In this document: positions 1-64,000 of the stretch, piece after piece
Numbering within the stretch: position 1 is the stretch's first letter
Layout: every line of letters begins with the position of its first letter
Assembly: GCF_009762795.1 (NCBI RefSeq)
Contig: NZ_CP046400.1
Location: 2,891,501-2,955,500 of the forward strand
Origin: Pseudodesulfovibrio cashew
Lineage (GTDB): Bacteria > Desulfobacterota > Desulfovibrionia > Desulfovibrionales > Desulfovibrionaceae
Length of the DNA: 64,000 bases
Direction: 5' to 3'
The notes under the pieces: generated by a model
Databases searched by the model: none
Told to the model about the DNA's origin: nothing
Seen by the model: the letters and a program-made list of their open reading frames with translations, nothing else
Translations under genes and position numbers: made by a program

Positions 1-1308
1 GCGAATCCAGCCGGTGCCGAGAGCGATGCCCGCCAGGTAGAAGGCCGTGCCCACGAGGAAAAAGGCGATCCCCTTTTCCACATATTCTATCCATGGCCCT
101 GATTTGGGCAGGAAACGGGAGAGGCGCGGGTTGACGATCAACAGGATATAGGGGGAGGCCATGCCTACCCCGATGGAGATGAAGACCGTGGCGATGACGG
201 CCCCGCCCTGGACCAGAGCCCAGCTGAGCACGCCGCCCAGGAAGGGGCCGCTGCAAGGGGTGGCGAGCAGGGTAGTCAGGTTGCCCGTGAAAAAGGCCTG
301 GACGCGGGGATTCCTGCTTTCGTTGCCGAACTTGAGGTCGATGACAGGCAGGTGAAATAATCCGAACAGGCTGAGGGACAAGGCCATGATAACAAGGGCC
401 ACGCCAAGGACGAGCCATTGCTTCTGGAACAGTGCACCCCAGGCCTGGCCCGTTGCGCCCAGGACCACGGCCAGCACAAGGAAGAAAGTGAGGATGCCTA
501 AGGCGAAAAAGGTGTTGTGTTCACGGAAGGCCTGAATGCGTTCCTCCTCGCTCTCCATGGCGGTGGAGTTCAGGAGGGCGGAGAGCTTCAGGCTGACCAC
601 GGGAAGGACGCACGGCATGATGTTCAGGATCAGTCCTGCCAGCAGTCCCATGAGCACAGCGGACAGCAGGCCCGTTACCTCGAGACCTGGTTGCAGGTAC
701 CGGGGGGAGAAGTCCCATGTCGCGAATGTTTCCTCTTCAGGGGGAAGGGCTTCGGTTTGGGAGGCTTTGTCGGAGGTTGTCGATGCCAGAGTCTGGTATG
801 CGGGCCACCACTCCTGTTTTTCGGCAGGGGGAAGCGAAGCCGTGTCTATACCCTCGCCGAAGGTCAGGTCACGGCGTACCGGGACGCATTTGGTTGGGTG
901 GCAGAGGAGCAACTCCAGCCGCAGGGAGGCGGGAAGCGTCCCTCCTTTGGGCAGGATGATGAAAAGTTTGGTTCCACTCAGGTACTTGTTGACCATGATT
1001 GACGGATCGTACGTATCCGGTTTGCGGACTCCTTTCGGGTAGACCACGGTAAGGTCTTTGCCGTCCGCCGTGGTCCCGGTTAGCTGGGTTGGTTTGCCCA
1101 TCTCTCCGGGAACATTGGAGTAGGCGTACCAGTCCGGCTCCATGTCCAGAGAGAGAGTTATGACGGTCTCGCCAGCCTCTGTTCTGAATGCGTGCATGGG
1201 CATATCCAGCGGCAGGCTGGAGGGGGAAATTTGCGCATTGGCCGGGGTCCAGGCGAGGCAGAGGATGAGCGTTATAAACAGTATGGTAATCTGCCGGGTT
1301 AGCTTCAT
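1..1308 (-). CDS. DsbD-type thiol:disulfide interchange protein, 3' end outside window
   Basis: This gene reads leftward from an ATG at 1308 and has no stop before base 1, so only the first 436 residues are visible. A signal peptide (MKLTRQ, then a hydrophobic stretch ending near ANA) leads into a periplasmic N-terminal domain of about 200 residues. A polytopic membrane domain follows. It carries NIMPCVLPV and ATPCSGPFLGG, the two cysteine-proline motifs that relay electrons across the membrane in the DsbD/CcdA family. The enzyme would move reducing power from cytoplasmic thioredoxin to periplasmic disulfides or cytochrome c maturation. A C-terminal thioredoxin domain is expected but lies outside the window. 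The start is supported by AGGAT eight bases upstream. DsbD or a ScsB-like relative are both possible. Confidence 0.88.
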   Translation of the reverse strand, partial: MKLTRQITILFITLILCLAWTPANAQISPSSLPLDMPMHAFRTEAGETVITLSLDMEPDWYAYSNVPGEMGKPTQLTGTTADGKDLTVVYPKGVRKPDTYDPSIMVNKYLSGTKLFIILPKGGTLPASLRLELLLCHPTKCVPVRRDLTFGEGIDTASLPPAEKQEWWPAYQTLASTTSDKASQTEALPPEEETFATWDFSPRYLQPGLEVTGLLSAVLMGLLAGLILNIMPCVLPVVSLKLSALLNSTAMESEEERIQAFREHNTFFALGILTFFLVLAVVLGATGQAWGALFQKQWLVLGVALVIMALSLSLFGLFHLPVIDLKFGNESRNPRVQAFFTGNLTTLLATPCSGPFLGGVLSWALVQGGAVIATVFISIGVGMASPYILLIVNPRLSRFLPKSGPWIEYVEKGIAFFLVGTAFYLAGIALGTGWIR

Positions 1309-1342
1309 TTCGATCCTATGTGAAAAAAGTGAAAATTTGTTG

Positions 1343-1371
1343 TTGACAAATGTGACCGTGGCTTATAGATA
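1343..1371 (+). promoter_or_regulatory. sigma-70 promoter of tRNA-Lys
   Basis: TTGACA at 1343-1348 is followed by a 17-base spacer and TAGATA at 1366-1371. The predicted transcription start, near 1378, lies about 29 bases before the mature tRNA 5' end. The strong -35 suits a stable RNA gene. Confidence 0.65.
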
Positions 1372-1406
1372 TCTCTCCGTCGTGAGGGCAACCCGCGGCA
1401 CCGAGT

Positions 1407-1482
1407 GGGTCACTAGCTCAATTGGCAGAGCAGCGGACTCTTAATCCGGAGGTTCAAGGTTCGATTCCTTGGTGACCCACCA
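1407..1482 (+). tRNA. tRNA-Lys (anticodon CTT)
   Basis: The 76-base sequence folds as a cloverleaf. The acceptor arms GGGTCAC (1407-1413) and GTGACCC (1472-1478) pair perfectly, followed by discriminator A and an encoded CCA. The anticodon loop CTCTTAA puts CTT at 1440-1442. The T arm carries GGTTCGATTCC. It decodes AAG as lysine. A strong terminator follows at 1495. Confidence 0.97.
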
Positions 1483-1494
1483 CTCAGACTACCA

Positions 1495-1520
1495 AGCCCG
1501 GCTTCGGCCGGGCTTTTTTT
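1495..1520 (+). terminator. Rho-independent terminator after tRNA-Lys
   Basis: An 8-bp perfect stem AGCCCGGC / GCCGGGCT closes a TTCG tetraloop and runs directly into seven T residues. Confidence 0.92.
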
Positions 1521-1633
1521 GTGCCCTGTTTTCAGGGTGGGTGCTGTTATTTTTTGTGTTTGCATCAGGTAGACAATGTACCCGGAGCGGAGTGGGGTGA
1601 CAAGATAAACGAGGGGTGGAGGCAGCTTTCGTC

Positions 1634-1676
1634 CAAAGACAAAGGGCGTCCACTTGGTGGACGCCCTTTGTCTTTG
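1634..1676 (-). terminator. Long perfect hairpin, terminator of the PEP-CTERM gene
   Basis: A 20-bp perfect inverted repeat (1634-1653 and 1657-1676) surrounds a 3-base loop, 15 bases after the PEP-CTERM stop codon. On the minus strand the GC-rich core GGGCGTCCAC / GTGGACGCCC is followed by TTTGTCTTTG, giving a normal terminator shape. The outer stem also makes it work in the other direction. Confidence 0.8.
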
Positions 1677-1690
1677 ATTGATGTCTGGTG

Positions 1691-2431
1691 TCAGCCGAGA
1701 ATGCGCTTGCGCCCGATGCCTACAAGGCCGAGCAGGCCTGCCGCGAGCAGGACGAACGTGGACGGCTCGGGAACGGAGCCGATGGTATCTTCGGAGACTT
1801 GCTCAACAGACCCGATGGTCATGTCGTCGAAACCGAATGCGTCGGCGTATGAGCCCCCTCCGAGATTGGAAAAGGTAATGGAAGTAAAAGGGTTGTCTGT
1901 GTCGATAAGGCCCCAGAAAAGAACCGAACCGCCGGTTATGCCGAGGGTGTGCGGGACTGCGTATTCTGTGGCTCCGGCAAAAATGCTCAACTGGCCGCTG
2001 AAGTCGCCAATGTCGATGCCGTAGAAGCCGAAAGCGGCCACAGGGGTGTCGAAGTTGATGATGAAATCATCTGAGTCCGCATCCCAGTAGTAATCACCGG
2101 ACGTGCCGTATCGTCCGTAATTGTTGGTCGACCCAGCGGAAACATAATTAATCTCTCCACCGCCCGTCAGGGTTGCGGTTCCGGCTCCCGGAAATGAAAT
2201 TGCCAGGGGAGCTGAGGTGCCGTCGGAATAACTCTCGAAGTCTTCCGTGCCGGTGCCGGTCAAATGACTGAGAAAATTGGCTTCTGCAGCTTGGGCGTTG
2301 TTCCATACTCCCAAAGCAGTTGATTCTCCCACACCTTCATCCTCACCAAAAAACACCTGTTGGTATGCGAACGCGTTGGCGGCAAAAAGTACCAGGGCGC
2401 TGCATATGGTTGAGAAGAGAAATTTTTTCAT
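1691..2431 (-). CDS. PEP-CTERM sorting domain protein
   Basis: This is a 246-residue exported protein. It has an N-terminal signal peptide (MKKFLFSTICSALVLFAANAFA) and a Gly/Ser/Asp/Tyr-rich middle predicted to be beta-rich. The C-terminal signal VPEPSTFVLLAAGLLG is followed by basic GRKRI. That tail is the PEP-CTERM signal, which exosortase recognises in the inner membrane before cleavage and surface delivery, usually linked to exopolysaccharide. The middle resembles the NPCBM/lectin-like beta sandwiches common in this group but is not assigned. No exosortase gene lies in the window. AGGAG lies nine bases before the ATG. A sigma-54 type promoter sits just upstream and a strong terminator follows, so the gene is monocistronic. 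Confidence 0.88.
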   Translation of the reverse strand: MKKFLFSTICSALVLFAANAFAYQQVFFGEDEGVGESTALGVWNNAQAAEANFLSHLTGTGTEDFESYSDGTSAPLAISFPGAGTATLTGGGEINYVSAGSTNNYGRYGTSGDYYWDADSDDFIINFDTPVAAFGFYGIDIGDFSGQLSIFAGATEYAVPHTLGITGGSVLFWGLIDTDNPFTSITFSNLGGGSYADAFGFDDMTIGSVEQVSEDTIGSVPEPSTFVLLAAGLLGLVGIGRKRILG

Positions 2432-2460
2432 ATTGGTATACTCCTGGTTTTAATTTGCTA

Positions 2461-2477
2461 AGCAAGCTATGTGCCAA
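2461..2477 (-). promoter_or_regulatory. sigma-54 (RpoN) promoter of the PEP-CTERM gene
   Basis: On the minus strand TTGGCACATAGCTTGCT matches the -24/-12 consensus YTGGCACNNNNNTTGCW. The invariant GG and GC are separated by exactly 10 bases. The predicted start near 2450 gives an untranslated leader of about 20 bases containing AGGAG. About 240 noncoding bases upstream leave room for an enhancer-binding activator. Confidence 0.75.
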
Positions 2478-2663
2478 AGTATATAGGTAGTAATTTTAGG
2501 CTGTTGTGGTTTTTATGCAATAGCGTTTATTAAGAAGTGTAAAGAGATTCGTCCCTGCGTGTAGAAAAAGTTAACATAGGTAAGGTTGAATAACAGCCAT
2601 AGATGGCGTTGCTGCCCTGGTGGTTGTCATCGATTGTGGCGGAGGGAAGAGAGGCACAAACAA

Positions 2664-2690
2664 GGGGACCCCGGCAGCGCCGGAGTCCCC
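2664..2690 (-). terminator. Terminator of the pyruvate:ferredoxin oxidoreductase gene
   Basis: On the minus strand GGGGACTCCGGC and GCCGGGGTCCCC pair around a 3-base loop with one mismatch. TTGTTTGT follows. The hairpin lies about 30 bases after the stop codon. Confidence 0.85.
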
Positions 2691-2718
2691 TTATTATTAA
2701 CGTTGGCAGTAGAGTGAT

Positions 2719-6577
<3,859 letters not shown>

Positions 6578-8764
6578 ATGACGGTGAAGGATGGAAGTAT
6601 ATCTCAGGGACGGCGGTGCGTGCCCGGTGCGATAATCGCGAGCGGATTTTTCGCTGCCTTGGGCATGGCGCTTGTCTCCTTTACCCTGCCGTTGGCCAGC
6701 CTGGATGCGAGGGTGAGTGGCGCATGGCTCGGCACGGGGTTCGCCGGATTTTTTCTGGCACGGCTGCTGGCCGGTCCCCTGGGAGGCCTCTGGGCCGACA
6801 GTGGCGGGGCGCGCATGCCGCTTCTAGCTGGCGCGGCTATCGGGGCGCTTGCCCCGCTTGCGTATGTCGCGCACCCTTCGGTATCAGCTCTCTATTTTAT
6901 CCAATTCGTGCTGGGCGGTGTCTCAGGCCTGATTCGTCCCGTGGGCCTGGCCGTGCTTGGCGGCAGCGCCCCCTCCGGCTCGGAGGAAGGGTGGTTTGCC
7001 GCCCATGTGCTGGCGTTCAATGTCGCCCTGTTTACTGGCCCGCTTCTTGGCGGATTCCTCTATTGGAACAGGAGCATGGAGCCGGTGTTGGCCGGGGTGG
7101 TGGCTTGCATGGTCGTCGCTCATTTGTGCGTTTTCGCGGGAGTGCCAGCCTCGGTCCGTTCGAAGCGGACTTCTGTAGGCGCCGAAGATAATTCTCCGGT
7201 CCAGAGGGAGCTCGGAGTGCTGCTCCTGGCTGTGTTCGGGCGTTCTCTGGGACTCGGTCTTTTCATTGCCTTTTATCCCCTGTTGCTCACCATGCGGGCA
7301 GGCAAGGCGCCCTTGCTCGTTGCAGCCCTCTTCGCTTTGCCCAATCTGGTGGTCTGCGCAGGTCTGTTTCCCCTCCGTCGGTTAACCGCCCGGTATTCAG
7401 GCGTTGCCGTCACCGTAGGAGGGCTGACGCTCAGCAGCCTGGGCTTGTTTGGCGCAGGGATCGGCACTGATATTCCCGCATTTATTTTCAGTGGCGCAGT
7501 CATGGGGTTGGGCACCGCTCTTTCCATGCCCGCCTCCATGAATTTGATATCTCGAACTAGGCAGGGGCAGGGGCGGGTGTTCGGCGTGGCCCATGCGACC
7601 ACCGGCGTGGGGCTTGTCCTGGGGCCGTTGTTGGGTGGGCTGATTCTGACCTGGTCTGGCTCCTTCGGTCTTGCCTTTGAACTGGCGGCTTTGATCGGAG
7701 TTCTTTGCTGCGTGCCGTTGCTCTGGAGTAAAGGCGGTGGCGGAGTAAGCAAACTCGCGCGCTGGGCAAAAGGAGTCTTGGCGGTCCTGGCTGCGACTTT
7801 GCTGATAGTGGGCCTCGCCCGTGTGGACGCTGCCCTGAACGTAGTATCCATACCTGACGACGGGTTGTACCGCTTTACCGACATGGCCATGGGTACGGTG
7901 GTGCACCTGACCCTGGATGCGGACAGCCGGAAAGCTGCAGACGATGCCGCCCGCAAGGTCCTGGCATATATGCATGCGGCCCGGGCCGACCTGGATTTCC
8001 GTGACCCCGAGGGCTCTGTGGGGCGTATTAACCGGGGTGCGGGAAGCTATTACGTCGAGCCGAGTCGTCGGGCCTATTCCCTTATTCGTCGGGCCGTAGC
8101 CTTGAGCCGGGCCACGGGCGGCGTGTTTGATCCCACGGTTGGCGCACTGACTACGTCCCCTTTATATTATGTATTGGACGAAGCCATTGCCGAGTCAAAG
8201 AAGGGGTTGGTGGACTACCGCAAGGTCCTATTTGAGGAGGGGCGCTGGCGGGTCAAGCTTGAACGCAAGGGCATGGCGCTCGATCTCGGGGGCATCGCCA
8301 AAGGGGCCATCGTGGACGGGGCGGTGCGTCTGCTCAGGAGCGAGGGCGTGCGCGCGGGCATTGTGGAAGCGGGAGGCGATTTTTACTGCTTCGGGCCTCG
8401 GGACTGGACCGTCGGCATACGGCATCCCCGCGAAGACAAGGTGTTCGTAACGGTGACCGTGCGCGAGAAGGGCGTCTGCGGCTCGGGGGACTATCAGCAG
8501 TTCGTCAAGGTGGAGGAAGCGGACGGGATCAGCCTACGCCATCATATCATCGATCCGGAGGATATGGAGCCTGCCGACCGATCCGCCGGGGTGACGGTTA
8601 TTGCCGGAAGCGCCGAGCTGGCTGACGGTCTGGCAACGGCCCTGTTCATTACGGGGCCTGCCAGGGGGAAACTGCTTCTGGACAATACATACCCTGATGT
8701 GTCGGCCCTTTGGTTCTCTCGGGATTTAAAGGTTTCGGTCACGGATAATTTTCCGAAGAAATGA
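6578..8764 (+). CDS. MFS transporter fused to ApbE-type FAD:protein FMN transferase
   Basis: This 728-residue protein joins two complete modules. Residues 1 to about 390 form a major facilitator superfamily transporter, with hydrophobic helices starting near IIASGFFAALGMALVSF and a DRR-like basic loop replaced by GLWADSGGARMP. A thirteenth membrane segment, GVLAVLAATLLIVGLA (about 398-414), then places the chain outside the cytoplasm. Residues from about 430 to the end form an ApbE domain with the family signatures DLGGIAKGAIVDGA (near 569), EAGGDFYCFG (near 597) and HHIIDPED (near 655). ApbE attaches FMN from FAD to Thr/Ser of periplasmic electron-transfer proteins. The ATG at 6578 is chosen over an in-frame ATG at 6524 because GAGGAT lies six bases upstream. 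The transported substrate is unknown; a flavin is an inference from the fusion. Confidence 0.88.
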   Translation: MTVKDGSISQGRRCVPGAIIASGFFAALGMALVSFTLPLASLDARVSGAWLGTGFAGFFLARLLAGPLGGLWADSGGARMPLLAGAAIGALAPLAYVAHPSVSALYFIQFVLGGVSGLIRPVGLAVLGGSAPSGSEEGWFAAHVLAFNVALFTGPLLGGFLYWNRSMEPVLAGVVACMVVAHLCVFAGVPASVRSKRTSVGAEDNSPVQRELGVLLLAVFGRSLGLGLFIAFYPLLLTMRAGKAPLLVAALFALPNLVVCAGLFPLRRLTARYSGVAVTVGGLTLSSLGLFGAGIGTDIPAFIFSGAVMGLGTALSMPASMNLISRTRQGQGRVFGVAHATTGVGLVLGPLLGGLILTWSGSFGLAFELAALIGVLCCVPLLWSKGGGGVSKLARWAKGVLAVLAATLLIVGLARVDAALNVVSIPDDGLYRFTDMAMGTVVHLTLDADSRKAADDAARKVLAYMHAARADLDFRDPEGSVGRINRGAGSYYVEPSRRAYSLIRRAVALSRATGGVFDPTVGALTTSPLYYVLDEAIAESKKGLVDYRKVLFEEGRWRVKLERKGMALDLGGIAKGAIVDGAVRLLRSEGVRAGIVEAGGDFYCFGPRDWTVGIRHPREDKVFVTVTVREKGVCGSGDYQQFVKVEEADGISLRHHIIDPEDMEPADRSAGVTVIAGSAELADGLATALFITGPARGKLLLDNTYPDVSALWFSRDLKVSVTDNFPKK

Positions 8765-8786
8765 GGTGGTAGCTGAGTCAAAAAAC

Positions 8787-8809
8787 AAACCCCGGCATGA
8801 CCGGGGTTT
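8787..8809. terminator. Bidirectional terminator between convergent genes
   Basis: A perfect 9-bp stem AAACCCCGG / CCGGGGTTT encloses a 5-base loop. T-rich tracts follow on both strands, so it serves both the MFS-ApbE gene and the convergent rhodanese gene. Confidence 0.9.
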
Positions 8810-8832
8810 ATTCTTTTCATTGAGACGAGTGG

Positions 8833-10215
8833 TTATTTTTCTACTTCATATCCGGCCCGGCTCCAGGCGAGGAAACCGCCCGCCAGGGCGCGGACGTTCC
8901 AGAATCCGTGCCGTTGCAGGTAGGAGGCCGCGATGTTGGAGCGGTAGCCCGACGCGCAGTAGAGGATGTGGTGGTCATCCTCGGAGAGGTCGAACTTGCC
9001 GTCGAGAATGTCGGCCAGTGGGAACTTCACGGCTCCGGGGATGACGCCTCCTGCGGTCTCACCCGGTGTGCGCACGTCGATTAGGCTGACGGGCTTGTTC
9101 TCGGCCTGGCAGTTCTGGAGGTCCTGGGCGGAGTCGATGGACAGTTTCTCCACGGGACGGCCGCTGTAGACCCACGACTGGATGCCGCCGGTCAGGTAGC
9201 CGAAGATGTTGTCGTATCCGATACGATGGAGTTCGATACACATGCGATCGTAGTCTTCCTTGGACTCGACCACCAGCAGGAGGTCCGCCTTGGGGTCCAC
9301 GACCATGCCCACCCAGTTGGCCAGGCTGGGTTCGAACCCGATGTTGATGGAACCGGGGATGTGGTATCCGGCAAAGGCGGCGGCGTCGCGTACGTCGATG
9401 ACTGCGGCTCCGTCGAGCATCCGTTCCTCAAAACGCGCAGGCTCCATGGCTCTGTCCAGAGGGCAGCGCTCCAGCAGGGGCGCACCGCCCGCGTTGGTGG
9501 AGATGATGTGCGTGAAGGATTTGGGGCGTGCCGGGAAATTCTGGCTCATGGCCAGGTGGAACGACTCGTAAGAATCGAAACCGAGCATGGGATTGTGGCG
9601 GCGCTCGAACCCGAGGGTGGAGCTGGGCTTGGAACTCATGCCACGCCCGCAGAGGGAGCCCGCACCGTGGGCCGGAAAGACCTCCAGGCTGTCGGGATAT
9701 TTCTGGAATTTGATGTAGAGCGTGTTGTAGAGGTTGTCGATCTGCTCATCGAGCTTGGCGTCACCCACCAAGTCGGGCCGTCCGATGTCGCCTACGAACA
9801 GCACGTCGCCGGTGAGGATCATCCACGGCTCGTCGCCGCGGGTGAAATCCGTGACCAGCAGGGAGAGGGCGTCGGGCGTGTGGCCGGGCGTGTGCAGGAC
9901 CTCAAGTCCGGCGTTGCCCACCACCAGTTTTTGGCCTTCCTTGAGGGGAGTGAAGTCATAGCTTACCGGCGAGGTCTCGTAGACCATGATGTCGCATCCG
10001 GTCAGTGATTTGAGTTCGTGTGTGCCGGAAACGTGGTCCGCGTGGACGTGGGTATCGATAACATGGGTGATTTTCATGCCTTCTTCACGAGAGATATCCA
10101 GGTAGTCCTGTACGTCCCGCTTGGGGTCGACGACAACCATTTCGCGTGCGGCCGGACAGCCGATGACGTAGGAAAAGCAGCCGAGGCCGGGAGTGGTGAT
10201 CTGCTTGAAATACAT
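8833..10215 (-). CDS. MBL-fold hydrolase with two rhodanese domains (persulfide dioxygenase-like)
   Basis: This 460-residue soluble protein has an N-terminal metallo-beta-lactamase domain with the metal motif HVHADH at 56-61. Further ligands are HTPGHT near 110 and TGDVLFVGDIGRPD near 140. It resembles ETHE1-type persulfide dioxygenases, which oxidise glutathione persulfide to sulfite. Two rhodanese domains follow. The first (about 265-355) has no catalytic cysteine loop. The second (about 375-460) has the loop CASGYRS and should carry a persulfide. The protein probably handles sulfane sulfur in this sulfur-metabolising lineage, although the oxygenase reaction itself is unproven in an anaerobe. 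AAGGAG precedes the ATG. A sigma-70 promoter lies upstream. Confidence 0.88.
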   Translation of the reverse strand: MYFKQITTPGLGCFSYVIGCPAAREMVVVDPKRDVQDYLDISREEGMKITHVIDTHVHADHVSGTHELKSLTGCDIMVYETSPVSYDFTPLKEGQKLVVGNAGLEVLHTPGHTPDALSLLVTDFTRGDEPWMILTGDVLFVGDIGRPDLVGDAKLDEQIDNLYNTLYIKFQKYPDSLEVFPAHGAGSLCGRGMSSKPSSTLGFERRHNPMLGFDSYESFHLAMSQNFPARPKSFTHIISTNAGGAPLLERCPLDRAMEPARFEERMLDGAAVIDVRDAAAFAGYHIPGSINIGFEPSLANWVGMVVDPKADLLLVVESKEDYDRMCIELHRIGYDNIFGYLTGGIQSWVYSGRPVEKLSIDSAQDLQNCQAENKPVSLIDVRTPGETAGGVIPGAVKFPLADILDGKFDLSEDDHHILYCASGYRSNIAASYLQRHGFWNVRALAGGFLAWSRAGYEVEK

Positions 10216-10253
10216 TGTGGCTCCTTATGTTCAGTCAGGTATGAGTACATGTC

Positions 10254-10282
10254 ACAATATGTATTCGGATATTTTTGTGCAA
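10254..10282 (-). promoter_or_regulatory. sigma-70 promoter of the MBL/rhodanese gene
   Basis: On the minus strand TTGCAC (10277-10282) and TATTGT (10254-10259) are separated by 17 bases. The predicted leader is about 30 bases long and contains AAGGAG. Confidence 0.6.
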
Positions 10283-10454
10283 CCGCCTCGCATTCTTTTT
10301 TAGGAATTATTTACCAAAATCATCTGGAGGGCGACAGTTTCAACTCCGGCCGAAGTTGGTAAGACGCCAGGACAACAGGATGTGCTGCAGCCTCCCAGCT
10401 GGGAAGTTGCCGGGGGTTGCTCTCATGGCGCGCATGCCGTGGATGAGGCGGTTG

Positions 10455-11513
10455 CTACTGTTCCAGCCCTTTGGCCGCTTCGCGGCACTGTTCGGCAAAG
10501 TCCGTGAGGACCGTTGCCGCGCTTTGGAATGCGGCTAGCTTGGCATCCGGATCGTCCAGTACTCTTCGGTAGCTCCATTGAGCCAGATAGAAAAGTTCGG
10601 AAGGCTGGCCGCCTGGGCAGCGTGCTCCAAGGGTGGAGATGATTTCCTGCCGAATGTGTTCCCGCTGCTGAATGGCTTGCTTCAGGCGTGTGCTCGCTTC
10701 GCCTGTGGCCTTGCCGTCGGCCATGGCGTCCTGCAAACGTCCGTTGGCCCGTTCCACGGCTCGGGCTGCCTGAAGATAACGGCCCGCCAACTGGGTAATG
10801 TCGGGGTTGTCAGCTATGGCTGTGAAGACGCAGGCGGCACGGTCGATGCGCACGGCGTTGAGACGAAGCATGGCCGCGATCTCGGCTGGTTCCAGCGTTC
10901 GCCTCTCCTTGCCGTCCCTGACCGAGTAGACGCGTTCATCGGTCGCGGCGGTGTCTTTCAAGTGGGCCAGGAACGCCGGGGCATAGAGTTTATAGAGCAT
11001 GGAGATGGCTTCTGGGGTGAAGGCGTAGTCGAGCACGGACCGGCGTGCGGCGCGGATATCGTCGATACGGACGTTGAATCCGCTCAGTTCACGTCCGAAA
11101 TACACGTTGAGTGCCTTGGCGGAGGCCAGGGTGGCGGGTTTGCCGGTCATGTCCTGGGGGACGAATCGCTGCAGCATGAAGTCGGCCAGGGCTTCCACGA
11201 AGGTGAGGGTGACGACCTTGTCCTCCTTGATCTCGATGACCTTAGTCTGCTTTTCGGGCTGTATGGCCGGAGCGGGTTCGGCCACGGGCTTCGTGGCGTT
11301 GCGCGCTTCCATCTCCGCCGAGTCGTAGTTGGGCGTGGCATTTTGCTCATGGCCAACCCAGGCCGGAGGCTGTGCAGTTTCACCGGGCGGGCTCACTTCG
11401 CGGCGAAGTTCGCCCTGACCGGAATCAGGCGACTTGGAAACGAGGAAATAGGCGCCGACAGCCAGGAGCAGGGCGCACACCACGAGGATGGCAGCGGTAA
11501 TGTTGCGATTCAT
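10455..11513 (-). CDS. Membrane-anchored hypothetical protein
   Basis: This 352-residue protein has one N-terminal membrane helix (about residues 6-26). A Pro/Ala/Glu-rich linker follows to about residue 95, and then a mainly helical periplasmic domain rich in Ala, Arg and Glu. I recognise no family. GGAGG stands four bases before the ATG. The gene begins 30 bases after the stop of the Na/phosphate cotransporter gene on the same strand, so the two are probably co-transcribed. Two cysteines in the last third could form a disulfide. A role beside phosphate transport or envelope maintenance is only a guess from position. Confidence 0.7.
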   Translation of the reverse strand: MNRNITAAILVVCALLLAVGAYFLVSKSPDSGQGELRREVSPPGETAQPPAWVGHEQNATPNYDSAEMEARNATKPVAEPAPAIQPEKQTKVIEIKEDKVVTLTFVEALADFMLQRFVPQDMTGKPATLASAKALNVYFGRELSGFNVRIDDIRAARRSVLDYAFTPEAISMLYKLYAPAFLAHLKDTAATDERVYSVRDGKERRTLEPAEIAAMLRLNAVRIDRAACVFTAIADNPDITQLAGRYLQAARAVERANGRLQDAMADGKATGEASTRLKQAIQQREHIRQEIISTLGARCPGGQPSELFYLAQWSYRRVLDDPDAKLAAFQSAATVLTDFAEQCREAAKGLEQ

Positions 11514-11543
11514 TTGGCCTCCGATGGTCTGATGAATAACAGG

Positions 11544-13202
11544 TTATTCTTCCGGTTTCCAGGCGTATTGATTTTCTTCGTCCGCATTGGCGCAGGTGAT
11601 ATTCAGGCTCCTTAGCCTGGACCAGTAAATGGTCCCCTTGGCCGCCTGTTCGCACATCTGGCGCATACGGGAGTAGTAGTCCAGCAGGGCCACCATTCTG
11701 TCGATTTCCAGGTCGCCTTTGGCGCCGACCAGCAACAACTCCTCTTTCAGATCCTGGTAGTGGTCGTGAAGGTTGAGTAACATGCTGTCCAGGTCCTCAA
11801 ACTCTTCGGCGCAGGGCGTGTGCGCCACGTTCAGAATGTCCCTGACGTTGCGCCGGAAGGCGTGGGCCACGCTCTTGGCCGGTTCCTGCAGGGAGAGGTC
11901 CAGGAGGGGGTGCCCTTTGAAGACTTCGTTGATGACGTTCAGGGTCTTGCGGTAGTACTGGATTACCCTTAGCGCTCTTGGCAGTCGGGTCGCCACCTGG
12001 TCGGGAAGATCCATGTGCTGCATCTTGACGCAGAAGGCACGTATGTGTCCTGTCAGCTCATCGATGGACGCCCTGTTTCGAATGAAATCCCTGTGGCGAA
12101 ACTTGGAGGAAAGGGCTTCCTGGCACGTCTGCCGGGTCATTTCGCCCAGCCGTCCCAATTCCATGAACAAGGCGTCCATGGCCAGGGTCGGGGCGTTGAG
12201 GACGTTCTTGTCCAGATAAACCGGTTTACCCAGCTGTTCGAATTCCTTGCCGATATGCTCATTGAGAAAAGTAACCAGCCTGCGGGTGAAGGGAAGGAAA
12301 ATCACCACGCCGAGGAGATTGAAGGCGGTGTGGAAAACGGCAAGGCCCGTTGCCGCATGAGTCGGACCGCTCATGGCCGGGATGGCATCGGCTATCCGGA
12401 GAAAGATCGGGATCAGGAATAGCGCCACCAATCCAGTGGCGCCGTTGAAGAGTACATGGGCTGCGGCCACCTTTTTGGCGTTGTAGGTTGCGCCGATGAC
12501 GGAGAGGCCAGCCGTGGTCGTGGTGCCGATGTTGGTCCCGATGACCGCTGCCGCCGCACTCTCCAGGGTCACCACTCCGGTCATGGCCGCCGTGAGCACC
12601 AGGGCCATGGCTGCGCTGGAACTCTGCATGACCAGGGTCAGGGCGAAGCCGATGAGCACGAAGAGGACGAGGCCGGGAAAGCCGCCGATGTTGAAGGCCG
12701 ATAAATCGATGACCGCTTCCACGCTTTTGAAGGCGTTCTGGAGGACTTCGATGCCAAGAAAAAAAAGACCGAAGCCCGTCAGGGCGTCACCGATGTGTTT
12801 CCATCGGGAATCGCCGCCGGTCAGGCGGAGAATCGCACCCACACCGATCATGGGCAGGGCGAGCGCCTTTATTTTCACGTTGACGCCAACGGCGCTGACA
12901 ATCCAGCCCGTGACCGTGGTGCCGATGTTTGCGCCGTAGATGACGCCAACGGATTGCGGCAGGTTCATTAGCCCTGCGTTGACGAAGCCGATGACGGCTA
13001 CGGTGATGGCGCTGGAGGACTGGACCAGTGCGGTGATCATGAAACCCGAGAACAGTCCGCGCAACGGCGTTTTGGTCCATTTGCCGAGGATTTGCCGCAA
13101 GGCTGGGCCGGCGGCGTTCCGCAGCCCTTTGGTCATCATGTGCATGCCCAGCAGGAACAGGCCGAGGCCGCCGAAGAGTCCCGAGAGAATGGCGAAGGTC
13201 AT
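11544..13202 (-). CDS. Na+/phosphate cotransporter family protein with PhoU-like tail
   Basis: This 552-residue inner-membrane protein belongs to the NptA/YjbB branch of Na/Pi cotransporters. It has the characteristic internally repeated QSSSA motifs: ALVQSSSAITVAVIG near residue 60 and VMQSSSAAMALVL near residue 193. GANIGTT and GTNIGTTTTA, the matching repeat segments, follow each of them. After the membrane part (about 1-320), residues 340-540 are soluble and helical, consistent with the PhoU-like domain found in this family. It would move phosphate with sodium, possibly as an exporter. The start has no strong Shine-Dalgarno sequence; GGACC lies a few bases upstream. It probably forms an operon with the hypothetical gene downstream. 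Confidence 0.88.
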   Translation of the reverse strand: MTFAILSGLFGGLGLFLLGMHMMTKGLRNAAGPALRQILGKWTKTPLRGLFSGFMITALVQSSSAITVAVIGFVNAGLMNLPQSVGVIYGANIGTTVTGWIVSAVGVNVKIKALALPMIGVGAILRLTGGDSRWKHIGDALTGFGLFFLGIEVLQNAFKSVEAVIDLSAFNIGGFPGLVLFVLIGFALTLVMQSSSAAMALVLTAAMTGVVTLESAAAAVIGTNIGTTTTAGLSVIGATYNAKKVAAAHVLFNGATGLVALFLIPIFLRIADAIPAMSGPTHAATGLAVFHTAFNLLGVVIFLPFTRRLVTFLNEHIGKEFEQLGKPVYLDKNVLNAPTLAMDALFMELGRLGEMTRQTCQEALSSKFRHRDFIRNRASIDELTGHIRAFCVKMQHMDLPDQVATRLPRALRVIQYYRKTLNVINEVFKGHPLLDLSLQEPAKSVAHAFRRNVRDILNVAHTPCAEEFEDLDSMLLNLHDHYQDLKEELLLVGAKGDLEIDRMVALLDYYSRMRQMCEQAAKGTIYWSRLRSLNITCANADEENQYAWKPEE

Positions 13203-13303
13203 GATTCGGTCCGGCAGGAGAACCGCTGGTCGGCGGAGAAAAGTATATAAAGTAATGATTCAAGCATAGCGCGTGGAGATATCACCGTTTTTTGAGACCT
13301 GTG

Positions 13304-14437
13304 TCAATCCAGGGTTTGGCGATACCGCTTGAGCCCGATCATGATCACGATTGCCCAGAAGGTGAGGATGGGCCAGACGTGGGGCAGGGATTCGGCCAGC
13401 CCGTTGCCCTTGAGCAGGATGCCCCTGACAAGCCGGAGGTAGTGGGTCAGGGGCAGGGCCGAACCGATGATCTGAGCCCATTGGGGCATGCCACGGAAGG
13501 GGAACATGAACCCGGAGAGGAGGAGCGAGGGCAGGAAGAAGAAAATGGACATCTGTACCGCCTGGAGCTGGTTGCATGCCACGGTGGAGACGGTCACCCC
13601 CACGGAAAGATTGGCGCCGATAAAGACCAGGGAGAGCACGAAGGCCATGGGCACACTGCCGTGCATTGGCACCCCGAAGAGGAACCTCGCGGCCACGGTG
13701 ATCAGCGTCATCTGGATGTAGCCGACCAGGATGTAGGGAATGATCTTGCCCAGCATGACCTCCAGAGGGCGGATGGGGGTGGACAGGAGATGCTCCATGG
13801 TCCCTCGTTCCGATTCCCTGGTGATGGCCAGTGAGGTGATCATGACCAGGGTCAGCGTCAGGATAACACCCATGAGGCCTGGAACGATGTTGTACTGGGT
13901 TTCTCCCTCAGGGTTGTATTCGTTGTGGATGCGGATATCCACGGGGGAAGCTCCCTGGTTCAGTACGGCGTTGGGACCCTTCAGCTCCTTTTCCAGGGCA
14001 CGGCGGACGATCTCCGGGAAGGAGGCGACCGCGAGCCCCGTCGCCGTTGGATCGGTGGCGTCGGCTTCGAGCAGGAGCACGGGACGCTCCCCGCGCAGCA
14101 GGTCGCGCTCGAAGCTCTGGGGGATGGTCAGAACGAACTGGACCCGTCCCTCGCGCAGGAGGTAGGCGGCATCCTCGCGCGTCTTGGGGGAGTTGGTGAA
14201 ATCGAAGAATGTGCTGGTCTGCATTGCCGCCACAATGGCCCGGGAGCAGGGCGTGTTGTCTCCTGACAGGACTGCCGTGGGCAGGTGGCGGGGGTCCGAG
14301 TTGATTGCGTATCCGAACAGGATGAGCTGGAGAAGCGGGATGCCGATCATCATGGCGAAGGTCAGGCGGTCGCGGCGCATCTGCACGAACTCCTTGCCGA
14401 CCATGGCTCGAAAGCGTTTCAGGGAGAACCTGGTCAT
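13304..14437 (-). CDS. ABC-2 type transporter permease
   Basis: This 377-residue permease has one N-terminal membrane segment, a large periplasmic loop of about 150 residues and five C-terminal membrane segments. The motif ITRESERGTMEHLLSTPIRP is typical of the ABC-2 family (YhhJ/YbhR branch). It forms the membrane channel of an exporter with the ATPase and the HlyD-type lipoprotein encoded upstream. Its ATG overlaps the ATPase stop as ATGA, which implies translational coupling. In E. coli the matching systems have two different permease genes; here only one is present, so a homodimer is expected. The substrate is unknown; drugs or lipophilic compounds are typical. Confidence 0.9.
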   Translation of the reverse strand: MTRFSLKRFRAMVGKEFVQMRRDRLTFAMMIGIPLLQLILFGYAINSDPRHLPTAVLSGDNTPCSRAIVAAMQTSTFFDFTNSPKTREDAAYLLREGRVQFVLTIPQSFERDLLRGERPVLLLEADATDPTATGLAVASFPEIVRRALEKELKGPNAVLNQGASPVDIRIHNEYNPEGETQYNIVPGLMGVILTLTLVMITSLAITRESERGTMEHLLSTPIRPLEVMLGKIIPYILVGYIQMTLITVAARFLFGVPMHGSVPMAFVLSLVFIGANLSVGVTVSTVACNQLQAVQMSIFFFLPSLLLSGFMFPFRGMPQWAQIIGSALPLTHYLRLVRGILLKGNGLAESLPHVWPILTFWAIVIMIGLKRYRQTLD

Positions 14438-15369
14438 ACCAGACCATCCCTGCTTTGCTGCATAAGGTCGATGAACACTTCTTCCAGGCTGGTGTCTATC
14501 TCGGACCAGGCATAGGGCTGACGCATGAAGGGGGAGATGTCTTCACGCAGTAAAGCCGGGTCGCGTCCACTGACGTGCAGGGTGTTGCCGAAGGCCACCA
14601 CCTGATCAACGCCGGTCAGGGCCTTCAGGGTGGAGGAAAGCTCATGCAGTGCTCCGTCTCTTTCGGCAGCGCTTACGGACCAGGTGGTCAGCTTCGCAGC
14701 CTGAATCATTTCCTCCAGGGTGCCGGAGGCGAGCAGGTTGCCGTAGGCGATGTAGGCCAGCCGGTGGCAACGTTCGGCCTCGTCCATGTAATGTGTGGAA
14801 ATAAGCGCGGTGATGCCCTGTGACGCCAGCGTGTGCACCTGGTCCCAGAAGTCGCGCCGCGCACCTGGGTCCACACCCGCCGTGGGCTCGTCCAGGAGCA
14901 GCAGCCTGGGGGAGTGCAGGGTGCAGGCGCCCAGTGAGAGGCGTTGTTTCCAACCGCCCGACAACGATCCGGCCAATTGTTTTTCGAATGGCCCGAGGCC
15001 CATGCGTTCGATACACTCTTTGACTACTTTGCCGGGGGCTTCCAGCCCGAAGACGCGGGCCGTGAAATCGAGGTTTTCCCTGACGGTCAGGTCCTCGTAG
15101 AGACTGAATTTTTGTGTCATGTAGCCCACGTGGGGCTTGATCTTGTCGGACTCGTTTACCACGTCGAATCCGAGGCAGGAGCCGGACCCGGAGTCGGGTT
15201 TCAGCAGGCCGCAAAGCATACGGATGGAGGTGGTCTTGCCCGAGCCGTTGGGACCGAGGAAACCGTAGATCTCGCCTCGCTTGATTTCCATGTTCAGGTT
15301 GTTGACCACAGTCTTGGGCCCGAAGGATTTGGTCAGGCCGTGGACGTCGATAATGGTTTCTGCGGTCAT
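14434..15369 (-). CDS. ABC exporter ATP-binding protein
   Basis: This 311-residue cytoplasmic ATPase powers the ABC-2 permease encoded next to it. Visible motifs are Walker A GPNGSGKTT near residue 40, the signature LSGGWKQR near 140 and Walker B LLLLDEPTAG near 160, with the switch histidine in ISTHYMDEAE. It contains one nucleotide-binding domain, so it must act as a dimer. The gene starts 17 bases after the HlyD gene ends and overlaps the permease gene by four bases. Confidence 0.93.
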   Translation of the reverse strand: MTAETIIDVHGLTKSFGPKTVVNNLNMEIKRGEIYGFLGPNGSGKTTSIRMLCGLLKPDSGSGSCLGFDVVNESDKIKPHVGYMTQKFSLYEDLTVRENLDFTARVFGLEAPGKVVKECIERMGLGPFEKQLAGSLSGGWKQRLSLGACTLHSPRLLLLDEPTAGVDPGARRDFWDQVHTLASQGITALISTHYMDEAERCHRLAYIAYGNLLASGTLEEMIQAAKLTTWSVSAAERDGALHELSSTLKALTGVDQVVAFGNTLHVSGRDPALLREDISPFMRQPYAWSEIDTSLEEVFIDLMQQSRDGLV

Positions 15370-15386
15370 GGCGCGGTTCCGTGCGG

Positions 15387-16355
15387 TCAGGGGGCGAGTT
15401 CGGGTGCGGTCACGTCAACGGGCTGGCCAGGGTGGAGGCCCGAGGCTTCAGCCGGAGCGGGCCTGGCTTTGAGCATGAACACCAGTTTGGCCCGACTCTC
15501 GCTGGAGTAGATAACGGGCGGTGTGTACTCGGCAGAAGGAGAAATATAGTAGATGTGGGCAGGTACGGGCGTTTCCCTGCCGTCCATGGTCACACTCACC
15601 TCTTGGTCGGTCTTCAGCCTGCTCACCACATTCTGTGGCACATAGAAACGGATTTCCACGTTTTCCGGCGGAAGCAGAGACACGACCGGCTTGGACGCGG
15701 CCACCCATTCGCCGGGACGATAGTAGGTGTCGAAGACGAAACCGGCCGCAGGGGCGGTCCGCTGTTTCTGGTCCAGGTTCCATTGGGCCTGCTTCAGCTT
15801 GGCTTCGGCCTGGAGCACCTGGGCCGTTGCCGCTCGGATCTCGTCGCTTCGCGCACCCAGGCGGGCAGTGGTCAGCTCCGCCCCGATCTGCCGGACAAGC
15901 TGCGCCTTCTGTTCGTAATCGCTACGTGTCCGGTCCAGCTCCTCCTGGGAAATGGTCTGCTCCTCAATGAGCTTGAGTCGTCGTTCGAATTCAATTTTGG
16001 CCAGGTTGGCCGAGGCTTTGGCCTGCCTGAGCTGGGCCTGGATAGAGGCTATTTCGGATGGCCTCTGGCCTTTTTCGAGGTTGGCGAGGTTGTCCTGCGC
16101 CTGTTGCAGGCTATGGCGCGCTTCTTCCACGGCGGCCAGTTCAAATTTTCGGTCAAGGGTGAAGAGCAGGGCGTCCCGGGCAATGGATTGCCCGCGCTGG
16201 ACCATGAGACGTTCGAGCGTTCCGCCTATGGCCGGGGAAACGTAGACGTATTCACCTTCTACATAACCCTGGAAGCGATTCTCCGGCGAATCGGAGCAGG
16301 CCGCCAGGGCGATCAGAAGGAAAAACGGCAAAAGGATTCTTCTACATATTCTCAT
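15387..16355 (-). CDS. HlyD-family periplasmic adaptor lipoprotein
   Basis: This 322-residue protein starts with a lipoprotein signal ending in the lipobox LAAC at about residue 20. The body has a biotinyl-lipoyl-like half (VEGEYVYVSPAIGGTLERL), a long coiled-coil hairpin rich in Gln, Ala and Glu (about 75-190), and a beta-barrel portion with TYYRPGEWV. It would bridge the inner-membrane ABC exporter to an outer-membrane channel; no TolC gene lies nearby. It is first in a three-gene operon with the ATPase and permease, as in E. coli ybhGFSR. No clear Shine-Dalgarno sequence is present. Instead an inverted repeat lies directly upstream of the ATG. Confidence 0.88.
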   Translation of the reverse strand: MRICRRILLPFFLLIALAACSDSPENRFQGYVEGEYVYVSPAIGGTLERLMVQRGQSIARDALLFTLDRKFELAAVEEARHSLQQAQDNLANLEKGQRPSEIASIQAQLRQAKASANLAKIEFERRLKLIEEQTISQEELDRTRSDYEQKAQLVRQIGAELTTARLGARSDEIRAATAQVLQAEAKLKQAQWNLDQKQRTAPAAGFVFDTYYRPGEWVAASKPVVSLLPPENVEIRFYVPQNVVSRLKTDQEVSVTMDGRETPVPAHIYYISPSAEYTPPVIYSSESRAKLVFMLKARPAPAEASGLHPGQPVDVTAPELAP

Positions 16356-16356
16356 G

Positions 16357-16386
16357 GACGTACTACTTTTTTGATAACAGTACGTC
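16357..16386 (-). promoter_or_regulatory. Inverted repeat before the HlyD-ABC operon
   Basis: GACGTACT (16357-16364) and AGTACGTC (16379-16386) are perfect 8-bp arms separated by 14 bases. The proximal arm ends two bases before the start codon at 16355. It could be a repressor operator or an RNA hairpin that hides the ribosome entry site. Confidence 0.5.
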
Positions 16387-16459
16387 AGCTTTGAGAATAT
16401 GACAATGCCCGGTGATAAATGCTGGTTAGGGCCGGCCTGTTGAAAAGAGGGGGAGCGAT

Positions 16460-16624
16460 CTAGCTGAAGTAGCGGTTTTTGTCCTCGCGTTCCTTGGCCA
16501 GGTCGAAATCGATATTGATATTGGGCCGCTCATGGGGCTTTCTCTTGCTGTTCACGGCATACAAGATGAAGCCGACGGCGGCTACGCAACCAACAATGAT
16601 TGATGTTATCAGAATAGTATCCAT
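16460..16624 (-). CDS. Small single-pass membrane protein
   Basis: This 54-residue product has one membrane helix (ILITSIIVGCVAAVGFILYAV). A charged cytoplasmic tail with KRKPHERPNINIDFDLAKERE follows. No family is recognised. The chosen ATG at 16624 begins right at the hydrophobic segment. GGAG lies 14 bases upstream, rather far away, so the start is not secure. The open frame extends upstream, but that part is compositionally unlike a protein. It stands alone between two minus-strand transport genes. Confidence 0.55.
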   Translation of the reverse strand: MDTILITSIIVGCVAAVGFILYAVNSKRKPHERPNINIDFDLAKEREDKNRYFS

Positions 16625-16844
16625 AATGAGGATTTTTACTCCAAACGCTTGCCTCGGGCAAGGTAAATTTCGACAGAAAACCCAACTTTCGGAATTGGCT
16701 GGAGAAACGGATGGTTGCGATAAAATCTTTTGATTCAGGGGTGTTGAGTAACTCGTCAGAGTCGGGAAATTCTCCCGGAACAGAAGGGTGTTCCTCCTTG
16801 GACAGGAGGTGGCATAAAATCGTTGGAGAGCGTGAAAAGGGCGG

Positions 16845-18155
16845 CTAACCGGCGGGAATTCCGAAGAGGGTGACCAGGGCACAGACGGCCGCGAGGCTGC
16901 CGAACATGACCGCCTTTCGCCTGGAGAACTCCACGGCGCGGGAGGAGCGCATGACCAGGAGGGCTACCACGCACTGCAAGGCGTAGAAGAGGGCGAAGGC
17001 TCGGGAGGCGTAGCTGATGATCTGGTACACGTCCGTGAGCCAGGTCAGGGCGATGGCCAGGGACGAGACGAGGAGGTAAGCGTATTTGGCCGGAACTCGT
17101 TTGGTCATGATCGCCTCCATCAGGCCTGAACAGCCTGCGTCGTCCGCTGTGGCCGCCGAGAACTGGCTGCCGATGGCCGTGATGGTGATCAGCGCGGGCA
17201 GGATAGGCGCGACCGCGCCGGAAAGGGTGACGATGGCAGTGATGCCGTCCTGAGCCGCACCGCTTACCCCGTTCATGATCACTGCCATCATGGCGATGAA
17301 GACCAGGTAGATTCCGGCGGAGATGAGTTGTGCCTGGCGCATTGTGCGGATGCGCTCCTCCTTGGAGTGCTCTGCCCCAAGAAAACGGGAGGTTTCAAAT
17401 CCCTGAACGACGATGAGCAGGCCCATGAGGATACGCAGGATGTGGAATTTGTCTTTCGGTAAGGGCATTTGCCCGAGTTGCCAGGTGCCTTCGGTCAGAT
17501 GCGCCGCGTTATGATAGACAAGGCCGGTCACCAGGGCTGCGATCATGGCCAGGTTGAAGCCGACCACGATGCGTTCCACTTTTTCGATTCCCTTCAGGCC
17601 GCGCGAAGTGCCGATGATGCCGATCCCGGCAAGGATAAGAGTCACCAGCGTCTTGCCGATCCAAGCACTGGTGAGGGATAGAGGTTGGAGGGCGAAGCTG
17701 GCCAATAGTTGCAGGTAATAGGAGACGGATACGCAATAGGCTCCGGCCAGTGCGTAATGGGATATTTTTTCCAAAACATCCGCAGCTTCATCCACCTTGA
17801 CCCGGCATGCCGCATTCCAGTGGCCTACGTGCGCCTTGTGTTCGTCCCGGCAGGAGTCTTCGGGGGCGTGTTTCTCGAAAATGTCCTCGCCGTAGCGGAT
17901 ATTGAAGCGCACAACCGATCCCACGGCATAGGCGAGGGCGAGCAATCCGGCCATGGCGAACACCGCATAGTTGCCCACGTTTGCGTAGAGCAGGGGGGCG
18001 CAGACCAGGAAGCCGCTGCCCATGATCGAAGCCAGGGGCGTGACCGTGGCCCGCCAGGCGGAGGAGTCGGTCAGGGGACGGTAGAAAAGGAGCAGGGAAC
18101 CCACCGAAAGTGCGGTTACGACAACAATGATGCTGGGTATGGGAAATGTCGGCAA
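16845..18155 (-). CDS. APC-superfamily-like permease
   Basis: This 436-residue, very hydrophobic protein has about eleven or twelve membrane helices. The segment GTSRGLKGIEKVERIVVGFN and an early glycine-rich helix (LASIMGSGFLVCAPLLY) resemble amino-acid/polyamine/organocation permeases. A hydrophilic loop between helices 3 and 4 carries CRDEHKAHVGHW, with His and Cys that could bind metal. The substrate is unknown. The only in-frame start that fits is TTG at 18155, with a GGGGGC stretch just upstream. No neighbouring gene explains its job. Confidence 0.7.
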   Translation of the reverse strand: MPTFPIPSIIVVVTALSVGSLLLFYRPLTDSSAWRATVTPLASIMGSGFLVCAPLLYANVGNYAVFAMAGLLALAYAVGSVVRFNIRYGEDIFEKHAPEDSCRDEHKAHVGHWNAACRVKVDEAADVLEKISHYALAGAYCVSVSYYLQLLASFALQPLSLTSAWIGKTLVTLILAGIGIIGTSRGLKGIEKVERIVVGFNLAMIAALVTGLVYHNAAHLTEGTWQLGQMPLPKDKFHILRILMGLLIVVQGFETSRFLGAEHSKEERIRTMRQAQLISAGIYLVFIAMMAVIMNGVSGAAQDGITAIVTLSGAVAPILPALITITAIGSQFSAATADDAGCSGLMEAIMTKRVPAKYAYLLVSSLAIALTWLTDVYQIISYASRAFALFYALQCVVALLVMRSSRAVEFSRRKAVMFGSLAAVCALVTLFGIPAG

Positions 18156-18310
18156 GATGCCCCCGTTGCTACAGATTCCGGCCTCACTCCATAAGGAGGG
18201 GGCCGGTCTGGTTTACGTCCTCGATGGGAAGCTCCATCGGCGGCAATGATTCATTTCCTAGGGGGGAATGTCAAACCGGATCAGGGAATATAGTGCGGTA
18301 AAAAAAGAAA

Positions 18311-18338
18311 AACCCCTTACGATTTATCGTAAGGGGTT
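18311..18338 (-). terminator. Rho-independent terminator of tRNA-Asn
   Basis: A 13-bp perfect stem AACCCCTTACGAT / ATCGTAAGGGGTT has a tiny loop. On the minus strand it is followed by TTTCTTTTTT, about ten bases after the tRNA 3' end. Confidence 0.9.
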
Positions 18339-18348
18339 GTACTTTCTT

Positions 18349-18424
18349 TGGCTCCCCAGCACGGACTTGAACCGCGAACCTAGTGATTAACAGTCACCCG
18401 CTCTGCCGATTGAGCTACTGGGGA
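18349..18424 (-). tRNA. tRNA-Asn (anticodon GTT)
   Basis: On the minus strand TCCCCAG pairs with CTGGGGA to close a 76-base cloverleaf with discriminator G and encoded CCA. The anticodon loop reads CTGTTAA, placing GTT at 18389-18391. The T arm contains GGTTCAAGTCC. It decodes asparagine codons. Confidence 0.97.
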
Positions 18425-18448
18425 ACATTTGCCGTCGAAGCGAAAGAG

Positions 18449-18477
18449 GGTTTAAACAAATCGAATGTGGCGGTCAA
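18449..18477 (-). promoter_or_regulatory. sigma-70 promoter of tRNA-Asn
   Basis: On the minus strand TTGACC (18472-18477), a 17-base spacer and TAAACC (18449-18454) precede the tRNA by about 25 bases. Confidence 0.5.
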
Positions 18478-18543
18478 GAAAAAAAATTGACTTTTTTCAT
18501 ATTTCGCCTTCTTGATGAAACCGGATGTTAAAGGGGCCATTTT

Positions 18544-18572
18544 CTTGACTGGAAGCGTTATTTGGCTTACGC
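18544..18572 (+). promoter_or_regulatory. Possible promoter of lysS and the envelope gene run
   Basis: TTGACT (18544-18549) and TACGCA (18567-18572) are separated by 17 bases, about 50 bases before the lysS start. The -10 is weak. Confidence 0.35.
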
Positions 18573-18625
18573 ATTCAACGTCTCTTGCATTTTTCTAGAC
18601 TTCTCAAGGGACAGGGAAAAATACA

Positions 18626-20209
18626 TTGTCACAAGATAAGAAAAAAAATAAGAAAATCAAGCTTGCAACGAAGTCGCCTTACGCGGCCAAGTTTATGCCC
18701 ATGCTCGAGGCCCTTCAGGCCAAGGACGAGTTGAACCCCGTCATTAAGACCCGTGTGGAAAAAGCGTGCGGTCTTTTGGACGAGAATATTCATCTTTACC
18801 CCAACGACTTCAAACGCGACACCGAGATCAAGGAGATCTGGGATCGCTTTGATGAAGTTGACGGTGATGCCCTTGAATCCTGCGGCGAACGGTTCGCCAT
18901 TGCCGGACGGGTGGTTTCCTACCGCTCCTTCGGCAAGGTAACCTTTTTCCATGTTCAGGACCGGAGCGCCAGAATCCAGGTTTACGCCGCCCGCGACGAG
19001 TTGGGCGAGGAAGCCTATAAACGTTTTAAGAAGACGGACATCGGCGACATCGTCGGTATTGTCGGCGGCTTGTTCCGGACCAAGACCGGAGAGCTGACCG
19101 TCAAGACCTGCGAATTCAAGCTGGTGACGAAATCCATGCGACCGCTGCCTGAGAAGTACCACGGCCTGAAGGACGTGGAGACTCGCTATCGCCAGCGTTA
19201 CGTGGATCTCATCGTCACGCCCCGCACCAAGGAGATCTTCAAGATCAGGACGGGCGTGGTACGCGAGCTGCGTAACTTCCTGGACGAGAAGGGCTTCATG
19301 GAAGTGGAAACGCCCATGATGCAGGCCATCCCGGGCGGCGCCACGGCAAAGCCTTTCGAGACGCACCACAACGCTTTGGACATGAAGCTCTACATGCGCA
19401 TTGCGCCCGAGCTCTACCTCAAGCGTCTGCTGGTGGGCGGTTTCGAGCGTGTTTACGAGATCAATCGCAACTTCCGCAACGAAGGCATCTCCACCCAGCA
19501 CAATCCGGAATTCACCATGCTGGAGTTCTACTGGGCGTATGCGAACTTCGAGGACCTCATGGACCTGACCGAGGAGATGTTTTCGCGCATCGCCGTGAAG
19601 GTCACGGGATCGTCCGTGGTGGAATACCAGGGCGATAAGATCGACCTCTCCGTCGGGGCCTGGACGCGCATGCCGTTCCATGAGTCCCTGGAAAAGATCG
19701 GCGGGGTTTCCCCCGAAGTCTACACCGACTATGAGCAGTGCAAGGCGCTGGTCAAGGAAAAGGGCGAGAAGGTCGTTGAAGGGGAGAAGCTGGGTAAGCT
19801 GCAGGCCAAGCTTTTCGATCTGCTGGTCGAGCCCAAGCTGGTGCAGCCGCATTTCATCTATCATTACCCGACGGACATCTCTCCCCTGTCCCGCAGGAAT
19901 GAGGAGAACCCCGACATCACGGACCGTTTTGAGCTTTTCATGACGGGACGAGAAATGGCGAACGCCTTCTCAGAACTCAATGATCCCGCGGACCAGAGGG
20001 CCCGTTTCGAGGATCAGGTTGCGGAGAAGGAAGCCGGAGACGAAGAGGCCCACTTCATGGATGAAGATTACGTTCGCGCGCTCGAATACGGCATGCCGCC
20101 TGCGGCGGGCCAGGGCGTAGGCATCGACCGTTTGGTCATGCTGCTGACGGACAGTGCCTCCATCCGGGAAGTCATCCTGTTCCCGCTACTCAGACCGGAG
20201 GTTGGGTAA
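18626..20209 (+). CDS. lysS: Lysyl-tRNA synthetase, class II
   Basis: This 527-residue enzyme charges tRNA-Lys with lysine using ATP. An N-terminal OB-fold anticodon-binding domain (about 90-200, with GRVVSYRSFGKVTFFHVQD) precedes the class II catalytic domain. The order is motif 1 in FMEVETPMMQ, motif 2 NRNFRNEG near 288 and motif 3 GVGIDRLVML near 505. A basic N-terminal extension (QDKKKNKKIK) is present. Translation starts at TTG (18626), the only plausible start, with AGGGA sequences upstream. It heads a co-directional series of envelope genes, with lolC 30 bases downstream. Confidence 0.96.
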   Translation: MSQDKKKNKKIKLATKSPYAAKFMPMLEALQAKDELNPVIKTRVEKACGLLDENIHLYPNDFKRDTEIKEIWDRFDEVDGDALESCGERFAIAGRVVSYRSFGKVTFFHVQDRSARIQVYAARDELGEEAYKRFKKTDIGDIVGIVGGLFRTKTGELTVKTCEFKLVTKSMRPLPEKYHGLKDVETRYRQRYVDLIVTPRTKEIFKIRTGVVRELRNFLDEKGFMEVETPMMQAIPGGATAKPFETHHNALDMKLYMRIAPELYLKRLLVGGFERVYEINRNFRNEGISTQHNPEFTMLEFYWAYANFEDLMDLTEEMFSRIAVKVTGSSVVEYQGDKIDLSVGAWTRMPFHESLEKIGGVSPEVYTDYEQCKALVKEKGEKVVEGEKLGKLQAKLFDLLVEPKLVQPHFIYHYPTDISPLSRRNEENPDITDRFELFMTGREMANAFSELNDPADQRARFEDQVAEKEAGDEEAHFMDEDYVRALEYGMPPAAGQGVGIDRLVMLLTDSASIREVILFPLLRPEVG

Positions 20210-20239
20210 GGCGCAGCCGCCCACTAAAAGAATCCGTTT

Positions 20240-21469
20240 ATGCGATTCGAATCGTTCGTAGCCCTGCGATACCTGTTCGCTCTGCGCAAGCAGTCGTTCA
20301 TATCCGTCATTTCGCTGTTCGCAGTGTGCGGCGTGGCCATCGGCGTGGGTGCGTTGATTGTGGTCATCGGGGTCATGAATGGGTTTTCCTATGATCTCCG
20401 AGAGAAGATCCTCGGGGTGAATGCGCACATACTGGTCACTTCGGTCAGGGGCGGTATCAGTGATTACCGTGAGATGGCCGAGGAAGCGAGCCAGGTTGAG
20501 GGTGTGACCGGCGTGACACCGTTCATTTATTCCGAAGTGATGCTCTCCACCCGCAATGGGGTGAAGGGCGTCGTTCTTCGAGGCATTGACCCCGCATCCT
20601 CCAAGTCAGTTCTGAGCCTGTCCAAGGACATGATCAGCGGTGACGTGGCGAACCTTGAGGTTGGTGGAGATGCCCCTGGTATCATCGTCGGGTCGGAACT
20701 GGCCAAGCGGCTGGGCCTGACTCAGGGGTCGCAGGTGAACCTGCTTTCTCCGGCGGGCCGCTCAGGATCGGCTGGATTCACGCCAAAGGTCCGCAGGTTT
20801 GTCGTGGCGGGTGTCTTTCGCACCGGTATGTTCGAGTACGATTCGACACTTGGTTACGTGACCATCCCTGCGGCGCGTCAACTGCTCGGGTTCAAGGGAG
20901 ATGTTGTTTCCGGCCTGGAGATCAGCGTGGATGACGTCTACAACGTGAAGAGCATATCCACGGCACTCAAGGACAAGATCGGTTCCTTTACAGTGTACGT
21001 ACGCAACTGGCAGGACATGAACGCCAATCTTTTTGCCGCGTTGGAACTGGAAAAAACCGCCATGTTCATCATCCTGGCAATGATCGTGCTGGTGGGGTCT
21101 TTCTCCATTGTCACAACCTTGGTCATGCTGGTAATACAGAAAACCAAGGATATTGCGGTGCTCATGTCCATCGGTGCTGATAATAAAAGCATTCGGCGCA
21201 TTTTCATGCTGCAGGGGACATTCATCGGGTTGGCAGGGACGTTTATCGGATTCTTGATCGGTGTGCCGGTAAGTTTGCTGCTGAAGAAATATCAGTTCAT
21301 CAAGTTGCCGAGCAACGTTTATCCGGTGGATTACCTGCCTGTGCGGCTGGAGTCGATAGATCTGGCGGCCATTGGTTGTGCGGCATTTTTATTGTGTTTC
21401 TTGGCGACCATTTACCCGGCGCGCCGGGCTGCGGCACTGAGCCCCAGCGACGCCTTGCGTTATGAGTAA
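20240..21469 (+). CDS. lolC: Lipoprotein-releasing ABC transporter permease (LolC/LolE family)
   Basis: This 409-residue inner-membrane protein has one N-terminal helix (SVISLFAVCGVAIGVGALIVVIGV), a large periplasmic domain (about 50-265) and three C-terminal helices ending in ARRAAALSPSDALRYE. This is the MacB/FtsX-type fold of LolC and LolE. With LolD it extracts lipoproteins from the inner membrane for transfer to LolA. Only one permease gene is present instead of the enteric lolC/lolE pair, so a homodimer (LolF-like) is likely. Its last eight bases overlap lolD. Confidence 0.92.
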   Translation: MRFESFVALRYLFALRKQSFISVISLFAVCGVAIGVGALIVVIGVMNGFSYDLREKILGVNAHILVTSVRGGISDYREMAEEASQVEGVTGVTPFIYSEVMLSTRNGVKGVVLRGIDPASSKSVLSLSKDMISGDVANLEVGGDAPGIIVGSELAKRLGLTQGSQVNLLSPAGRSGSAGFTPKVRRFVVAGVFRTGMFEYDSTLGYVTIPAARQLLGFKGDVVSGLEISVDDVYNVKSISTALKDKIGSFTVYVRNWQDMNANLFAALELEKTAMFIILAMIVLVGSFSIVTTLVMLVIQKTKDIAVLMSIGADNKSIRRIFMLQGTFIGLAGTFIGFLIGVPVSLLLKKYQFIKLPSNVYPVDYLPVRLESIDLAAIGCAAFLLCFLATIYPARRAAALSPSDALRYE

Positions 21470-22145
21470 AGAACCTTTATACCGCTTGGTCGCCGTGGAG
21501 AAGGAGTTCGAAGGCCCTACTGAGGCTGTTCGTGTCCTTCGCAAGATAGATTTGACAATTGAGCGGGGGGAATCCCTGGCCGTGCTGGGAGCGTCCGGTT
21601 CGGGCAAGACGACTCTGCTGCACATGCTCGGTACGCTGGACGAGGCTTCGGCCGGAAAAATTTTTTTGAACGGCGTTGATCTCTCCTCTTTGGACAACCG
21701 TCAGCGGGCAAGGGTACGGAATCGCGACATTGGATTCGTGTTTCAGTTCCATCACCTGCTGCCGGAGTTCTCCACCTTGGAGAACGTAGCCATGCCTGCC
21801 TTTATTTCGGGCATGGGAAGGAGCGAGGGGTTGCGGTTGGCCAAGGAAGCATTGGACATGGTTGGCCTTGCGCACAGACTTGAGCACAAGGTCACGACAC
21901 TGTCCGGGGGAGAGCGGCAACGGGCCGCCATCGCGAGGGCCATTTTGCTCAGGCCCAAGGTGCTTCTGGCTGACGAACCCACGGGAAACCTGGATGAAGA
22001 CAACGGCACAAGGATAGGTGACTTGTTGGTTTCTCTTAATAATGAATTGGGTATGACATTTGTTGTCGTCACGCATAATCCCGAACTCGCCGGCATGATG
22101 CACCGGCGTGTGGAATTGCGCTTAGGAGAACTCTATGCTCAGTAG
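21462..22145 (+). CDS. lolD: Lipoprotein-releasing ABC transporter ATPase
   Basis: This 227-residue ATPase drives lipoprotein release by the LolC-type permease. It shows Walker A GASGSGKTTLLH near residue 42, the MacB/LolD-type segment FVFQFHHLLPEFSTLENV, the signature LSGGERQR and Walker B VLLADEPTGNLD. Its ATG lies inside the last codons of lolC and its end overlaps bamA by 11 bases, so all three genes are tightly coupled. Confidence 0.95.
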   Translation: MSKEPLYRLVAVEKEFEGPTEAVRVLRKIDLTIERGESLAVLGASGSGKTTLLHMLGTLDEASAGKIFLNGVDLSSLDNRQRARVRNRDIGFVFQFHHLLPEFSTLENVAMPAFISGMGRSEGLRLAKEALDMVGLAHRLEHKVTTLSGGERQRAAIARAILLRPKVLLADEPTGNLDEDNGTRIGDLLVSLNNELGMTFVVVTHNPELAGMMHRRVELRLGELYAQ

Positions 22146-24855
22146 TCGTTTTCGCAGTTTGGTGATCCCTGCCATCGCCGTTCTCATGATTGTACTCATG
22201 GTCGGTGGCCCGGTTCGCGCCGCAGAAAAGGTCACGCAGGACGTGAAGGTCGCGGTGCTACCTTTCGAGATCAACGCGGGCGAAGATCTTTCCTATCTCA
22301 AGGACAGCCTGCCCGAACTGCTGGGCGACCGCCTGCGCGAGGCCGGTTTCGAGGTGGTGGACAATGCGGAAGTGACCCGTCTGATCGAGGAAAAGGGCAT
22401 CACCTCCATCACGACGAATACGGCACGGCAGCTCGGACTGCTCGCCGGAGCTGGTTTTACCGTTTACGGTTCGCTGAACCAGATCGGCGATGACCTCACA
22501 CTGGATGCACGCCTGGTTGATTCTTTCCAGTCCACAACCGGCAAGAAGATTTCCGTGACCGAGCAAGGGTTGATTAACCTTCTGCCCGCCGTGGACGGCC
22601 TAGTGGACCGGATGAAGATGGATCTGCTCAGGCTCGATGTCATCGCAGAAGTTGACGTGGAAGGCACTCAGGTCCTGGACAAGGACGTGGTTCTCATGCG
22701 TCTGACCTTGCAGAAGGGTGACATGCTCTCCGCCAAGGCAGTTAATACGGCACTCAAGAATATTTATGATCTCGGTTACTTCGATGACGTTGAGGTCAAA
22801 GTGGATACTGTCCCCGAGGGCAAGAAGATCGTCTTCGTGGTCAAAGAGAAACCGCGTATCCAGGCCCTCGGTGTTCGTGGCTCCGACGCCATTGATTCCG
22901 AAGACATCATGGAAGCGATTTCCACGAAGAAGGGCGGTCTCGTCAACCCCAAGGTTCTCGCCGATGATATCCGTGTCATCCGCGAGATGTACCGCAAGGA
23001 CGGCTACTACAAAGCCAAGGTAACCCATGAGATAGAGGATACCGGAACCGGCGTGGCGCGACTGACCTTTGTCATCGACGAGGGCCCCAAGCTGTATATC
23101 GAGCAGGTGGTTATAGACGGTGCCAAGCAGATGGATCCGGATGATATTAAGGACGTTCTGGCGCTCAAGGAACGCGGGATGTTCTCGTTCTTCTCCAATA
23201 GCGGCGTGCTCAAGGAAGAACTTCTTGACCGTGATGCGGCCGCCATTCAGGCCTTCTACCAGAGCAAGGGATTTATCGACGTCAAGGTCGGCCGTCCTGA
23301 GGTGGAAATCAATGATGACGGCATCAAGGTCATCTACCAGGTATGGGAAGGCGAACGGTACAAGATGGGGGAAACCCTGTTCAAGGGCGATCTTATCGAC
23401 GACAGGAATCGCTTGTTGTCCGTAACTTCGATCGATTCGCTCAAGGAAGAGGACGAATATTTCGACAGGACAATGCTGAAACGTGACGTGGATGCCTTGA
23501 CCAACCATTACAACAATTATGGTTACGCCTACGCGGATGTGCAGGTAAACCTCAAAGATGATTCTGAAAAAAGGATTGTCGATGTCGTCTATACCATTAC
23601 CAAGCATCAGCGTGTCCATATCCGTCGGGTCCTTATCGAGGGCAATTCGATCACTCGCGACAACGTTATTCTGCGCGAAATGCGTCTTGCCGACGGCGAT
23701 ATGTTCAGTGGCAGCAAGCTCAAGCGTTCCCACGCCAGGCTGACCAACCTGGATTACTTTGAAAAGATCGACATCTCTCCGGTTCCCACTGGTAATCCCG
23801 AAGAGATGGACCTCATGGTCAAGGTAAAGGACAAGTCCACGGGAAGAATCGGCGGTGGCATCGGCTATTCCACCTATGAGAATGTCTATCTGGCTGCCAA
23901 CATCACCGAGGCGAACCTGTTCGGCAAAGGATATAACCTATCCCTCAATGCCGCATTCAGCAGCGTTAAGACGTCCTTTACATTGTCATTCAGGAATCCG
24001 CACATTAATGATACCGATGTTGGATTCAGTACTGAGGTGCACCGCAGGGCAACGGAGTACAGTACTTATGACAAGTCTTCCACTGGCGGCAGCATGTCCT
24101 TTAGCTATCCTGTTGGCGAATATTCATCTTTGGCTTGGGGCTATACCGGAGACTATTATGTCATCAGCGATGTTGATGACGATGCTTCCGACACTGTCAA
24201 GGATGATAAAGGATCGCATTTCCTGAGTCAGCTATCCGGTTCTTTCAGTAGGGATACCAGGGATTCCTTCCGGAATACGACGACTGGAACAAGGACTGCT
24301 CTGGGTATTCAGTTCGGTGGTGGACCGCTGGCTGGTACGGATGACTTCGTCAAGTATACCGGCGAATTCGGCTGGTGGACACCGATCTTTGAAGAGGTTG
24401 TTTTCCATTCCAAGTTCTGGGCCGGATTCCTGCACAAGAACTTTGGTGGAGACACGGTGCCCACCGACCAGCGTTTCGAGCTTGGTGGTATCAGTACTGT
24501 GCGTGGTTATTCGAATTATGCCATCACGCCGCTGGATTCGGATGATTCCTCCGAAGGTGGTACCAAGGCGTTTTATACGAACTTGGAGTTCAAGCGGCTG
24601 TTGAGCAAGGAATACGGCATCAGTTCGCTGCTCTTCTTTGATGCAGGTAACTCCTGGAAGGAAGATGAAATGATATTCTCTTCCCCGACCCGAAAGGGGA
24701 CGAGCCCCAGCTTCGGTCTTTACAAAAGTGTGGGCGCAGGTATCAATTGGTATTCCCCAATGGGGCCGATCGGTTTCGTGTACGGCTACGGTATGGACAG
24801 GATCGGTACCAGCGGACGTCACAAGATCGAGTTCCTGATGGGACAGCAATTTTAA
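22135..24855 (+). CDS. bamA: Outer-membrane assembly factor BamA with an extra N-terminal domain
   Basis: This 906-residue protein inserts beta-barrel proteins into the outer membrane. A signal peptide ends near RAAEK. Residues of about 38-165 (KVAVLPFEINAGEDLSYLKD onward) form a domain that is not part of classic BamA. It resembles the CsgG/TolB-N type alpha/beta fold. Five POTRA repeats follow (about 168-555), recognisable from repeated DLGYFDDVEVKV-like and DGYYKAKV-like segments. The C-terminal 16-strand barrel has the VRGY motif of loop 6 (STVRGYSNYAITP near 788) and ends in phenylalanine (GQQF), the BAM recognition end. AGGAG precedes the ATG. The chaperone gene skp follows, as expected. 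Confidence 0.95.
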   Translation: MLSSRFRSLVIPAIAVLMIVLMVGGPVRAAEKVTQDVKVAVLPFEINAGEDLSYLKDSLPELLGDRLREAGFEVVDNAEVTRLIEEKGITSITTNTARQLGLLAGAGFTVYGSLNQIGDDLTLDARLVDSFQSTTGKKISVTEQGLINLLPAVDGLVDRMKMDLLRLDVIAEVDVEGTQVLDKDVVLMRLTLQKGDMLSAKAVNTALKNIYDLGYFDDVEVKVDTVPEGKKIVFVVKEKPRIQALGVRGSDAIDSEDIMEAISTKKGGLVNPKVLADDIRVIREMYRKDGYYKAKVTHEIEDTGTGVARLTFVIDEGPKLYIEQVVIDGAKQMDPDDIKDVLALKERGMFSFFSNSGVLKEELLDRDAAAIQAFYQSKGFIDVKVGRPEVEINDDGIKVIYQVWEGERYKMGETLFKGDLIDDRNRLLSVTSIDSLKEEDEYFDRTMLKRDVDALTNHYNNYGYAYADVQVNLKDDSEKRIVDVVYTITKHQRVHIRRVLIEGNSITRDNVILREMRLADGDMFSGSKLKRSHARLTNLDYFEKIDISPVPTGNPEEMDLMVKVKDKSTGRIGGGIGYSTYENVYLAANITEANLFGKGYNLSLNAAFSSVKTSFTLSFRNPHINDTDVGFSTEVHRRATEYSTYDKSSTGGSMSFSYPVGEYSSLAWGYTGDYYVISDVDDDASDTVKDDKGSHFLSQLSGSFSRDTRDSFRNTTTGTRTALGIQFGGGPLAGTDDFVKYTGEFGWWTPIFEEVVFHSKFWAGFLHKNFGGDTVPTDQRFELGGISTVRGYSNYAITPLDSDDSSEGGTKAFYTNLEFKRLLSKEYGISSLLFFDAGNSWKEDEMIFSSPTRKGTSPSFGLYKSVGAGINWYSPMGPIGFVYGYGMDRIGTSGRHKIEFLMGQQF

Positions 24856-24882
24856 GCGCAGTCAATCTCAAGGAGAAGTGAT

Positions 24883-25401
24883 ATGAAAAAAGCATTGTTT
24901 ATGGCCGTTGTCTTTACGTTGGTTCTTTCCGCCACCGCCTATGCGGAGCCTAAAATCGGCATCGTCAACATCCAGGCGGCTGTTCTTAATTCCGATTACG
25001 GCAAGGAAATCGCCAAATCGATGCAGCAAAAGTTCGAGCCCATGCAAAAGGAGCTTGAAAAAGAAGCAGCAGAAATTAAAAAATTGGAAGACGAACTGAA
25101 GAATCAGAATGTGGCGCTCAAGCTGGAAGCCCGCCAGGATCGCCAGCGCGAGTTCCGTCGCAAGATTCGTGATCATCAGGACAGCCTGGTCGCTTTCCGC
25201 CAGAAGGTGCAGGCCGAGTCCGAGAAGCAGCGCCAGCCCATCCTTGAGAGGGTGATCAAGGTGATCGACGAGTATGGCAAGTCCAATGGCTACACCGTCA
25301 TCATCGAATCGACCAATAACATTGTGTACGCCGCTGATGGCGTGGACGTGACCAAGGATATCGTCAACTCACTCAACAAGCTGAAGAAGGCTGGAAAGTA
25401 G
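24883..25401 (+). CDS. skp: OmpH/Skp-family periplasmic chaperone
   Basis: This 172-residue protein has a clear signal peptide ([21 protein letters not shown]). The mature chain begins [21 protein letters not shown], typical of Skp. Residues of about 45-125 form long charged helices, the tentacles that hold unfolded outer-membrane proteins. It hands clients to BamA, encoded immediately upstream. AAGGAG precedes the ATG. Only five bases separate it from lpxD. Confidence 0.93.
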
Positions 25402-25406
25402 TTTCC

Positions 25407-26453
25407 ATGAAAATCATGCTGTCTGCCCTGGCTGAAAAGCTGGGGTTGGAATACACCGGGAGCGACCTGGAAATTACCGGCGTGAATACGCTGGAAAAGG
25501 CGCGTGAAGACGAGGTCTCCTTTCTTGTCAATCCCAAGTATGCTCCCCAACTGAGTGAAACCCGGGCCGGATGTGTTCTCACTTCCGGCCCGTACGTTGA
25601 AAAGGTCGAACGGGCCCTTGTCAGCGGCAACGTCTACATGGACTTGGCCAAGGTCGTTGAGATTTTTGCCGAGCCGCAGGGCTGCATGAGCGGGGTGAGC
25701 GAGCTTGCTTACGTCCACCCCGATGCCGTGGTGGATGAAAGCGCCACGATCTACCCCTTTGCCTTCATTGGCGCCGGGGCGGTCATCGGCGCGGGCACCC
25801 AGGTCTTCGCCGGGGCTTATGTCGGAGAGAAAACCTCGGTGGGAACCGGTTGCATTCTCTACCCCAACTGCGTCCTCATGGGCGGTTTGACCGTGGGGAA
25901 CGATGTCATCATCCAACCGGGTGCGGTGCTCGGCGGAGACGGTTTCGGTTTTGCCCAGACTCCGATGGGCCATATGAAGATTCCGCAGATCGGAAACGTC
26001 ACGGTGGAGGATCGCGTGGAAATCGGTTCCAATGCCGCCATCGATAGAGCCGCATTGGATTCCACTCGCATCGGCATGGGATCCAAGCTCGATAACCTGG
26101 TGCAGATTGGCCACAATGTCGAAATCGGACAGCACTGCCTGATAATCGGACAAGTCGGTGTTGGCGGCAGTACCAAGGTCGGCGATGGTGTTGTTCTCGC
26201 AGGACAGGTCGGTGTTGCCGACAATGCCGAGATCGGGGACGGCGCCATGATCGGTGCACAGTCCGGAGTAGCTGGCAAAGTCGCTCCCGGCAGCAAGATG
26301 GCTGGTTCGCCGGTAATGCCTGCTGGAACCTTTCTGAAGGCCTCGGGCGTTTGCATGCCCAAGCTCCCCGACCTGTTCAAGCGGGTCAAGAAACTCGAAA
26401 AAGAGCTTGAAGCGCTGAAACGGACCGTAACCAACGGGGATGAAGATGAGTAA
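25407..26453 (+). CDS. lpxD: UDP-3-O-(3-hydroxyacyl)glucosamine N-acyltransferase
   Basis: This 348-residue enzyme performs the third step of lipid A synthesis, adding a second hydroxyacyl chain to the glucosamine amine from acyl-ACP. The N-terminal domain (1-100) is followed by a left-handed beta helix of hexapeptide repeats (about 105-310, such as [16 protein letters not shown]). The active-site region [21 protein letters not shown] lies near 235. A C-terminal helix ([16 protein letters not shown]) closes the trimer. It overlaps fabZ by a few bases. Confidence 0.96.
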
Positions 26454-26904
26454 CGAACACGTACTGGACATTCGGAAGATCATGGAGATGCTTCCTCACA
26501 GATATCCGTTCCTGCTGGTGGATCGGGTGCTTGAATTCGAGTCCGGAGTCCGTTTGAAGGCGTACAAGAACGTCTCCATGAACGAAAATTATTTCCAGGG
26601 GCATTTTCCGGGCCTGCCCGTCATGCCTGGCGTGCTGCAACTGGAGGCCCTTGCCCAGGCGGGCGGAATTTTCGTCATGAACTCCGTCGAGGAGTCTCTG
26701 GGAGACAAGATTTTTCTTTTTACCGGGCTGAATAAGGTTAAATTCCGCCGCCCGGTGGTGCCTGGAGACCGGCTTGAGCTTAACGTCTTTTACGAGCGGC
26801 ACAAGCTGAACATGTGGAAAATGCGCGGTGTAGCCGAGGTCGACGGACAGGTGACTGCCCAGGGCGAGTTCTCTGCCACCGTGGCCAATAAAGGGGATAT
26901 GTAG
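26446..26904 (+). CDS. fabZ: 3-hydroxyacyl-ACP dehydratase FabZ
   Basis: This 152-residue hot-dog enzyme dehydrates 3-hydroxyacyl-ACP in fatty acid synthesis and competes with LpxA and LpxD for hydroxyacyl-ACP. The family signatures [13 protein letters not shown] and the catalytic stretch [21 protein letters not shown] are intact. Two ATGs (26440 and 26446) are possible; the second has GGGG at a better distance. It lies between lpxD and lpxA, a conserved arrangement. Confidence 0.96.
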
Positions 26905-27722
26905 TGGCTACTGACATACATCCGAGCGCGGTCATCGATCCCTCCGCCGAACTGGGAGCCGATGTTCGCATCGGACCCTACGTCGTTATCGGAGCGGATA
27001 CCAAGATCGGCGACGGGACCTGGATTGAATCGCACGTTGTGATCAAGTCCTATACGGAGATGGGGAAAAACAATCATATCCATCCTCATGCCGTTATCGG
27101 TGGAGAACCTCAGCATACTGCCTACAAGGGCGAAAAGACCTACACCCGTCTGGGTGATAATAACCAGATCCGCGAGTGCGTTACCATTCATCGAGGAACG
27201 GTGCAGGGCGCTCAGGAAACCGTGGTGGGATCCAACTGCATGCTGATGGCCTATGCCCATATTGCCCACGACTGTGTGGTCGGCGACAACGTGATCATGG
27301 CCAACTCGGTCAACCTGGCCGGACATGTCGAGGTGGGACGTAATGTCATCATCAGCGGCATGTCCGCGGTGCAGCAGTTCATCCGCATCGGCGAATATGC
27401 CTTCCTGGGGGGAGCCAGCGGGTACAAGCTTGACGTGCCGCCTTTCATGCTCGCCCATGGAGTACGTGGCATGCTGTTCGGCCCCAACCTCATCGGCCTT
27501 AAGCGCAATGGCTTCAGCACGGAAGCCTGCAAGGCGCTCAAAAAGGCGTACAAGATCATTTTCCGCTCTGGTCTGACCCGGGAAGAGGGCATGGCCCAGG
27601 CGGAAAAGGAACTGCCGGGCATCCCGGAAGTGGAGCGCCTCACGGCCTTCATTCGCGAGGCCAAGAAAGGAGTGACTCCCGATCACAAGCAGCGCAACTG
27701 CTCCGAGAGCCACGACGACTAA
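26904..27722 (+). CDS. lpxA: UDP-N-acetylglucosamine acyltransferase
   Basis: This 272-residue enzyme catalyses the first step of lipid A synthesis, putting a hydroxyacyl chain on the 3-OH of UDP-GlcNAc. The chain is a left-handed beta helix of hexapeptide repeats (DIHPSAVIDPSAELGADVRIG). IAHDCVVGDNVIMANSVNLA near 117 contains the catalytic histidine. A C-terminal helical domain (about 195-260) follows. Translation begins with GTG, whose G is the last base of the fabZ TAG stop, so the genes are coupled. Confidence 0.96.
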   Translation: MATDIHPSAVIDPSAELGADVRIGPYVVIGADTKIGDGTWIESHVVIKSYTEMGKNNHIHPHAVIGGEPQHTAYKGEKTYTRLGDNNQIRECVTIHRGTVQGAQETVVGSNCMLMAYAHIAHDCVVGDNVIMANSVNLAGHVEVGRNVIISGMSAVQQFIRIGEYAFLGGASGYKLDVPPFMLAHGVRGMLFGPNLIGLKRNGFSTEACKALKKAYKIIFRSGLTREEGMAQAEKELPGIPEVERLTAFIREAKKGVTPDHKQRNCSESHDD

Positions 27723-28555
27723 TGAGTGAAGAAGCGACCACCATCGGCCTGATCGCCGGAGGACTCCAGTTTCCCATACTGGTGGCCAAGGGCGTCAAGG
27801 CGCACGGCGGCAGGCTGGTGGTGGCCGGATTCACCGGGCATACCAATATGGAGGTTGCCCGGTATGCCGATGTCTGGCAGGAGCTGAAACTCGGCAAGCT
27901 CGGCAAGCTCATTGATTATTTCAAATCCAACGGCGTGGAACGGATCATCATGGCCGGGACCATAGACAAACCCAAGGTCATGGATATCCGGCATTTGGAC
28001 ATGCGCGCCGTCAAACTCCTCTTCAAGCAGAAAAACAAGGGCGATTCCGCCATCCTCGGTACCCTGGCCAAGGAAATGGAGCGGGAGGGGATGCCTGTCA
28101 TTCCTGCCCATGAATACCTTCCGGAACTACTCACGCCAGAAGGCGTCATGACTCGCCGGCAACCGGATGAGCGGGAATGGGAGGATCTTTCCTACTCTTG
28201 GAAGATCGCCAAGGAACTCGGTCGGATGGATATCGGCCAGTGTCTGGTTTCCCGCGAGGGTATCGTCTCCGCCGTGGAGGCGTTGGAGGGCACTGACGCC
28301 ACCATCCGTCGCGGGTGTGAACTCGGCGGCAAGGGGTGTGTGGTGGTCAAGGTCTTCAAGCCTGGACAACAGGAGCAGGTCGACCTGCCCAGCTTCGGTC
28401 TCGGCACATTGGAGATCATGGCCGAGGGCGGCGCCACATGCCTTGGGGTCGAGGCAGGGAAGAGCCTGTTCTTCGACCAGGAAGAGAGCATCGCTTTTGC
28501 CGACAAACACGGCATCTCCATCGTCGGCTTGACCAACGATCAATTCGAATCCTGA
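27722..28555 (+). CDS. lpxI: UDP-2,3-diacylglucosamine pyrophosphatase LpxI
   Basis: This 277-residue enzyme hydrolyses UDP-2,3-diacylglucosamine to lipid X and UMP, the step done by LpxH in enteric bacteria. The opening IGLIAGGLQFPILVAKGVKA, the middle MAGTIDKPKVMDIRHLDMRAV and the C-terminal GATCLGVEAGKSLFF are typical of LpxI (formerly DUF1009). Its ATG overlaps the lpxA stop by one base. lpxC and lpxB are not in the window. Confidence 0.93.
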   Translation: MSEEATTIGLIAGGLQFPILVAKGVKAHGGRLVVAGFTGHTNMEVARYADVWQELKLGKLGKLIDYFKSNGVERIIMAGTIDKPKVMDIRHLDMRAVKLLFKQKNKGDSAILGTLAKEMEREGMPVIPAHEYLPELLTPEGVMTRRQPDEREWEDLSYSWKIAKELGRMDIGQCLVSREGIVSAVEALEGTDATIRRGCELGGKGCVVVKVFKPGQQEQVDLPSFGLGTLEIMAEGGATCLGVEAGKSLFFDQEESIAFADKHGISIVGLTNDQFES

Positions 28556-28688
28556 TTCCCCTTTTTTGCGGCATTCTTCTCGCATCAATCTCCGCTTCTT
28601 GCCAAGCCGGAGGCGATGTGCGATTCCTCATTGGAGTTTTGCGAATTATCGTCCCAACCTATTAGGGGCGGATCAAGGATATACAGCA

Positions 28689-29588
28689 ATGAAAACTTCT
28701 TTGAAATGCATGCCGTGTTTCATGCGTATGGCGCTCCACGAGGCCGAATTAGCTTGCCCGGGAGACGAGGAATTGCATCGCGAAATCATCGTCGAGTGGG
28801 GACGTCGCTTGGGCGAATATGACCTGGGAGACTCGCCTCCGGCCCTTGCTCGGCATCTTGCTGAACTGATTCGTGAGAAGACCGGGTGCGGCGATCTGTA
28901 CCTGGAAGACAAGCGGCAGGCCAATGCGCGGGTGCAGCAACTGATGCCGGAACTCAGGGCCATGATCGAAGCAGAACGGGGCAAGGATGGGGGCGATCCC
29001 CTGAGCCTTGTCCTCGAAATGGCCGTGGTCGGCAATTATATTGATCGGGGCGTTGACATCGACGTGGATTGGGAGGCTGAGTTGGCCTGCGTTTCCCAAT
29101 CCCTTGACCCTGAAATCATGGCCGGTCTCCAGTCGCGGCTTAAGAAAGGTGCAGATGTGCTCGTTCTCGGAGACAACACCGGGGAGATAGTACTCGACAC
29201 TCTGTTGGTAGAAGAGTTGCAGCGGCTGGGCTGCCACGTCACCTACGCGGTCCGTTCCCATCCCGTCATCAACGACGCCACCATGGCAGATGCAGAAGCC
29301 GTAGGTCTCACCGCTTTGTGCGAGGTAGTGGAGAGCGGTGTGGACACTCCGGGCACCGTCATTGAGCGCTGTTTCCCGGATTTCGTAGAGCGCATGCGCC
29401 AGGCCGATGTCATCCTGAGCAAGGGCCAGGGCAATTTCGAGGCGTTGGAGGGTGTCTGGCCAGGGGTTTTCTGCGCCTTCAAGGTCAAATGTGAGCGTGT
29501 GGCTCGCGACGCGGGCCTGCCTCTGGGGAGTTCGGCATTGCACATTACCACAAATTCGTCCGTTTGTTCTTGCGAAATGGAGAAGTAA
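28689..29588 (+). CDS. DUF89 family metal-dependent phosphatase (damage-control type)
   Basis: This 299-residue protein belongs to the DUF89 family, metal-dependent phosphatases thought to clear harmful phosphometabolites. The prokaryotic subfamily mark is a cysteine pair at the N-terminus, here C7 and C10 in SLKCMPCFM. The metal and phosphate site is represented by LGDNTGEIVLD near 160 and SKGQGNFEAL near 245. The start at 28689 is chosen because of AGGA nine bases upstream and because the protein family begins here. An upstream open extension is unlikely to be translated. The substrate cannot be told. The AsmA gene starts two bases downstream. Confidence 0.82.
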   Translation: MKTSLKCMPCFMRMALHEAELACPGDEELHREIIVEWGRRLGEYDLGDSPPALARHLAELIREKTGCGDLYLEDKRQANARVQQLMPELRAMIEAERGKDGGDPLSLVLEMAVVGNYIDRGVDIDVDWEAELACVSQSLDPEIMAGLQSRLKKGADVLVLGDNTGEIVLDTLLVEELQRLGCHVTYAVRSHPVINDATMADAEAVGLTALCEVVESGVDTPGTVIERCFPDFVERMRQADVILSKGQGNFEALEGVWPGVFCAFKVKCERVARDAGLPLGSSALHITTNSSVCSCEMEK

Positions 29589-29589
29589 C

Positions 29590-32500
29590 GTGCTCCGACG
29601 TGCTTGGATTATACTTGGTGAGATCACGGTTGCCCTCGTCATTGTGGCGGCCGCGATTCTTCTCTGGGCTTCCTGGTACGTGGATACGGACGAGTTCAAG
29701 GACAACTTCGTCAAGGTTGCCGAACAACTGACCGGCATGCCCGTGCTTCTACGTGGTGAGTTGAATGTCGCGGTGTATCCTGGCGTTTCGCTTGAGGTAC
29801 TTGATCTTGCCGTGCTCGGTGACGAGAAGTTCGGCAGTGAACCGCTGATGGAGTTCGACACCCTGCGGGTGAGCGCCCGCCTGTTACCGCTGCTGTCAAA
29901 GCGCTTCGAGCTGCACTCCATCCTGGTCGAGGGCATGCGCATCAACATCCTCAAGTCTCCGGACGGCGAGCTCAATTGGCAGTCGGTGCTGGATCGGCAA
30001 TCCAGGCTGGCATCGCTTCCCGAATCAGGAGGGGAGAGCGCTTCGGACATCACCCTAAGCGATTTGGAGGTCGTCAATGCATCGATTGCCTATCGGGACA
30101 TGGCAGATAATCAGACAATCAGCCTGCAAGGTATAGCCATTCGAACCGGCGCCATCGAGGCAGGCCGTGACATACCCTTTTCCGCCACCAGCATGCTGAC
30201 GTGGAAATTGCCTGGCATTAACGCCAGATTCGTGCTCAAGGGAATCATCGAGCCCGGAGGCGATGGGAAGGGATTCCAGCTTCGAGACGGCAATCTGTAC
30301 GCTTCTGTGGGTGGAGCCTTTTTGCCAAAGGGGGCTAGTCCTGGCGAACTGTTGGCTAATGTGGACCTGGATTGGGAAAAGAAGAGGCTGGCCTTTGAGA
30401 ACGTGACGCTTAGGCTGCTCGGCCTTCAGGGGGAAGGGGAAATCAGGTCAGGCAATTTGAACGAGGGAGTTCATTTTGACGGGCGACTCCACATCAAGCC
30501 ATTCTCGCCTTCGTTTCTGGCCAGACGTTTTTTCCCGAACATTAGTTCCGAGGCCTTGAAGGGGCTTGGAACAGGCGAATTTTCAACAGTGTTCAGCGTG
30601 GATCAATCCGGCTTGGCACTGCAGGAAACAACGGTTTCCGTAGGCGAGACCGTCCTTACGGGTGAGCTGCGGATGCAGGACTACGCCAAGCCTGTATTTA
30701 CGTTCGACGCCAAGGGCAATCGTGTCGATCTGGAACTTTTCCAATCCTTCTCCGCTTCTAACGCTCCTCTGGTCTGGGGAGATATCCCGTTGGACGCGCT
30801 CGCCGTATTTCGAGGAAGCGGCAGCCTGCGTTTGGGCCACCTGAAATTTCGGGGAAAGGCTTTTGAGAATGTCAGTCTCAAGGTCGGAGCACGGGATGAA
30901 GGGCTATCGTTCGAGCTTGAAGCCGGGACCGCGAAAGGCGACACATTCATGGCGCAGTCAGATTTTCTCGTAGATCGGAAGAAAGGCTCCCGGATTCCCA
31001 CCTTGGGCGGTACATTGCGCCTGCGAGCGTCGACTGCGGAGCAGGGCGTCCCGTTTTTGTCCTTCTCTAGCCTCTCAACCACAGGTCCCGGCAAATTTGA
31101 TGGTGATTTTTCTTTTGCCTCGGTTCCTTGTACCCCGGCGGGATTGGTCCGGGATATCCTCGCTTATGTCAAAACAGACGCAACTTTGTCTCTAGGGCCG
31201 GGAAATGGGACGTTCCGCCAGGAAAAAGTCACCCATTCGCTTCGCTATGCAGGATTGGAAGGCTCTTTCAAATTCGTTCCCCGAAAACAGGAATTGGGCG
31301 GCGTATTGAATTATGACGCGGATATCTCACTGCGAGGGAATGGTGAGGGACGAGTGGACAGCTTTTCCCTGTCGGCCCAGGGACCGCTGGCCTTTGCCAT
31401 GGAGAGCGGTCATGCCGCCAGCTCCGGTTTGCAGTGCAAGGGCGGGGCGGCCGGCACTCTGTCGGGTAAACCCAGTCGAGTCAGTGCGAACGGGTTGATC
31501 TCATTCGATACGGCGAGGCGCTCCGTTGCCGCCCGCAACGTTAGGGCCAAGGTGCTGGAATCCTCCGTCGGTGGAGAGGTGCAGCTGAGCGACTGGAAGA
31601 GTTTGAAGGGCACTGGCAGGCTGGATGTGCCGGGTGCCAACGTTCGGCGCATGATCTATCTCCTGACGGATGTTCGGCTTCGGACCATGGATGTCAATGC
31701 CTTGGGAAAGGTGCGCTTATCGACGGATTTTTCATTTGATGACAAGCAGTTTCGTCTGGCCAATCTCAATGGTGATGTCGATGGCACCCCGTTCGAGGGG
31801 GTGGTGGATGGCAAGGGATATATGTATCCTAAGCTCTCCTTCACACTGAAGGCCGGCAAATTCGACCTGGACCGCTACCTGCCGCCTTCGACCGGCCCGA
31901 CGCCCGAGGAGAAACGGGCTGGCAAGGTGCACAAGGCCCCGCCTGTGGACCTGCCTCTCGTTTTCCTGCGTGCGCTCGATTTGAGCGGCGATGCCCGGTT
32001 TGAGGAATTCAAGCTGGCCTCCATGCGCACAAGAAATCTGACCGGGCACATTGAAGCGGAAAAGGGGAAGATTTATATTTCAAGGCTGCACGGCGATTTT
32101 TACGAAGGAATTTTGACCGGCGAGTGGACCGGACTGATTCGGGCCAGGGACTTGATTACCCGTCTGCAACTGCACGCGAAAAATGCCCAGGCCGGACCGC
32201 TCATGAGAGATCTGGCTGAGCGCGAGTACCTTCGGGGGAGGACGAATCTCGATTTCGACCTTACCAGCAAGGGGGGCACGGACGACGACATCGTCAGGAA
32301 TTTGAGCGGCAAGGCTCGGGGAATGATCAACGATGGCTCCTACAAGTTTTCCGGCTACAGGGACGTGCCTGCGGACCCGCAGCAGAAGGACACCGTGCTG
32401 GTCGGCGGTACGCCCTCTCGTGCAAACCAGAGGACTTCGTTCAAACGTGCCGAGGCATCCTGCGCGGTGAATCAGGGGATTTTCGAGGTTGAAGCCCTGA

Positions 32501-32745
32501 GCCTGGAGGCCCCGCCCATTCTTCAGTCTACCGGCAAGGGGTGGTTTAACCTGCCTGACGACTCCATTGACCTCTCAATTCGAAATGATTTCGTGGCGGT
32601 GCCAAGCGTGACGGTTCGCATCAGCGGAAGATTATCCGATCCCGAGATAAACATTCCCAAGGGAAAGATCGTCAACGACACGGTGCGCAATATTCTCAAC
32701 CTGCCAGAGAAGTCCTTCAAATTCCTGCGCGATTTGTTCAATTGA
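29590..32745 (+). CDS. AsmA-family inner-membrane/periplasmic protein
   Basis: This 1051-residue protein has one N-terminal membrane helix (VALVIVAAAILLWASWYV) and then a very long periplasmic beta-rich body. It starts with the AsmA-type segment LTGMPVLLRGELNVAVYPG and ends in the AsmA C-terminal pattern (ISGRLSDPEINIPK). Such proteins form hydrophobic grooves and probably ferry phospholipids to the outer membrane. Translation starts at GTG 29590, with GGAG seven bases upstream; an in-frame ATG inside the previous gene is rejected. The gene follows the lipid A gene run, which fits an envelope role. Confidence 0.85.
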   Translation: MLRRAWIILGEITVALVIVAAAILLWASWYVDTDEFKDNFVKVAEQLTGMPVLLRGELNVAVYPGVSLEVLDLAVLGDEKFGSEPLMEFDTLRVSARLLPLLSKRFELHSILVEGMRINILKSPDGELNWQSVLDRQSRLASLPESGGESASDITLSDLEVVNASIAYRDMADNQTISLQGIAIRTGAIEAGRDIPFSATSMLTWKLPGINARFVLKGIIEPGGDGKGFQLRDGNLYASVGGAFLPKGASPGELLANVDLDWEKKRLAFENVTLRLLGLQGEGEIRSGNLNEGVHFDGRLHIKPFSPSFLARRFFPNISSEALKGLGTGEFSTVFSVDQSGLALQETTVSVGETVLTGELRMQDYAKPVFTFDAKGNRVDLELFQSFSASNAPLVWGDIPLDALAVFRGSGSLRLGHLKFRGKAFENVSLKVGARDEGLSFELEAGTAKGDTFMAQSDFLVDRKKGSRIPTLGGTLRLRASTAEQGVPFLSFSSLSTTGPGKFDGDFSFASVPCTPAGLVRDILAYVKTDATLSLGPGNGTFRQEKVTHSLRYAGLEGSFKFVPRKQELGGVLNYDADISLRGNGEGRVDSFSLSAQGPLAFAMESGHAASSGLQCKGGAAGTLSGKPSRVSANGLISFDTARRSVAARNVRAKVLESSVGGEVQLSDWKSLKGTGRLDVPGANVRRMIYLLTDVRLRTMDVNALGKVRLSTDFSFDDKQFRLANLNGDVDGTPFEGVVDGKGYMYPKLSFTLKAGKFDLDRYLPPSTGPTPEEKRAGKVHKAPPVDLPLVFLRALDLSGDARFEEFKLASMRTRNLTGHIEAEKGKIYISRLHGDFYEGILTGEWTGLIRARDLITRLQLHAKNAQAGPLMRDLAEREYLRGRTNLDFDLTSKGGTDDDIVRNLSGKARGMINDGSYKFSGYRDVPADPQQKDTVLVGGTPSRANQRTSFKRAEASCAVNQGIFEVEALSLEAPPILQSTGKGWFNLPDDSIDLSIRNDFVAVPSVTVRISGRLSDPEINIPKGKIVNDTVRNILNLPEKSFKFLRDLFN

Positions 32746-32824
32746 TACGCGGCGGCTTGCCTGGCGGGCGAAGAATGGGATATGGTCCCTTTCAGCAGAA
32801 TTTATCCGTTTTCATGGAGCAGAC

Positions 32825-34237
32825 ATGACCCCGGCAAAGCTCGCACACACCTCACGGGAGATGAAACGTCATTTTTCCGAATCCATCTGGGTCCGTAACG
32901 CCCCGGATACTCCCGTTCTCGTTCGCCTTTGGCGGGGGGCGTGTCGCCTTTTGTATCTCATCTTTTTTGGGTTCATGCAGGATCAGTGCATCAGTCGCGC
33001 CGCAGCCCTGACCTTTACGACAATCCTATCCATCGTTCCGTTTCTCGCCGTGGCCTTTTCCATTTCCAAGGGGTTCGGGTTGCAGAACACCGACACAATG
33101 CGCGTCTGGGTCCTGCGTCTGACCACGGGGAAACCCGAGGTGGCCGACAAGATCATCGAATACATCGACCGGACCAACGTTCAGGCTCTGGGATGGGTGG
33201 GCGTGGCCACACTGCTGTTTACGGTGCTGTCCCTGGTCGGGACCATTGAAAAGGCCTTCAACACCATCTGGCACGTGGAGAAGGGACGCTCCACCTGGCG
33301 CAAGGTGGCGGACTTCTTCCCTGTCATCGTCTTCGGCCCGATCATTCTGTTCGTGGCGTCCAGTTTCAACGTCAGCCTGCAGAACCAGCAGATCGTGAAT
33401 ACGGTCCTGAGTGTGGAGACCATCGGGTATCTGGAAACTCTTTTTCTGAAAATGACGCCGTATCTGCTGATCATCCTGGCCTTCACCATGATGTACGCCT
33501 TCATTCCATATATCCGCGTCAGGTTTTCCTCGGCGGTCATCGGCGGAGCGGTGGGTGGCGTTTTGTGGCAGCTGGCGCAGTGGGGCTACATCAACTGGCA
33601 GATCGGGGCGGCCAAGTACAACGCCATTTACGGCAGCTTCGCCCAACTGCCGGTTCTGCTCATGTGGATTTATATAAGTTGGGTCATAGTGCTGCTGGGA
33701 GCGGAGGTCAGCTACGCCTGGCAGAACATCAATTCCTTCGTCAAGCAACGCTATTTCGGTCAGGCTACGCCGTTTGAGAGGCAGAAGATCGCCGTGCTGA
33801 TGATGATTGTGCTGGCCAAGCGGTTTCACGATGGCAAGCCGTTGCCGTCAGTCGAGGAGATATCCGACGGGCTTATGGCTCCGGTCTCCCTGGTGTCCGA
33901 TCTTTTCAATCTGCTGCAGAGGGCGGGGTATGCCATTCTGACAGAGATCCAGGGCTGTGAGGTCTACGCCCCGGCCCGCAGTCTGGACCATGTGCGTGTT
34001 CTGGACATCGTCCGCGTTATCAATATGGACGGGGAGAATCGTATCTTCAAGGCGTTCGCCGAGAAGTTCGGTTTTCTCGACAAGCTGTTCGCCCAACTCG
34101 GTGAGGCTACGAGAGAGAGCGAGGCCAATCTGACCCTGCTGGAGTGCGCTGACAAATATCCGAGCTATGTGTTGGACATCGCACCGGAACAGGGCGCGGG
34201 CGAATGTCATCACGCGGTGGCCGATACGGATCTGTAA
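32825..34237 (+). CDS. YihY/BrkB family inner-membrane protein
   Basis: This 470-residue protein has a membrane core (about 40-310) of about six helices, with family marks MQDQCISRAAALTFTTILS and PVLLMWIYISWVIVLLGAEV. The C-terminal 150 residues are soluble, with a winged-helix-like stretch (SVEEISDGLMAPVSLVSDLF, then ILTEIQGCEVYAPARS). Family members were once misnamed ribonuclease BN; their function is not settled, and a role in lipid or envelope transport has been proposed. An ATG at 32825 follows GGAG by six to seven bases. Confidence 0.85.
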   Translation: MTPAKLAHTSREMKRHFSESIWVRNAPDTPVLVRLWRGACRLLYLIFFGFMQDQCISRAAALTFTTILSIVPFLAVAFSISKGFGLQNTDTMRVWVLRLTTGKPEVADKIIEYIDRTNVQALGWVGVATLLFTVLSLVGTIEKAFNTIWHVEKGRSTWRKVADFFPVIVFGPIILFVASSFNVSLQNQQIVNTVLSVETIGYLETLFLKMTPYLLIILAFTMMYAFIPYIRVRFSSAVIGGAVGGVLWQLAQWGYINWQIGAAKYNAIYGSFAQLPVLLMWIYISWVIVLLGAEVSYAWQNINSFVKQRYFGQATPFERQKIAVLMMIVLAKRFHDGKPLPSVEEISDGLMAPVSLVSDLFNLLQRAGYAILTEIQGCEVYAPARSLDHVRVLDIVRVINMDGENRIFKAFAEKFGFLDKLFAQLGEATRESEANLTLLECADKYPSYVLDIAPEQGAGECHHAVADTDL

Positions 34238-34261
34238 TCCGGGCTGGCTTCCGGCGTGAAA

Positions 34262-34903
34262 TTAATCCGTTGAGCGGTACGCGCCTCCTGCCAGGTAATA
34301 CAGAGTTTTGGCAAACTCCATGATCAGCCTTTGCGCCGAACGCTGATCCTTCCACCACTTCGTCTCGAAAGCTCCCTCTTTGGTAGCCATGACCGTGATG
34401 TCACATTCGGGCAGCAGGTCGTCGAGGATTATCTTTACCCTTTTAGTGTGCTCTGGAGAGGTGACCACGAGCAGGGACACCCGCTTGCCATTAAGGTGTT
34501 TTTTTAAGGCCTCTATTTCTTCAAGCGTGCTGACGTGACCGTTGCCGAAGGGTTCCAGTTTTTTGGTGTCCCCGCCTAGCACAGACACCAACCTGCGCAC
34601 GAATTCCATTCTGGGATAGTCGGGGAAGCCTATCAGCCATTTGGTTCTGTCGAGTGGAGTGGGAGGATATTCCTTGGACATGCTGATCAGGATGACGGGC
34701 GCATATCCCTGCTTGTACAACTCCACGGCTTCGATCAGCCTATTGTCGTTGCCGGCCAGCGGGAAGATGTAATCCGCCTTGATCGGCGGCTCGTCCACGC
34801 GCATCCAGTATCCGGCGAAGGCGGCCAGACCCACACCGGCAAGCATGACGACAACAGTCAGTGCGCCGATGGCCTGAAGCATTGCGCGAACGAGTTTTTT
34901 CAT
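34262..34903 (-). CDS. YdcF/DUF218 family membrane-anchored protein
   Basis: This 213-residue protein has one N-terminal membrane helix (IGALTVVVMLAGVGLAAFAGYW). A DUF218-like alpha/beta domain follows, with ADYIFPLAGNDNRLIEAVELY and VSLLVVTSPEHTKRVKIIL. Family relatives such as ElyC and SanA act in envelope carbon or peptidoglycan metabolism; the exact reaction here is unknown. The start at 34903 has GGGATAAGAG upstream and lies five bases after the tgt stop, so it is probably the last gene of the nth-tgt operon. A longer frame running back into tgt is a shadow. Confidence 0.75.
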   Translation of the reverse strand: MKKLVRAMLQAIGALTVVVMLAGVGLAAFAGYWMRVDEPPIKADYIFPLAGNDNRLIEAVELYKQGYAPVILISMSKEYPPTPLDRTKWLIGFPDYPRMEFVRRLVSVLGGDTKKLEPFGNGHVSTLEEIEALKKHLNGKRVSLLVVTSPEHTKRVKIILDDLLPECDITVMATKEGAFETKWWKDQRSAQRLIMEFAKTLYYLAGGAYRSTD

Positions 34904-34908
34904 GGCTC

Positions 34909-36027
<1,119 letters not shown>

Positions 36028-36663
36028 TTATTTCACTCCCTTTTTCGGACAGATGTCGTTTAATTCGCACTCATCGCATTTGGGTTTGCGGGCAGGGCAG
36101 ACCTCGCGGCCGAAGAAGACGAGCAGATGGTTCACATCGCCCCATTGCTCACGGGGATAGAGCGGCATGAGATCCTTCTCGATCTGGATGGGGTCGGTTT
36201 TGGTTGTCAGGCCCATGCGGAAGGCGAGCCGCTTCACATGGGTGTCCACGGCGATGCCCTCGTTTACGCCGAAGGCGTTGGCAAGGACGATGGAGGCGGT
36301 CTTGCGCGCCACGCCGCCCAGGGTGATGAGTTCGGCCATGGTCTTCGGCACCTCGCCGCCGTATACCTCCATGATCCTGGTGGCCGCAGCCTTGAGGTTT
36401 TTGGCCTTGTTGCGGAAGAACCCCGTGGAGCGGACCACGTCCTCGATGTCGGTGACGTCGGCCTCGGCCACGTCGCTTATCTCCGGCCACCGCTCGAAGA
36501 AGACGGGTGTGACCATGTTCACCCGTTCATCAGTACATTGGGCAGAGAGCGCAGTGGCCACCAGCAGTTCCCACGGCGTGGACCAGTGCAGGGCGGGCTC
36601 GGGCGAGGGATAGCGTTTGGCCAGCCGGTCGTATATTTCCTTTGCGCGTTCTTTCTTTCGCAT
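36028..36663 (-). CDS. nth: Endonuclease III
   Basis: This 211-residue base-excision repair enzyme removes oxidised pyrimidines and nicks abasic sites. The helix-hairpin-helix LITLGGVARKTASIVLANAF carries the catalytic lysine position. The catalytic aspartate is in VDTHVKRLA. The C-terminal cluster CPARKPKCDECELNDIC has the spacing C-x6-C-x2-C-x5-C for [4Fe-4S]. The ATG at 36663 follows AAGGAG. It is the first gene of nth-tgt-ydcF. Confidence 0.96.
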   Translation of the reverse strand: MRKKERAKEIYDRLAKRYPSPEPALHWSTPWELLVATALSAQCTDERVNMVTPVFFERWPEISDVAEADVTDIEDVVRSTGFFRNKAKNLKAAATRIMEVYGGEVPKTMAELITLGGVARKTASIVLANAFGVNEGIAVDTHVKRLAFRMGLTTKTDPIQIEKDLMPLYPREQWGDVNHLLVFFGREVCPARKPKCDECELNDICPKKGVK

Positions 36664-36789
36664 GAGGTCTCCTTTCGCCGCTCTGGTTAGCACCTGGCGT
36701 CATGCGACTCAAGTGCCGAGTGGAGCGGATTCCCGTTGCGTCCTCCACCAAAGCATGTATCCTGAAGGCAGGACCATACGGGAGGGAAC

Positions 36790-37110
36790 ATGTCCGAGGT
36801 ATTCATGTACGTGACCTGTGAAAGCGAAGACCAGGCCGGAATCATAGGAAAGGCGCTGGTGGAAGAGCGGCTGGCGGCCTGCGTGAACATCCTGGGCGGT
36901 ATGCGGTCACTCTACTGGTGGGACGGGGCTGTACAGCAGGGGGATGAAACCGTGCTCATAGCCAAGACGCGCGACGACTTGACGGACGCGGCAACGGATC
37001 GGATCAAGGCACTGCATCCTTATGAGGTGCCGTGCGTGGTCTGCCTGCCCATCACTGGCGGCAATGACGATTTTCTTGAATGGATCAGGGCGGAAACCGG
37101 CCGGAAGTAA
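36790..37110 (+). CDS. cutA: CutA1 family divalent cation tolerance protein
   Basis: This 106-residue protein has the trimeric ferredoxin-like fold of CutA1. Marks are YVTCESEDQAGIIGKALVEE, RLAACVNI, SLYWWDGAVQ and YEVPCVVCLPITGGN. It is widespread, binds divalent metals in vitro, and its physiological role is unclear. GGAGGGAACATG gives a strong start. It stands alone, divergent from nth. Confidence 0.93.
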   Translation: MSEVFMYVTCESEDQAGIIGKALVEERLAACVNILGGMRSLYWWDGAVQQGDETVLIAKTRDDLTDAATDRIKALHPYEVPCVVCLPITGGNDDFLEWIRAETGRK

Positions 37111-37182
37111 GGCGGGCCGTTGACTCCCCGGCGACAACCCATTACCCTCGCGGCCACTAAAACGGTATCTTCAGGAGGAAGA

Positions 37183-38118
37183 ATGCAGATCTATATCACC
37201 GGGTCACTCGCCTTTGACCGCATCATGACCTTTCCCGACAAGTTTTCCAATCATATCCTGCCGGATAAAATACATATTTTGAACGTCTGCTTCCTTGTGG
37301 ACGGACTGGATGAGCGGTTTGGCGGCACGGGCGGGAACATCGCCTACAGCCTGGCGCTGCTCGGAGAGAAGTCGGTCCTCCTCAGCCAAGTGGGTAAGGA
37401 CTTCGCTTCCTACGACGAGCGTCTGCACAAGGTGGGCATCTCAGTGGAGGGCATCCGCACCATCGAGACCGAGTTCACTGCGGGCGCATACATCACCACC
37501 GACCAGTCGGACAACCAGATTACCGGCTTCAACCCCGGCGCCATGAAGTATCCCAGCCAGTACGATATGAGCAGGATCGATCCGTCCGAGGCTCTCGGTA
37601 TCATTTCTCCCGGCAATCTCGGAGACATGATCGACCATCCCCGCTACTATCGGGAAAACTCCATTCCGTTCATCTTTGACCCCGGCCAGCAGATCCCGGC
37701 CTTTACCGGCGAGCAGTTGCTGGAGGCCTTTGACGGTGCCGAGATTCTGATCACAAACGACTACGAACTGGAGATGATCCTCAACGCAACCGGATTGACC
37801 AAGGACGAGGTTCTGGATCGCGTGGCCTATCTCATTACCACCTTGGGTGAGCACGGTTCCGTGGTCAACTGCAATGGCGAGGTGACCGACATCCCTGCCG
37901 TGCCCGTGGACGACGTGGTGGACCCGACCGGCGCGGGCGACGCCTTCCGCTCCGGCCTGCTCAAAGGGCTGGCCATGGGAAAGACCGTTGCCGACTCCTG
38001 CAAGCTTGGTTCGGTCTGCGCTGCCTACGCTGTTGAGAAGAGCGGCACCCAGGAGCATTCTTTCACCTTGGAGGAGTTTACGGCGCGCTACGAGGCGAGC
38101 TTCGGCCCGCTGGAATGA
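37183..38118 (+). CDS. PfkB-family carbohydrate/nucleoside kinase
   Basis: This 311-residue cytoplasmic kinase has the PfkB signatures GGTGGNIAYSLALLG near 47 and the catalytic DPTGAGDAFRSGLLKG near 245. The sequence is closest in style to adenosine-kinase-like members, with FNPGAMKYPS in the lid. It probably phosphorylates a nucleoside or sugar. AGGAGGAAGAATG supports the start at 37183; an in-frame ATG 63 bases upstream lacks this. Two more kinase-like genes follow on the same strand. Confidence 0.88.
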   Translation: MQIYITGSLAFDRIMTFPDKFSNHILPDKIHILNVCFLVDGLDERFGGTGGNIAYSLALLGEKSVLLSQVGKDFASYDERLHKVGISVEGIRTIETEFTAGAYITTDQSDNQITGFNPGAMKYPSQYDMSRIDPSEALGIISPGNLGDMIDHPRYYRENSIPFIFDPGQQIPAFTGEQLLEAFDGAEILITNDYELEMILNATGLTKDEVLDRVAYLITTLGEHGSVVNCNGEVTDIPAVPVDDVVDPTGAGDAFRSGLLKGLAMGKTVADSCKLGSVCAAYAVEKSGTQEHSFTLEEFTARYEASFGPLE

Positions 38119-38228
38119 TTCCGGCGAGGGAAGGGGACCGGTTTGCCGAGAAGGCCGTGGGAAAATGCGGGCTGTGTAGCGGGTGACCGTTTGTCGCAGC
38201 CTGCCAATCACCAGCCCGGGAGGTTCCC

Positions 38229-39311
38229 GTGATCGAATTGAAGATCGAGTCCATCAAGCGGTATCTGCAACGCGCGTTCGGCGATGATGCCCGGCTCATC
38301 GGAGCGGGTGACATCGGCAACCTGGACGAGCAGGGAATGAAGGGGTTCGGCTACGGCAAGCCCCTTCTCATCCGGTTCGAGGTCGGAGGCGAAGAGCGGG
38401 AGGCCGTGCTGTCGGTCATGAAGGGCGACAAGTACGGCCACCAGTTCTATTGGGATCGCGCCGCCATTCTCATGTTCCAGTACGAGACCTCGGCGCGCAT
38501 GGAGCGTCACGTCCGTCCCCTGGGACTCGGCTACGTGAACGGTTCAGATACCCTCGTGCCGGTGGAGGACCCCAAGGAGTTCTTTATCGTCAACGAGAAG
38601 TTGGAAGGGTACGACTACTTCCTCGATCTAGACCGCATCAGGGGCGGCGACTTCCGCGAAACGGACGTGGAGTGCGCCAGGGATTTCGCCCGCTGGCTGG
38701 CCAGGATTCATGGCACCAAGCACGACGATCCCCACCTCTACTACCGCCGTATCCGCAACCTGATTGGTTCCAGCGAGTGCATTCTCGGTTTGGTGGACGA
38801 GGCCTACCCGCATCCGTACCCACCATTTACCGATGAGCGTTTCGTGGCTCTGGAAAAAAGACTCATTGACTGGCGATGGAAGTTGAAGGGATACGCCCAC
38901 CGTCTCAGCGCGGTGCACGGGGATTTCCATCCCTGGAACATCCTGGCTACCGGAACCGGCGACTTTTCCGTCCTGGACCGCAGCAGGGGCGAGTGGGGCG
39001 AACCGGGCGGCGACCTGGCGACCATGGCTGTCAATTACCTGCTCTGGAGTCTCTACGATCACGATCGGTTGGCAGGCCCCTTCGAGGCCATGTACCGTGC
39101 CTATTTTGAGGAGTATCTGGAGCGGACCGGTGACAATGAGGTCCTGGAGGTCATGGCGCCGTTCTTTGTCTTCCGTGGGCTCGTCATAGCCTCGCCCGAG
39201 TGGTATCCAGACCATCCGGCCTCGGTTCGCGGCAGGTTGTTCAATCTGATGGTCAATGTGCTGGAGGACGAGGTTTTCGATTGGGAACATATCAACCGGT
39301 ACATGGAGTAG
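38229..39311 (+). CDS. Aminoglycoside-phosphotransferase-fold kinase
   Basis: This 360-residue protein has the catalytic motif HGDFHPWNIL near 235 and the metal-binding aspartate in VLDRSRGEWGEPGGDLA, typical of the APH/choline kinase fold. The N-lobe has ReadLIRFEVGGEE-like strands, and LEGYDYFLDLDR forms the hinge region. The substrate is unknown, and nothing suggests antibiotic resistance. It starts at GTG with GGGAGG upstream. The P-loop kinase gene begins four bases after its stop, so the two probably work together. Confidence 0.8.
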   Translation: MIELKIESIKRYLQRAFGDDARLIGAGDIGNLDEQGMKGFGYGKPLLIRFEVGGEEREAVLSVMKGDKYGHQFYWDRAAILMFQYETSARMERHVRPLGLGYVNGSDTLVPVEDPKEFFIVNEKLEGYDYFLDLDRIRGGDFRETDVECARDFARWLARIHGTKHDDPHLYYRRIRNLIGSSECILGLVDEAYPHPYPPFTDERFVALEKRLIDWRWKLKGYAHRLSAVHGDFHPWNILATGTGDFSVLDRSRGEWGEPGGDLATMAVNYLLWSLYDHDRLAGPFEAMYRAYFEEYLERTGDNEVLEVMAPFFVFRGLVIASPEWYPDHPASVRGRLFNLMVNVLEDEVFDWEHINRYME

Positions 39312-39314
39312 GCC

Positions 39315-39899
39315 ATGGGTGGGGCAAGCGACGGGAGGGCCATTTGGGTCGTGGGGCTGCCGGGATGCGGTAAGTCCACCCTGGTGCGTGGCATCCGGGA
39401 CCATCTGCTGGCCCGGGGCATTGAACCGGTGATTCTGGAGATGGACCAAAAGCGGAAGGAATATTTTCCGGAACCCGCTTACACCGCCCAGGAGCGGGAG
39501 CGGGCCTATGCCATGTTCGTTGATGAGGCCGCCGAAATAGTCGGGCAGGGGCGGTTCGTGATCATGGATGGTTCCGCCTACAAGGCCGCGTTTCGGGAAT
39601 ATGCCAGGCAGCGCATTCCGCGGTTTGCCGAAATCTTTCTTCGTTGCCGATTGGAAACGGCCATGGAGCGCGAGGCTAATCGTCCTGGCGGGCTGGTCAT
39701 GGCCGGAATGTATCAAAAGGCCTTGCGCCGACGTATCACGGGCGAGGTCGTTGAAGGGCTTGGCGAAGTCATCGGGGTGGATGTGCCCTTTGAGGAAAGT
39801 CCCCATCCGGAATTGCTTATCGACAACTCCAAAATGGACAAAACAACCTGCTTGGGAAAAGTTTTGCACTTTGTAGACGGCTGGGTTTCAGAAGCGTAG
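39315..39899 (+). CDS. APS-kinase-like P-loop kinase
   Basis: This 194-residue protein has the P-loop GLPGCGKST at 14-22 and the layout of adenylyl-sulfate kinases, including LEMDQKRKEYFP in place of the usual DGDNVR. That difference makes true APS kinase activity doubtful. An ATP-dependent kinase acting on another small molecule is an alternative. It follows the APH-fold kinase gene by four bases. A sulfate-reducing relative does not need PAPS for energy metabolism, so another substrate is plausible. Confidence 0.75.
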   Translation: MGGASDGRAIWVVGLPGCGKSTLVRGIRDHLLARGIEPVILEMDQKRKEYFPEPAYTAQERERAYAMFVDEAAEIVGQGRFVIMDGSAYKAAFREYARQRIPRFAEIFLRCRLETAMEREANRPGGLVMAGMYQKALRRRITGEVVEGLGEVIGVDVPFEESPHPELLIDNSKMDKTTCLGKVLHFVDGWVSEA

Positions 39900-39973
39900 T
39901 CGCCGCATAAGGGACGAAAAGGGTCCTTGTAATATAACCGTTAAACGCCCGCCTTGCGGGCCGGAATATATAG

Positions 39974-41317
39974 ATGAAATTTCATATCACCACTTTCGGG
40001 TGCCAGATGAACGTGCACGATTCGCAGTGGCTGGCCCGTGCCCTGGAGAGCCGGGGCTGGGAGGAAGCCGACGAGGACGAGGCACAGGTCTACGTGCTCA
40101 ATACGTGCAGCGTGCGCGAGAAACCCGAGCAGAAAGTCTACAGCGAGCTGGGGCGGGTCGCGGCCCACCTCCAGCGAGACCCGGAAATTTTCGCCGCCGT
40201 GGGCGGGTGCGTGGCCCAACAGGTGGGCCGCGGCTTTTTTGAGCGTTTCCCTTTCGTCAAGCTGGTTTTCGGTTCGGACGGCATCGCCAATGCGCCCAAC
40301 GCCTTGGAGCGGATTGCAGAGGGAAGCGATGAGAGGGTGGCGCTGCTCGACTTTGTGTCCCTGTACGAGGAACGGGAAGAGACGCAGACCCGGGTCGTTT
40401 CGGATAATCGCCAGGCGTTCGTCAACATCATGCAGGGGTGCGACAACTTTTGCGCGTACTGTATCGTGCCCTACACGCGCGGCAGGCAGAAGTCGCGGCA
40501 TCCCGACGCCGTGCTCAAGGAGTGCCGCGAATTGGCCGCATCCGGGGTGCGAGAGATCACGCTGCTCGGACAGAACGTCAACAGCTTTGGCCTGGACAAG
40601 GGCGGGGCGGGCGTCAGCTTTGCGCAGCTTTTGTATTCAGTGGCGAGCATAGACGGCCTGGAGCGGCTTCGGTTCACCACTTCGCACCCCAAGGATATCG
40701 CGCCCGAGGTAATCCGTGCCTTCGGGGAATTGGATAACCTCTGCCCATCGCTGCATCTGCCCCTGCAGTCCGGATCGGACGTCTTGCTCAAGGCCATGCG
40801 CCGCAAGTACGACCGCAAGCGGTATTTGGAGATCGTGGACGGTCTCAAGGCGGCGCGTCCGGACATCGCCCTGACCACGGATCTTATCGTCGGCTTTCCA
40901 GGAGAGACTGAACAGGACTTCATGGACACCCTTGAGATGGTCGAGCGGGTAGGGTACGAGTCCAGCTTTTCATTCAAGTATTCCGACCGCCCCGGCGTGG
41001 CCGCCGTGAACATGGAACCCAAGGTGGAGCCGGAGGAGGCGTCAGATCGCCTGATGCGCTTGCAGACTCTGCAAAATAAGATTACTAGAGAATGTCTAAA
41101 GAAGCTTGAATCGACGGAAACCGTGGCTTTCATAGAGGGACTCAGCCGCAAACAGGACGGCGGAGACATCTGGTGGAAAGGCCGCGATCCGGCCGGAAGG
41201 ATCGTCAACGTGGCCATGCCCGAACAGGACGGTTTGGTCGGGATGATGGTCCCGGTACGCATCGTCGAAGCCAAGAAACATTCGCTTTTGGGCGAAAGGA
41301 CGGGCGAGCCATGGTAG
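39974..41317 (+). CDS. miaB: tRNA-2-methylthio-N6-dimethylallyladenosine synthase
   Basis: This 447-residue radical SAM enzyme adds the methylthio group to i6A-37 of tRNA. The N-terminal MTTase domain has cysteines in TFGCQMN, LNTCSVRE and VGGCVAQQ, which bind one [4Fe-4S] cluster. The radical SAM motif CDNFCAYC lies at about 156-163. FPGETEQDF and a C-terminal TRAM domain (from about 380) follow. The ATG at 39974 lacks a strong Shine-Dalgarno sequence, and a stable hairpin sits just upstream. The last seven bases overlap the next gene. Confidence 0.96.
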   Translation: MKFHITTFGCQMNVHDSQWLARALESRGWEEADEDEAQVYVLNTCSVREKPEQKVYSELGRVAAHLQRDPEIFAAVGGCVAQQVGRGFFERFPFVKLVFGSDGIANAPNALERIAEGSDERVALLDFVSLYEEREETQTRVVSDNRQAFVNIMQGCDNFCAYCIVPYTRGRQKSRHPDAVLKECRELAASGVREITLLGQNVNSFGLDKGGAGVSFAQLLYSVASIDGLERLRFTTSHPKDIAPEVIRAFGELDNLCPSLHLPLQSGSDVLLKAMRRKYDRKRYLEIVDGLKAARPDIALTTDLIVGFPGETEQDFMDTLEMVERVGYESSFSFKYSDRPGVAAVNMEPKVEPEEASDRLMRLQTLQNKITRECLKKLESTETVAFIEGLSRKQDGGDIWWKGRDPAGRIVNVAMPEQDGLVGMMVPVRIVEAKKHSLLGERTGEPW

Positions 41318-41805
41318 AGATGGAAATCTTCGGACTGGCATTGGACGAGAATTCCAAGTCACCCATACTCATCCTCAAGGAGGAGGGGGGGCGCGCCCTG
41401 CCTATCTGGATAGGGGCCATGGAGGCCATGGCCATTTCCATGGCGCTGAACAAGGTGCCGTTCCCCAGACCCATGACCCACGACCTGCTCCTTTCCGCTA
41501 TCCGCAAGATGGACGGCTCGGTCGTCCGTGTCGAAGTCACCGACCTCGAAAGCGGCACCTTCTACGCCGAAATCGTCATAGCCTCGGGCGAGGACACCAT
41601 TCGGCTGGATTCCCGTCCGTCCGACGCCATAGCCCTGGCCGTGCGGGCCAAGTGTCCCATCCTGGTAGGCGACGGCGTGCTCGAAGAAGCTGGCGCTCCC
41701 ATGCAGGAGGAGGGCGGCGAGGCGGTCATAAAGACCGAGGACGCCGACAAGTGGGCAGACGAGCTTGAGAAATTCTCCGAAGAAGAGACCAAATATAAAA
41801 TGTAG
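41311..41805 (+). CDS. Bifunctional nuclease (BFN/DUF151) family protein
   Basis: This 164-residue protein has the BFN/DUF151 core: SPILILKEEGGRALPIWIGAMEA, RPMTHDLLLSAI and DSRPSDAIALAVRAKCPILV. Family members from plants were reported to have both DNase and RNase activity; the bacterial role is unclear. An acidic helical tail (KWADELEKFSEEE) is extra. The ATG at 41311 lies within the end of miaB, implying coupled translation. The PHP gene follows by seven bases. Confidence 0.88.
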   Translation: MVEMEIFGLALDENSKSPILILKEEGGRALPIWIGAMEAMAISMALNKVPFPRPMTHDLLLSAIRKMDGSVVRVEVTDLESGTFYAEIVIASGEDTIRLDSRPSDAIALAVRAKCPILVGDGVLEEAGAPMQEEGGEAVIKTEDADKWADELEKFSEEETKYKM

Positions 41806-41812
41806 GCAGACC

Positions 41813-42463
41813 ATGATCGATTTGCACACCCATACTGTATTCAGCGACGGCGAACTCATTCCCGCGGAATTGGTCCGCCGGGCCGAGGTCATCGGGTACA
41901 AGGCCCTCTGCATGACCGACCACGCCGATGAGTCCAATATTTATTTCATAGTGGAAAATGTTCTCCGCTTTGTGAAGAAGCATGGCCACTTTTATGACAT
42001 CAACATCATGGCCGGCGTGGAACTGACCCACATTGCGCCGCCGCTCATCGCCGAGATGGTCGGCAAGGCCCGTGATGCCGGCGCGCAGGTGGTGGTCATG
42101 CACGGAGAAACGCCGGTGGAGCCGGTTGCTCCCGGTACCAACCTGGCCGCCATCGAGGCGGGAGTGGATGTGCTCGCCCATCCAGGCCTGATCACCGACG
42201 AGGAGACCGCGTTGGCGGCGGAGAAGGGCGTGGCCCTGGAGATCACCACCCGGGGCGGCCACAGTTACACCAACGGTCACGTGGCGGCCATGGCCCGCAA
42301 GCACGGAGCCAAGCTGGTGGTCAATAACGACGCTCACGCCCCCAGGGATCTGGTGGGCGCGACCCTGCGCCGGACCATAGCACTCGGAGCGGGGATGACC
42401 GTTGAGGAGTACCGCCGGACAGAGGCCAATGCCTGGGAAATCGTGCAGAAATGCATGCGGTAG
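41813..42463 (+). CDS. PHP-domain phosphoesterase
   Basis: This 216-residue protein begins directly with the PHP metal motif MIDLHTHTVFSDGEL. Further ligands are in CMTDHADE, GVELTH, HPGLITDEE and VNNDAHAP. It is a metal-dependent phosphoesterase of the histidinol-phosphatase type; the substrate is unknown. The start at 41813 is chosen because the motif starts there. It ends the miaB-BFN-PHP run. Confidence 0.86.
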   Translation: MIDLHTHTVFSDGELIPAELVRRAEVIGYKALCMTDHADESNIYFIVENVLRFVKKHGHFYDINIMAGVELTHIAPPLIAEMVGKARDAGAQVVVMHGETPVEPVAPGTNLAAIEAGVDVLAHPGLITDEETALAAEKGVALEITTRGGHSYTNGHVAAMARKHGAKLVVNNDAHAPRDLVGATLRRTIALGAGMTVEEYRRTEANAWEIVQKCMR

Positions 42464-42540
42464 GCTTGTGACGGAGTGGCGAATTCTAGGAAATCAGAAA
42501 GGCCGTTGTCTCGTATGGCGCGGCTTTTTTCGCAAGAAGC

Positions 42541-42555
42541 GTGTTCCCGGAACAC
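42541..42555. promoter_or_regulatory. Palindrome before tolQ
   Basis: GTGTTCC and GGAACAC are perfect 7-bp arms around a single C, 19 bases upstream of the tolQ start. It could be an operator or simply chance. Confidence 0.35.
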
Positions 42556-42574
42556 AAACACATAGGGTAAAAGC

Positions 42575-43279
42575 ATGAACATTATGCCTGAAAGCGGAAT
42601 CCTGACGCTGTTGATGGGCGCGACCCTGGCCGTGAAGCTGGTCATGATTTTCCTGGCGCTCATGTCCATCTGGAGCTGGACCATCATTTTCTTCAAATTC
42701 TTCACCATCGGCTCCGCCCGCAAGAAGGTGATCATGGGATACGACCAGTTCATGGATTCGGAGGACCTGACCAGTGGCCTCAAGGCCCTCGGGGCCAAGG
42801 AGCAGTCGCCGTTGGCCCGTGTTTCCACCCTGGCGGTGCAGGAGTTCCGCCTGTTGGAGAAGGCGGATGTGAGCCGTGACCGCAAGCGGCTGTTGGTCAA
42901 GGACACCCTTCGCCGCGTGCTCAAGCAGGGTATCTCCAAGGAGATGCGGTCGCTCACGCGCAACCTGCCGTTTCTCGCCACTTGCGCCAACGCGGCCCCC
43001 TTCATCGGCCTGTTCGGCACGGTTTGGGGCATCATGCATTCCTTCCATTCCATCGGGCAGGCTCAGTCCGCAGCCCTGGCCACGGTGGCCCCCGGCATCT
43101 CCGAGGCGCTCATCGCAACGGCCATCGGCTTGCTAGTCGCCATCCCGGCCACCATTTTCTACAACTATTTCCTCGGCAAACTGAATGAGGTGGAGTCCGG
43201 CATGGTCGATTTCGCCGGAGCCTTTCTCAACCGCGCGGAACGCGAGATCGCCTGGGCGTCCAAGGGCGAGAAGTACTAG
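42575..43279 (+). CDS. tolQ: TolQ proton channel subunit
   Basis: This 234-residue inner-membrane protein has three helices of the TolQ/ExbB/MotA family. An N-terminal helix ([21 protein letters not shown]) comes first. The conserved pair near 140-190 includes [21 protein letters not shown] and [23 protein letters not shown]. With TolR it uses the proton gradient to energise TolA. It is the first gene of tolQ-tolR-tolA-tolB-pal. A weak AGGG upstream serves as ribosome site. Confidence 0.94.
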
Positions 43280-43288
43280 GGAGGCACC

Positions 43289-43702
43289 ATGGCCATCAAA
43301 ACCGGCGGCGGATTCCTCAACGAGATCAACGTGACGCCCTTCGTGGACGTCATGCTGGTGTTGCTGATCATTTTTATGGTCACCGCACCCCTTATGACCC
43401 AGGGAGTGGAGGTGGATCTGCCCACCACTCGGACAGTCAAGAATCTGCCTCAGGATGCCGACCACCTGGTTCTCACCGTAAAGAAGGACGGCAAACTCTT
43501 TCTGGATGAATACCAAGTGGGCATCGATGAATTGGCTGATCACCTGAAGCGGTTGGTGGCCAATCAGAAAAAACAGCTCTTTCTTCGGGCCGACAAGGAA
43601 GTCGCCTACGGTACCGTGGTTCAAGTCATGGGCGAGATAAAAAGCGCGGGCATAGAGCGCCTGGGCATCGTCGCCGAGCAGAAAAAAGAAGAGAAAAAGT
43701 AA
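43289..43702 (+). CDS. tolR: TolR/ExbD biopolymer transport protein
   Basis: This 137-residue protein has one N-terminal helix with the family motif [19 protein letters not shown], including the proton-carrying aspartate. A periplasmic domain (about 45-130) contains [15 protein letters not shown]. It forms the stator channel with TolQ. GGAGGCACCATG gives a strong start nine bases after tolQ. Confidence 0.95.
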
Positions 43703-43724
43703 TCCCCAAAGGGATGACGAGTAT

Positions 43725-44648
43725 ATGCGCCTGAGTTTCGGACTGGTTCTTTCCATTGTCCTGCACGGGGGATTGTTGGCCTACGCCTTGTTCTGGGCGG
43801 GAGGGCCCGCCACGCATGTGGATATGGACAGGCCCGTCTACACCGTGGACCTTGTATCCCTGGCTCCTCCTCCGCCCCCCGCTCCGACGCCGGTGGTGGA
43901 GGCTCCCTCCAATACGACTCCGGAAACCCCGGTGCCGGAGGTTGAAGCGGCCTCTGAACCGGCCGTGGAGGTCAAGGCTGCCCCAGTTGTAGAGGCCAAG
44001 CCCGAGCCCAAGCCGGAACCCAAACCTGAGCCTAAGCCCGAGCCGGAAGCCAAGAAAATCAGCGAGAAAAAGGTCGAGAAAAAGACCATCATCAAGAAAA
44101 AGGAAGAAAAGCCCAAACCGAAACCCAAGCCCAAGTCGAAACCCAAGCCGCAAAAGACGGCGGCGCAGCTGCGGGCCGAGGCCCTGGCAGCGGCCAAGGC
44201 GCAGGTCAAGAAGCAGGAAGCGAAGAAGAGCCAGGCCTTGCGCCAGGAGTTGGCCGCCCTCAAGAAGGAAAAGGGCGACGTCTATGCCCACGGCGGACAG
44301 CCCGGAGGGGTGGAAGGAGGCGTCGAGGGCGGCACGGTGGGGGGTGCCCAGGGAGGCACCGGTTCCGGTCTTTCCGAGGTCTATGCCCTGATTGTAGGGA
44401 CGGCCATCAAGAAGCACTGGCGCTATCCCAGCTTTGCGGGAGAGGCTAACCTGCTGGCCACCTTGGAGATAGTCCTGGACAAGGACGGAAAGATTTTGGC
44501 CTCCAGGATTCTGGAATCTTCGGGAAATCCCGAATTCGACAATTCCACCCTGCGGGCGATCAAGGAAACGGAACAGGTGGAGCGGCCACGCACTGACAGG
44601 GATCGCGTGCTGCACATCAATTTCAACAGCCAGGAATTGGCAGAGTAG
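43725..44648 (+). CDS. tolA: TolA-like energy transducer (TonB-type C-terminus)
   Basis: This 307-residue protein spans the periplasm. It has an N-terminal membrane anchor (SFGLVLSIVLHGGLLAYALFW) and a Pro/Ala/Glu stretch. A repetitive EPKPEPKPEPKPEP segment, a Lys-rich coil (about 105-185) and a Gly-rich linker follow. The TonB/TolA C-terminal domain has HWRYPSFAG and ASRILESSGNPEFDNSTLRA. It should contact TolB and Pal at the outer membrane. The position between tolR and tolB supports tolA over tonB. Confidence 0.88.
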   Translation: MRLSFGLVLSIVLHGGLLAYALFWAGGPATHVDMDRPVYTVDLVSLAPPPPPAPTPVVEAPSNTTPETPVPEVEAASEPAVEVKAAPVVEAKPEPKPEPKPEPKPEPEAKKISEKKVEKKTIIKKKEEKPKPKPKPKSKPKPQKTAAQLRAEALAAAKAQVKKQEAKKSQALRQELAALKKEKGDVYAHGGQPGGVEGGVEGGTVGGAQGGTGSGLSEVYALIVGTAIKKHWRYPSFAGEANLLATLEIVLDKDGKILASRILESSGNPEFDNSTLRAIKETEQVERPRTDRDRVLHINFNSQELAE

Positions 44649-44653
44649 ATCGT

Positions 44654-45964
44654 ATGAAACGCATTTTGACGATGATATCGACTGTGGTCCTGACCGTGTG
44701 CATGGCGGTTGCCGCCCATGCCGCCGGCCCCCTTACCGTGGACATTCACGGTCCGGGGCAACGGCTGGTGAACATAACCTTGCTGCCTCCCAGGGGGCTT
44801 CAGGGAGCGCCCGTGCCCGAGGCTTCGGCCAAGGCTTTTGCCGAGTTGGTGGCCAATGATTTGAGCTATATTCCGTTTCTTCGAATCGTGCCTGTTTCCG
44901 ATATTCTCGGCGGCGATCCGAGCAAGGGCGTCACCGGACGGGACATCGACTACAAGCCGCTGCAACTGGCCCGGATCGACCTGTGCATGACCACCGGCTG
45001 GAACGGCCGGTACATAGAGGCGCGCGTCTTCGAAACCTTCAGCGGCCGCCGTCTGGCGGGCAAGTCGTATAACGATCTTAACGAGACGACATTGCCTCAG
45101 GCTGCGGACCGGTTCTGTTCGGCTCTGCTTGAGGCTCTCAGCGGCAAAAAGGGATTTTTCGATTCCCCCATCGCGTTCGTCCGCCAGGAGGGCAAGGCTA
45201 AGGAGATCTTTACCGTTCTACCCCAGGGACGCGGTCTGAAGCGCATCACCCGACTGGGCGGCTTCAATCTGAGCCCGGCCTGGTCCGCCAACGGCGAGAA
45301 GATTGCCTTTACCCATATTGCCAAGACCCGGCACCAATTGGGCGTTTATGACAGTGCAACCAGGAAGATAACCCTCTACTCCAAGGGATTGGGGCAGACC
45401 GTAATAAGCCCGATTTTCGATCCCCAGGACAAGCTGGTCGCCTCGCTTAATCGGAATGGTGCGACCAACATCTATGAATTGGATGATCAGTACAAACCAC
45501 TGCGTACATTGGCAAAGAGTCCGTATATCGACGTCTCTCCGAGTTTTGACCGGACCGGGACCAAGATGGCGTTCACCTCGGGGCGGGCCGGGAATCCGCA
45601 TATTTTCATTATGGACGTCAAGTCCGGGCAGGTTCGTCGGGTGACCGTTACCGGCAGGTACAACACTCACCCCTGCCTCAGTCCGGACGGGCGGTATGTG
45701 GCCTACACCCATCGGACCGCCAACGGGCACCGTATATTTTTGCATGACCTGACCACGGGGAGGGAGAAGCAGCTATCCTTCGGTCCCGGTAACGACGAGT
45801 ATCCGGCTTTTGGCCCGGATGGCTATTTCGTGGCCTTTGCGTCGAACCGGACCGGCGAATACAAGCTGTATCTGACCACCCGGCACGGGGATACTCCCAA
45901 GCGGATTTCCACGGGCAAGGGGCAGGCCTATGCACCGGCATGGGACACCTCGCTGCAGTGGTGA
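44654..45964 (+). CDS. tolB: Tol-Pal system beta-propeller protein TolB
   Basis: This 436-residue periplasmic protein has a signal peptide ending near AHA. The N-terminal TolB domain (VDIHGPGQRLVNITLLPP) comes next, followed by a six-bladed beta-propeller with repeats such as NLSPAWSANGEKIAFT, VSPSFDRTGTKMAFTSGR and PCLSPDGRYVAYT. It links TolA to Pal. It starts five bases after tolA. Confidence 0.95.
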   Translation: MKRILTMISTVVLTVCMAVAAHAAGPLTVDIHGPGQRLVNITLLPPRGLQGAPVPEASAKAFAELVANDLSYIPFLRIVPVSDILGGDPSKGVTGRDIDYKPLQLARIDLCMTTGWNGRYIEARVFETFSGRRLAGKSYNDLNETTLPQAADRFCSALLEALSGKKGFFDSPIAFVRQEGKAKEIFTVLPQGRGLKRITRLGGFNLSPAWSANGEKIAFTHIAKTRHQLGVYDSATRKITLYSKGLGQTVISPIFDPQDKLVASLNRNGATNIYELDDQYKPLRTLAKSPYIDVSPSFDRTGTKMAFTSGRAGNPHIFIMDVKSGQVRRVTVTGRYNTHPCLSPDGRYVAYTHRTANGHRIFLHDLTTGREKQLSFGPGNDEYPAFGPDGYFVAFASNRTGEYKLYLTTRHGDTPKRISTGKGQAYAPAWDTSLQW

Positions 45965-46003
45965 TTTGTCACCCGTCGTGGGTTGATTTTTGTGGAAGAA
46001 AGG

Positions 46004-46028
46004 GTACACGTAATGCAGAAACGTGTAC
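46004..46028. repeat. Inverted repeat between tolB and pal
   Basis: GTACACGT (46004-46011) and ACGTGTAC (46021-46028) are perfect 8-bp arms with a 9-base spacer. It overlaps the possible start (46013) of the small ORF before pal, so a hairpin in the mRNA could control it. Confidence 0.5.
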
Positions 46029-46090
46029 AAGTGCTTGGAAAGCTAAACCATAATGGCCGAGCAGCGGCTCTGGCGAAGGAGTTGGCATGA
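46013..46090 (+). CDS. Possible 25-residue leader ORF coupled to pal
   Basis: An ATG at 46013 opens a 25-codon frame that starts [10 protein letters not shown], is basic, and ends in Ala/Leu/Lys/Glu-rich residues. Its TGA stop overlaps the pal ATG as ATGA. An AAAGGG lies some seven bases upstream. It has no known family. It may be a translated leader that couples ribosomes onto pal, or it may be chance, since pal has its own GGAG. Confidence 0.35.
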
Positions 46091-46641
46091 AATCGAGATG
46101 GTATCTTGTTGTAATGGTCATTTTGGCCCTGTTGCTCATGCTGAGCGCGGGATGTGCCAAGAAGAGGACTAGCACCGCGCCGCCTGAAACCCAGGTGGAG
46201 GTCAAGGATGATTCCAAATGGACTCCTCAGGAGCCAGCGGAATCCACGGTTGACGAAGCTGCGCTCGCTGCCGAAGCCGAGGCTCGCGCCAAAGCTGAAG
46301 CCGTACAGGAGCTCACCAGCGCCACCATTCATTTTGCTTTTGATTCCTATGAATTGGATGCCGAGGCCCGGGGACTTCTGGACCTCAAGGCGAACATCAT
46401 GCGTCGCTTCAAGGACGTCAAGGTGGTCATTGAAGGCCATTGCGACGAGCGTGGGACAGAGGAATACAACCTTGCCCTGGGTGAGCGCCGTGCGCGCGCC
46501 GCATACGAGCATCTGGTTATTCTTGGTGTTGAGCCAGAGCGGATGTCCATTGTCAGCTTCGGCGAGGAGCGCCCCGTGGACCCGGCCCACAACGAAACTG
46601 CATGGGCCAAAAACCGGCGCGCGGAGTTCGTTGTTCAATAG
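46087..46641 (+). CDS. pal: Peptidoglycan-associated lipoprotein Pal
   Basis: This 184-residue lipoprotein has a lipobox ending LSAGC at about residue 20. An Ala/Glu-rich linker (about 50-75) leads to an OmpA-type peptidoglycan-binding domain with [35 protein letters not shown] and KNRRAEFVV. It anchors the outer membrane to peptidoglycan and is the partner of TolB. GGAG precedes the ATG. A terminator follows after about 25 bases. Confidence 0.96.
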
Positions 46642-46664
46642 ACGAAACAAAACGTTGCTAAAAA

Positions 46665-46694
46665 AACGCCGCATCCTTTCGGGGACGCGGCGTT
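46665..46694. terminator. Bidirectional terminator between pal and pgpA
   Basis: AACGCCGC and GCGGCGTT pair, extended by a further 3 bp after one mismatch, around a TTTCG loop. T runs follow on both strands, so the hairpin ends both convergent genes. Confidence 0.9.
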
Positions 46695-46724
46695 TTTTTG
46701 TCTTTTTGTAGGGGAGCGCGGGGA

Positions 46725-47207
46725 CTAGAACGTGTGGGTGATCAGTTCCAGGACGATCAGGGCATAGAGACCAGCCACGCCGTCATCGGCCATGACTCCC
46801 AGGCCGCCGGGTAGGATGGTTTCAACACGCTTGATGGGCCACGGTTTGAAAATGTCGAAAAGACGGAACAGGAGGAAGCCGAGCCCGAGCTGCCACAGCG
46901 GCATGGCCGTAAAGCAGAGCAGGGCGAGCCATTGGCCGAAGACTTCGTCGATGATAACGCAGCCCGGGTCCTTTTTGACCAGAATCGATTCAGCCCTGGA
47001 GCTGGCCCATGTGCCTACGGCAAAGACGAAGGCCAGGATGAGCAGGCGGCCCGGCGGGGGAAACGCGAGGAAAAGCCAGGGCGCGGCGATGACAGCCGCC
47101 AGGGAGCCCCAGGTGCCTGGTGCCTTTGGAAAGTTGCCGATGGGGCCGAGGGTCGCGATGGCCAGGGCCAGTTTATCCGAGGGGAGTTGTGCTTTCGTAT
47201 TGATCAT
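46725..47207 (-). CDS. pgpA: Phosphatidylglycerophosphatase A
   Basis: This 160-residue inner-membrane enzyme makes phosphatidylglycerol from phosphatidylglycerophosphate. Family marks are the opening LATLG-like stretch, NFPKAPGTWGSL, IIDEVFGQWLAL and FRLFDIFKPWPIKRVE. ADDGVAGLYA occurs near the C-terminus. Several membrane helices are visible. Two ATGs are possible; the one at 47207 has AGGAA at a suitable distance, while the one at 47225 would add six residues. Confidence 0.92.
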   Translation of the reverse strand: MINTKAQLPSDKLALAIATLGPIGNFPKAPGTWGSLAAVIAAPWLFLAFPPPGRLLILAFVFAVGTWASSRAESILVKKDPGCVIIDEVFGQWLALLCFTAMPLWQLGLGFLLFRLFDIFKPWPIKRVETILPGGLGVMADDGVAGLYALIVLELITHTF

Positions 47208-47424
47208 GGGCGTTATTCCTATCATGTCAGCGTTTGTCTTTCCAGCCCAGATACCGCGCCGCCGCAGTTCAGTTTCATGGGAGCGTATTCGTGCAATCGT
47301 ATTAAGATATTGGTAAAATGACCGATGAGATCATAGGGTGCGCATTGAGAAGCCGCGCCAATTGGTGTAACAAGTCGCCATACAACGGCGTGCGCAGAAA
47401 CCGCACCCGAACCAAGGGGGAAAT

Positions 47425-48531
47425 TTGGAGAACCTCAAGCGAAAACTCATTGCGGACGACCGTTACAAAGAGGGGCTAAACGGATGTCTGGAGGTGCCAC
47501 AGATTCTTTTGGCCCCTACTAATTATTGCAACCTTGCCTGCTCCTATTGCTCCACGAAGAACATCAGGCCTAGCAAGGTCAATATGGATCTTGGTCTGGC
47601 CAAGAGCATTATCTCGCAGACCCTCGACAACGGCTGGCCCCTTTCCTTTGGGCAGACCTACGAGCCGTTTCTTCATCCCGATATCGTAGAGATCATCCGT
47701 TTTGTGATGGACAGGGGAGGCCGGTTCATTTCCGCAACCAACGGAATGGCCATTGGAAAAGGGGCCTACGATTTGCCCATGAACCTGCTGCTCAGCTTCA
47801 GCGCTGATGAGGATGATTACGTTTACCGCAATACCGCCGTTGCCTATGACCGCTACAGGGCAAAGCTGCACGCCTTCCTCAGCCATCGCATCGCGCATAC
47901 GGTTCCGGGTCGTATTTCCCTGCAAATCGCCGATTATTCCCTCTTCAGCGGCGATATGGAGTACAGCAAGGAGATAAAGGACGTGGATGGCATCCTGCGG
48001 AAGTCTCTGGCCACTGCGGCCTGGCTTGGCCTTGATCCGGATCAGGACATGGCAGAGTGGGCCGGACTAATTGCCAGGAGAGCCCCGTTGCCGCTTTTTG
48101 AAGATGGTGAGACGGTCATCCAGGTCCAGCCAACCAAGATAATGCCCAATTCCTACGATGCCTTCGTTGATATGGATGTTCCGGCAGCGGCTCGTGGTTA
48201 TTGCGATTCATGCTACACCATGATGTCCATCCAGGCGGATGGCAAGGTGGCGTATTGTTGTTGCGACCCCAGCGCCAACGCCATTGCAGGGATCCTGGAC
48301 GCTGACACCGATCTCAAGGAATTCTGGTTGGGCGAGGAGATGAACAGGGTGCGCCGGGGGTTCGACGACTTCGCTCCTATTCATTCGTTTTGCACGCAAT
48401 GCCTGGATAATGTCAGCGAGCATGTCAAGCCGCTCTTGACAGTGAGAAAGCTTAAGGTCGTTGCCGCCATCCTCAGAGACCACGGCGTACGCGAAGACTT
48501 ACCCTGGTTCAAATTTCCGGCAGGAATGTAG
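47425..48531 (+). CDS. Radical SAM protein with SPASM-like C-terminus
   Basis: This 368-residue protein has the radical SAM motif CNLACSYC with cysteines at 35, 39 and 42. A C-terminal set of cysteines (CDSC near 257, CCC near 278, CTQC near 325) looks like a SPASM-type auxiliary cluster domain. Such enzymes often modify peptides or carry out anaerobic maturation steps. No short precursor peptide gene was recognised next to it. Translation begins at TTG 47425 behind GGGGG. The methyltransferase gene follows after 85 bases on the same strand. Confidence 0.8.
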   Translation: MENLKRKLIADDRYKEGLNGCLEVPQILLAPTNYCNLACSYCSTKNIRPSKVNMDLGLAKSIISQTLDNGWPLSFGQTYEPFLHPDIVEIIRFVMDRGGRFISATNGMAIGKGAYDLPMNLLLSFSADEDDYVYRNTAVAYDRYRAKLHAFLSHRIAHTVPGRISLQIADYSLFSGDMEYSKEIKDVDGILRKSLATAAWLGLDPDQDMAEWAGLIARRAPLPLFEDGETVIQVQPTKIMPNSYDAFVDMDVPAAARGYCDSCYTMMSIQADGKVAYCCCDPSANAIAGILDADTDLKEFWLGEEMNRVRRGFDDFAPIHSFCTQCLDNVSEHVKPLLTVRKLKVVAAILRDHGVREDLPWFKFPAGM

Positions 48532-48616
48532 GTTAAAGTACCGCTTTAAGTTTTTGGAAAAAACAGATGCAATTCCTCTCTCGTGAATTTTTTGATCTAT
48601 TTTAAAAGTGTAAAAG

Positions 48617-49162
48617 ATGCAGCATGTTAAACGATTTTCGGAAGGCCGGCTGGACGATTCACTGATTTTGAAGGAGTTGAAGCTTTCCAGGGGCCAGACC
48701 GTCGTGGATGGGGGATGTGGCTCGGGGTACATGTCCCGGCTCATGGCTCGAAGCGTTGGTCCGGAAGGCAGGGTGTACGCCTTGGACGTCAACGCGCATT
48801 ACGTGGATTCCCTGCGTCGGGAGGCGACTGAGGATAACCTGGAGGCGTTGGTCTGCGACATGACGAGCACCATGCCTCTGACTGACGGTGAGGCGGATCG
48901 AGTGTTCATTTCAACGGTGATTCATTCCCTGCGTCGGGAGTGGATGCCTGGGTTAATCGCCGAGCTGCGACGCGTGTTACGTCCCGGAGGTTTGTTGGGG
49001 GTGGTGGAGATGGCCAAGGTGGACACGCCGTTTGGCCCGCCGCTGTGGCAGCGTTACTCTCCAGAGGAACTTTGTGCAGCCCTTCCTTTCGAGCCGGTCA
49101 AGACCGTGATGGTCGCGGAATTTTTCTACATGCAATTGTTCCTGGCTCGCGGAGAAGGGTGA
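48617..49162 (+). CDS. Class I SAM-dependent methyltransferase
   Basis: This 181-residue protein has motif I VVDGGCGSGYMSRL near 30 and the acidic ribose-binding loop YALDVN. It also has LVCDMTS and a post-motif RVLRPGGLLGVVEM. The fold is that of the Methyltransf_11/25 group (UbiE-like). The substrate is unknown. No strong Shine-Dalgarno sequence is visible; GTG in the leader is out of frame. It lies downstream of the radical SAM gene and could share its transcript. Confidence 0.85.
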   Translation: MQHVKRFSEGRLDDSLILKELKLSRGQTVVDGGCGSGYMSRLMARSVGPEGRVYALDVNAHYVDSLRREATEDNLEALVCDMTSTMPLTDGEADRVFISTVIHSLRREWMPGLIAELRRVLRPGGLLGVVEMAKVDTPFGPPLWQRYSPEELCAALPFEPVKTVMVAEFFYMQLFLARGEG

Positions 49163-49547
49163 TCGTTCTTGGCGAGTTCTCCATTGGTGACCATTGCCAT
49201 TGGCGATCGCATGGGGTAGGCAATTCGTATCTTATCCATAAACGATACCATGCGGTATACGGGACTTGTTTGTTTAAAAGCATAATGGATCTTGCGCTTC
49301 GGGTTGCCGGCGATCCTCGCGGCCTTTAGCCCCGTTACATCCGGCTCGGAGTGATGCCTGCATTTCGCATGAGCCTTCCTTTCCCGCCTTCGGGGCGGGT
49401 CTTCAGCCGTGTCCGTTCGGTTGCACCCCATCTATTCAGCATCTGCCCTGGAAGTTCGTTTAGCGCTTTCAGATGGCATGGCTTATGCCAGCCGCGTCAC
49501 AGCGCGGCCAAGACGGCGGGAATACACACTGAACAGGAAGAAATATC
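49163..49547. other. Intergenic stretch without a recognised gene (385 bases)
   Basis: No convincing reading frame, tRNA or promoter was found. Two small hairpins are visible: ATACC/GGTAT at 49245-49258 and CCCGCC/GGCGGG at 49383-49399. The latter lacks a T tract. A 101-residue frame on the minus strand (49126-49431) overlaps the methyltransferase gene and resembles nothing. It could be a decayed gene or hold a small RNA. Confidence 0.4.
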
Positions 49548-50057
49548 ATGCATATCAGAAAGGAAACTCGTGAGGACGAAAGAACCATAGAGCGGATTCA
49601 GTATGCCGCGTTCAAGGACCATCCCATGCACGCTCCCGGGGCGGAGCCACAGGAGCCTTTGATTGTCAGTATGCTCCGCGCGGATGGAGCTTTGGAAGTA
49701 TCGTTGCTCGCCGAAGAGGAAGGCACGGCCGTCGGCCATATCGCCCTTTCCTCCGCAACGGTGGGCGAGGATGCGGCGGGCTGGTTCCTGCTCGGACCAG
49801 TGGGCGTTCTGCCCGCGCATCAGAAGCAGGGAATCGGGTCGGCTCTGATTCGGGAGGCGATCCGCATCCTGAAACTTAGTGGAGCCGCTGGAATCGTCCT
49901 GGTGGGCGATCCCGGTTACTACGGCCGGTTCGGCTTCGCGAGCGTGGACGGATTGACTTGGGAAGGCGTTCCGTCCCAGTTTGTCCTGGCCTTGCCATTG
50001 GGCGAAGCCAATCCCAAGGGGAGGATCATGGCTCATGCCGCGTTTTACACGCAATAG
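49548..50057 (+). CDS. GNAT family N-acetyltransferase
   Basis: This 169-residue protein shows the GNAT acetyl-CoA loop in GVLPAHQKQGIGSALIREA near 95. VGDPGYYGRFGFA near 125 resembles the YhbS-like group. The opening IRKETREDERTIERIQ is typical. The acceptor is unknown. AGGA stands about ten bases before the ATG. A terminator follows. Confidence 0.87.
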   Translation: MHIRKETREDERTIERIQYAAFKDHPMHAPGAEPQEPLIVSMLRADGALEVSLLAEEEGTAVGHIALSSATVGEDAAGWFLLGPVGVLPAHQKQGIGSALIREAIRILKLSGAAGIVLVGDPGYYGRFGFASVDGLTWEGVPSQFVLALPLGEANPKGRIMAHAAFYTQ

Positions 50058-50086
50058 TCAGGGCTGGTAAAAAAAACGACAGACAT

Positions 50087-50120
50087 GGCGCGGGGTAGCT
50101 AGGCTCTCCCGCGCCTTTTT
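50087..50120 (+). terminator. Terminator after the GNAT gene
   Basis: GGCGCGGG (50087-50094) and CCCGCGCC (50108-50115) form a perfect 8-bp stem followed by TTTTT. Confidence 0.85.
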
Positions 50121-50123
50121 GTT

Positions 50124-50561
50124 TTAAAAGCCTTCAAGCACGAGGCTACCGTCAGGATTGAATTGCCAGAAATCGGCATAGGCCACTTCCCATAGGTGCC
50201 CATCAGGGTCGGCGAAGTAGCCGCTGTAGCCGCCCCAGAACACGTCCTGGGCCGGTTTGACGACGCGTCCCCCAGCGTCTGCGGCAAGGGACAGGAGTTC
50301 GTCCACGTCCACCTTGCTTCGCGCCACATGGGCAAGGGTCACGCCTGAAAAAGCTGGCGGCGCCTCGCCCGCGTCCTGACAGGCATCCTCTGCCAGTTTG
50401 TCCAGCGGGTAAAGGGCGAGGCGGGTGCCATTCGTCTCGAAAAAGACGATGCCCGACTCCGGTGTGCCCTTTGCGGGAAATCCCAATGCCCGGTGATAGA
50501 AGCGGTAGGCTCGTTCCAGGTCGGAAACTCCGAGGGTGATGAGGCTTATTCTTGGTTCCAT
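50124..50561 (-). CDS. VOC family (glyoxalase-like) protein
   Basis: This 145-residue protein has two betaalphabetabetabeta modules of the vicinal oxygen chelate fold. ISLITLGVSDLERAYRFYH opens the first module, and YSGYFADPDGHLWEVAY is the usual C-terminal metal-ligand segment. Its reaction is unknown; lyase, isomerase and antibiotic-binding members exist. AGGAG precedes the ATG by six bases. Confidence 0.88.
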   Translation of the reverse strand: MEPRISLITLGVSDLERAYRFYHRALGFPAKGTPESGIVFFETNGTRLALYPLDKLAEDACQDAGEAPPAFSGVTLAHVARSKVDVDELLSLAADAGGRVVKPAQDVFWGGYSGYFADPDGHLWEVAYADFWQFNPDGSLVLEGF

Positions 50562-50704
50562 TGTTCTCTCCTGATGATGAATTGTCTTTCTGTATACCGA
50601 TAATTCCCTTTGTAATCTAAACGAAAAAAAATTACACGATTCCAGGCTGTATTTTGAAAGCGTACAATACGGATTCGCAACAGGAACCAGCAGGAGTGAA
50701 GAGC

Positions 50705-51193
50705 ATGCGGGATGCGACGGAGCAGGACCTTCCCAAAATCGTGGCTATCTACAATACGACGGTTGCAACCCGTCAGTCCACTGCGGACACCGAGGAAGTC
50801 AGCGTAGAGTCCAAGCTGCCGTGGTTCAGGAATCATGTCCCCGGCAAGCGGCCCATCCTGGTTCATGAGGAGGAGGGCGAGGTCGCTGCCTGGGTGAGTT
50901 TCGAATCCTTCTATGGCCGCCCGGCCTATAATCATACAGCGGAAATCAGTATTTATATTGATCCGGCTTACCGGCGGCGGGGCCTCGGACGCAGGTTGCT
51001 CGACGAGGTTATGGGGATGGCTCCTGGCCTGGGCATCAAGACGATTGTTGGCTACATCTTTTCCCATAACGAGCCGAGCATACGGCTCTTCCGTTCCTTC
51101 GGCTTTGAGGAGTGGGGCCGTTTGCCGGACATCGCGGAGATGGACGGCAAAGAGTACAGCCTCTCCATCCTGGGAAAACGACTTATTCCCTAA
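50705..51193 (+). CDS. GNAT acetyltransferase, phosphinothricin-acetyltransferase-like
   Basis: This 162-residue protein begins MRDATEQDLPKIVAIYN and carries the acetyl-CoA loop DPAYRRRGLGRRLLDEVM near 90. NEPSIRLFRSFGFEEWGRLP follows. This is the Pat/YncA-like subgroup that acetylates small amine compounds such as methionine derivatives. The start at 50705 is preceded by AGGAG; an in-frame ATG at 50654 is possible but lacks a ribosome site. Confidence 0.85.
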   Translation: MRDATEQDLPKIVAIYNTTVATRQSTADTEEVSVESKLPWFRNHVPGKRPILVHEEEGEVAAWVSFESFYGRPAYNHTAEISIYIDPAYRRRGLGRRLLDEVMGMAPGLGIKTIVGYIFSHNEPSIRLFRSFGFEEWGRLPDIAEMDGKEYSLSILGKRLIP

Positions 51194-51367
51194 AGTCTTC
51201 TCTGTGCCTTGGTCCTGACAGCTTTCCTTTTGTGTGCTTTCGTGATTTCGGGCCTCTCATTGTGGTGAAGATATGGACTGGATGACCCCGTTGGATAGAA
51301 GCAACATGGCTGGCCGTCTGCGAGGAGAGGCCGGATATGGGAGAAGGGAGAGCGCTAAGCGTTTTGC

Positions 51368-51739
51368 TCAATCCATTTCCTCCAACATGGCCCGCAGAGT
51401 TTCCAGGTCCTGTTCAGCCGCACCCGCTGCGGCCTTCACTGCTTGAATTGTATCCGAAAACATCTTTGACATCCTGTTGTAGCCGGATCGCTCCAATCGG
51501 GAGGATAACTGGACGTGCATATTGCCGGCATCCTCAAGTAGCTGTCTGCGCTCCTGTCCCGACGACATGTACGCTTTGATGATATTTTTCCTGATATCGC
51601 GAAAGAGCTTCTTTTCAAGGGGCTCGTATTGTCCGACCGATTCGGCTTTTGCCGTTTTTGATGGTTGAATCCTTCCTTCCCGGACATCTTGCTCCCATTG
51701 CCGAATTTTTGATTCCGCCAATAAGTCAAATCCGGTCAT
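51368..51739 (-). CDS. Small helical protein, DUF1992-like opening
   Basis: This 123-residue protein is predicted to be mostly helical and charged. The first residues, FDLLAESKIRQWEQDVREGR, resemble the DUF1992/DnaJ-homologue family, but the typical later motifs are not seen, so this is uncertain. Its ATG overlaps the TetR gene by 14 bases, so both are made from one transcript. Confidence 0.55.
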   Translation of the reverse strand: MTGFDLLAESKIRQWEQDVREGRIQPSKTAKAESVGQYEPLEKKLFRDIRKNIIKAYMSSGQERRQLLEDAGNMHVQLSSRLERSGYNRMSKMFSDTIQAVKAAAGAAEQDLETLRAMLEEMD

Positions 51740-52370
51740 TTTCTTTTCCGTCCTTGTGTGCCCAGTCGATCAGGGCGTTGATTCCGGCGAGTTGGTATGC
51801 CGTCATTGCGGAGAGCGCTTTCATGATGGATTCCGCTTCCGTGAATGTCTCCAGGGCAGAAACAAGGAAGCGTACGGACTCTTCGAGGATATTTTTTACC
51901 ATGAAATGAAACGTGGGCGACAAAGTCATTTCGGGGAACTGTTTCTGTGCCTGTCGAATGGATTGCGATTCCATGGACTGGACGTACTCCCTTGCGAACG
52001 ATTCATATTTCGTTCCTTGCGCTCGCGATAGAATAATTATGATTTCCAACCGGTTGTCGACGTAGAATTGCAGTAATTCTCCAGACGCAACTTGCGTTTT
52101 ATTGTCGGGACTCAAGGGACCGTCTTTCCTTGCGAAGGAGGCAATCCTGTTTTGTGTTAACCGCAGGTATGCATCCACCAGACTGTCGGTGATGATCGCC
52201 CCGAACAGTCTGTTTTTGTTTTTGAAATATTTGTAGATAGTTCCGGTGGCCACACCAGCTTCGCTTGCTATGTCCCCCATGGTTGCCTTTTTGAATCCAA
52301 CCTTGGCGAATCGTTCCCTGGCGGCCGAAAGTATTTGCGTCCGTACCGTGTCCTTCAGAATTTGAACCAT
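51726..52370 (-). CDS. TetR/AcrR family transcriptional repressor
   Basis: This 214-residue regulator has an N-terminal helix-turn-helix (ARERFAKVGFKKATMGDIAS and GTIYKYFKNKNRLF, about 10-60). A helical ligand-binding domain follows. The ATG at 52370 is preceded by GGGAG; an upstream ATG at 52406 is inside the operator area and is less likely. A strong promoter with a 22-bp palindrome lies directly upstream, so the gene very probably represses itself. The inducer is unknown. The DUF1992-like gene is co-transcribed. Confidence 0.9.
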   Translation of the reverse strand: MVQILKDTVRTQILSAARERFAKVGFKKATMGDIASEAGVATGTIYKYFKNKNRLFGAIITDSLVDAYLRLTQNRIASFARKDGPLSPDNKTQVASGELLQFYVDNRLEIIIILSRAQGTKYESFAREYVQSMESQSIRQAQKQFPEMTLSPTFHFMVKNILEESVRFLVSALETFTEAESIMKALSAMTAYQLAGINALIDWAHKDGKENDRI

Positions 52371-52403
52371 CAGCTTCTCCCGTGCGCACAAAAGTGAATT
52401 GTG

Positions 52404-52450
52404 CATTCATTTTTAAAAATGAATGTAATGTTCACTAATGAAGATGTCAA
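52404..52450 (-). promoter_or_regulatory. Promoter and operator of the TetR gene
   Basis: On the minus strand TTGACA (52445-52450), 17 bases and TACATT (52422-52427) form a near-consensus promoter. A perfect palindrome with 11-bp arms CATTCATTTTT / AAAAATGAATG (52404-52425) overlaps the -10 and the start site. Outer AGTGAA and TTCACT (52393-52398 and 52431-52436) share the same centre. Confidence 0.8.
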
Positions 52451-52631
52451 ATGGATATTGACGAGGACATGCCTGGTACAATTATCTTTTGACCGACGCA
52501 GATACCGTGCTTCAGGCAGATGTTATGGAGTGCTATGTTGGCGATTGCGGTGAGCGGAGATTCTGTCAGCTCTGTGCCCGGACAATACATTTCCGGGAAT
52601 CGCATCCGGCGTGTGAGCCAGACTTATGATG

Positions 52632-53045
52632 CTATTTTTTGCCGCGCTTGATGTTGTAGACGCCTCGCCCTTCGGCCACATGGACTTCCGGGTTGTCTTC
52701 GGACCAAATGACGACATGTGCGTTGCCGACCTTGTTCCCCAACAGGCGAACTGTTGCCTCGGCGTACAGGTCGCAAGCGGCTGCCGGTCTCAGGTAATCG
52801 ACGCTGAGCGTAATCGTGGCGACAAAATCCTTGCGTTCACAGCGCGTCCAAACGGCAAAACCGCCACAGATGTCGGCCAGCGTTGATATAACCCCGCCAT
52901 GAATCATCGCACTGTCCGCATGTCCGATCAGTTCATCCTTGAAAGGGATGTACAGCCGTACGGACTCTTCATCGATTTTATCCACTTTGACGCCGAGGAA
53001 TTGGTGAAAAGGAAATCCGCTTTCGATGAATTTTTCTATGGGCAT
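52632..53045 (-). CDS. PaaI/YbdB-type hot-dog thioesterase
   Basis: This 137-residue protein has the hot-dog thioesterase pattern, with MIHGGVISTLADICGGFAVW holding the central helix. DYLRPAAACDLYAEATVRLLG supplies the beta sheet. It should hydrolyse an acyl-CoA or aryl-CoA. AGGGAAGCTC precedes the ATG. The promoter lies about 55 bases upstream. Confidence 0.87.
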   Translation of the reverse strand: MPIEKFIESGFPFHQFLGVKVDKIDEESVRLYIPFKDELIGHADSAMIHGGVISTLADICGGFAVWTRCERKDFVATITLSVDYLRPAAACDLYAEATVRLLGNKVGNAHVVIWSEDNPEVHVAEGRGVYNIKRGKK

Positions 53046-53098
53046 GAGCTTCCCTACTGTGCATTCTGTGTGTTTGTAATCCCGCCACTCGGAATCCC

Positions 53099-53128
53099 AC
53101 TATATTGATCAATATGGTAAGGTTGTAA
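53099..53128 (-). promoter_or_regulatory. Promoter of the thioesterase gene with palindromic spacer
   Basis: On the minus strand TTACAA (53123-53128), 18 bases and TATAGT (53099-53104) form a possible promoter. The perfect palindrome ATATTGATCAATAT (53102-53115) lies across it and could be an operator. TATATTGATC is repeated at 53204-53213. Confidence 0.4.
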
Positions 53129-53233
53129 CGGCTTGTCGTCAATTGACTTTTACTTCACGAAACGCATTGAAGTGGGCCTGTGGGAGCTTGCCAGAATGAA
53201 ATTATATTGATCGGAGCTTGTGCGCTTTCATTG

Positions 53234-53259
53234 TCAAGACTTACTCGATTTCGTATGAC
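53234..53259 (+). promoter_or_regulatory. Possible promoter of the AT-rich gene
   Basis: TTGTCA (about 53231-53236), 17 bases and TATGAC (53254-53259) stand about 45 bases before the ATG at 53305. Confidence 0.35.
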
Positions 53260-53304
53260 ACAAGTGGAGCAAGAAATAATAATGATCTAAAATTGAGGGT
53301 AATT

Positions 53305-54105
53305 ATGCCGACTGACAGCGACAGACTTGAGAACCCGGAAGAGCAATTGCTCGTAGCGCTTGAAGGGCTTGGAGGAAAGGCAGGTAATATTACCTTACTT
53401 TCAGAATTGAGTGAAAAAGGGTGGGATGACAGCAAGTATTGGGAAGTAAGAAATAAATTGGTCGATAAAGGAGATCTAGTCCTTGGCCGAGGCAAAGGAG
53501 GTAGTGTTCTTCGTCCAGAGGCTTCACAGCCTGAACCTGAGCCAACAAATCAAACTGAATGTAGTAGTATAACAAGCGAAATTGATTTATATTCTCCAAT
53601 TCAAAAACTAATTGAATCAAGGTGGGTAAAAGACAAGAGACTTGATCCTTGGTTGCTTGAAGTAACAGCTCAACAGGGACGGCGGGCAACTGGGGGAGTT
53701 TGGTCACGCCCAGATATTACAATCCTTAGCTACTCAACATTCCTATATGTTCCTAGAAAGCAGTTCGAGATAATTACCTTCGAGATTAAGCCCTGGTCTG
53801 GTCTTGATGCTAAGGGAGTTTATGAGTCTTTATCGCATAACAAAGCATCTACAAGATCATATCTTCTTTCTACTATTCCAAAAGAATACAATGACGACAA
53901 TGGGTTATTAAAATCAATTGATGAGACAGCTAAGAGATTTGGGATCGGATTTATTACTGTTTCAGATGTCAACGATTACAGTACATGGGAAGAGCGAGTA
54001 GAGTCAGAATATAACGATCCGGAACCACAACTTATGCACGATTTCATATCGCAGCAAATATCTGATGAGGGAAAAGAGACTTTGCTAAAATGGTTTCATT
54101 CATGA
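53305..54105 (+). CDS. Winged-helix plus PD-(D/E)XK-like protein, AT-rich
   Basis: This 266-residue protein is not assigned to a named family. Residues of about 10-70 look like a winged helix (LLSELSEKGWDDSKYW, then VLGRGKGGSV). A Pro/Glu-rich linker follows. Residues of about 95-220 have the elements of a PD-(D/E)XK nuclease fold: RPDITIL with D137, then FEIKPW with E160 and K162. Codon choice is AT-rich (AGA, ATA, TTA), unlike all neighbours, suggesting recent acquisition. The ATG at 53305 is chosen because GAGGGT lies upstream; an in-frame ATG at 53218 would add residues unlike the rest. It stands alone. A role in defence or DNA processing is a guess. Confidence 0.65.
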   Translation: MPTDSDRLENPEEQLLVALEGLGGKAGNITLLSELSEKGWDDSKYWEVRNKLVDKGDLVLGRGKGGSVLRPEASQPEPEPTNQTECSSITSEIDLYSPIQKLIESRWVKDKRLDPWLLEVTAQQGRRATGGVWSRPDITILSYSTFLYVPRKQFEIITFEIKPWSGLDAKGVYESLSHNKASTRSYLLSTIPKEYNDDNGLLKSIDETAKRFGIGFITVSDVNDYSTWEERVESEYNDPEPQLMHDFISQQISDEGKETLLKWFHS

Positions 54106-54220
54106 TTCAGTCAAACTGAAACCAAGTACTCTTAAATTTACCTGTAATTAGCCATTGTGTGGGAGCGCCGTGGGGGCTTTGTCTTAGATTGCTTATGAAA
54201 ATACCCCAAATGTATATTTA

Positions 54221-54838
54221 TTATCCTTCCTGTGGAACGGCAACACCCCAGGACAGCAAAACTTCCAAAACTCTCGCCAGCGGCAGCCCCACGACGTTGG
54301 TGTAGGACCCTCGTATGGCCGTGACCAGGAAGGTGCCGATGCCCTGAATGGCATAGGCCCCGGCTTTATCCATGGGTTCGCCTGTGGCTATGTAGCTTTC
54401 CAATTCCGTATCGCCGGAGACGCGCATGTCCACGTCCGTGACAACGGCTTGGACCATGGGCTCGCCTTTTGGCGGGACTATGCAGAAAGCGGTGATGACC
54501 TGGTGGGTTTGCCCGGAAAGGGACCTGAGCATCTCCAGGGCGTGTTCGGCATCTTGAGGCTTGCCCATGATGCGATCGTCCAGGACCACGATGGTGTCCG
54601 CGCCGAGCACCGTGGCGTCGGGAAAATGCGCGGCCACGTCTCTGGTTTTCAGTTCGGCCATGCGCAGGGCATAGGCTTCGGGTTTTTCACCGGTCTCCGG
54701 GGCGGGTTCGGTCATGGTGGAAGGATGTATCGTGAAGTCGAGTCCGAGATCGGCGAGTAGTTCCCGCCTGCGCGGAGAACCCGAGGCCAGGACGAGGGGG
54801 CCGGTGGTACGGAACGGGCCGTTGGTCGTTTTAGTCAT
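54221..54838 (-). CDS. maf: Maf-family nucleotide pyrophosphatase
   Basis: This 205-residue house-cleaning enzyme hydrolyses modified or canonical nucleoside triphosphates. Marks are LASGSPRRRELL at the start, VLGADTIVVLDDRIMGKP near 80 and the late KAGAYAIQGIG and GSYTNVVGLPL. The start is uncertain between ATGs at 54838, 54844 and 54856; the first has GAGATG upstream. It is next to the AT-rich gene but has normal composition. Confidence 0.92.
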   Translation of the reverse strand: MTKTTNGPFRTTGPLVLASGSPRRRELLADLGLDFTIHPSTMTEPAPETGEKPEAYALRMAELKTRDVAAHFPDATVLGADTIVVLDDRIMGKPQDAEHALEMLRSLSGQTHQVITAFCIVPPKGEPMVQAVVTDVDMRVSGDTELESYIATGEPMDKAGAYAIQGIGTFLVTAIRGSYTNVVGLPLARVLEVLLSWGVAVPQEG

Positions 54839-54921
54839 GGCCATCTCTTTGCCCATAATCCGGGTCTCGTCAACGGAGGATCCGGCGACGGTTTTTTGTC
54901 ATTACCCTTTCTCTTTGTGTC

Positions 54922-54949
54922 TTGAAGTGATCGGCATGTAAAATAATCT
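54922..54949 (+). promoter_or_regulatory. Promoter of the motB-like/motA-like pair
   Basis: TTGAAG (54922-54927), a 16-base spacer and TAATCT (54944-54949) lie about 75 bases before the ATG at 55023. Confidence 0.45.
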
Positions 54950-55022
54950 AATGAATACTGATGGTTATATTTATGGCAGAGTTCTTGCTTGTTTCCGTTC
55001 GCGGACAACCGCAGGAGATGCC

Positions 55023-55745
55023 ATGCAGGAAATTGACAAGCGATACAGCGACGGACTTTCGTCATTCGACCAGATGGGGGGCTCCTCCAACGCGGAGGGT
55101 ATGCATGATTGGGCTGTACCCTGGTCGGATCTGATGATGGTCATGTTCGTCCTCTTCGTGGTGCTGTTCATTTATGCCGACACCCATCAGGACGTGAAGG
55201 TTCTGTTCAGCAACGAAAGTTCTGAGCAAGCCAAGGCGAGTAGCTCCCTTGATCCGCTCATCGGGCTCATCGGCCAGATCGCCAGCAGGGCGGATACCGG
55301 CGTTTCTCAGGAACGGGTCAGTATCTCCTCCAGCGAGGTTCTGTTCCGATCTCGTTCCAACGGCGTGTCCGTGGTCCGTGAAGATGGCAACCGTATCCGC
55401 GTTACCCTGCGCGGGGCGTTGTTTTTCGATCCGGGTCTTGGCGGGCTGAAGGAGGGAGCAAACCAATACCTCTCCGAAATCGCGGAGGTCATCCGGCTCA
55501 GCGTGGGAGTGGTCCACGTCATCGGCTATGCCTCGGAGGATGAGGCGGAAGGAGCCGAAAGCTTTGCTCTCTCGACGCAACGAGCCTCAGACGTTGCCCA
55601 AATGCTCATAAGCCGCTTCGAGGTGGACCCCAAGCGGGTTACCATTACCGGACGCGGTTCCTATACGCCGGAAATCCCCGGCACGACGGAAGTCAACCGC
55701 GCCAGTAACCGGCGGGTTGAAATCGTCATCACCAATGAAATCTGA
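55023..55745 (+). CDS. MotB-like stator protein with OmpA domain
   Basis: This 240-residue protein has one membrane helix preceded by VPWSDLMMVMFVLFVVLF. The aspartate (about residue 36) matches the proton-carrying Asp of MotB. Residues of about 125-238 form an OmpA-type peptidoglycan-binding domain (VIGYASEDEAEGAESFALST, ASNRRVEIVI). It would anchor a proton- or sodium-driven stator to the cell wall. GGAG precedes the ATG at 55023; an in-frame ATG at 54951 has no ribosome site. It comes before its MotA partner, the reverse of the usual motAB order, and no flagellar gene is nearby. Confidence 0.85.
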   Translation: MQEIDKRYSDGLSSFDQMGGSSNAEGMHDWAVPWSDLMMVMFVLFVVLFIYADTHQDVKVLFSNESSEQAKASSSLDPLIGLIGQIASRADTGVSQERVSISSSEVLFRSRSNGVSVVREDGNRIRVTLRGALFFDPGLGGLKEGANQYLSEIAEVIRLSVGVVHVIGYASEDEAEGAESFALSTQRASDVAQMLISRFEVDPKRVTITGRGSYTPEIPGTTEVNRASNRRVEIVITNEI

Positions 55746-55762
55746 ACGGGGTGGAGGAAAAC

Positions 55763-56635
55763 ATGAACAGGAAAAATGCAATAGGGGTCGTCGTCAGCCT
55801 GCTTATTTTCGTGGCCAGTTTTCTGTTCACCGGGGCAGCGGCTGCCTATTGGAACCTGGCTGCCTTTCTGGTTGTCATATCCGGCCTGACCGCCGCCATG
55901 CTTCTCAGTTACCCCATGGAGCATGTGAGGAACGCCTTTCAGGTAGCCAGGAATGCATATCGCAACGGACATGCCTCGCCCAGCGAGATCGTCACCACAC
56001 TGCTTGATCTCTCGGTAAAGTCCAAGGTGGACGGGGTCCTCTCTCTGGAGCGCAGTGCGGCCAAGGCAACCAGTTCCTTCCTCCGCAACGGGTTGGCCCT
56101 TCTTGTGGACAACTACAAGGAGGAGGAGATCCGTGAGACATTGAACACGGAGATGGCCTTCTTCAACCTGCGCCGCCAGCAAAGTGAACGTTTTTTCCTG
56201 ACCATGGCGCGCGTGGCTCCGGCATTCGGCGTTGCGGGCAGCGTCATCGGCCTGATCGGCCTGCTCATGGGGATCAACGACACCGCTGTAATCCTCAAGA
56301 ACATCCCGGTGGCGTTCATCTCAACATTGTATGGTCTGGTACTCAGCAATCTCGTCTTTTCGCCCATAGCCGAGAACATCAATTATTCAACTCGGGTGGA
56401 GTTGCTCAACCAAAAGTTGGTGCTCGAAGGTGTGGTCGCCATCGGCAAGGAACAGAATCCCTACAAGCTCGAGCGCAAGCTGACCTCATTCCTGACTCCC
56501 AGCGAGCGCGAAGGCAAGACCGAGACCCTACGCCGGATTACCCGCAAGTACGTGCAGAAGCGGCAGGCCCCTGTGGAGCCCGCCGGATTCCAGGAGCGCC
56601 TGGAGCAGGCCGGTGAGGTTACTGAAGCCGCCTGA
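55763..56635 (+). CDS. MotA/TolQ/ExbB-family stator protein
   Basis: This 290-residue inner-membrane protein has four helices. Two lie at the N-terminus (VVSLLIFVASFLF and FLVVISGLTAAMLLSYP). The conserved pair near 150-200 includes VAPAFGVAGSVIGLIGLLMG, the MotA channel segment with its proline. The cytoplasmic loop (about 60-145) is like that of MotA rather than TolQ. With the MotB-like protein upstream (17 bases away) it would form an ion-driven stator. GGAGG precedes the ATG at 55763. A terminator follows. Confidence 0.86.
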   Translation: MNRKNAIGVVVSLLIFVASFLFTGAAAAYWNLAAFLVVISGLTAAMLLSYPMEHVRNAFQVARNAYRNGHASPSEIVTTLLDLSVKSKVDGVLSLERSAAKATSSFLRNGLALLVDNYKEEEIRETLNTEMAFFNLRRQQSERFFLTMARVAPAFGVAGSVIGLIGLLMGINDTAVILKNIPVAFISTLYGLVLSNLVFSPIAENINYSTRVELLNQKLVLEGVVAIGKEQNPYKLERKLTSFLTPSEREGKTETLRRITRKYVQKRQAPVEPAGFQERLEQAGEVTEAA

Positions 56636-56660
56636 TCAGGAGATGGCATATCCTAAAAGG

Positions 56661-56689
56661 AAAGGGACCGTAACGGTCCCTTTTTTTTT
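56661..56689 (+). terminator. Terminator after the stator pair
   Basis: AAAGGGACCG and CGGTCCCTTT form a 10-bp stem around TAA. A run of T residues continues to 56689. Confidence 0.92.
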
Positions 56690-56733
56690 CGCGGGTTTGT
56701 GCTATCTTTCCGGCTACGGGAGGTAATGCACTC

Positions 56734-57681
56734 ATGGCTAAGATTCTGGCGGCAGACATTGGCGGCACCAACAGCCGGTTTGCCTTGTTCGAGAGCGCGG
56801 GCGGCGAGTTGGTTATGGAAGATTCCATCTGGCTTGAGACGCATGGCGCAGCTACGTTTTCCGAGTTGGTCCAGCAGGTCTGGGACAGCGATTTTGCTGC
56901 CAGGCCTGGAGGATTCGAGAGCGTGGCCCTTGCCGTGGCCGGGGCTGTGATTCACGGCGTTGCCTGCCCGGTCCTTCCCAACGCGCCCTGGGGTGTTGAT
57001 CTACGGCAGGTGGATTTTGGTGTTAAGAAAGCCTGTCTTATAAATGATTTCGCAGCACAGGCCTATGCTTGCCGGACTCGAGCCGTGGTGGATGCGGTCG
57101 AAATTCAGCACGGAGTGGCTGATGACCGGGGCGTCATCGGCGTCATCGGTGCCGGGACCGGGCTGGGCTATTCGGCTTTATTGCCCGGCGAGGCAGAGTG
57201 GATAGCCCTGCCAAGTGAAGGCGGGCACATGGCATTTCCCTTTTCCGGTCCCGAAGAATACGAATACGCCGAGTTCAACCGTCGGGAGAGCGGCCGTAAT
57301 TGGCCTGAAGGCGATAGCGTGGTGACCGGGCTGGGGCTCCGGCTCGTGCACAAATTCCTGACTGGTGAGGACCGGGCGCCAAGAGAGATCTCCGAAATAT
57401 TGACGCCCGAGAGCGAGACTGCCCGGTGGTATGCGCGTTTTTATGGCCGAGCCTGCCGGAACTGGGCCATTGCGCTCATGTGTGAGGGCGGCCTCTATGT
57501 GGCGGGCGGCATTGCCGCCAAAAATCCCATGTTCGTCAAGATTCCGGAGTTTCTGGAGGAGTTTCACAACTCCCATGTATACGGCGCGTTTCTTCGTTCC
57601 GTTCCGATCCGTCTCAACGCCAACCAGGAAAGCGGATTGCTCGGCGCGGGATTCTACGCCATGCAACTGCTCGGCAGGTAG
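56734..57681 (+). CDS. glk: Glucokinase
   Basis: This 315-residue enzyme phosphorylates glucose with ATP. The Glk family signs are LAADIGGTNSRFALF (phosphate 1 site), VIGAGTGLGYSAL near 132 and ALPSEGGHMAFPF near 155. LYVAGGIAAKNP lies near 255. GGGAGG is about nine bases before the ATG. The TVP38-type gene starts seven bases downstream. Confidence 0.92.
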   Translation: MAKILAADIGGTNSRFALFESAGGELVMEDSIWLETHGAATFSELVQQVWDSDFAARPGGFESVALAVAGAVIHGVACPVLPNAPWGVDLRQVDFGVKKACLINDFAAQAYACRTRAVVDAVEIQHGVADDRGVIGVIGAGTGLGYSALLPGEAEWIALPSEGGHMAFPFSGPEEYEYAEFNRRESGRNWPEGDSVVTGLGLRLVHKFLTGEDRAPREISEILTPESETARWYARFYGRACRNWAIALMCEGGLYVAGGIAAKNPMFVKIPEFLEEFHNSHVYGAFLRSVPIRLNANQESGLLGAGFYAMQLLGR

Positions 57682-57688
57682 GCGTTCC

Positions 57689-58387
57689 ATGCAGGCAGGG
57701 ACCACCAAACGGCTGATCGTCATCGGCGTTGTCGTCACACTGGTCCTTTCCTATTTCCTTTTCGATTTCGGCCGTTTTTTTTCGCTGGAATACCTCAAGG
57801 CATCCCGCGAGCAGTTCCGGGAGCTCTATGCGGGGCATACCGTCCTGGTCCTGACTGCCTACTTTTGTCTCTATGTGGTCTCCACAGCCCTGGCGCTGCC
57901 AGCCGCAACGGTTATCACCCTGGCCGGCGGGGCGCTCTTCGGCTGGACTACCGGGGTCATCGTGGTCTCGTTCGCAAGCAGCATCGGCGCGGCCCTGGCT
58001 TTTCTGGTTTCGCGTTACCTTTTCCGGGACTGGGTGCAGTCCCGCTTCGGCGACAAGCTCGCACAGATCAATGGGGGCATAAAACGGGAGGGAGCTTTTT
58101 ACCTCTTCACCCTGCGCCTTATTCCCGCTTTTCCCTTTTTCGTCATCAATACGGTCATGGGACTCACACCCATGCGTCTTTCAACCTATTATTGGGTTTC
58201 GCAGGTGGGTATGTTTCCGGCCACAGTGGTCTACGTCAACGCGGGCAAGGAGTTGGGGCAGCTCGAATCGCTGTCGGGCCTGCTGTCGCCCAGCCTGATT
58301 GTTTCCTTCGCCATCCTCGGTCTGTTCCCCCTGGTCGTGAAGAAAGGCATGGACTGGTACAGGGGCAGGGGGGGCGCCCGTGGCTGA
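57689..58387 (+). CDS. TVP38/TMEM64 (DedA-superfamily VTT domain) membrane protein
   Basis: This 232-residue protein has about five or six membrane helices with the VTT-domain core LPAATVITLAGGALFGWTTG. FTLRLIPAFPFFVINTVMGL is the other conserved helix segment. Relatives are thought to move lipids across membranes. The last eight bases overlap the next gene, an FAD disulfide oxidoreductase. The same two domains occur fused in one protein in other bacteria, so a joint function is likely. The start at 57689 opens right before the first helix. Confidence 0.88.
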   Translation: MQAGTTKRLIVIGVVVTLVLSYFLFDFGRFFSLEYLKASREQFRELYAGHTVLVLTAYFCLYVVSTALALPAATVITLAGGALFGWTTGVIVVSFASSIGAALAFLVSRYLFRDWVQSRFGDKLAQINGGIKREGAFYLFTLRLIPAFPFFVINTVMGLTPMRLSTYYWVSQVGMFPATVVYVNAGKELGQLESLSGLLSPSLIVSFAILGLFPLVVKKGMDWYRGRGGARG

Positions 58388-59831
58388 ATACGATTTCGAC
58401 ATAGGCATCATCGGCGGCGGTGCGGCTGGCCTGACCGTGGCGTCCGGTGCCGCGCAGTTGGGGGCCAGAACGCTGCTTGTTGAGCGAGCTCCACGGCTTG
58501 GCGGCGACTGCCTGCACTACGGCTGCGTACCGAGCAAGACGCTCATCCGAACGGCGGCGGTCTATCACCGCATGCGCACGGCAGAGCGATACGGGTTGCC
58601 GTCTGTTGACTTGCCACCCGTGGATTTCAGGCAGGTGGCGACCCGCATCCAAACGGTAATTGATCGCATCCAGGTCCATGATTCCGAGGAGCGGTTTTGC
58701 AGCTTGGGCGTCAAGGTCGTGTTCGGCCTGGCATTCTTTGTCGACGAACATACTGTGGAGTGTGGCGGCAAACGGGTTACGGCGAGAAAGTGGGTCGTGG
58801 CAACCGGTTCTTCCCCGGCTGGCTTGCCCGTGCCAGGGTTGGAGGAAACCGGGTACTGGACCAACAAGGATATTTTTTCCCTGGATGAACTGCCCGAAAC
58901 GCTTTTGGTCATGGGGGGCGGCCCCATCGCCTGCGAGATGGCCCAGGCCTTTTCCCGGCTTGGATGCGAAGTTACCGTTCTCCAGCGAAACACCCAGCTT
59001 TTATCCCGCGAGGACCGGGACATGGCCGAGGTCGTGGCGGATTCGCTTCGCGCAGAAGGCATTCATCTGGAACTGGGCGCGGCCTTTCGGGAAGTGCGCC
59101 GGACGGGTGGGGGCGTAGAGGTCGAATTCGAGCGGGATGGCGAAGTGCATACCGCGCGTGGCGTCAACCTGCTGGTGGCGGCGGGGCGCAGGACCAACGT
59201 GGAAGGCCTCGGCCTGGATAACGCGGGCGTATCCTATGATCACAAGGGTATTGCCGTGGACGACCGGCTGCGTACTTCGCAAAAACATATTTTCGCGGCA
59301 GGGGATGTGACCGGAAAGTATCTCTTCACCCATGCCGCCGGCTACGAGGGGGGCGTCATCATCGCCAACGCCGTGTTGAGACTGCCCCGCAGGGCGGATT
59401 ACACTTGGTTGCCGTGGTGCACGTATACCGAGCCGGAACTGGCCAGCGTGGGGATGAATGAAAAAGCGGCGCAAAAGGCAGGCAGGGAGCATGCCATCTG
59501 GATCGAGGAGTTCGCGGATAACGACCGGGCCCTGGCCGAAGGCGCGACGGGCGGCCGGATCAAGCTGGTGCTGGACAGGAGGGAGAAGCCCCTGGGGGTG
59601 CAGATTGCGGGTCCGCACGCGGGCGAGTTGGCCTCGGAGTGGGTGGCGGCTCTCAATTCAGGCACCGGGCTTTCCACTCTGGCCTCGGCGGTCCATCCCT
59701 ATCCGACCCTGGCCGAGATCAACAAGCGGGTAGCGGGCAGGGTCATGTCTCCCAAGCTCTTTTCCGGCAAGGTGCGCAAGGCGTTGAGCTTTCTCTTCGG
59801 TTACAAGGGGCGGGCCTGCCAGCTTGATTAA
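58380..59831 (+). CDS. FAD-dependent pyridine nucleotide-disulfide oxidoreductase (mercuric-reductase-like)
   Basis: This 483-residue flavoprotein has the FAD loop [16 protein letters not shown] and the redox disulfide [15 protein letters not shown] near residue 45. The NAD(P) loop [20 protein letters not shown] lies near 180. A C-terminal dimerisation domain has [11 protein letters not shown] near 438, the His-Pro-Tyr dyad region of this family. It lacks the N-terminal heavy-metal domain and the C-terminal Cys-Cys pair of true MerA, so mercury reduction is unlikely. It starts at GTG inside the end of the TVP38 gene. Confidence 0.87.
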
Positions 59832-59896
59832 TGGGTCAAACACGGGTAAGAGTCCGTCTCCTTTTTAGGCGTCACAAGTATAATGGAGGTCTGCAG

Positions 59897-60376
59897 GTGG
59901 GCAATTCGAGCTACACGAAAATGTTTCCCGTTTCCTGGGAGCAGTTGCATAGGGACTGCCGGGCGCTGGCCTGGCGTCTGATGGAGAGGGGGCCGTGGAA
60001 GGGCATCATCGCCATCACCCGGGGCGGCCTGGTTCCGGCTGCCATCCTGGCCCGGGAACTGGACATCCATCTCATCGACACCATCTGCCTTTCCAGTTAC
60101 GATTGGAAGGAGCAGGGCGATGCCAATATCCTCAAGCCCATAGATAATGACGGCGAGGGCTGGCTGCTCATCGACGACCTGGTCGACACCGGCAAGACGG
60201 CCAAGATCGTCAGGGACATGGTTCCGAAGGCTCATTTCGCCACGGTGTACGCCAAGCCGGCCGGTAGGCCTTTGGTCGAAACTTACATCACCGAAGTCAG
60301 CCAGGATACCTGGATTCTGTTCCCCTGGGACGCGGGTTCGCAGTTCGTGGAGCCCATCATTCAGGCCGGTGTGTAG
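59897..60376 (+). CDS. gpt: Xanthine(-guanine) phosphoribosyltransferase
   Basis: This 159-residue purine salvage enzyme joins xanthine or guanine to PRPP. The PRPP-binding loop [16 protein letters not shown] is near residue 95. [19 protein letters not shown] at the start and WILFPWDA at the end are typical of Gpt. It starts at GTG 59897, with GGAGG seven bases upstream; an in-frame ATG at 59831 would add a basic tail not expected in this family. It may share a transcript with the nucleoside importer operon downstream. Confidence 0.9.
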
Positions 60377-60498
60377 GGCGAAAAAAAATTATCAGGAAAA
60401 TTCGTAGAGTATTCCCGGATCAGTCGCTGGGGTATTGCCCTTGAGCGCTCGCTGGGATAGTTGAATTTGATCCATATCACGCTAACGGAGAGGTCACC

Positions 60499-61635
<1,137 letters not shown>

Positions 61636-61650
61636 CGCAACGGACAGTCC

Positions 61651-62715
61651 GTGCTGAAGATCCGAAAAAGAGACGAACCCTGGAAGTGGGGCGCCCTGGT
61701 CATATTCCTGGGCGCCCTGCTCTTTTCCCTCGGCGTAAGCGCTCTGCTCCTTGCGGGGCAGGGTAAGGACGCCCTGCACGGCCTGGCCATCCTTTGGCAG
61801 GGAAGCTTCGGCTCCTACTGGGCGCTTGAGGGGGCGCTGCTCAAGGCGATTCCTCTCTTCCTCTGCTCCCTGGGAGTGGCCGTGGCATTTAGGATGCAGA
61901 TCTGGAACATCGGAGCTGAAGGGCAGTTTGCGCTGGGGGCCATCGGCGCTACCTGGATGGCTCTCTCATTTCCCGACCTGCCAGGGGCGGTGCTCCTGCC
62001 GCTCATGTTCATCATGGCCTTCATCCTCGGCGGCATCTGGGCGGTCATTCCGGCGGTGCTCAAGCTCCGACTTAGGGTCAACGAGATCATCTCGACTCTG
62101 ATGCTCAACTACATCGCCATCCAGCTGCTGGACTACTTGGTCTTCGGCGTGTGGAAGGACCCGACCAGCTTCGGCTTTCCCATGTCTCCTGAATTTTCTG
62201 CCGGTGCTGTAATTGGGGGCATCGGATCCAGCCGAGTGCATTGGGGTCTGCTCTTCTCCATTTTCGCAGGCATCGGGCTGTGGGCTTTGATGCGCTTCAC
62301 CCGCGTCGGGTTCGAGCTCAAGGCCTCGGGCGAGGGAGCGCGCGTGGCTCGTTACGCCAAGATTCGTTACGGTATGTTGGTCATGTTCGTCATGTGTCTT
62401 TCCGGCGGGTTCGCCGGATGGGCCGGATGCGTGGAGACCTCCGCCGTGCTCAACCGCCTCCAGCCGAGCCTCATGGTAGGCTATGGTTACACGGCCATTG
62501 TTGTGGCCTGGCTGGCCCGGCTCGAGCCGCTGAACATCGCCTTTGCCTCGTTCCTGCTGGCGGCGCTCAGGGTGGGGGTGGAGAACCTCCAGCTTGAGCT
62601 TCAGATTCCGGCTGCCTTTGGCGCGATAATGGAGGGCATGATCCTGCTTACGGTGTTGGCCGGGCAATTTTTCCTCATGTACACTCTGGAACGCGTCAAA
62701 CGGAAGGGGGAGTAA
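61651..62715 (+). CDS. Nucleoside ABC importer permease 1
   Basis: This 354-residue permease of the YufP/BMP branch has about nine to ten helices. Marks are WNIGAEGQFALGAIGATW near 90, the EIISTLMLNYIA coupling segment near 146 and GVELKASGEGARVARYAKI-like FELKASGEGARVARYAKI. It pairs with the next permease to form a heterodimer. It starts at GTG 61651. Confidence 0.93.
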   Translation: MLKIRKRDEPWKWGALVIFLGALLFSLGVSALLLAGQGKDALHGLAILWQGSFGSYWALEGALLKAIPLFLCSLGVAVAFRMQIWNIGAEGQFALGAIGATWMALSFPDLPGAVLLPLMFIMAFILGGIWAVIPAVLKLRLRVNEIISTLMLNYIAIQLLDYLVFGVWKDPTSFGFPMSPEFSAGAVIGGIGSSRVHWGLLFSIFAGIGLWALMRFTRVGFELKASGEGARVARYAKIRYGMLVMFVMCLSGGFAGWAGCVETSAVLNRLQPSLMVGYGYTAIVVAWLARLEPLNIAFASFLLAALRVGVENLQLELQIPAAFGAIMEGMILLTVLAGQFFLMYTLERVKRKGE

Positions 62716-62718
62716 GCT

Positions 62719-63636
62719 GTGACGGAATTCCTGATCCCGCTGTTTGCCGCCACCGTGCAATCCGGCACGCCCATCCTCTATGCCACCCTGGGCGAGATGA
62801 TGACGGAGAAGGGTGGCGTGCTCAACCTCGGGGTGGAAGGCATCATGTCCGTGGCTGCACTCGCCGCGTTTTTCGTCTCCATGTCCACGGGCTCGCCCTG
62901 GCTTGGCTTTCTGGCCGGCGGTGTGGCGGGCACGCTCATGGCCACGCTGCATGGCTTCGTCTGCATCACCTGCCTCGGCAACCAGGTGGTCTCGGGCCTT
63001 GCCCTGACCATTCTCGGCGTCGGGCTGACCAATTTTCTCGGCGTACCGTACGTCGGCCAGAGCGCACCCGGTTTCACTCCCTTTGATTTTCCGCTGCTGT
63101 CCTCCATTCCCTATCTCGGCGATATCTTTTTCAAGCACGACATGCTGGTCTACATCTCCTTTGTCGTGCCCTTCGTGTTTTGGTTTTTCTTCAGGCGCAC
63201 CAGCCTGGGGCTGCATGTTACGGCCACGGGCGAGATGCCTGCCGCCGCCGCTGCCGTTGGTCTGAAGCCGGTTGCGCTTCGCTATTTCGCGGTCATGGCG
63301 GGCGGATTCCTCATTGGACTGGGCGGGGCTTACCTATCCCTGGCCTACACCCATCTGTGGACCAACGGCCTGTCCGGCGGACGCGGCTGGATTGCGGTCG
63401 CTTTGGTCATTTTCGCCTTCTGGCGGCCAGGGCGAGCCGTTGCAGGGGCCTATCTTTTTGGCGGGGTCATGGCCTTTCAGCTCCGGCTGCAGGCCATGGG
63501 CACCCATCTGCCTTCCTCGTTGCTGCTCATGCTGCCCTATGCCTTGACGGTTCTGGTCCTCATCCTGTCCGCCGCGCGAGGCCGCCGCACCGACGCGCCC
63601 GCGGCCCTGGGCACCAACATCGAGCCGGAAGGGTAG
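62719..63636 (+). CDS. Nucleoside ABC importer permease 2
   Basis: This 305-residue permease of the YufQ branch has GEMMTEKGGVLNLGVEGIMS near 30 and LHVTATGEMPAAAAAVGLKP near 175, the usual coupling region. It starts at GTG three bases after the first permease ends, which suggests coupled translation. It completes the membrane part of the BMP importer. Confidence 0.94.
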   Translation: MTEFLIPLFAATVQSGTPILYATLGEMMTEKGGVLNLGVEGIMSVAALAAFFVSMSTGSPWLGFLAGGVAGTLMATLHGFVCITCLGNQVVSGLALTILGVGLTNFLGVPYVGQSAPGFTPFDFPLLSSIPYLGDIFFKHDMLVYISFVVPFVFWFFFRRTSLGLHVTATGEMPAAAAAVGLKPVALRYFAVMAGGFLIGLGGAYLSLAYTHLWTNGLSGGRGWIAVALVIFAFWRPGRAVAGAYLFGGVMAFQLRLQAMGTHLPSSLLLMLPYALTVLVLILSAARGRRTDAPAALGTNIEPEG

Positions 63637-63640
63637 GGCT

Positions 63641-64000
63641 ATGGCGGAACTCAAATTCGTTCGTCCGGCCCGCGTGCGCCTCCTGCCGGAGGGCACCCAA
63701 CCGGTGGTATCTCTCAAGGGCGTGACCAAGCGCTTCGGCAAGGTTGTGGCCAACGACTCCATTACGCTGGACATCTATCCGGGCAGGATCAAGGCCCTGC
63801 TGGGCGAGAACGGAGCGGGCAAATCGACCATGATGTCCATGCTGGCGGGCCGCTATCGCCCGGATGAGGGCACCATCGAGGTGGACGGCAACCCTGTCCG
63901 TTTCCATTCTTCCAAGGATGCCATCGCTGCGGGCATTGGCATGGTTTACCAGCACTTTATGCTTGTGGATTCCATGACCGTGGCCGAGAATGTGCTTCTG
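63641..64000 (+). CDS. Nucleoside ABC importer ATPase, 3' end outside window
   Basis: Only the first 120 codons are visible. They contain VVSLKGVTKRFGKVVANDS, Walker A GENGAGKSTMMSMLAG near 50 and the Q loop GMVYQHFMLVDSMTVAENV. This start matches the YufO-type ATPases, which carry two nucleotide-binding domains in about 500 residues. It energises the two permeases upstream. The ATG is four bases after the permease stop. Confidence 0.93.
   Translation, partial: MAELKFVRPARVRLLPEGTQPVVSLKGVTKRFGKVVANDSITLDIYPGRIKALLGENGAGKSTMMSMLAGRYRPDEGTIEVDGNPVRFHSSKDAIAAGIGMVYQHFMLVDSMTVAENVLL

Follow-up and report, generated by a model that had tools for sequence, protein, structure and literature searches.

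How FAD reaches the flavin transferase ApbE outside the cytoplasm is "still obscure" according to a 2025 review, which puts the share of sequenced bacterial genomes that encode ApbE targets at about half (PMC12052999). One gene in the 64,000-nucleotide stretch of Pseudodesulfovibrio cashew DNA analysed here (the window) raises this question directly: it encodes an MFS transporter and an ApbE domain as one chain. Does the transporter half supply the enzyme half, and with what? An earlier note on the same DNA had proposed FAD or a precursor as the cargo.

Gene architecture and ApbE catalytic residues

The frame runs from ATG at 6578 to the stop codon at 8762-8764 with no internal stops (Table 1). 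An alternative start (TTG at 6524) is also open; the ATG is preceded by GAGGA and agrees with the N-termini of homologues. Pfam found MFS_1 in two stretches (E=9.6e-25, 87.7 bits against a cut-off of 33.4) and ApbE PF02424 (E=1.3e-58, 199 bits against a cut-off of 25.6), the latter at residues 438-711 and covering model positions 1-265 of 266. The earlier note had read the frame as an MFS transporter, a thirteenth membrane helix and a complete ApbE domain with its signature motifs, and had suggested a profile search for the domain pair. The open frame, the two Pfam matches over their cut-offs and the AlphaFold2 model described below bear this reading out, and the Ser-His-Asp triad described for ApbE (PMC12052999) is intact and invariant among the fused rows.

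The ApbE half has no lipoprotein or signal-peptide start; the MFS domain and helix 13 stand in its place. The fusion scored 53.6 bits against the NCBIfam PRK10461 ApbE equivalog NF007774, below the cut-off of 498; the genome's solo ApbE that is linked to nqr also fell below it (268 bits). By domain, fold and triad the C-terminal half is assigned to ApbE, but without the lipoprotein start, a trait that is typical of the family but does not strictly define it, as ApbEs in the cytosol or in fusions are known.

Table 1. Features of the fusion gene and its neighbours (positions in the window)
Feature	Position	Strand	Description and basis
Pyruvate:ferredoxin oxidoreductase-like gene (POR), presumed name	2719..6228	-	Divergent neighbour, context only
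MFS-ApbE fusion gene	6578..8764	+	728 aa plus stop; open frame, Pfam, homologue survey
MFS domain	6611..7741	+	Residues 12-388, TM1-TM12
Gln109, TM4	6902..6904	+	Q in 67/67 fused and nqr-linked rows
Arg120, TM4	6935..6937	+	R or K in 67/67 fused and nqr-linked rows
Arg222, TM7	7241..7243	+	67/67 fused and nqr-linked rows; invariant, not diagnostic
13th membrane helix	7751..7849	+	Residues 392-424; AlphaFold2, hydropathy
ApbE domain	7859..8761	+	Residues 428-728; Pfam, alignment, fold match
Arg475, isoalloxazine-contact ("switch") position	8000..8002	+	Alignment, row counts
Ser636, ApbE triad	8483..8485	+	53/53 fused, 37/37 solo rows
His656, general base position	8543..8545	+	53/53 fused, 37/37 solo rows
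Asp683, ApbE triad	8624..8626	+	53/53 fused, 37/37 solo rows
Metallo-beta-lactamase plus rhodanese-like protein, presumed name	8833..10215	-	Convergent neighbour, context only

Predicted structure and topology

An AlphaFold2 model was built on a 34-row alignment (mean pLDDT 83.6, pTM 0.61); the alignment omits the copy of genome G035, whose last 200 residues are identical to those of another row. The model has 13 long membrane-type helices, 12 in the MFS domain and one more, followed by an ApbE fold. Hydropathy analysis gave 13 segments up to residue 418, the same as the AlphaFold2 helices, and an additional segment at 673-691 that sits within the ApbE fold. Since all 34 homologues have more Lys and Arg on the side predicted to face inwards, the N-terminus is predicted to lie inside and ApbE outside. 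The suggestion that the thirteenth helix flips ApbE out of the cytoplasm is thus upheld as a prediction by the model, the hydropathy and the charge bias, and a cytoplasmic ApbE was rejected on the same predicted topology. The mutual orientation of the two halves in the model is uncertain because of the pTM of 0.61. In Foldseek searches the ApbE part resembled FmnB, Treponema pallidum Ftp and other ApbEs (target-normalised TM to FmnB/Ftp of 0.83-0.85), and the MFS part resembled NorA, LmrP and other MFS proteins.

Distribution of the fusion

The fusion is stop-free across both domains in 34 of 36 genus genomes (G000-G035, the window's own genome included), which excludes the frameshift or misassembly that the earlier note had named as a possible source of the joined frame. 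The two genomes without it are G031 and G008, the latter only 82% complete; the copy in G026 ends at a contig end. None of the 24 order-level relatives sampled carried the fusion. Three other genera of the family contributed at least 18 more genomes with the fusion (297 class genomes, at most the best three candidates scored per genome), and at least one genome outside the family had it (395 phylum genomes, at most the best two scored), so that negatives in these two surveys weigh less. A pattern-limited scan gave named records from Pseudodesulfovibrio, Salidesulfovibrio, Desulfobulbus and "Deltaproteobacteria" MAGs, the isolate names of which presumably point to the dolphin mouth. Spread of the fusion by viruses was considered and rejected, as a pattern-limited scan of viral contigs gave no relative. 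Because the one-frame fusion recurs across genus, family and phylum, we concluded from its conservation that the pairing of the two domains is under selection. The trees disagree on a single origin: the fusion label changed twice on one tree and once on two others, and the single-change trees had SH-aLRT values of 94 and 86 with long branches. One of the homologue row sets omits second copies from the same genomes and matches below 60 bits.

ApbE content and flavinylation acceptors

FMN_bind proteins are encoded in all 36 genus genomes, and the fusion is the sole ApbE found in 26 of them (eleven single-contig assemblies; three less than 90% complete). The remaining members have 11 solo ApbEs, nine of which have an FMN_bind gene no more than about 4 kb away. 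Among the order-level relatives, 16 of 24 have FMN_bind proteins, and every one of those 16 has an ApbE. Desulfovibrio alaskensis has an operon rnfCDGEABF in which the apbE-like rnfF is cotranscribed (PMC4841214). In the window's own genome no apbE was found in the 19 kb read around the rnf operon (L128), in which RnfD and RnfG were typed. Since the fusion is the sole ApbE found in most of these genomes, we infer by elimination that it flavinylates Rnf and takes over the task of RnfF. Genome G031 is an exception that fits this assignment: it has no fusion and no MFS match to it, yet encodes FMN_bind proteins and two solo ApbEs, one of them 3.6 kb from an rnfG-like gene.

Two other ideas were discarded. 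The G031 solo ApbE at locus L060 is not a syntenic substitute for the fusion, as its neighbours differ save for one weak match (28.6% over 276 aa). Lack of the Asp of the D-x-x-[ST]-G-A-[ST] motif in RnfG does not track cleanly with the fusion: the RnfG at L071, from a fusion-free genome, also lacks it, and in fusion genomes several RnfG proteins retain the Asp and others have Glu, Asn or Gln.

Gene neighbourhood

Within the window the fusion is alone on its strand, and rnfG lies 52 kb away in the same genome. The flanking genes, judged by their sequences, presumably encode a POR-like protein and a metallo-beta-lactamase/rhodanese-like protein; when 34 loci were compared, 10 of them, the window included, had a homologue of the POR-like gene close to the fusion. 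The earlier note had recommended a look for FMN-binding neighbours, and these are present in relatives but not at the flanks in the window. In genome G177 (L112), genes for a decahaem cytochrome, RnfC, RnfD, RnfG, RnfE, RnfA, RnfB and the fusion follow each other on one strand (Rnf names by sequence likeness), with the fusion starting 485 bp past rnfB, in the rnfF/apbE slot. At four further loci (L039, L099, L100 and L103) the fusion is preceded on its own strand, at a distance of 15-191 bp, by a gene with two FMN_bind domains, whose product has a signal-like start as judged by eye. Across the 34 fusion genomes (G021 counted by its first fusion copy only), the nearest FMN_bind gene, RnfG-like, is 13-15 kb from the fusion in 19; the distance is 43-52 kb in eight and greater in three, and four have no FMN_bind gene on the fusion's contig. 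The interval between the fusion and the RnfG-like gene, where read, holds a sensor kinase, a response regulator, a fumarate reductase/succinate dehydrogenase operon and fumarase (domains typed on L030 and L032).

An unfused MFS paralogue at nqr-apbE clusters

The closest unfused relatives of the MFS half in the class survey (at most the best three candidates scored per genome) were 14 genes above 250 bits, all other MFS-only matches being below 130 bits. At all 14 loci both a solo apbE and an FMN_bind gene of NqrC type are present within about 9 kb. At L109 the whole nqrABCDEF was typed by NCBIfam; the other 13 loci were assigned by HMM matches, three of them also by matching N-terminal sequences. 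None of five more distant MFS genes had FMN_bind or apbE nearby. Of the dozen or so MFS genes in the window's own genome, BLAST connects just one other with the fusion, namely the nqr-linked MFS (35% identity). The search for this MFS group beyond the phylum was the pattern-limited scan.

In the tree, the fused and nqr-linked MFS proteins separated from 14 other, long-branched MFS proteins with moderate support (SH-aLRT 84). An earlier tree with 16 others gave 99 for the same group; it contained L162 (probably a wrong frame) and L168 (a duplicate), both of which are omitted from the later one. The drop from 99 to 84 leaves our estimate for the favoured function unchanged, because the linkage counts and not the tree carry the argument. 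The earlier note had drawn the flavin link from the fusion alone. To the fusion are now added the 14 of 14 unfused paralogues near NqrC-type FMN_bind and apbE genes, and because the same MFS group meets ApbE twice, in a fused protein and again in gene clusters, the cargo of the group appears tied to flavinylation. We regard this double association as the strongest reason for such a suggestion.

Proposed function

We propose that the MFS half probably exports FAD and so supplies the periplasmic ApbE to which it is fused; this ApbE would flavinylate Rnf and similar acceptors. The fusion, its catalytic residues, its conservation and its links to acceptor genes can be read from the sequences themselves; from these we infer FAD as the cargo, the outward direction and the local hand-over. 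The gene would encode a flavinylation module in one chain. Its 12-helix MFS half would take FAD from its site of synthesis in the cytoplasm to the far side of the inner membrane, helix 13 would bring the C-terminus to the periplasmic side, and the ApbE domain would use Mg2+ and FAD to attach FMN to Thr or Ser with release of AMP. The acceptors would be the Rnf subunits RnfG and RnfD, Rnf being assigned by elimination, and in other lineages the double FMN-binding protein with the signal-like start.

Several points speak against FAD export by the MFS half. Its energy coupling is unexplained, as the acidic pair of NorA is missing (see below). The genome content of G031, which has FMN_bind proteins and two solo ApbEs and no match to this MFS, indicates that the need for this transporter is not universal. 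The gene linkage might also stem from some cargo besides FAD. The isolation of the fusion on its strand, the distance of 52 kb to rnfG, the solo ApbE loci without such an MFS (0/18, below), the presence of Arg222 in outgroup proteins, the moderate, long-branched tree support for joining fused and nqr-linked MFS and the absence of an MFS exporter of FAD from the literature listings also count on this side.

Residues of the MFS half and alternative explanations

The G154, P155 and G158 motif, which we take to be exporter-type, is invariant in the MFS half. Position 109 in TM4, presumably the site of the MFS motif B arginine, is Gln in all 67 fused and nqr-linked rows as against Arg in 5/5 outgroup rows, four of which are close kin. 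The basic residue at 120 is replaced by Thr or Val in 5/5 outgroup rows, and Arg222 is also found in 4/5 outgroup MFS rows. In a pairwise alignment I230 and A314 occupy the places of the NorA acidic pair E222/D307, and the only acidic residues of the MFS half that pass an 85% filter are D43 and D74, at helix ends. Owing to the loss of the pair and the lack of any conserved acidic residue beyond these two, proton coupling of the NorA type appears unlikely. The N-terminal half is by its sequence an MFS protein without the motif B arginine and the acidic pair of a DHA1/NorA-type drug pump. Organophosphate MFS antiporters place basic residues in their cavity helices and carry anionic cargo; the basic residues in TM4 and TM7 of the fusion would suit an anion such as FAD.

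The same linkage evidence is compatible with any substrate of the ApbE reaction, and the MFS half might instead carry a by-product or precursor, for example by importing AMP, FMN or riboflavin for salvage, with FAD supplied by another exporter. AMP is both product and inhibitor of ApbE (PMC12052999), and its clearance would help; G031, with ApbE and no MFS match, implies another route for FAD in that genome. Against this, the solved structures nearest to the MFS half belong to multidrug exporters such as NorA and LmrP, the motif at 154-158 is invariant and presumably of exporter type, and a salvage role needs no fusion to the enzyme. We consider a salvage cargo unlikely, though not far-fetched.

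Alternatively, the MFS half could be a common type of exporter, for drugs or metabolites, whose present role is only to anchor ApbE in the membrane, with FAD arriving by other means. Most characterised ApbEs are lipid-anchored, and why they need to sit at the membrane has yet to be explained (PMC12052999). The MFS half resembles NorA, though at low identity, and none of 18 solo ApbE loci outside the family (L136-L153, those that best matched the fused model there) had such an MFS within about 1.5 kb. An anchor would, however, leave the unfused MFS genes near FMN_bind and apbE at 14/14 loci unaccounted for. It also fits poorly with sequence conservation: over the 34 aligned rows, mean pairwise identity is 46.8% in the MFS half, which moreover has group-specific invariant residues, 59.4% in the ApbE half and only 19.9% in helix 13 plus linker (residues 389-427), where hydrophobicity is kept (best 19-residue hydropathy of at least 1.6 in 31/34 rows, minimum 1.56). 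The MFS half seems constrained beyond anchoring because its identity is so much higher than that of helix 13 and the linker; helix 13 seems to serve as an adaptor of topology, and the MFS half to do work of its own. Linkage and conservation together make a mere anchor distinctly unlikely.

Going further than FAD export by the fused protein, FAD exporters of a new MFS family might serve periplasmic flavinylation in Desulfobacterota, whether fused or at nqr-apbE clusters, and the fused MFS might swap FAD from the cytoplasm for AMP, the inhibitory product of ApbE, an exchange that would couple delivery to product removal. We regard this extended scheme as a long shot.

A different reading concerns the enzyme half, which could act mainly as a Mg-dependent FAD pyrophosphatase that yields free FMN and not as a protein flavinylator. 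Position 475 is Arg in 51 of 53 fused rows and His in the other two, as against Phe, Tyr or Trp in 34 of 37 solo rows; by alignment its counterpart is Tyr60 in Escherichia coli and Asn in T. pallidum. Mutation of Tyr60 turns the E. coli enzyme into a FAD pyrophosphatase that does not retain FAD, but protein flavinylation is kept and both enzyme types still modify protein substrates (PMC4767422). Moreover, in 26 of the 36 genomes, which all encode FMN_bind proteins, no ApbE besides the fusion was found. A pyrophosphatase as the main role is thus very improbable; a looser hold on FAD would be tolerable for an enzyme that is fed locally. The chance that two unrelated genes were joined by accident or by assembly error is negligible, given a fusion carried by 34 of 36 genus genomes and by further genera and families.

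Significance and comparison with known systems

The fusion, as the sole ApbE found in many genomes, is a concrete candidate for a FAD exporter in Gram-negative anaerobes. The joining of transporter and transferase makes FAD export testable by point mutations in one gene, and the unfused paralogue of the nqr clusters offers a further candidate for this function that can be studied separately. We found no description of an MFS-ApbE fusion in the part of the literature that was searched and, judging from the listings of that search, no MFS exporter of FAD. One study reportedly describes a riboflavin transporter family in protists. The available text of the 2025 review names acceptor-fused ApbE and no transporter fusion (PMC12052999), and the term "MFS" is absent from the main text, as available, of two flavinylation surveys (PMC8238504, PMC11334425).

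With the known ApbE/Ftp enzymes (FmnB, T. pallidum Ftp, Vibrio cholerae ApbE and D. alaskensis RnfF) the fusion shares the full domain, the fold, the triad and the links to Rnf/Nqr, but it has Arg at the aromatic flavin contact. The RnfF trait of an apbE closing the rnf operon is seen in G177, whereas the gene in the window stands alone. NorA is the closest solved MFS protein by sequence (E=1e-5), and NorA and LmrP are among the closest by fold; identity to NorA is low, and the fusion differs from it by I230/A314 in place of E222/D307, by Gln109 and by the basic residue 120. The flavin exporter of Gram-negative Shewanella, Bfe, a MATE protein, also exports flavin but belongs to a different transporter family than the fusion.

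A Gram-negative flavin exporter has been contrasted with an ECF-type exporter that colocalises with apbE (PMC9973259). The fusion resembles, by our proposal, the Listeria FmnA/EetB plus FmnB system, in which a dedicated FAD exporter feeds an ApbE located outside the cytosol; in Clostridia, eetB is found together with rnf as well (PMC9973259). Relatives of the fusion show the trait of the FAD-exporter class, namely linkage in the genome to apbE and to flavinylated acceptors. The Listeria exporter is, however, of ECF type, needs ATPase subunits, is encoded by separate genes and occurs in Firmicutes (PMC9973259), whereas here an MFS protein is fused to ApbE in Desulfobacterota. Known ApbEs are described as mostly lipoproteins, some being cytosolic or fused to an acceptor (PMC12052999); the ApbE of the fusion hangs from a 13-helix transporter. 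The trypanosomatid ApbE-fumarate reductase is also a single chain, but there the partner is the acceptor enzyme (PMC12052999), and in the fusion it is a transporter.

Genomic context of the fusion gene

One recurring chromosomal region unites the MFS-ApbE fusion gene with signalling, fumarate and rnf genes (loci L030, L032, L036, L037 and similar loci). Besides the fusion, it contains genes for a cache-domain histidine kinase and for a sigma-54 response regulator, those for fumarate reductase/succinate dehydrogenase and for fumarase, and an rnf operon. In the congener G031 (loci L060 and L061) the fusion is absent, and no match to the fusion-type MFS was found; this genome nonetheless encodes FMN_bind proteins and two solo ApbEs. 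G031 offers a naturally occurring case in which to test for another FAD route.

Sequence divergence in the fused proteins

The fusion of genome G127 (locus L114) forms a long branch in the tree, and its MFS half scores only 217 bits vs. the family model, which is low. The transport function of this MFS half may be in the course of change. The residue at the flavin-contact position of the ApbE half is listed in the table.

Flavin-contact position in the ApbE half of the fusion
Feature	Window position	Observation
Arg475 codon, in place of the aromatic flavin-contact residue	8000-8002	Arg in 51 of 53 fused ApbEs

Flavinylation motifs of the putative acceptors

A double FMN_bind protein is encoded upstream of the fusion at four loci (L039, L099, L100, and L103), with motifs such as DGIAKAS or DSVAKAT, in which K, R or D takes the place of the canonical G. 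The main RnfG in many congeners carries Q, A, T or N at the Asp position of the published motif D-x-x-[ST]-G-A-[ST] (e.g., L070, the G000 rnfG and further rnfG-like loci); in these Asp-less motifs an Asp is mostly present two places upstream. The motif Asp is likewise absent from the RnfG of locus L071, whose genome lacks the fusion. In other copies of RnfG the Asp position of the motif is occupied by D, E, N or Q.
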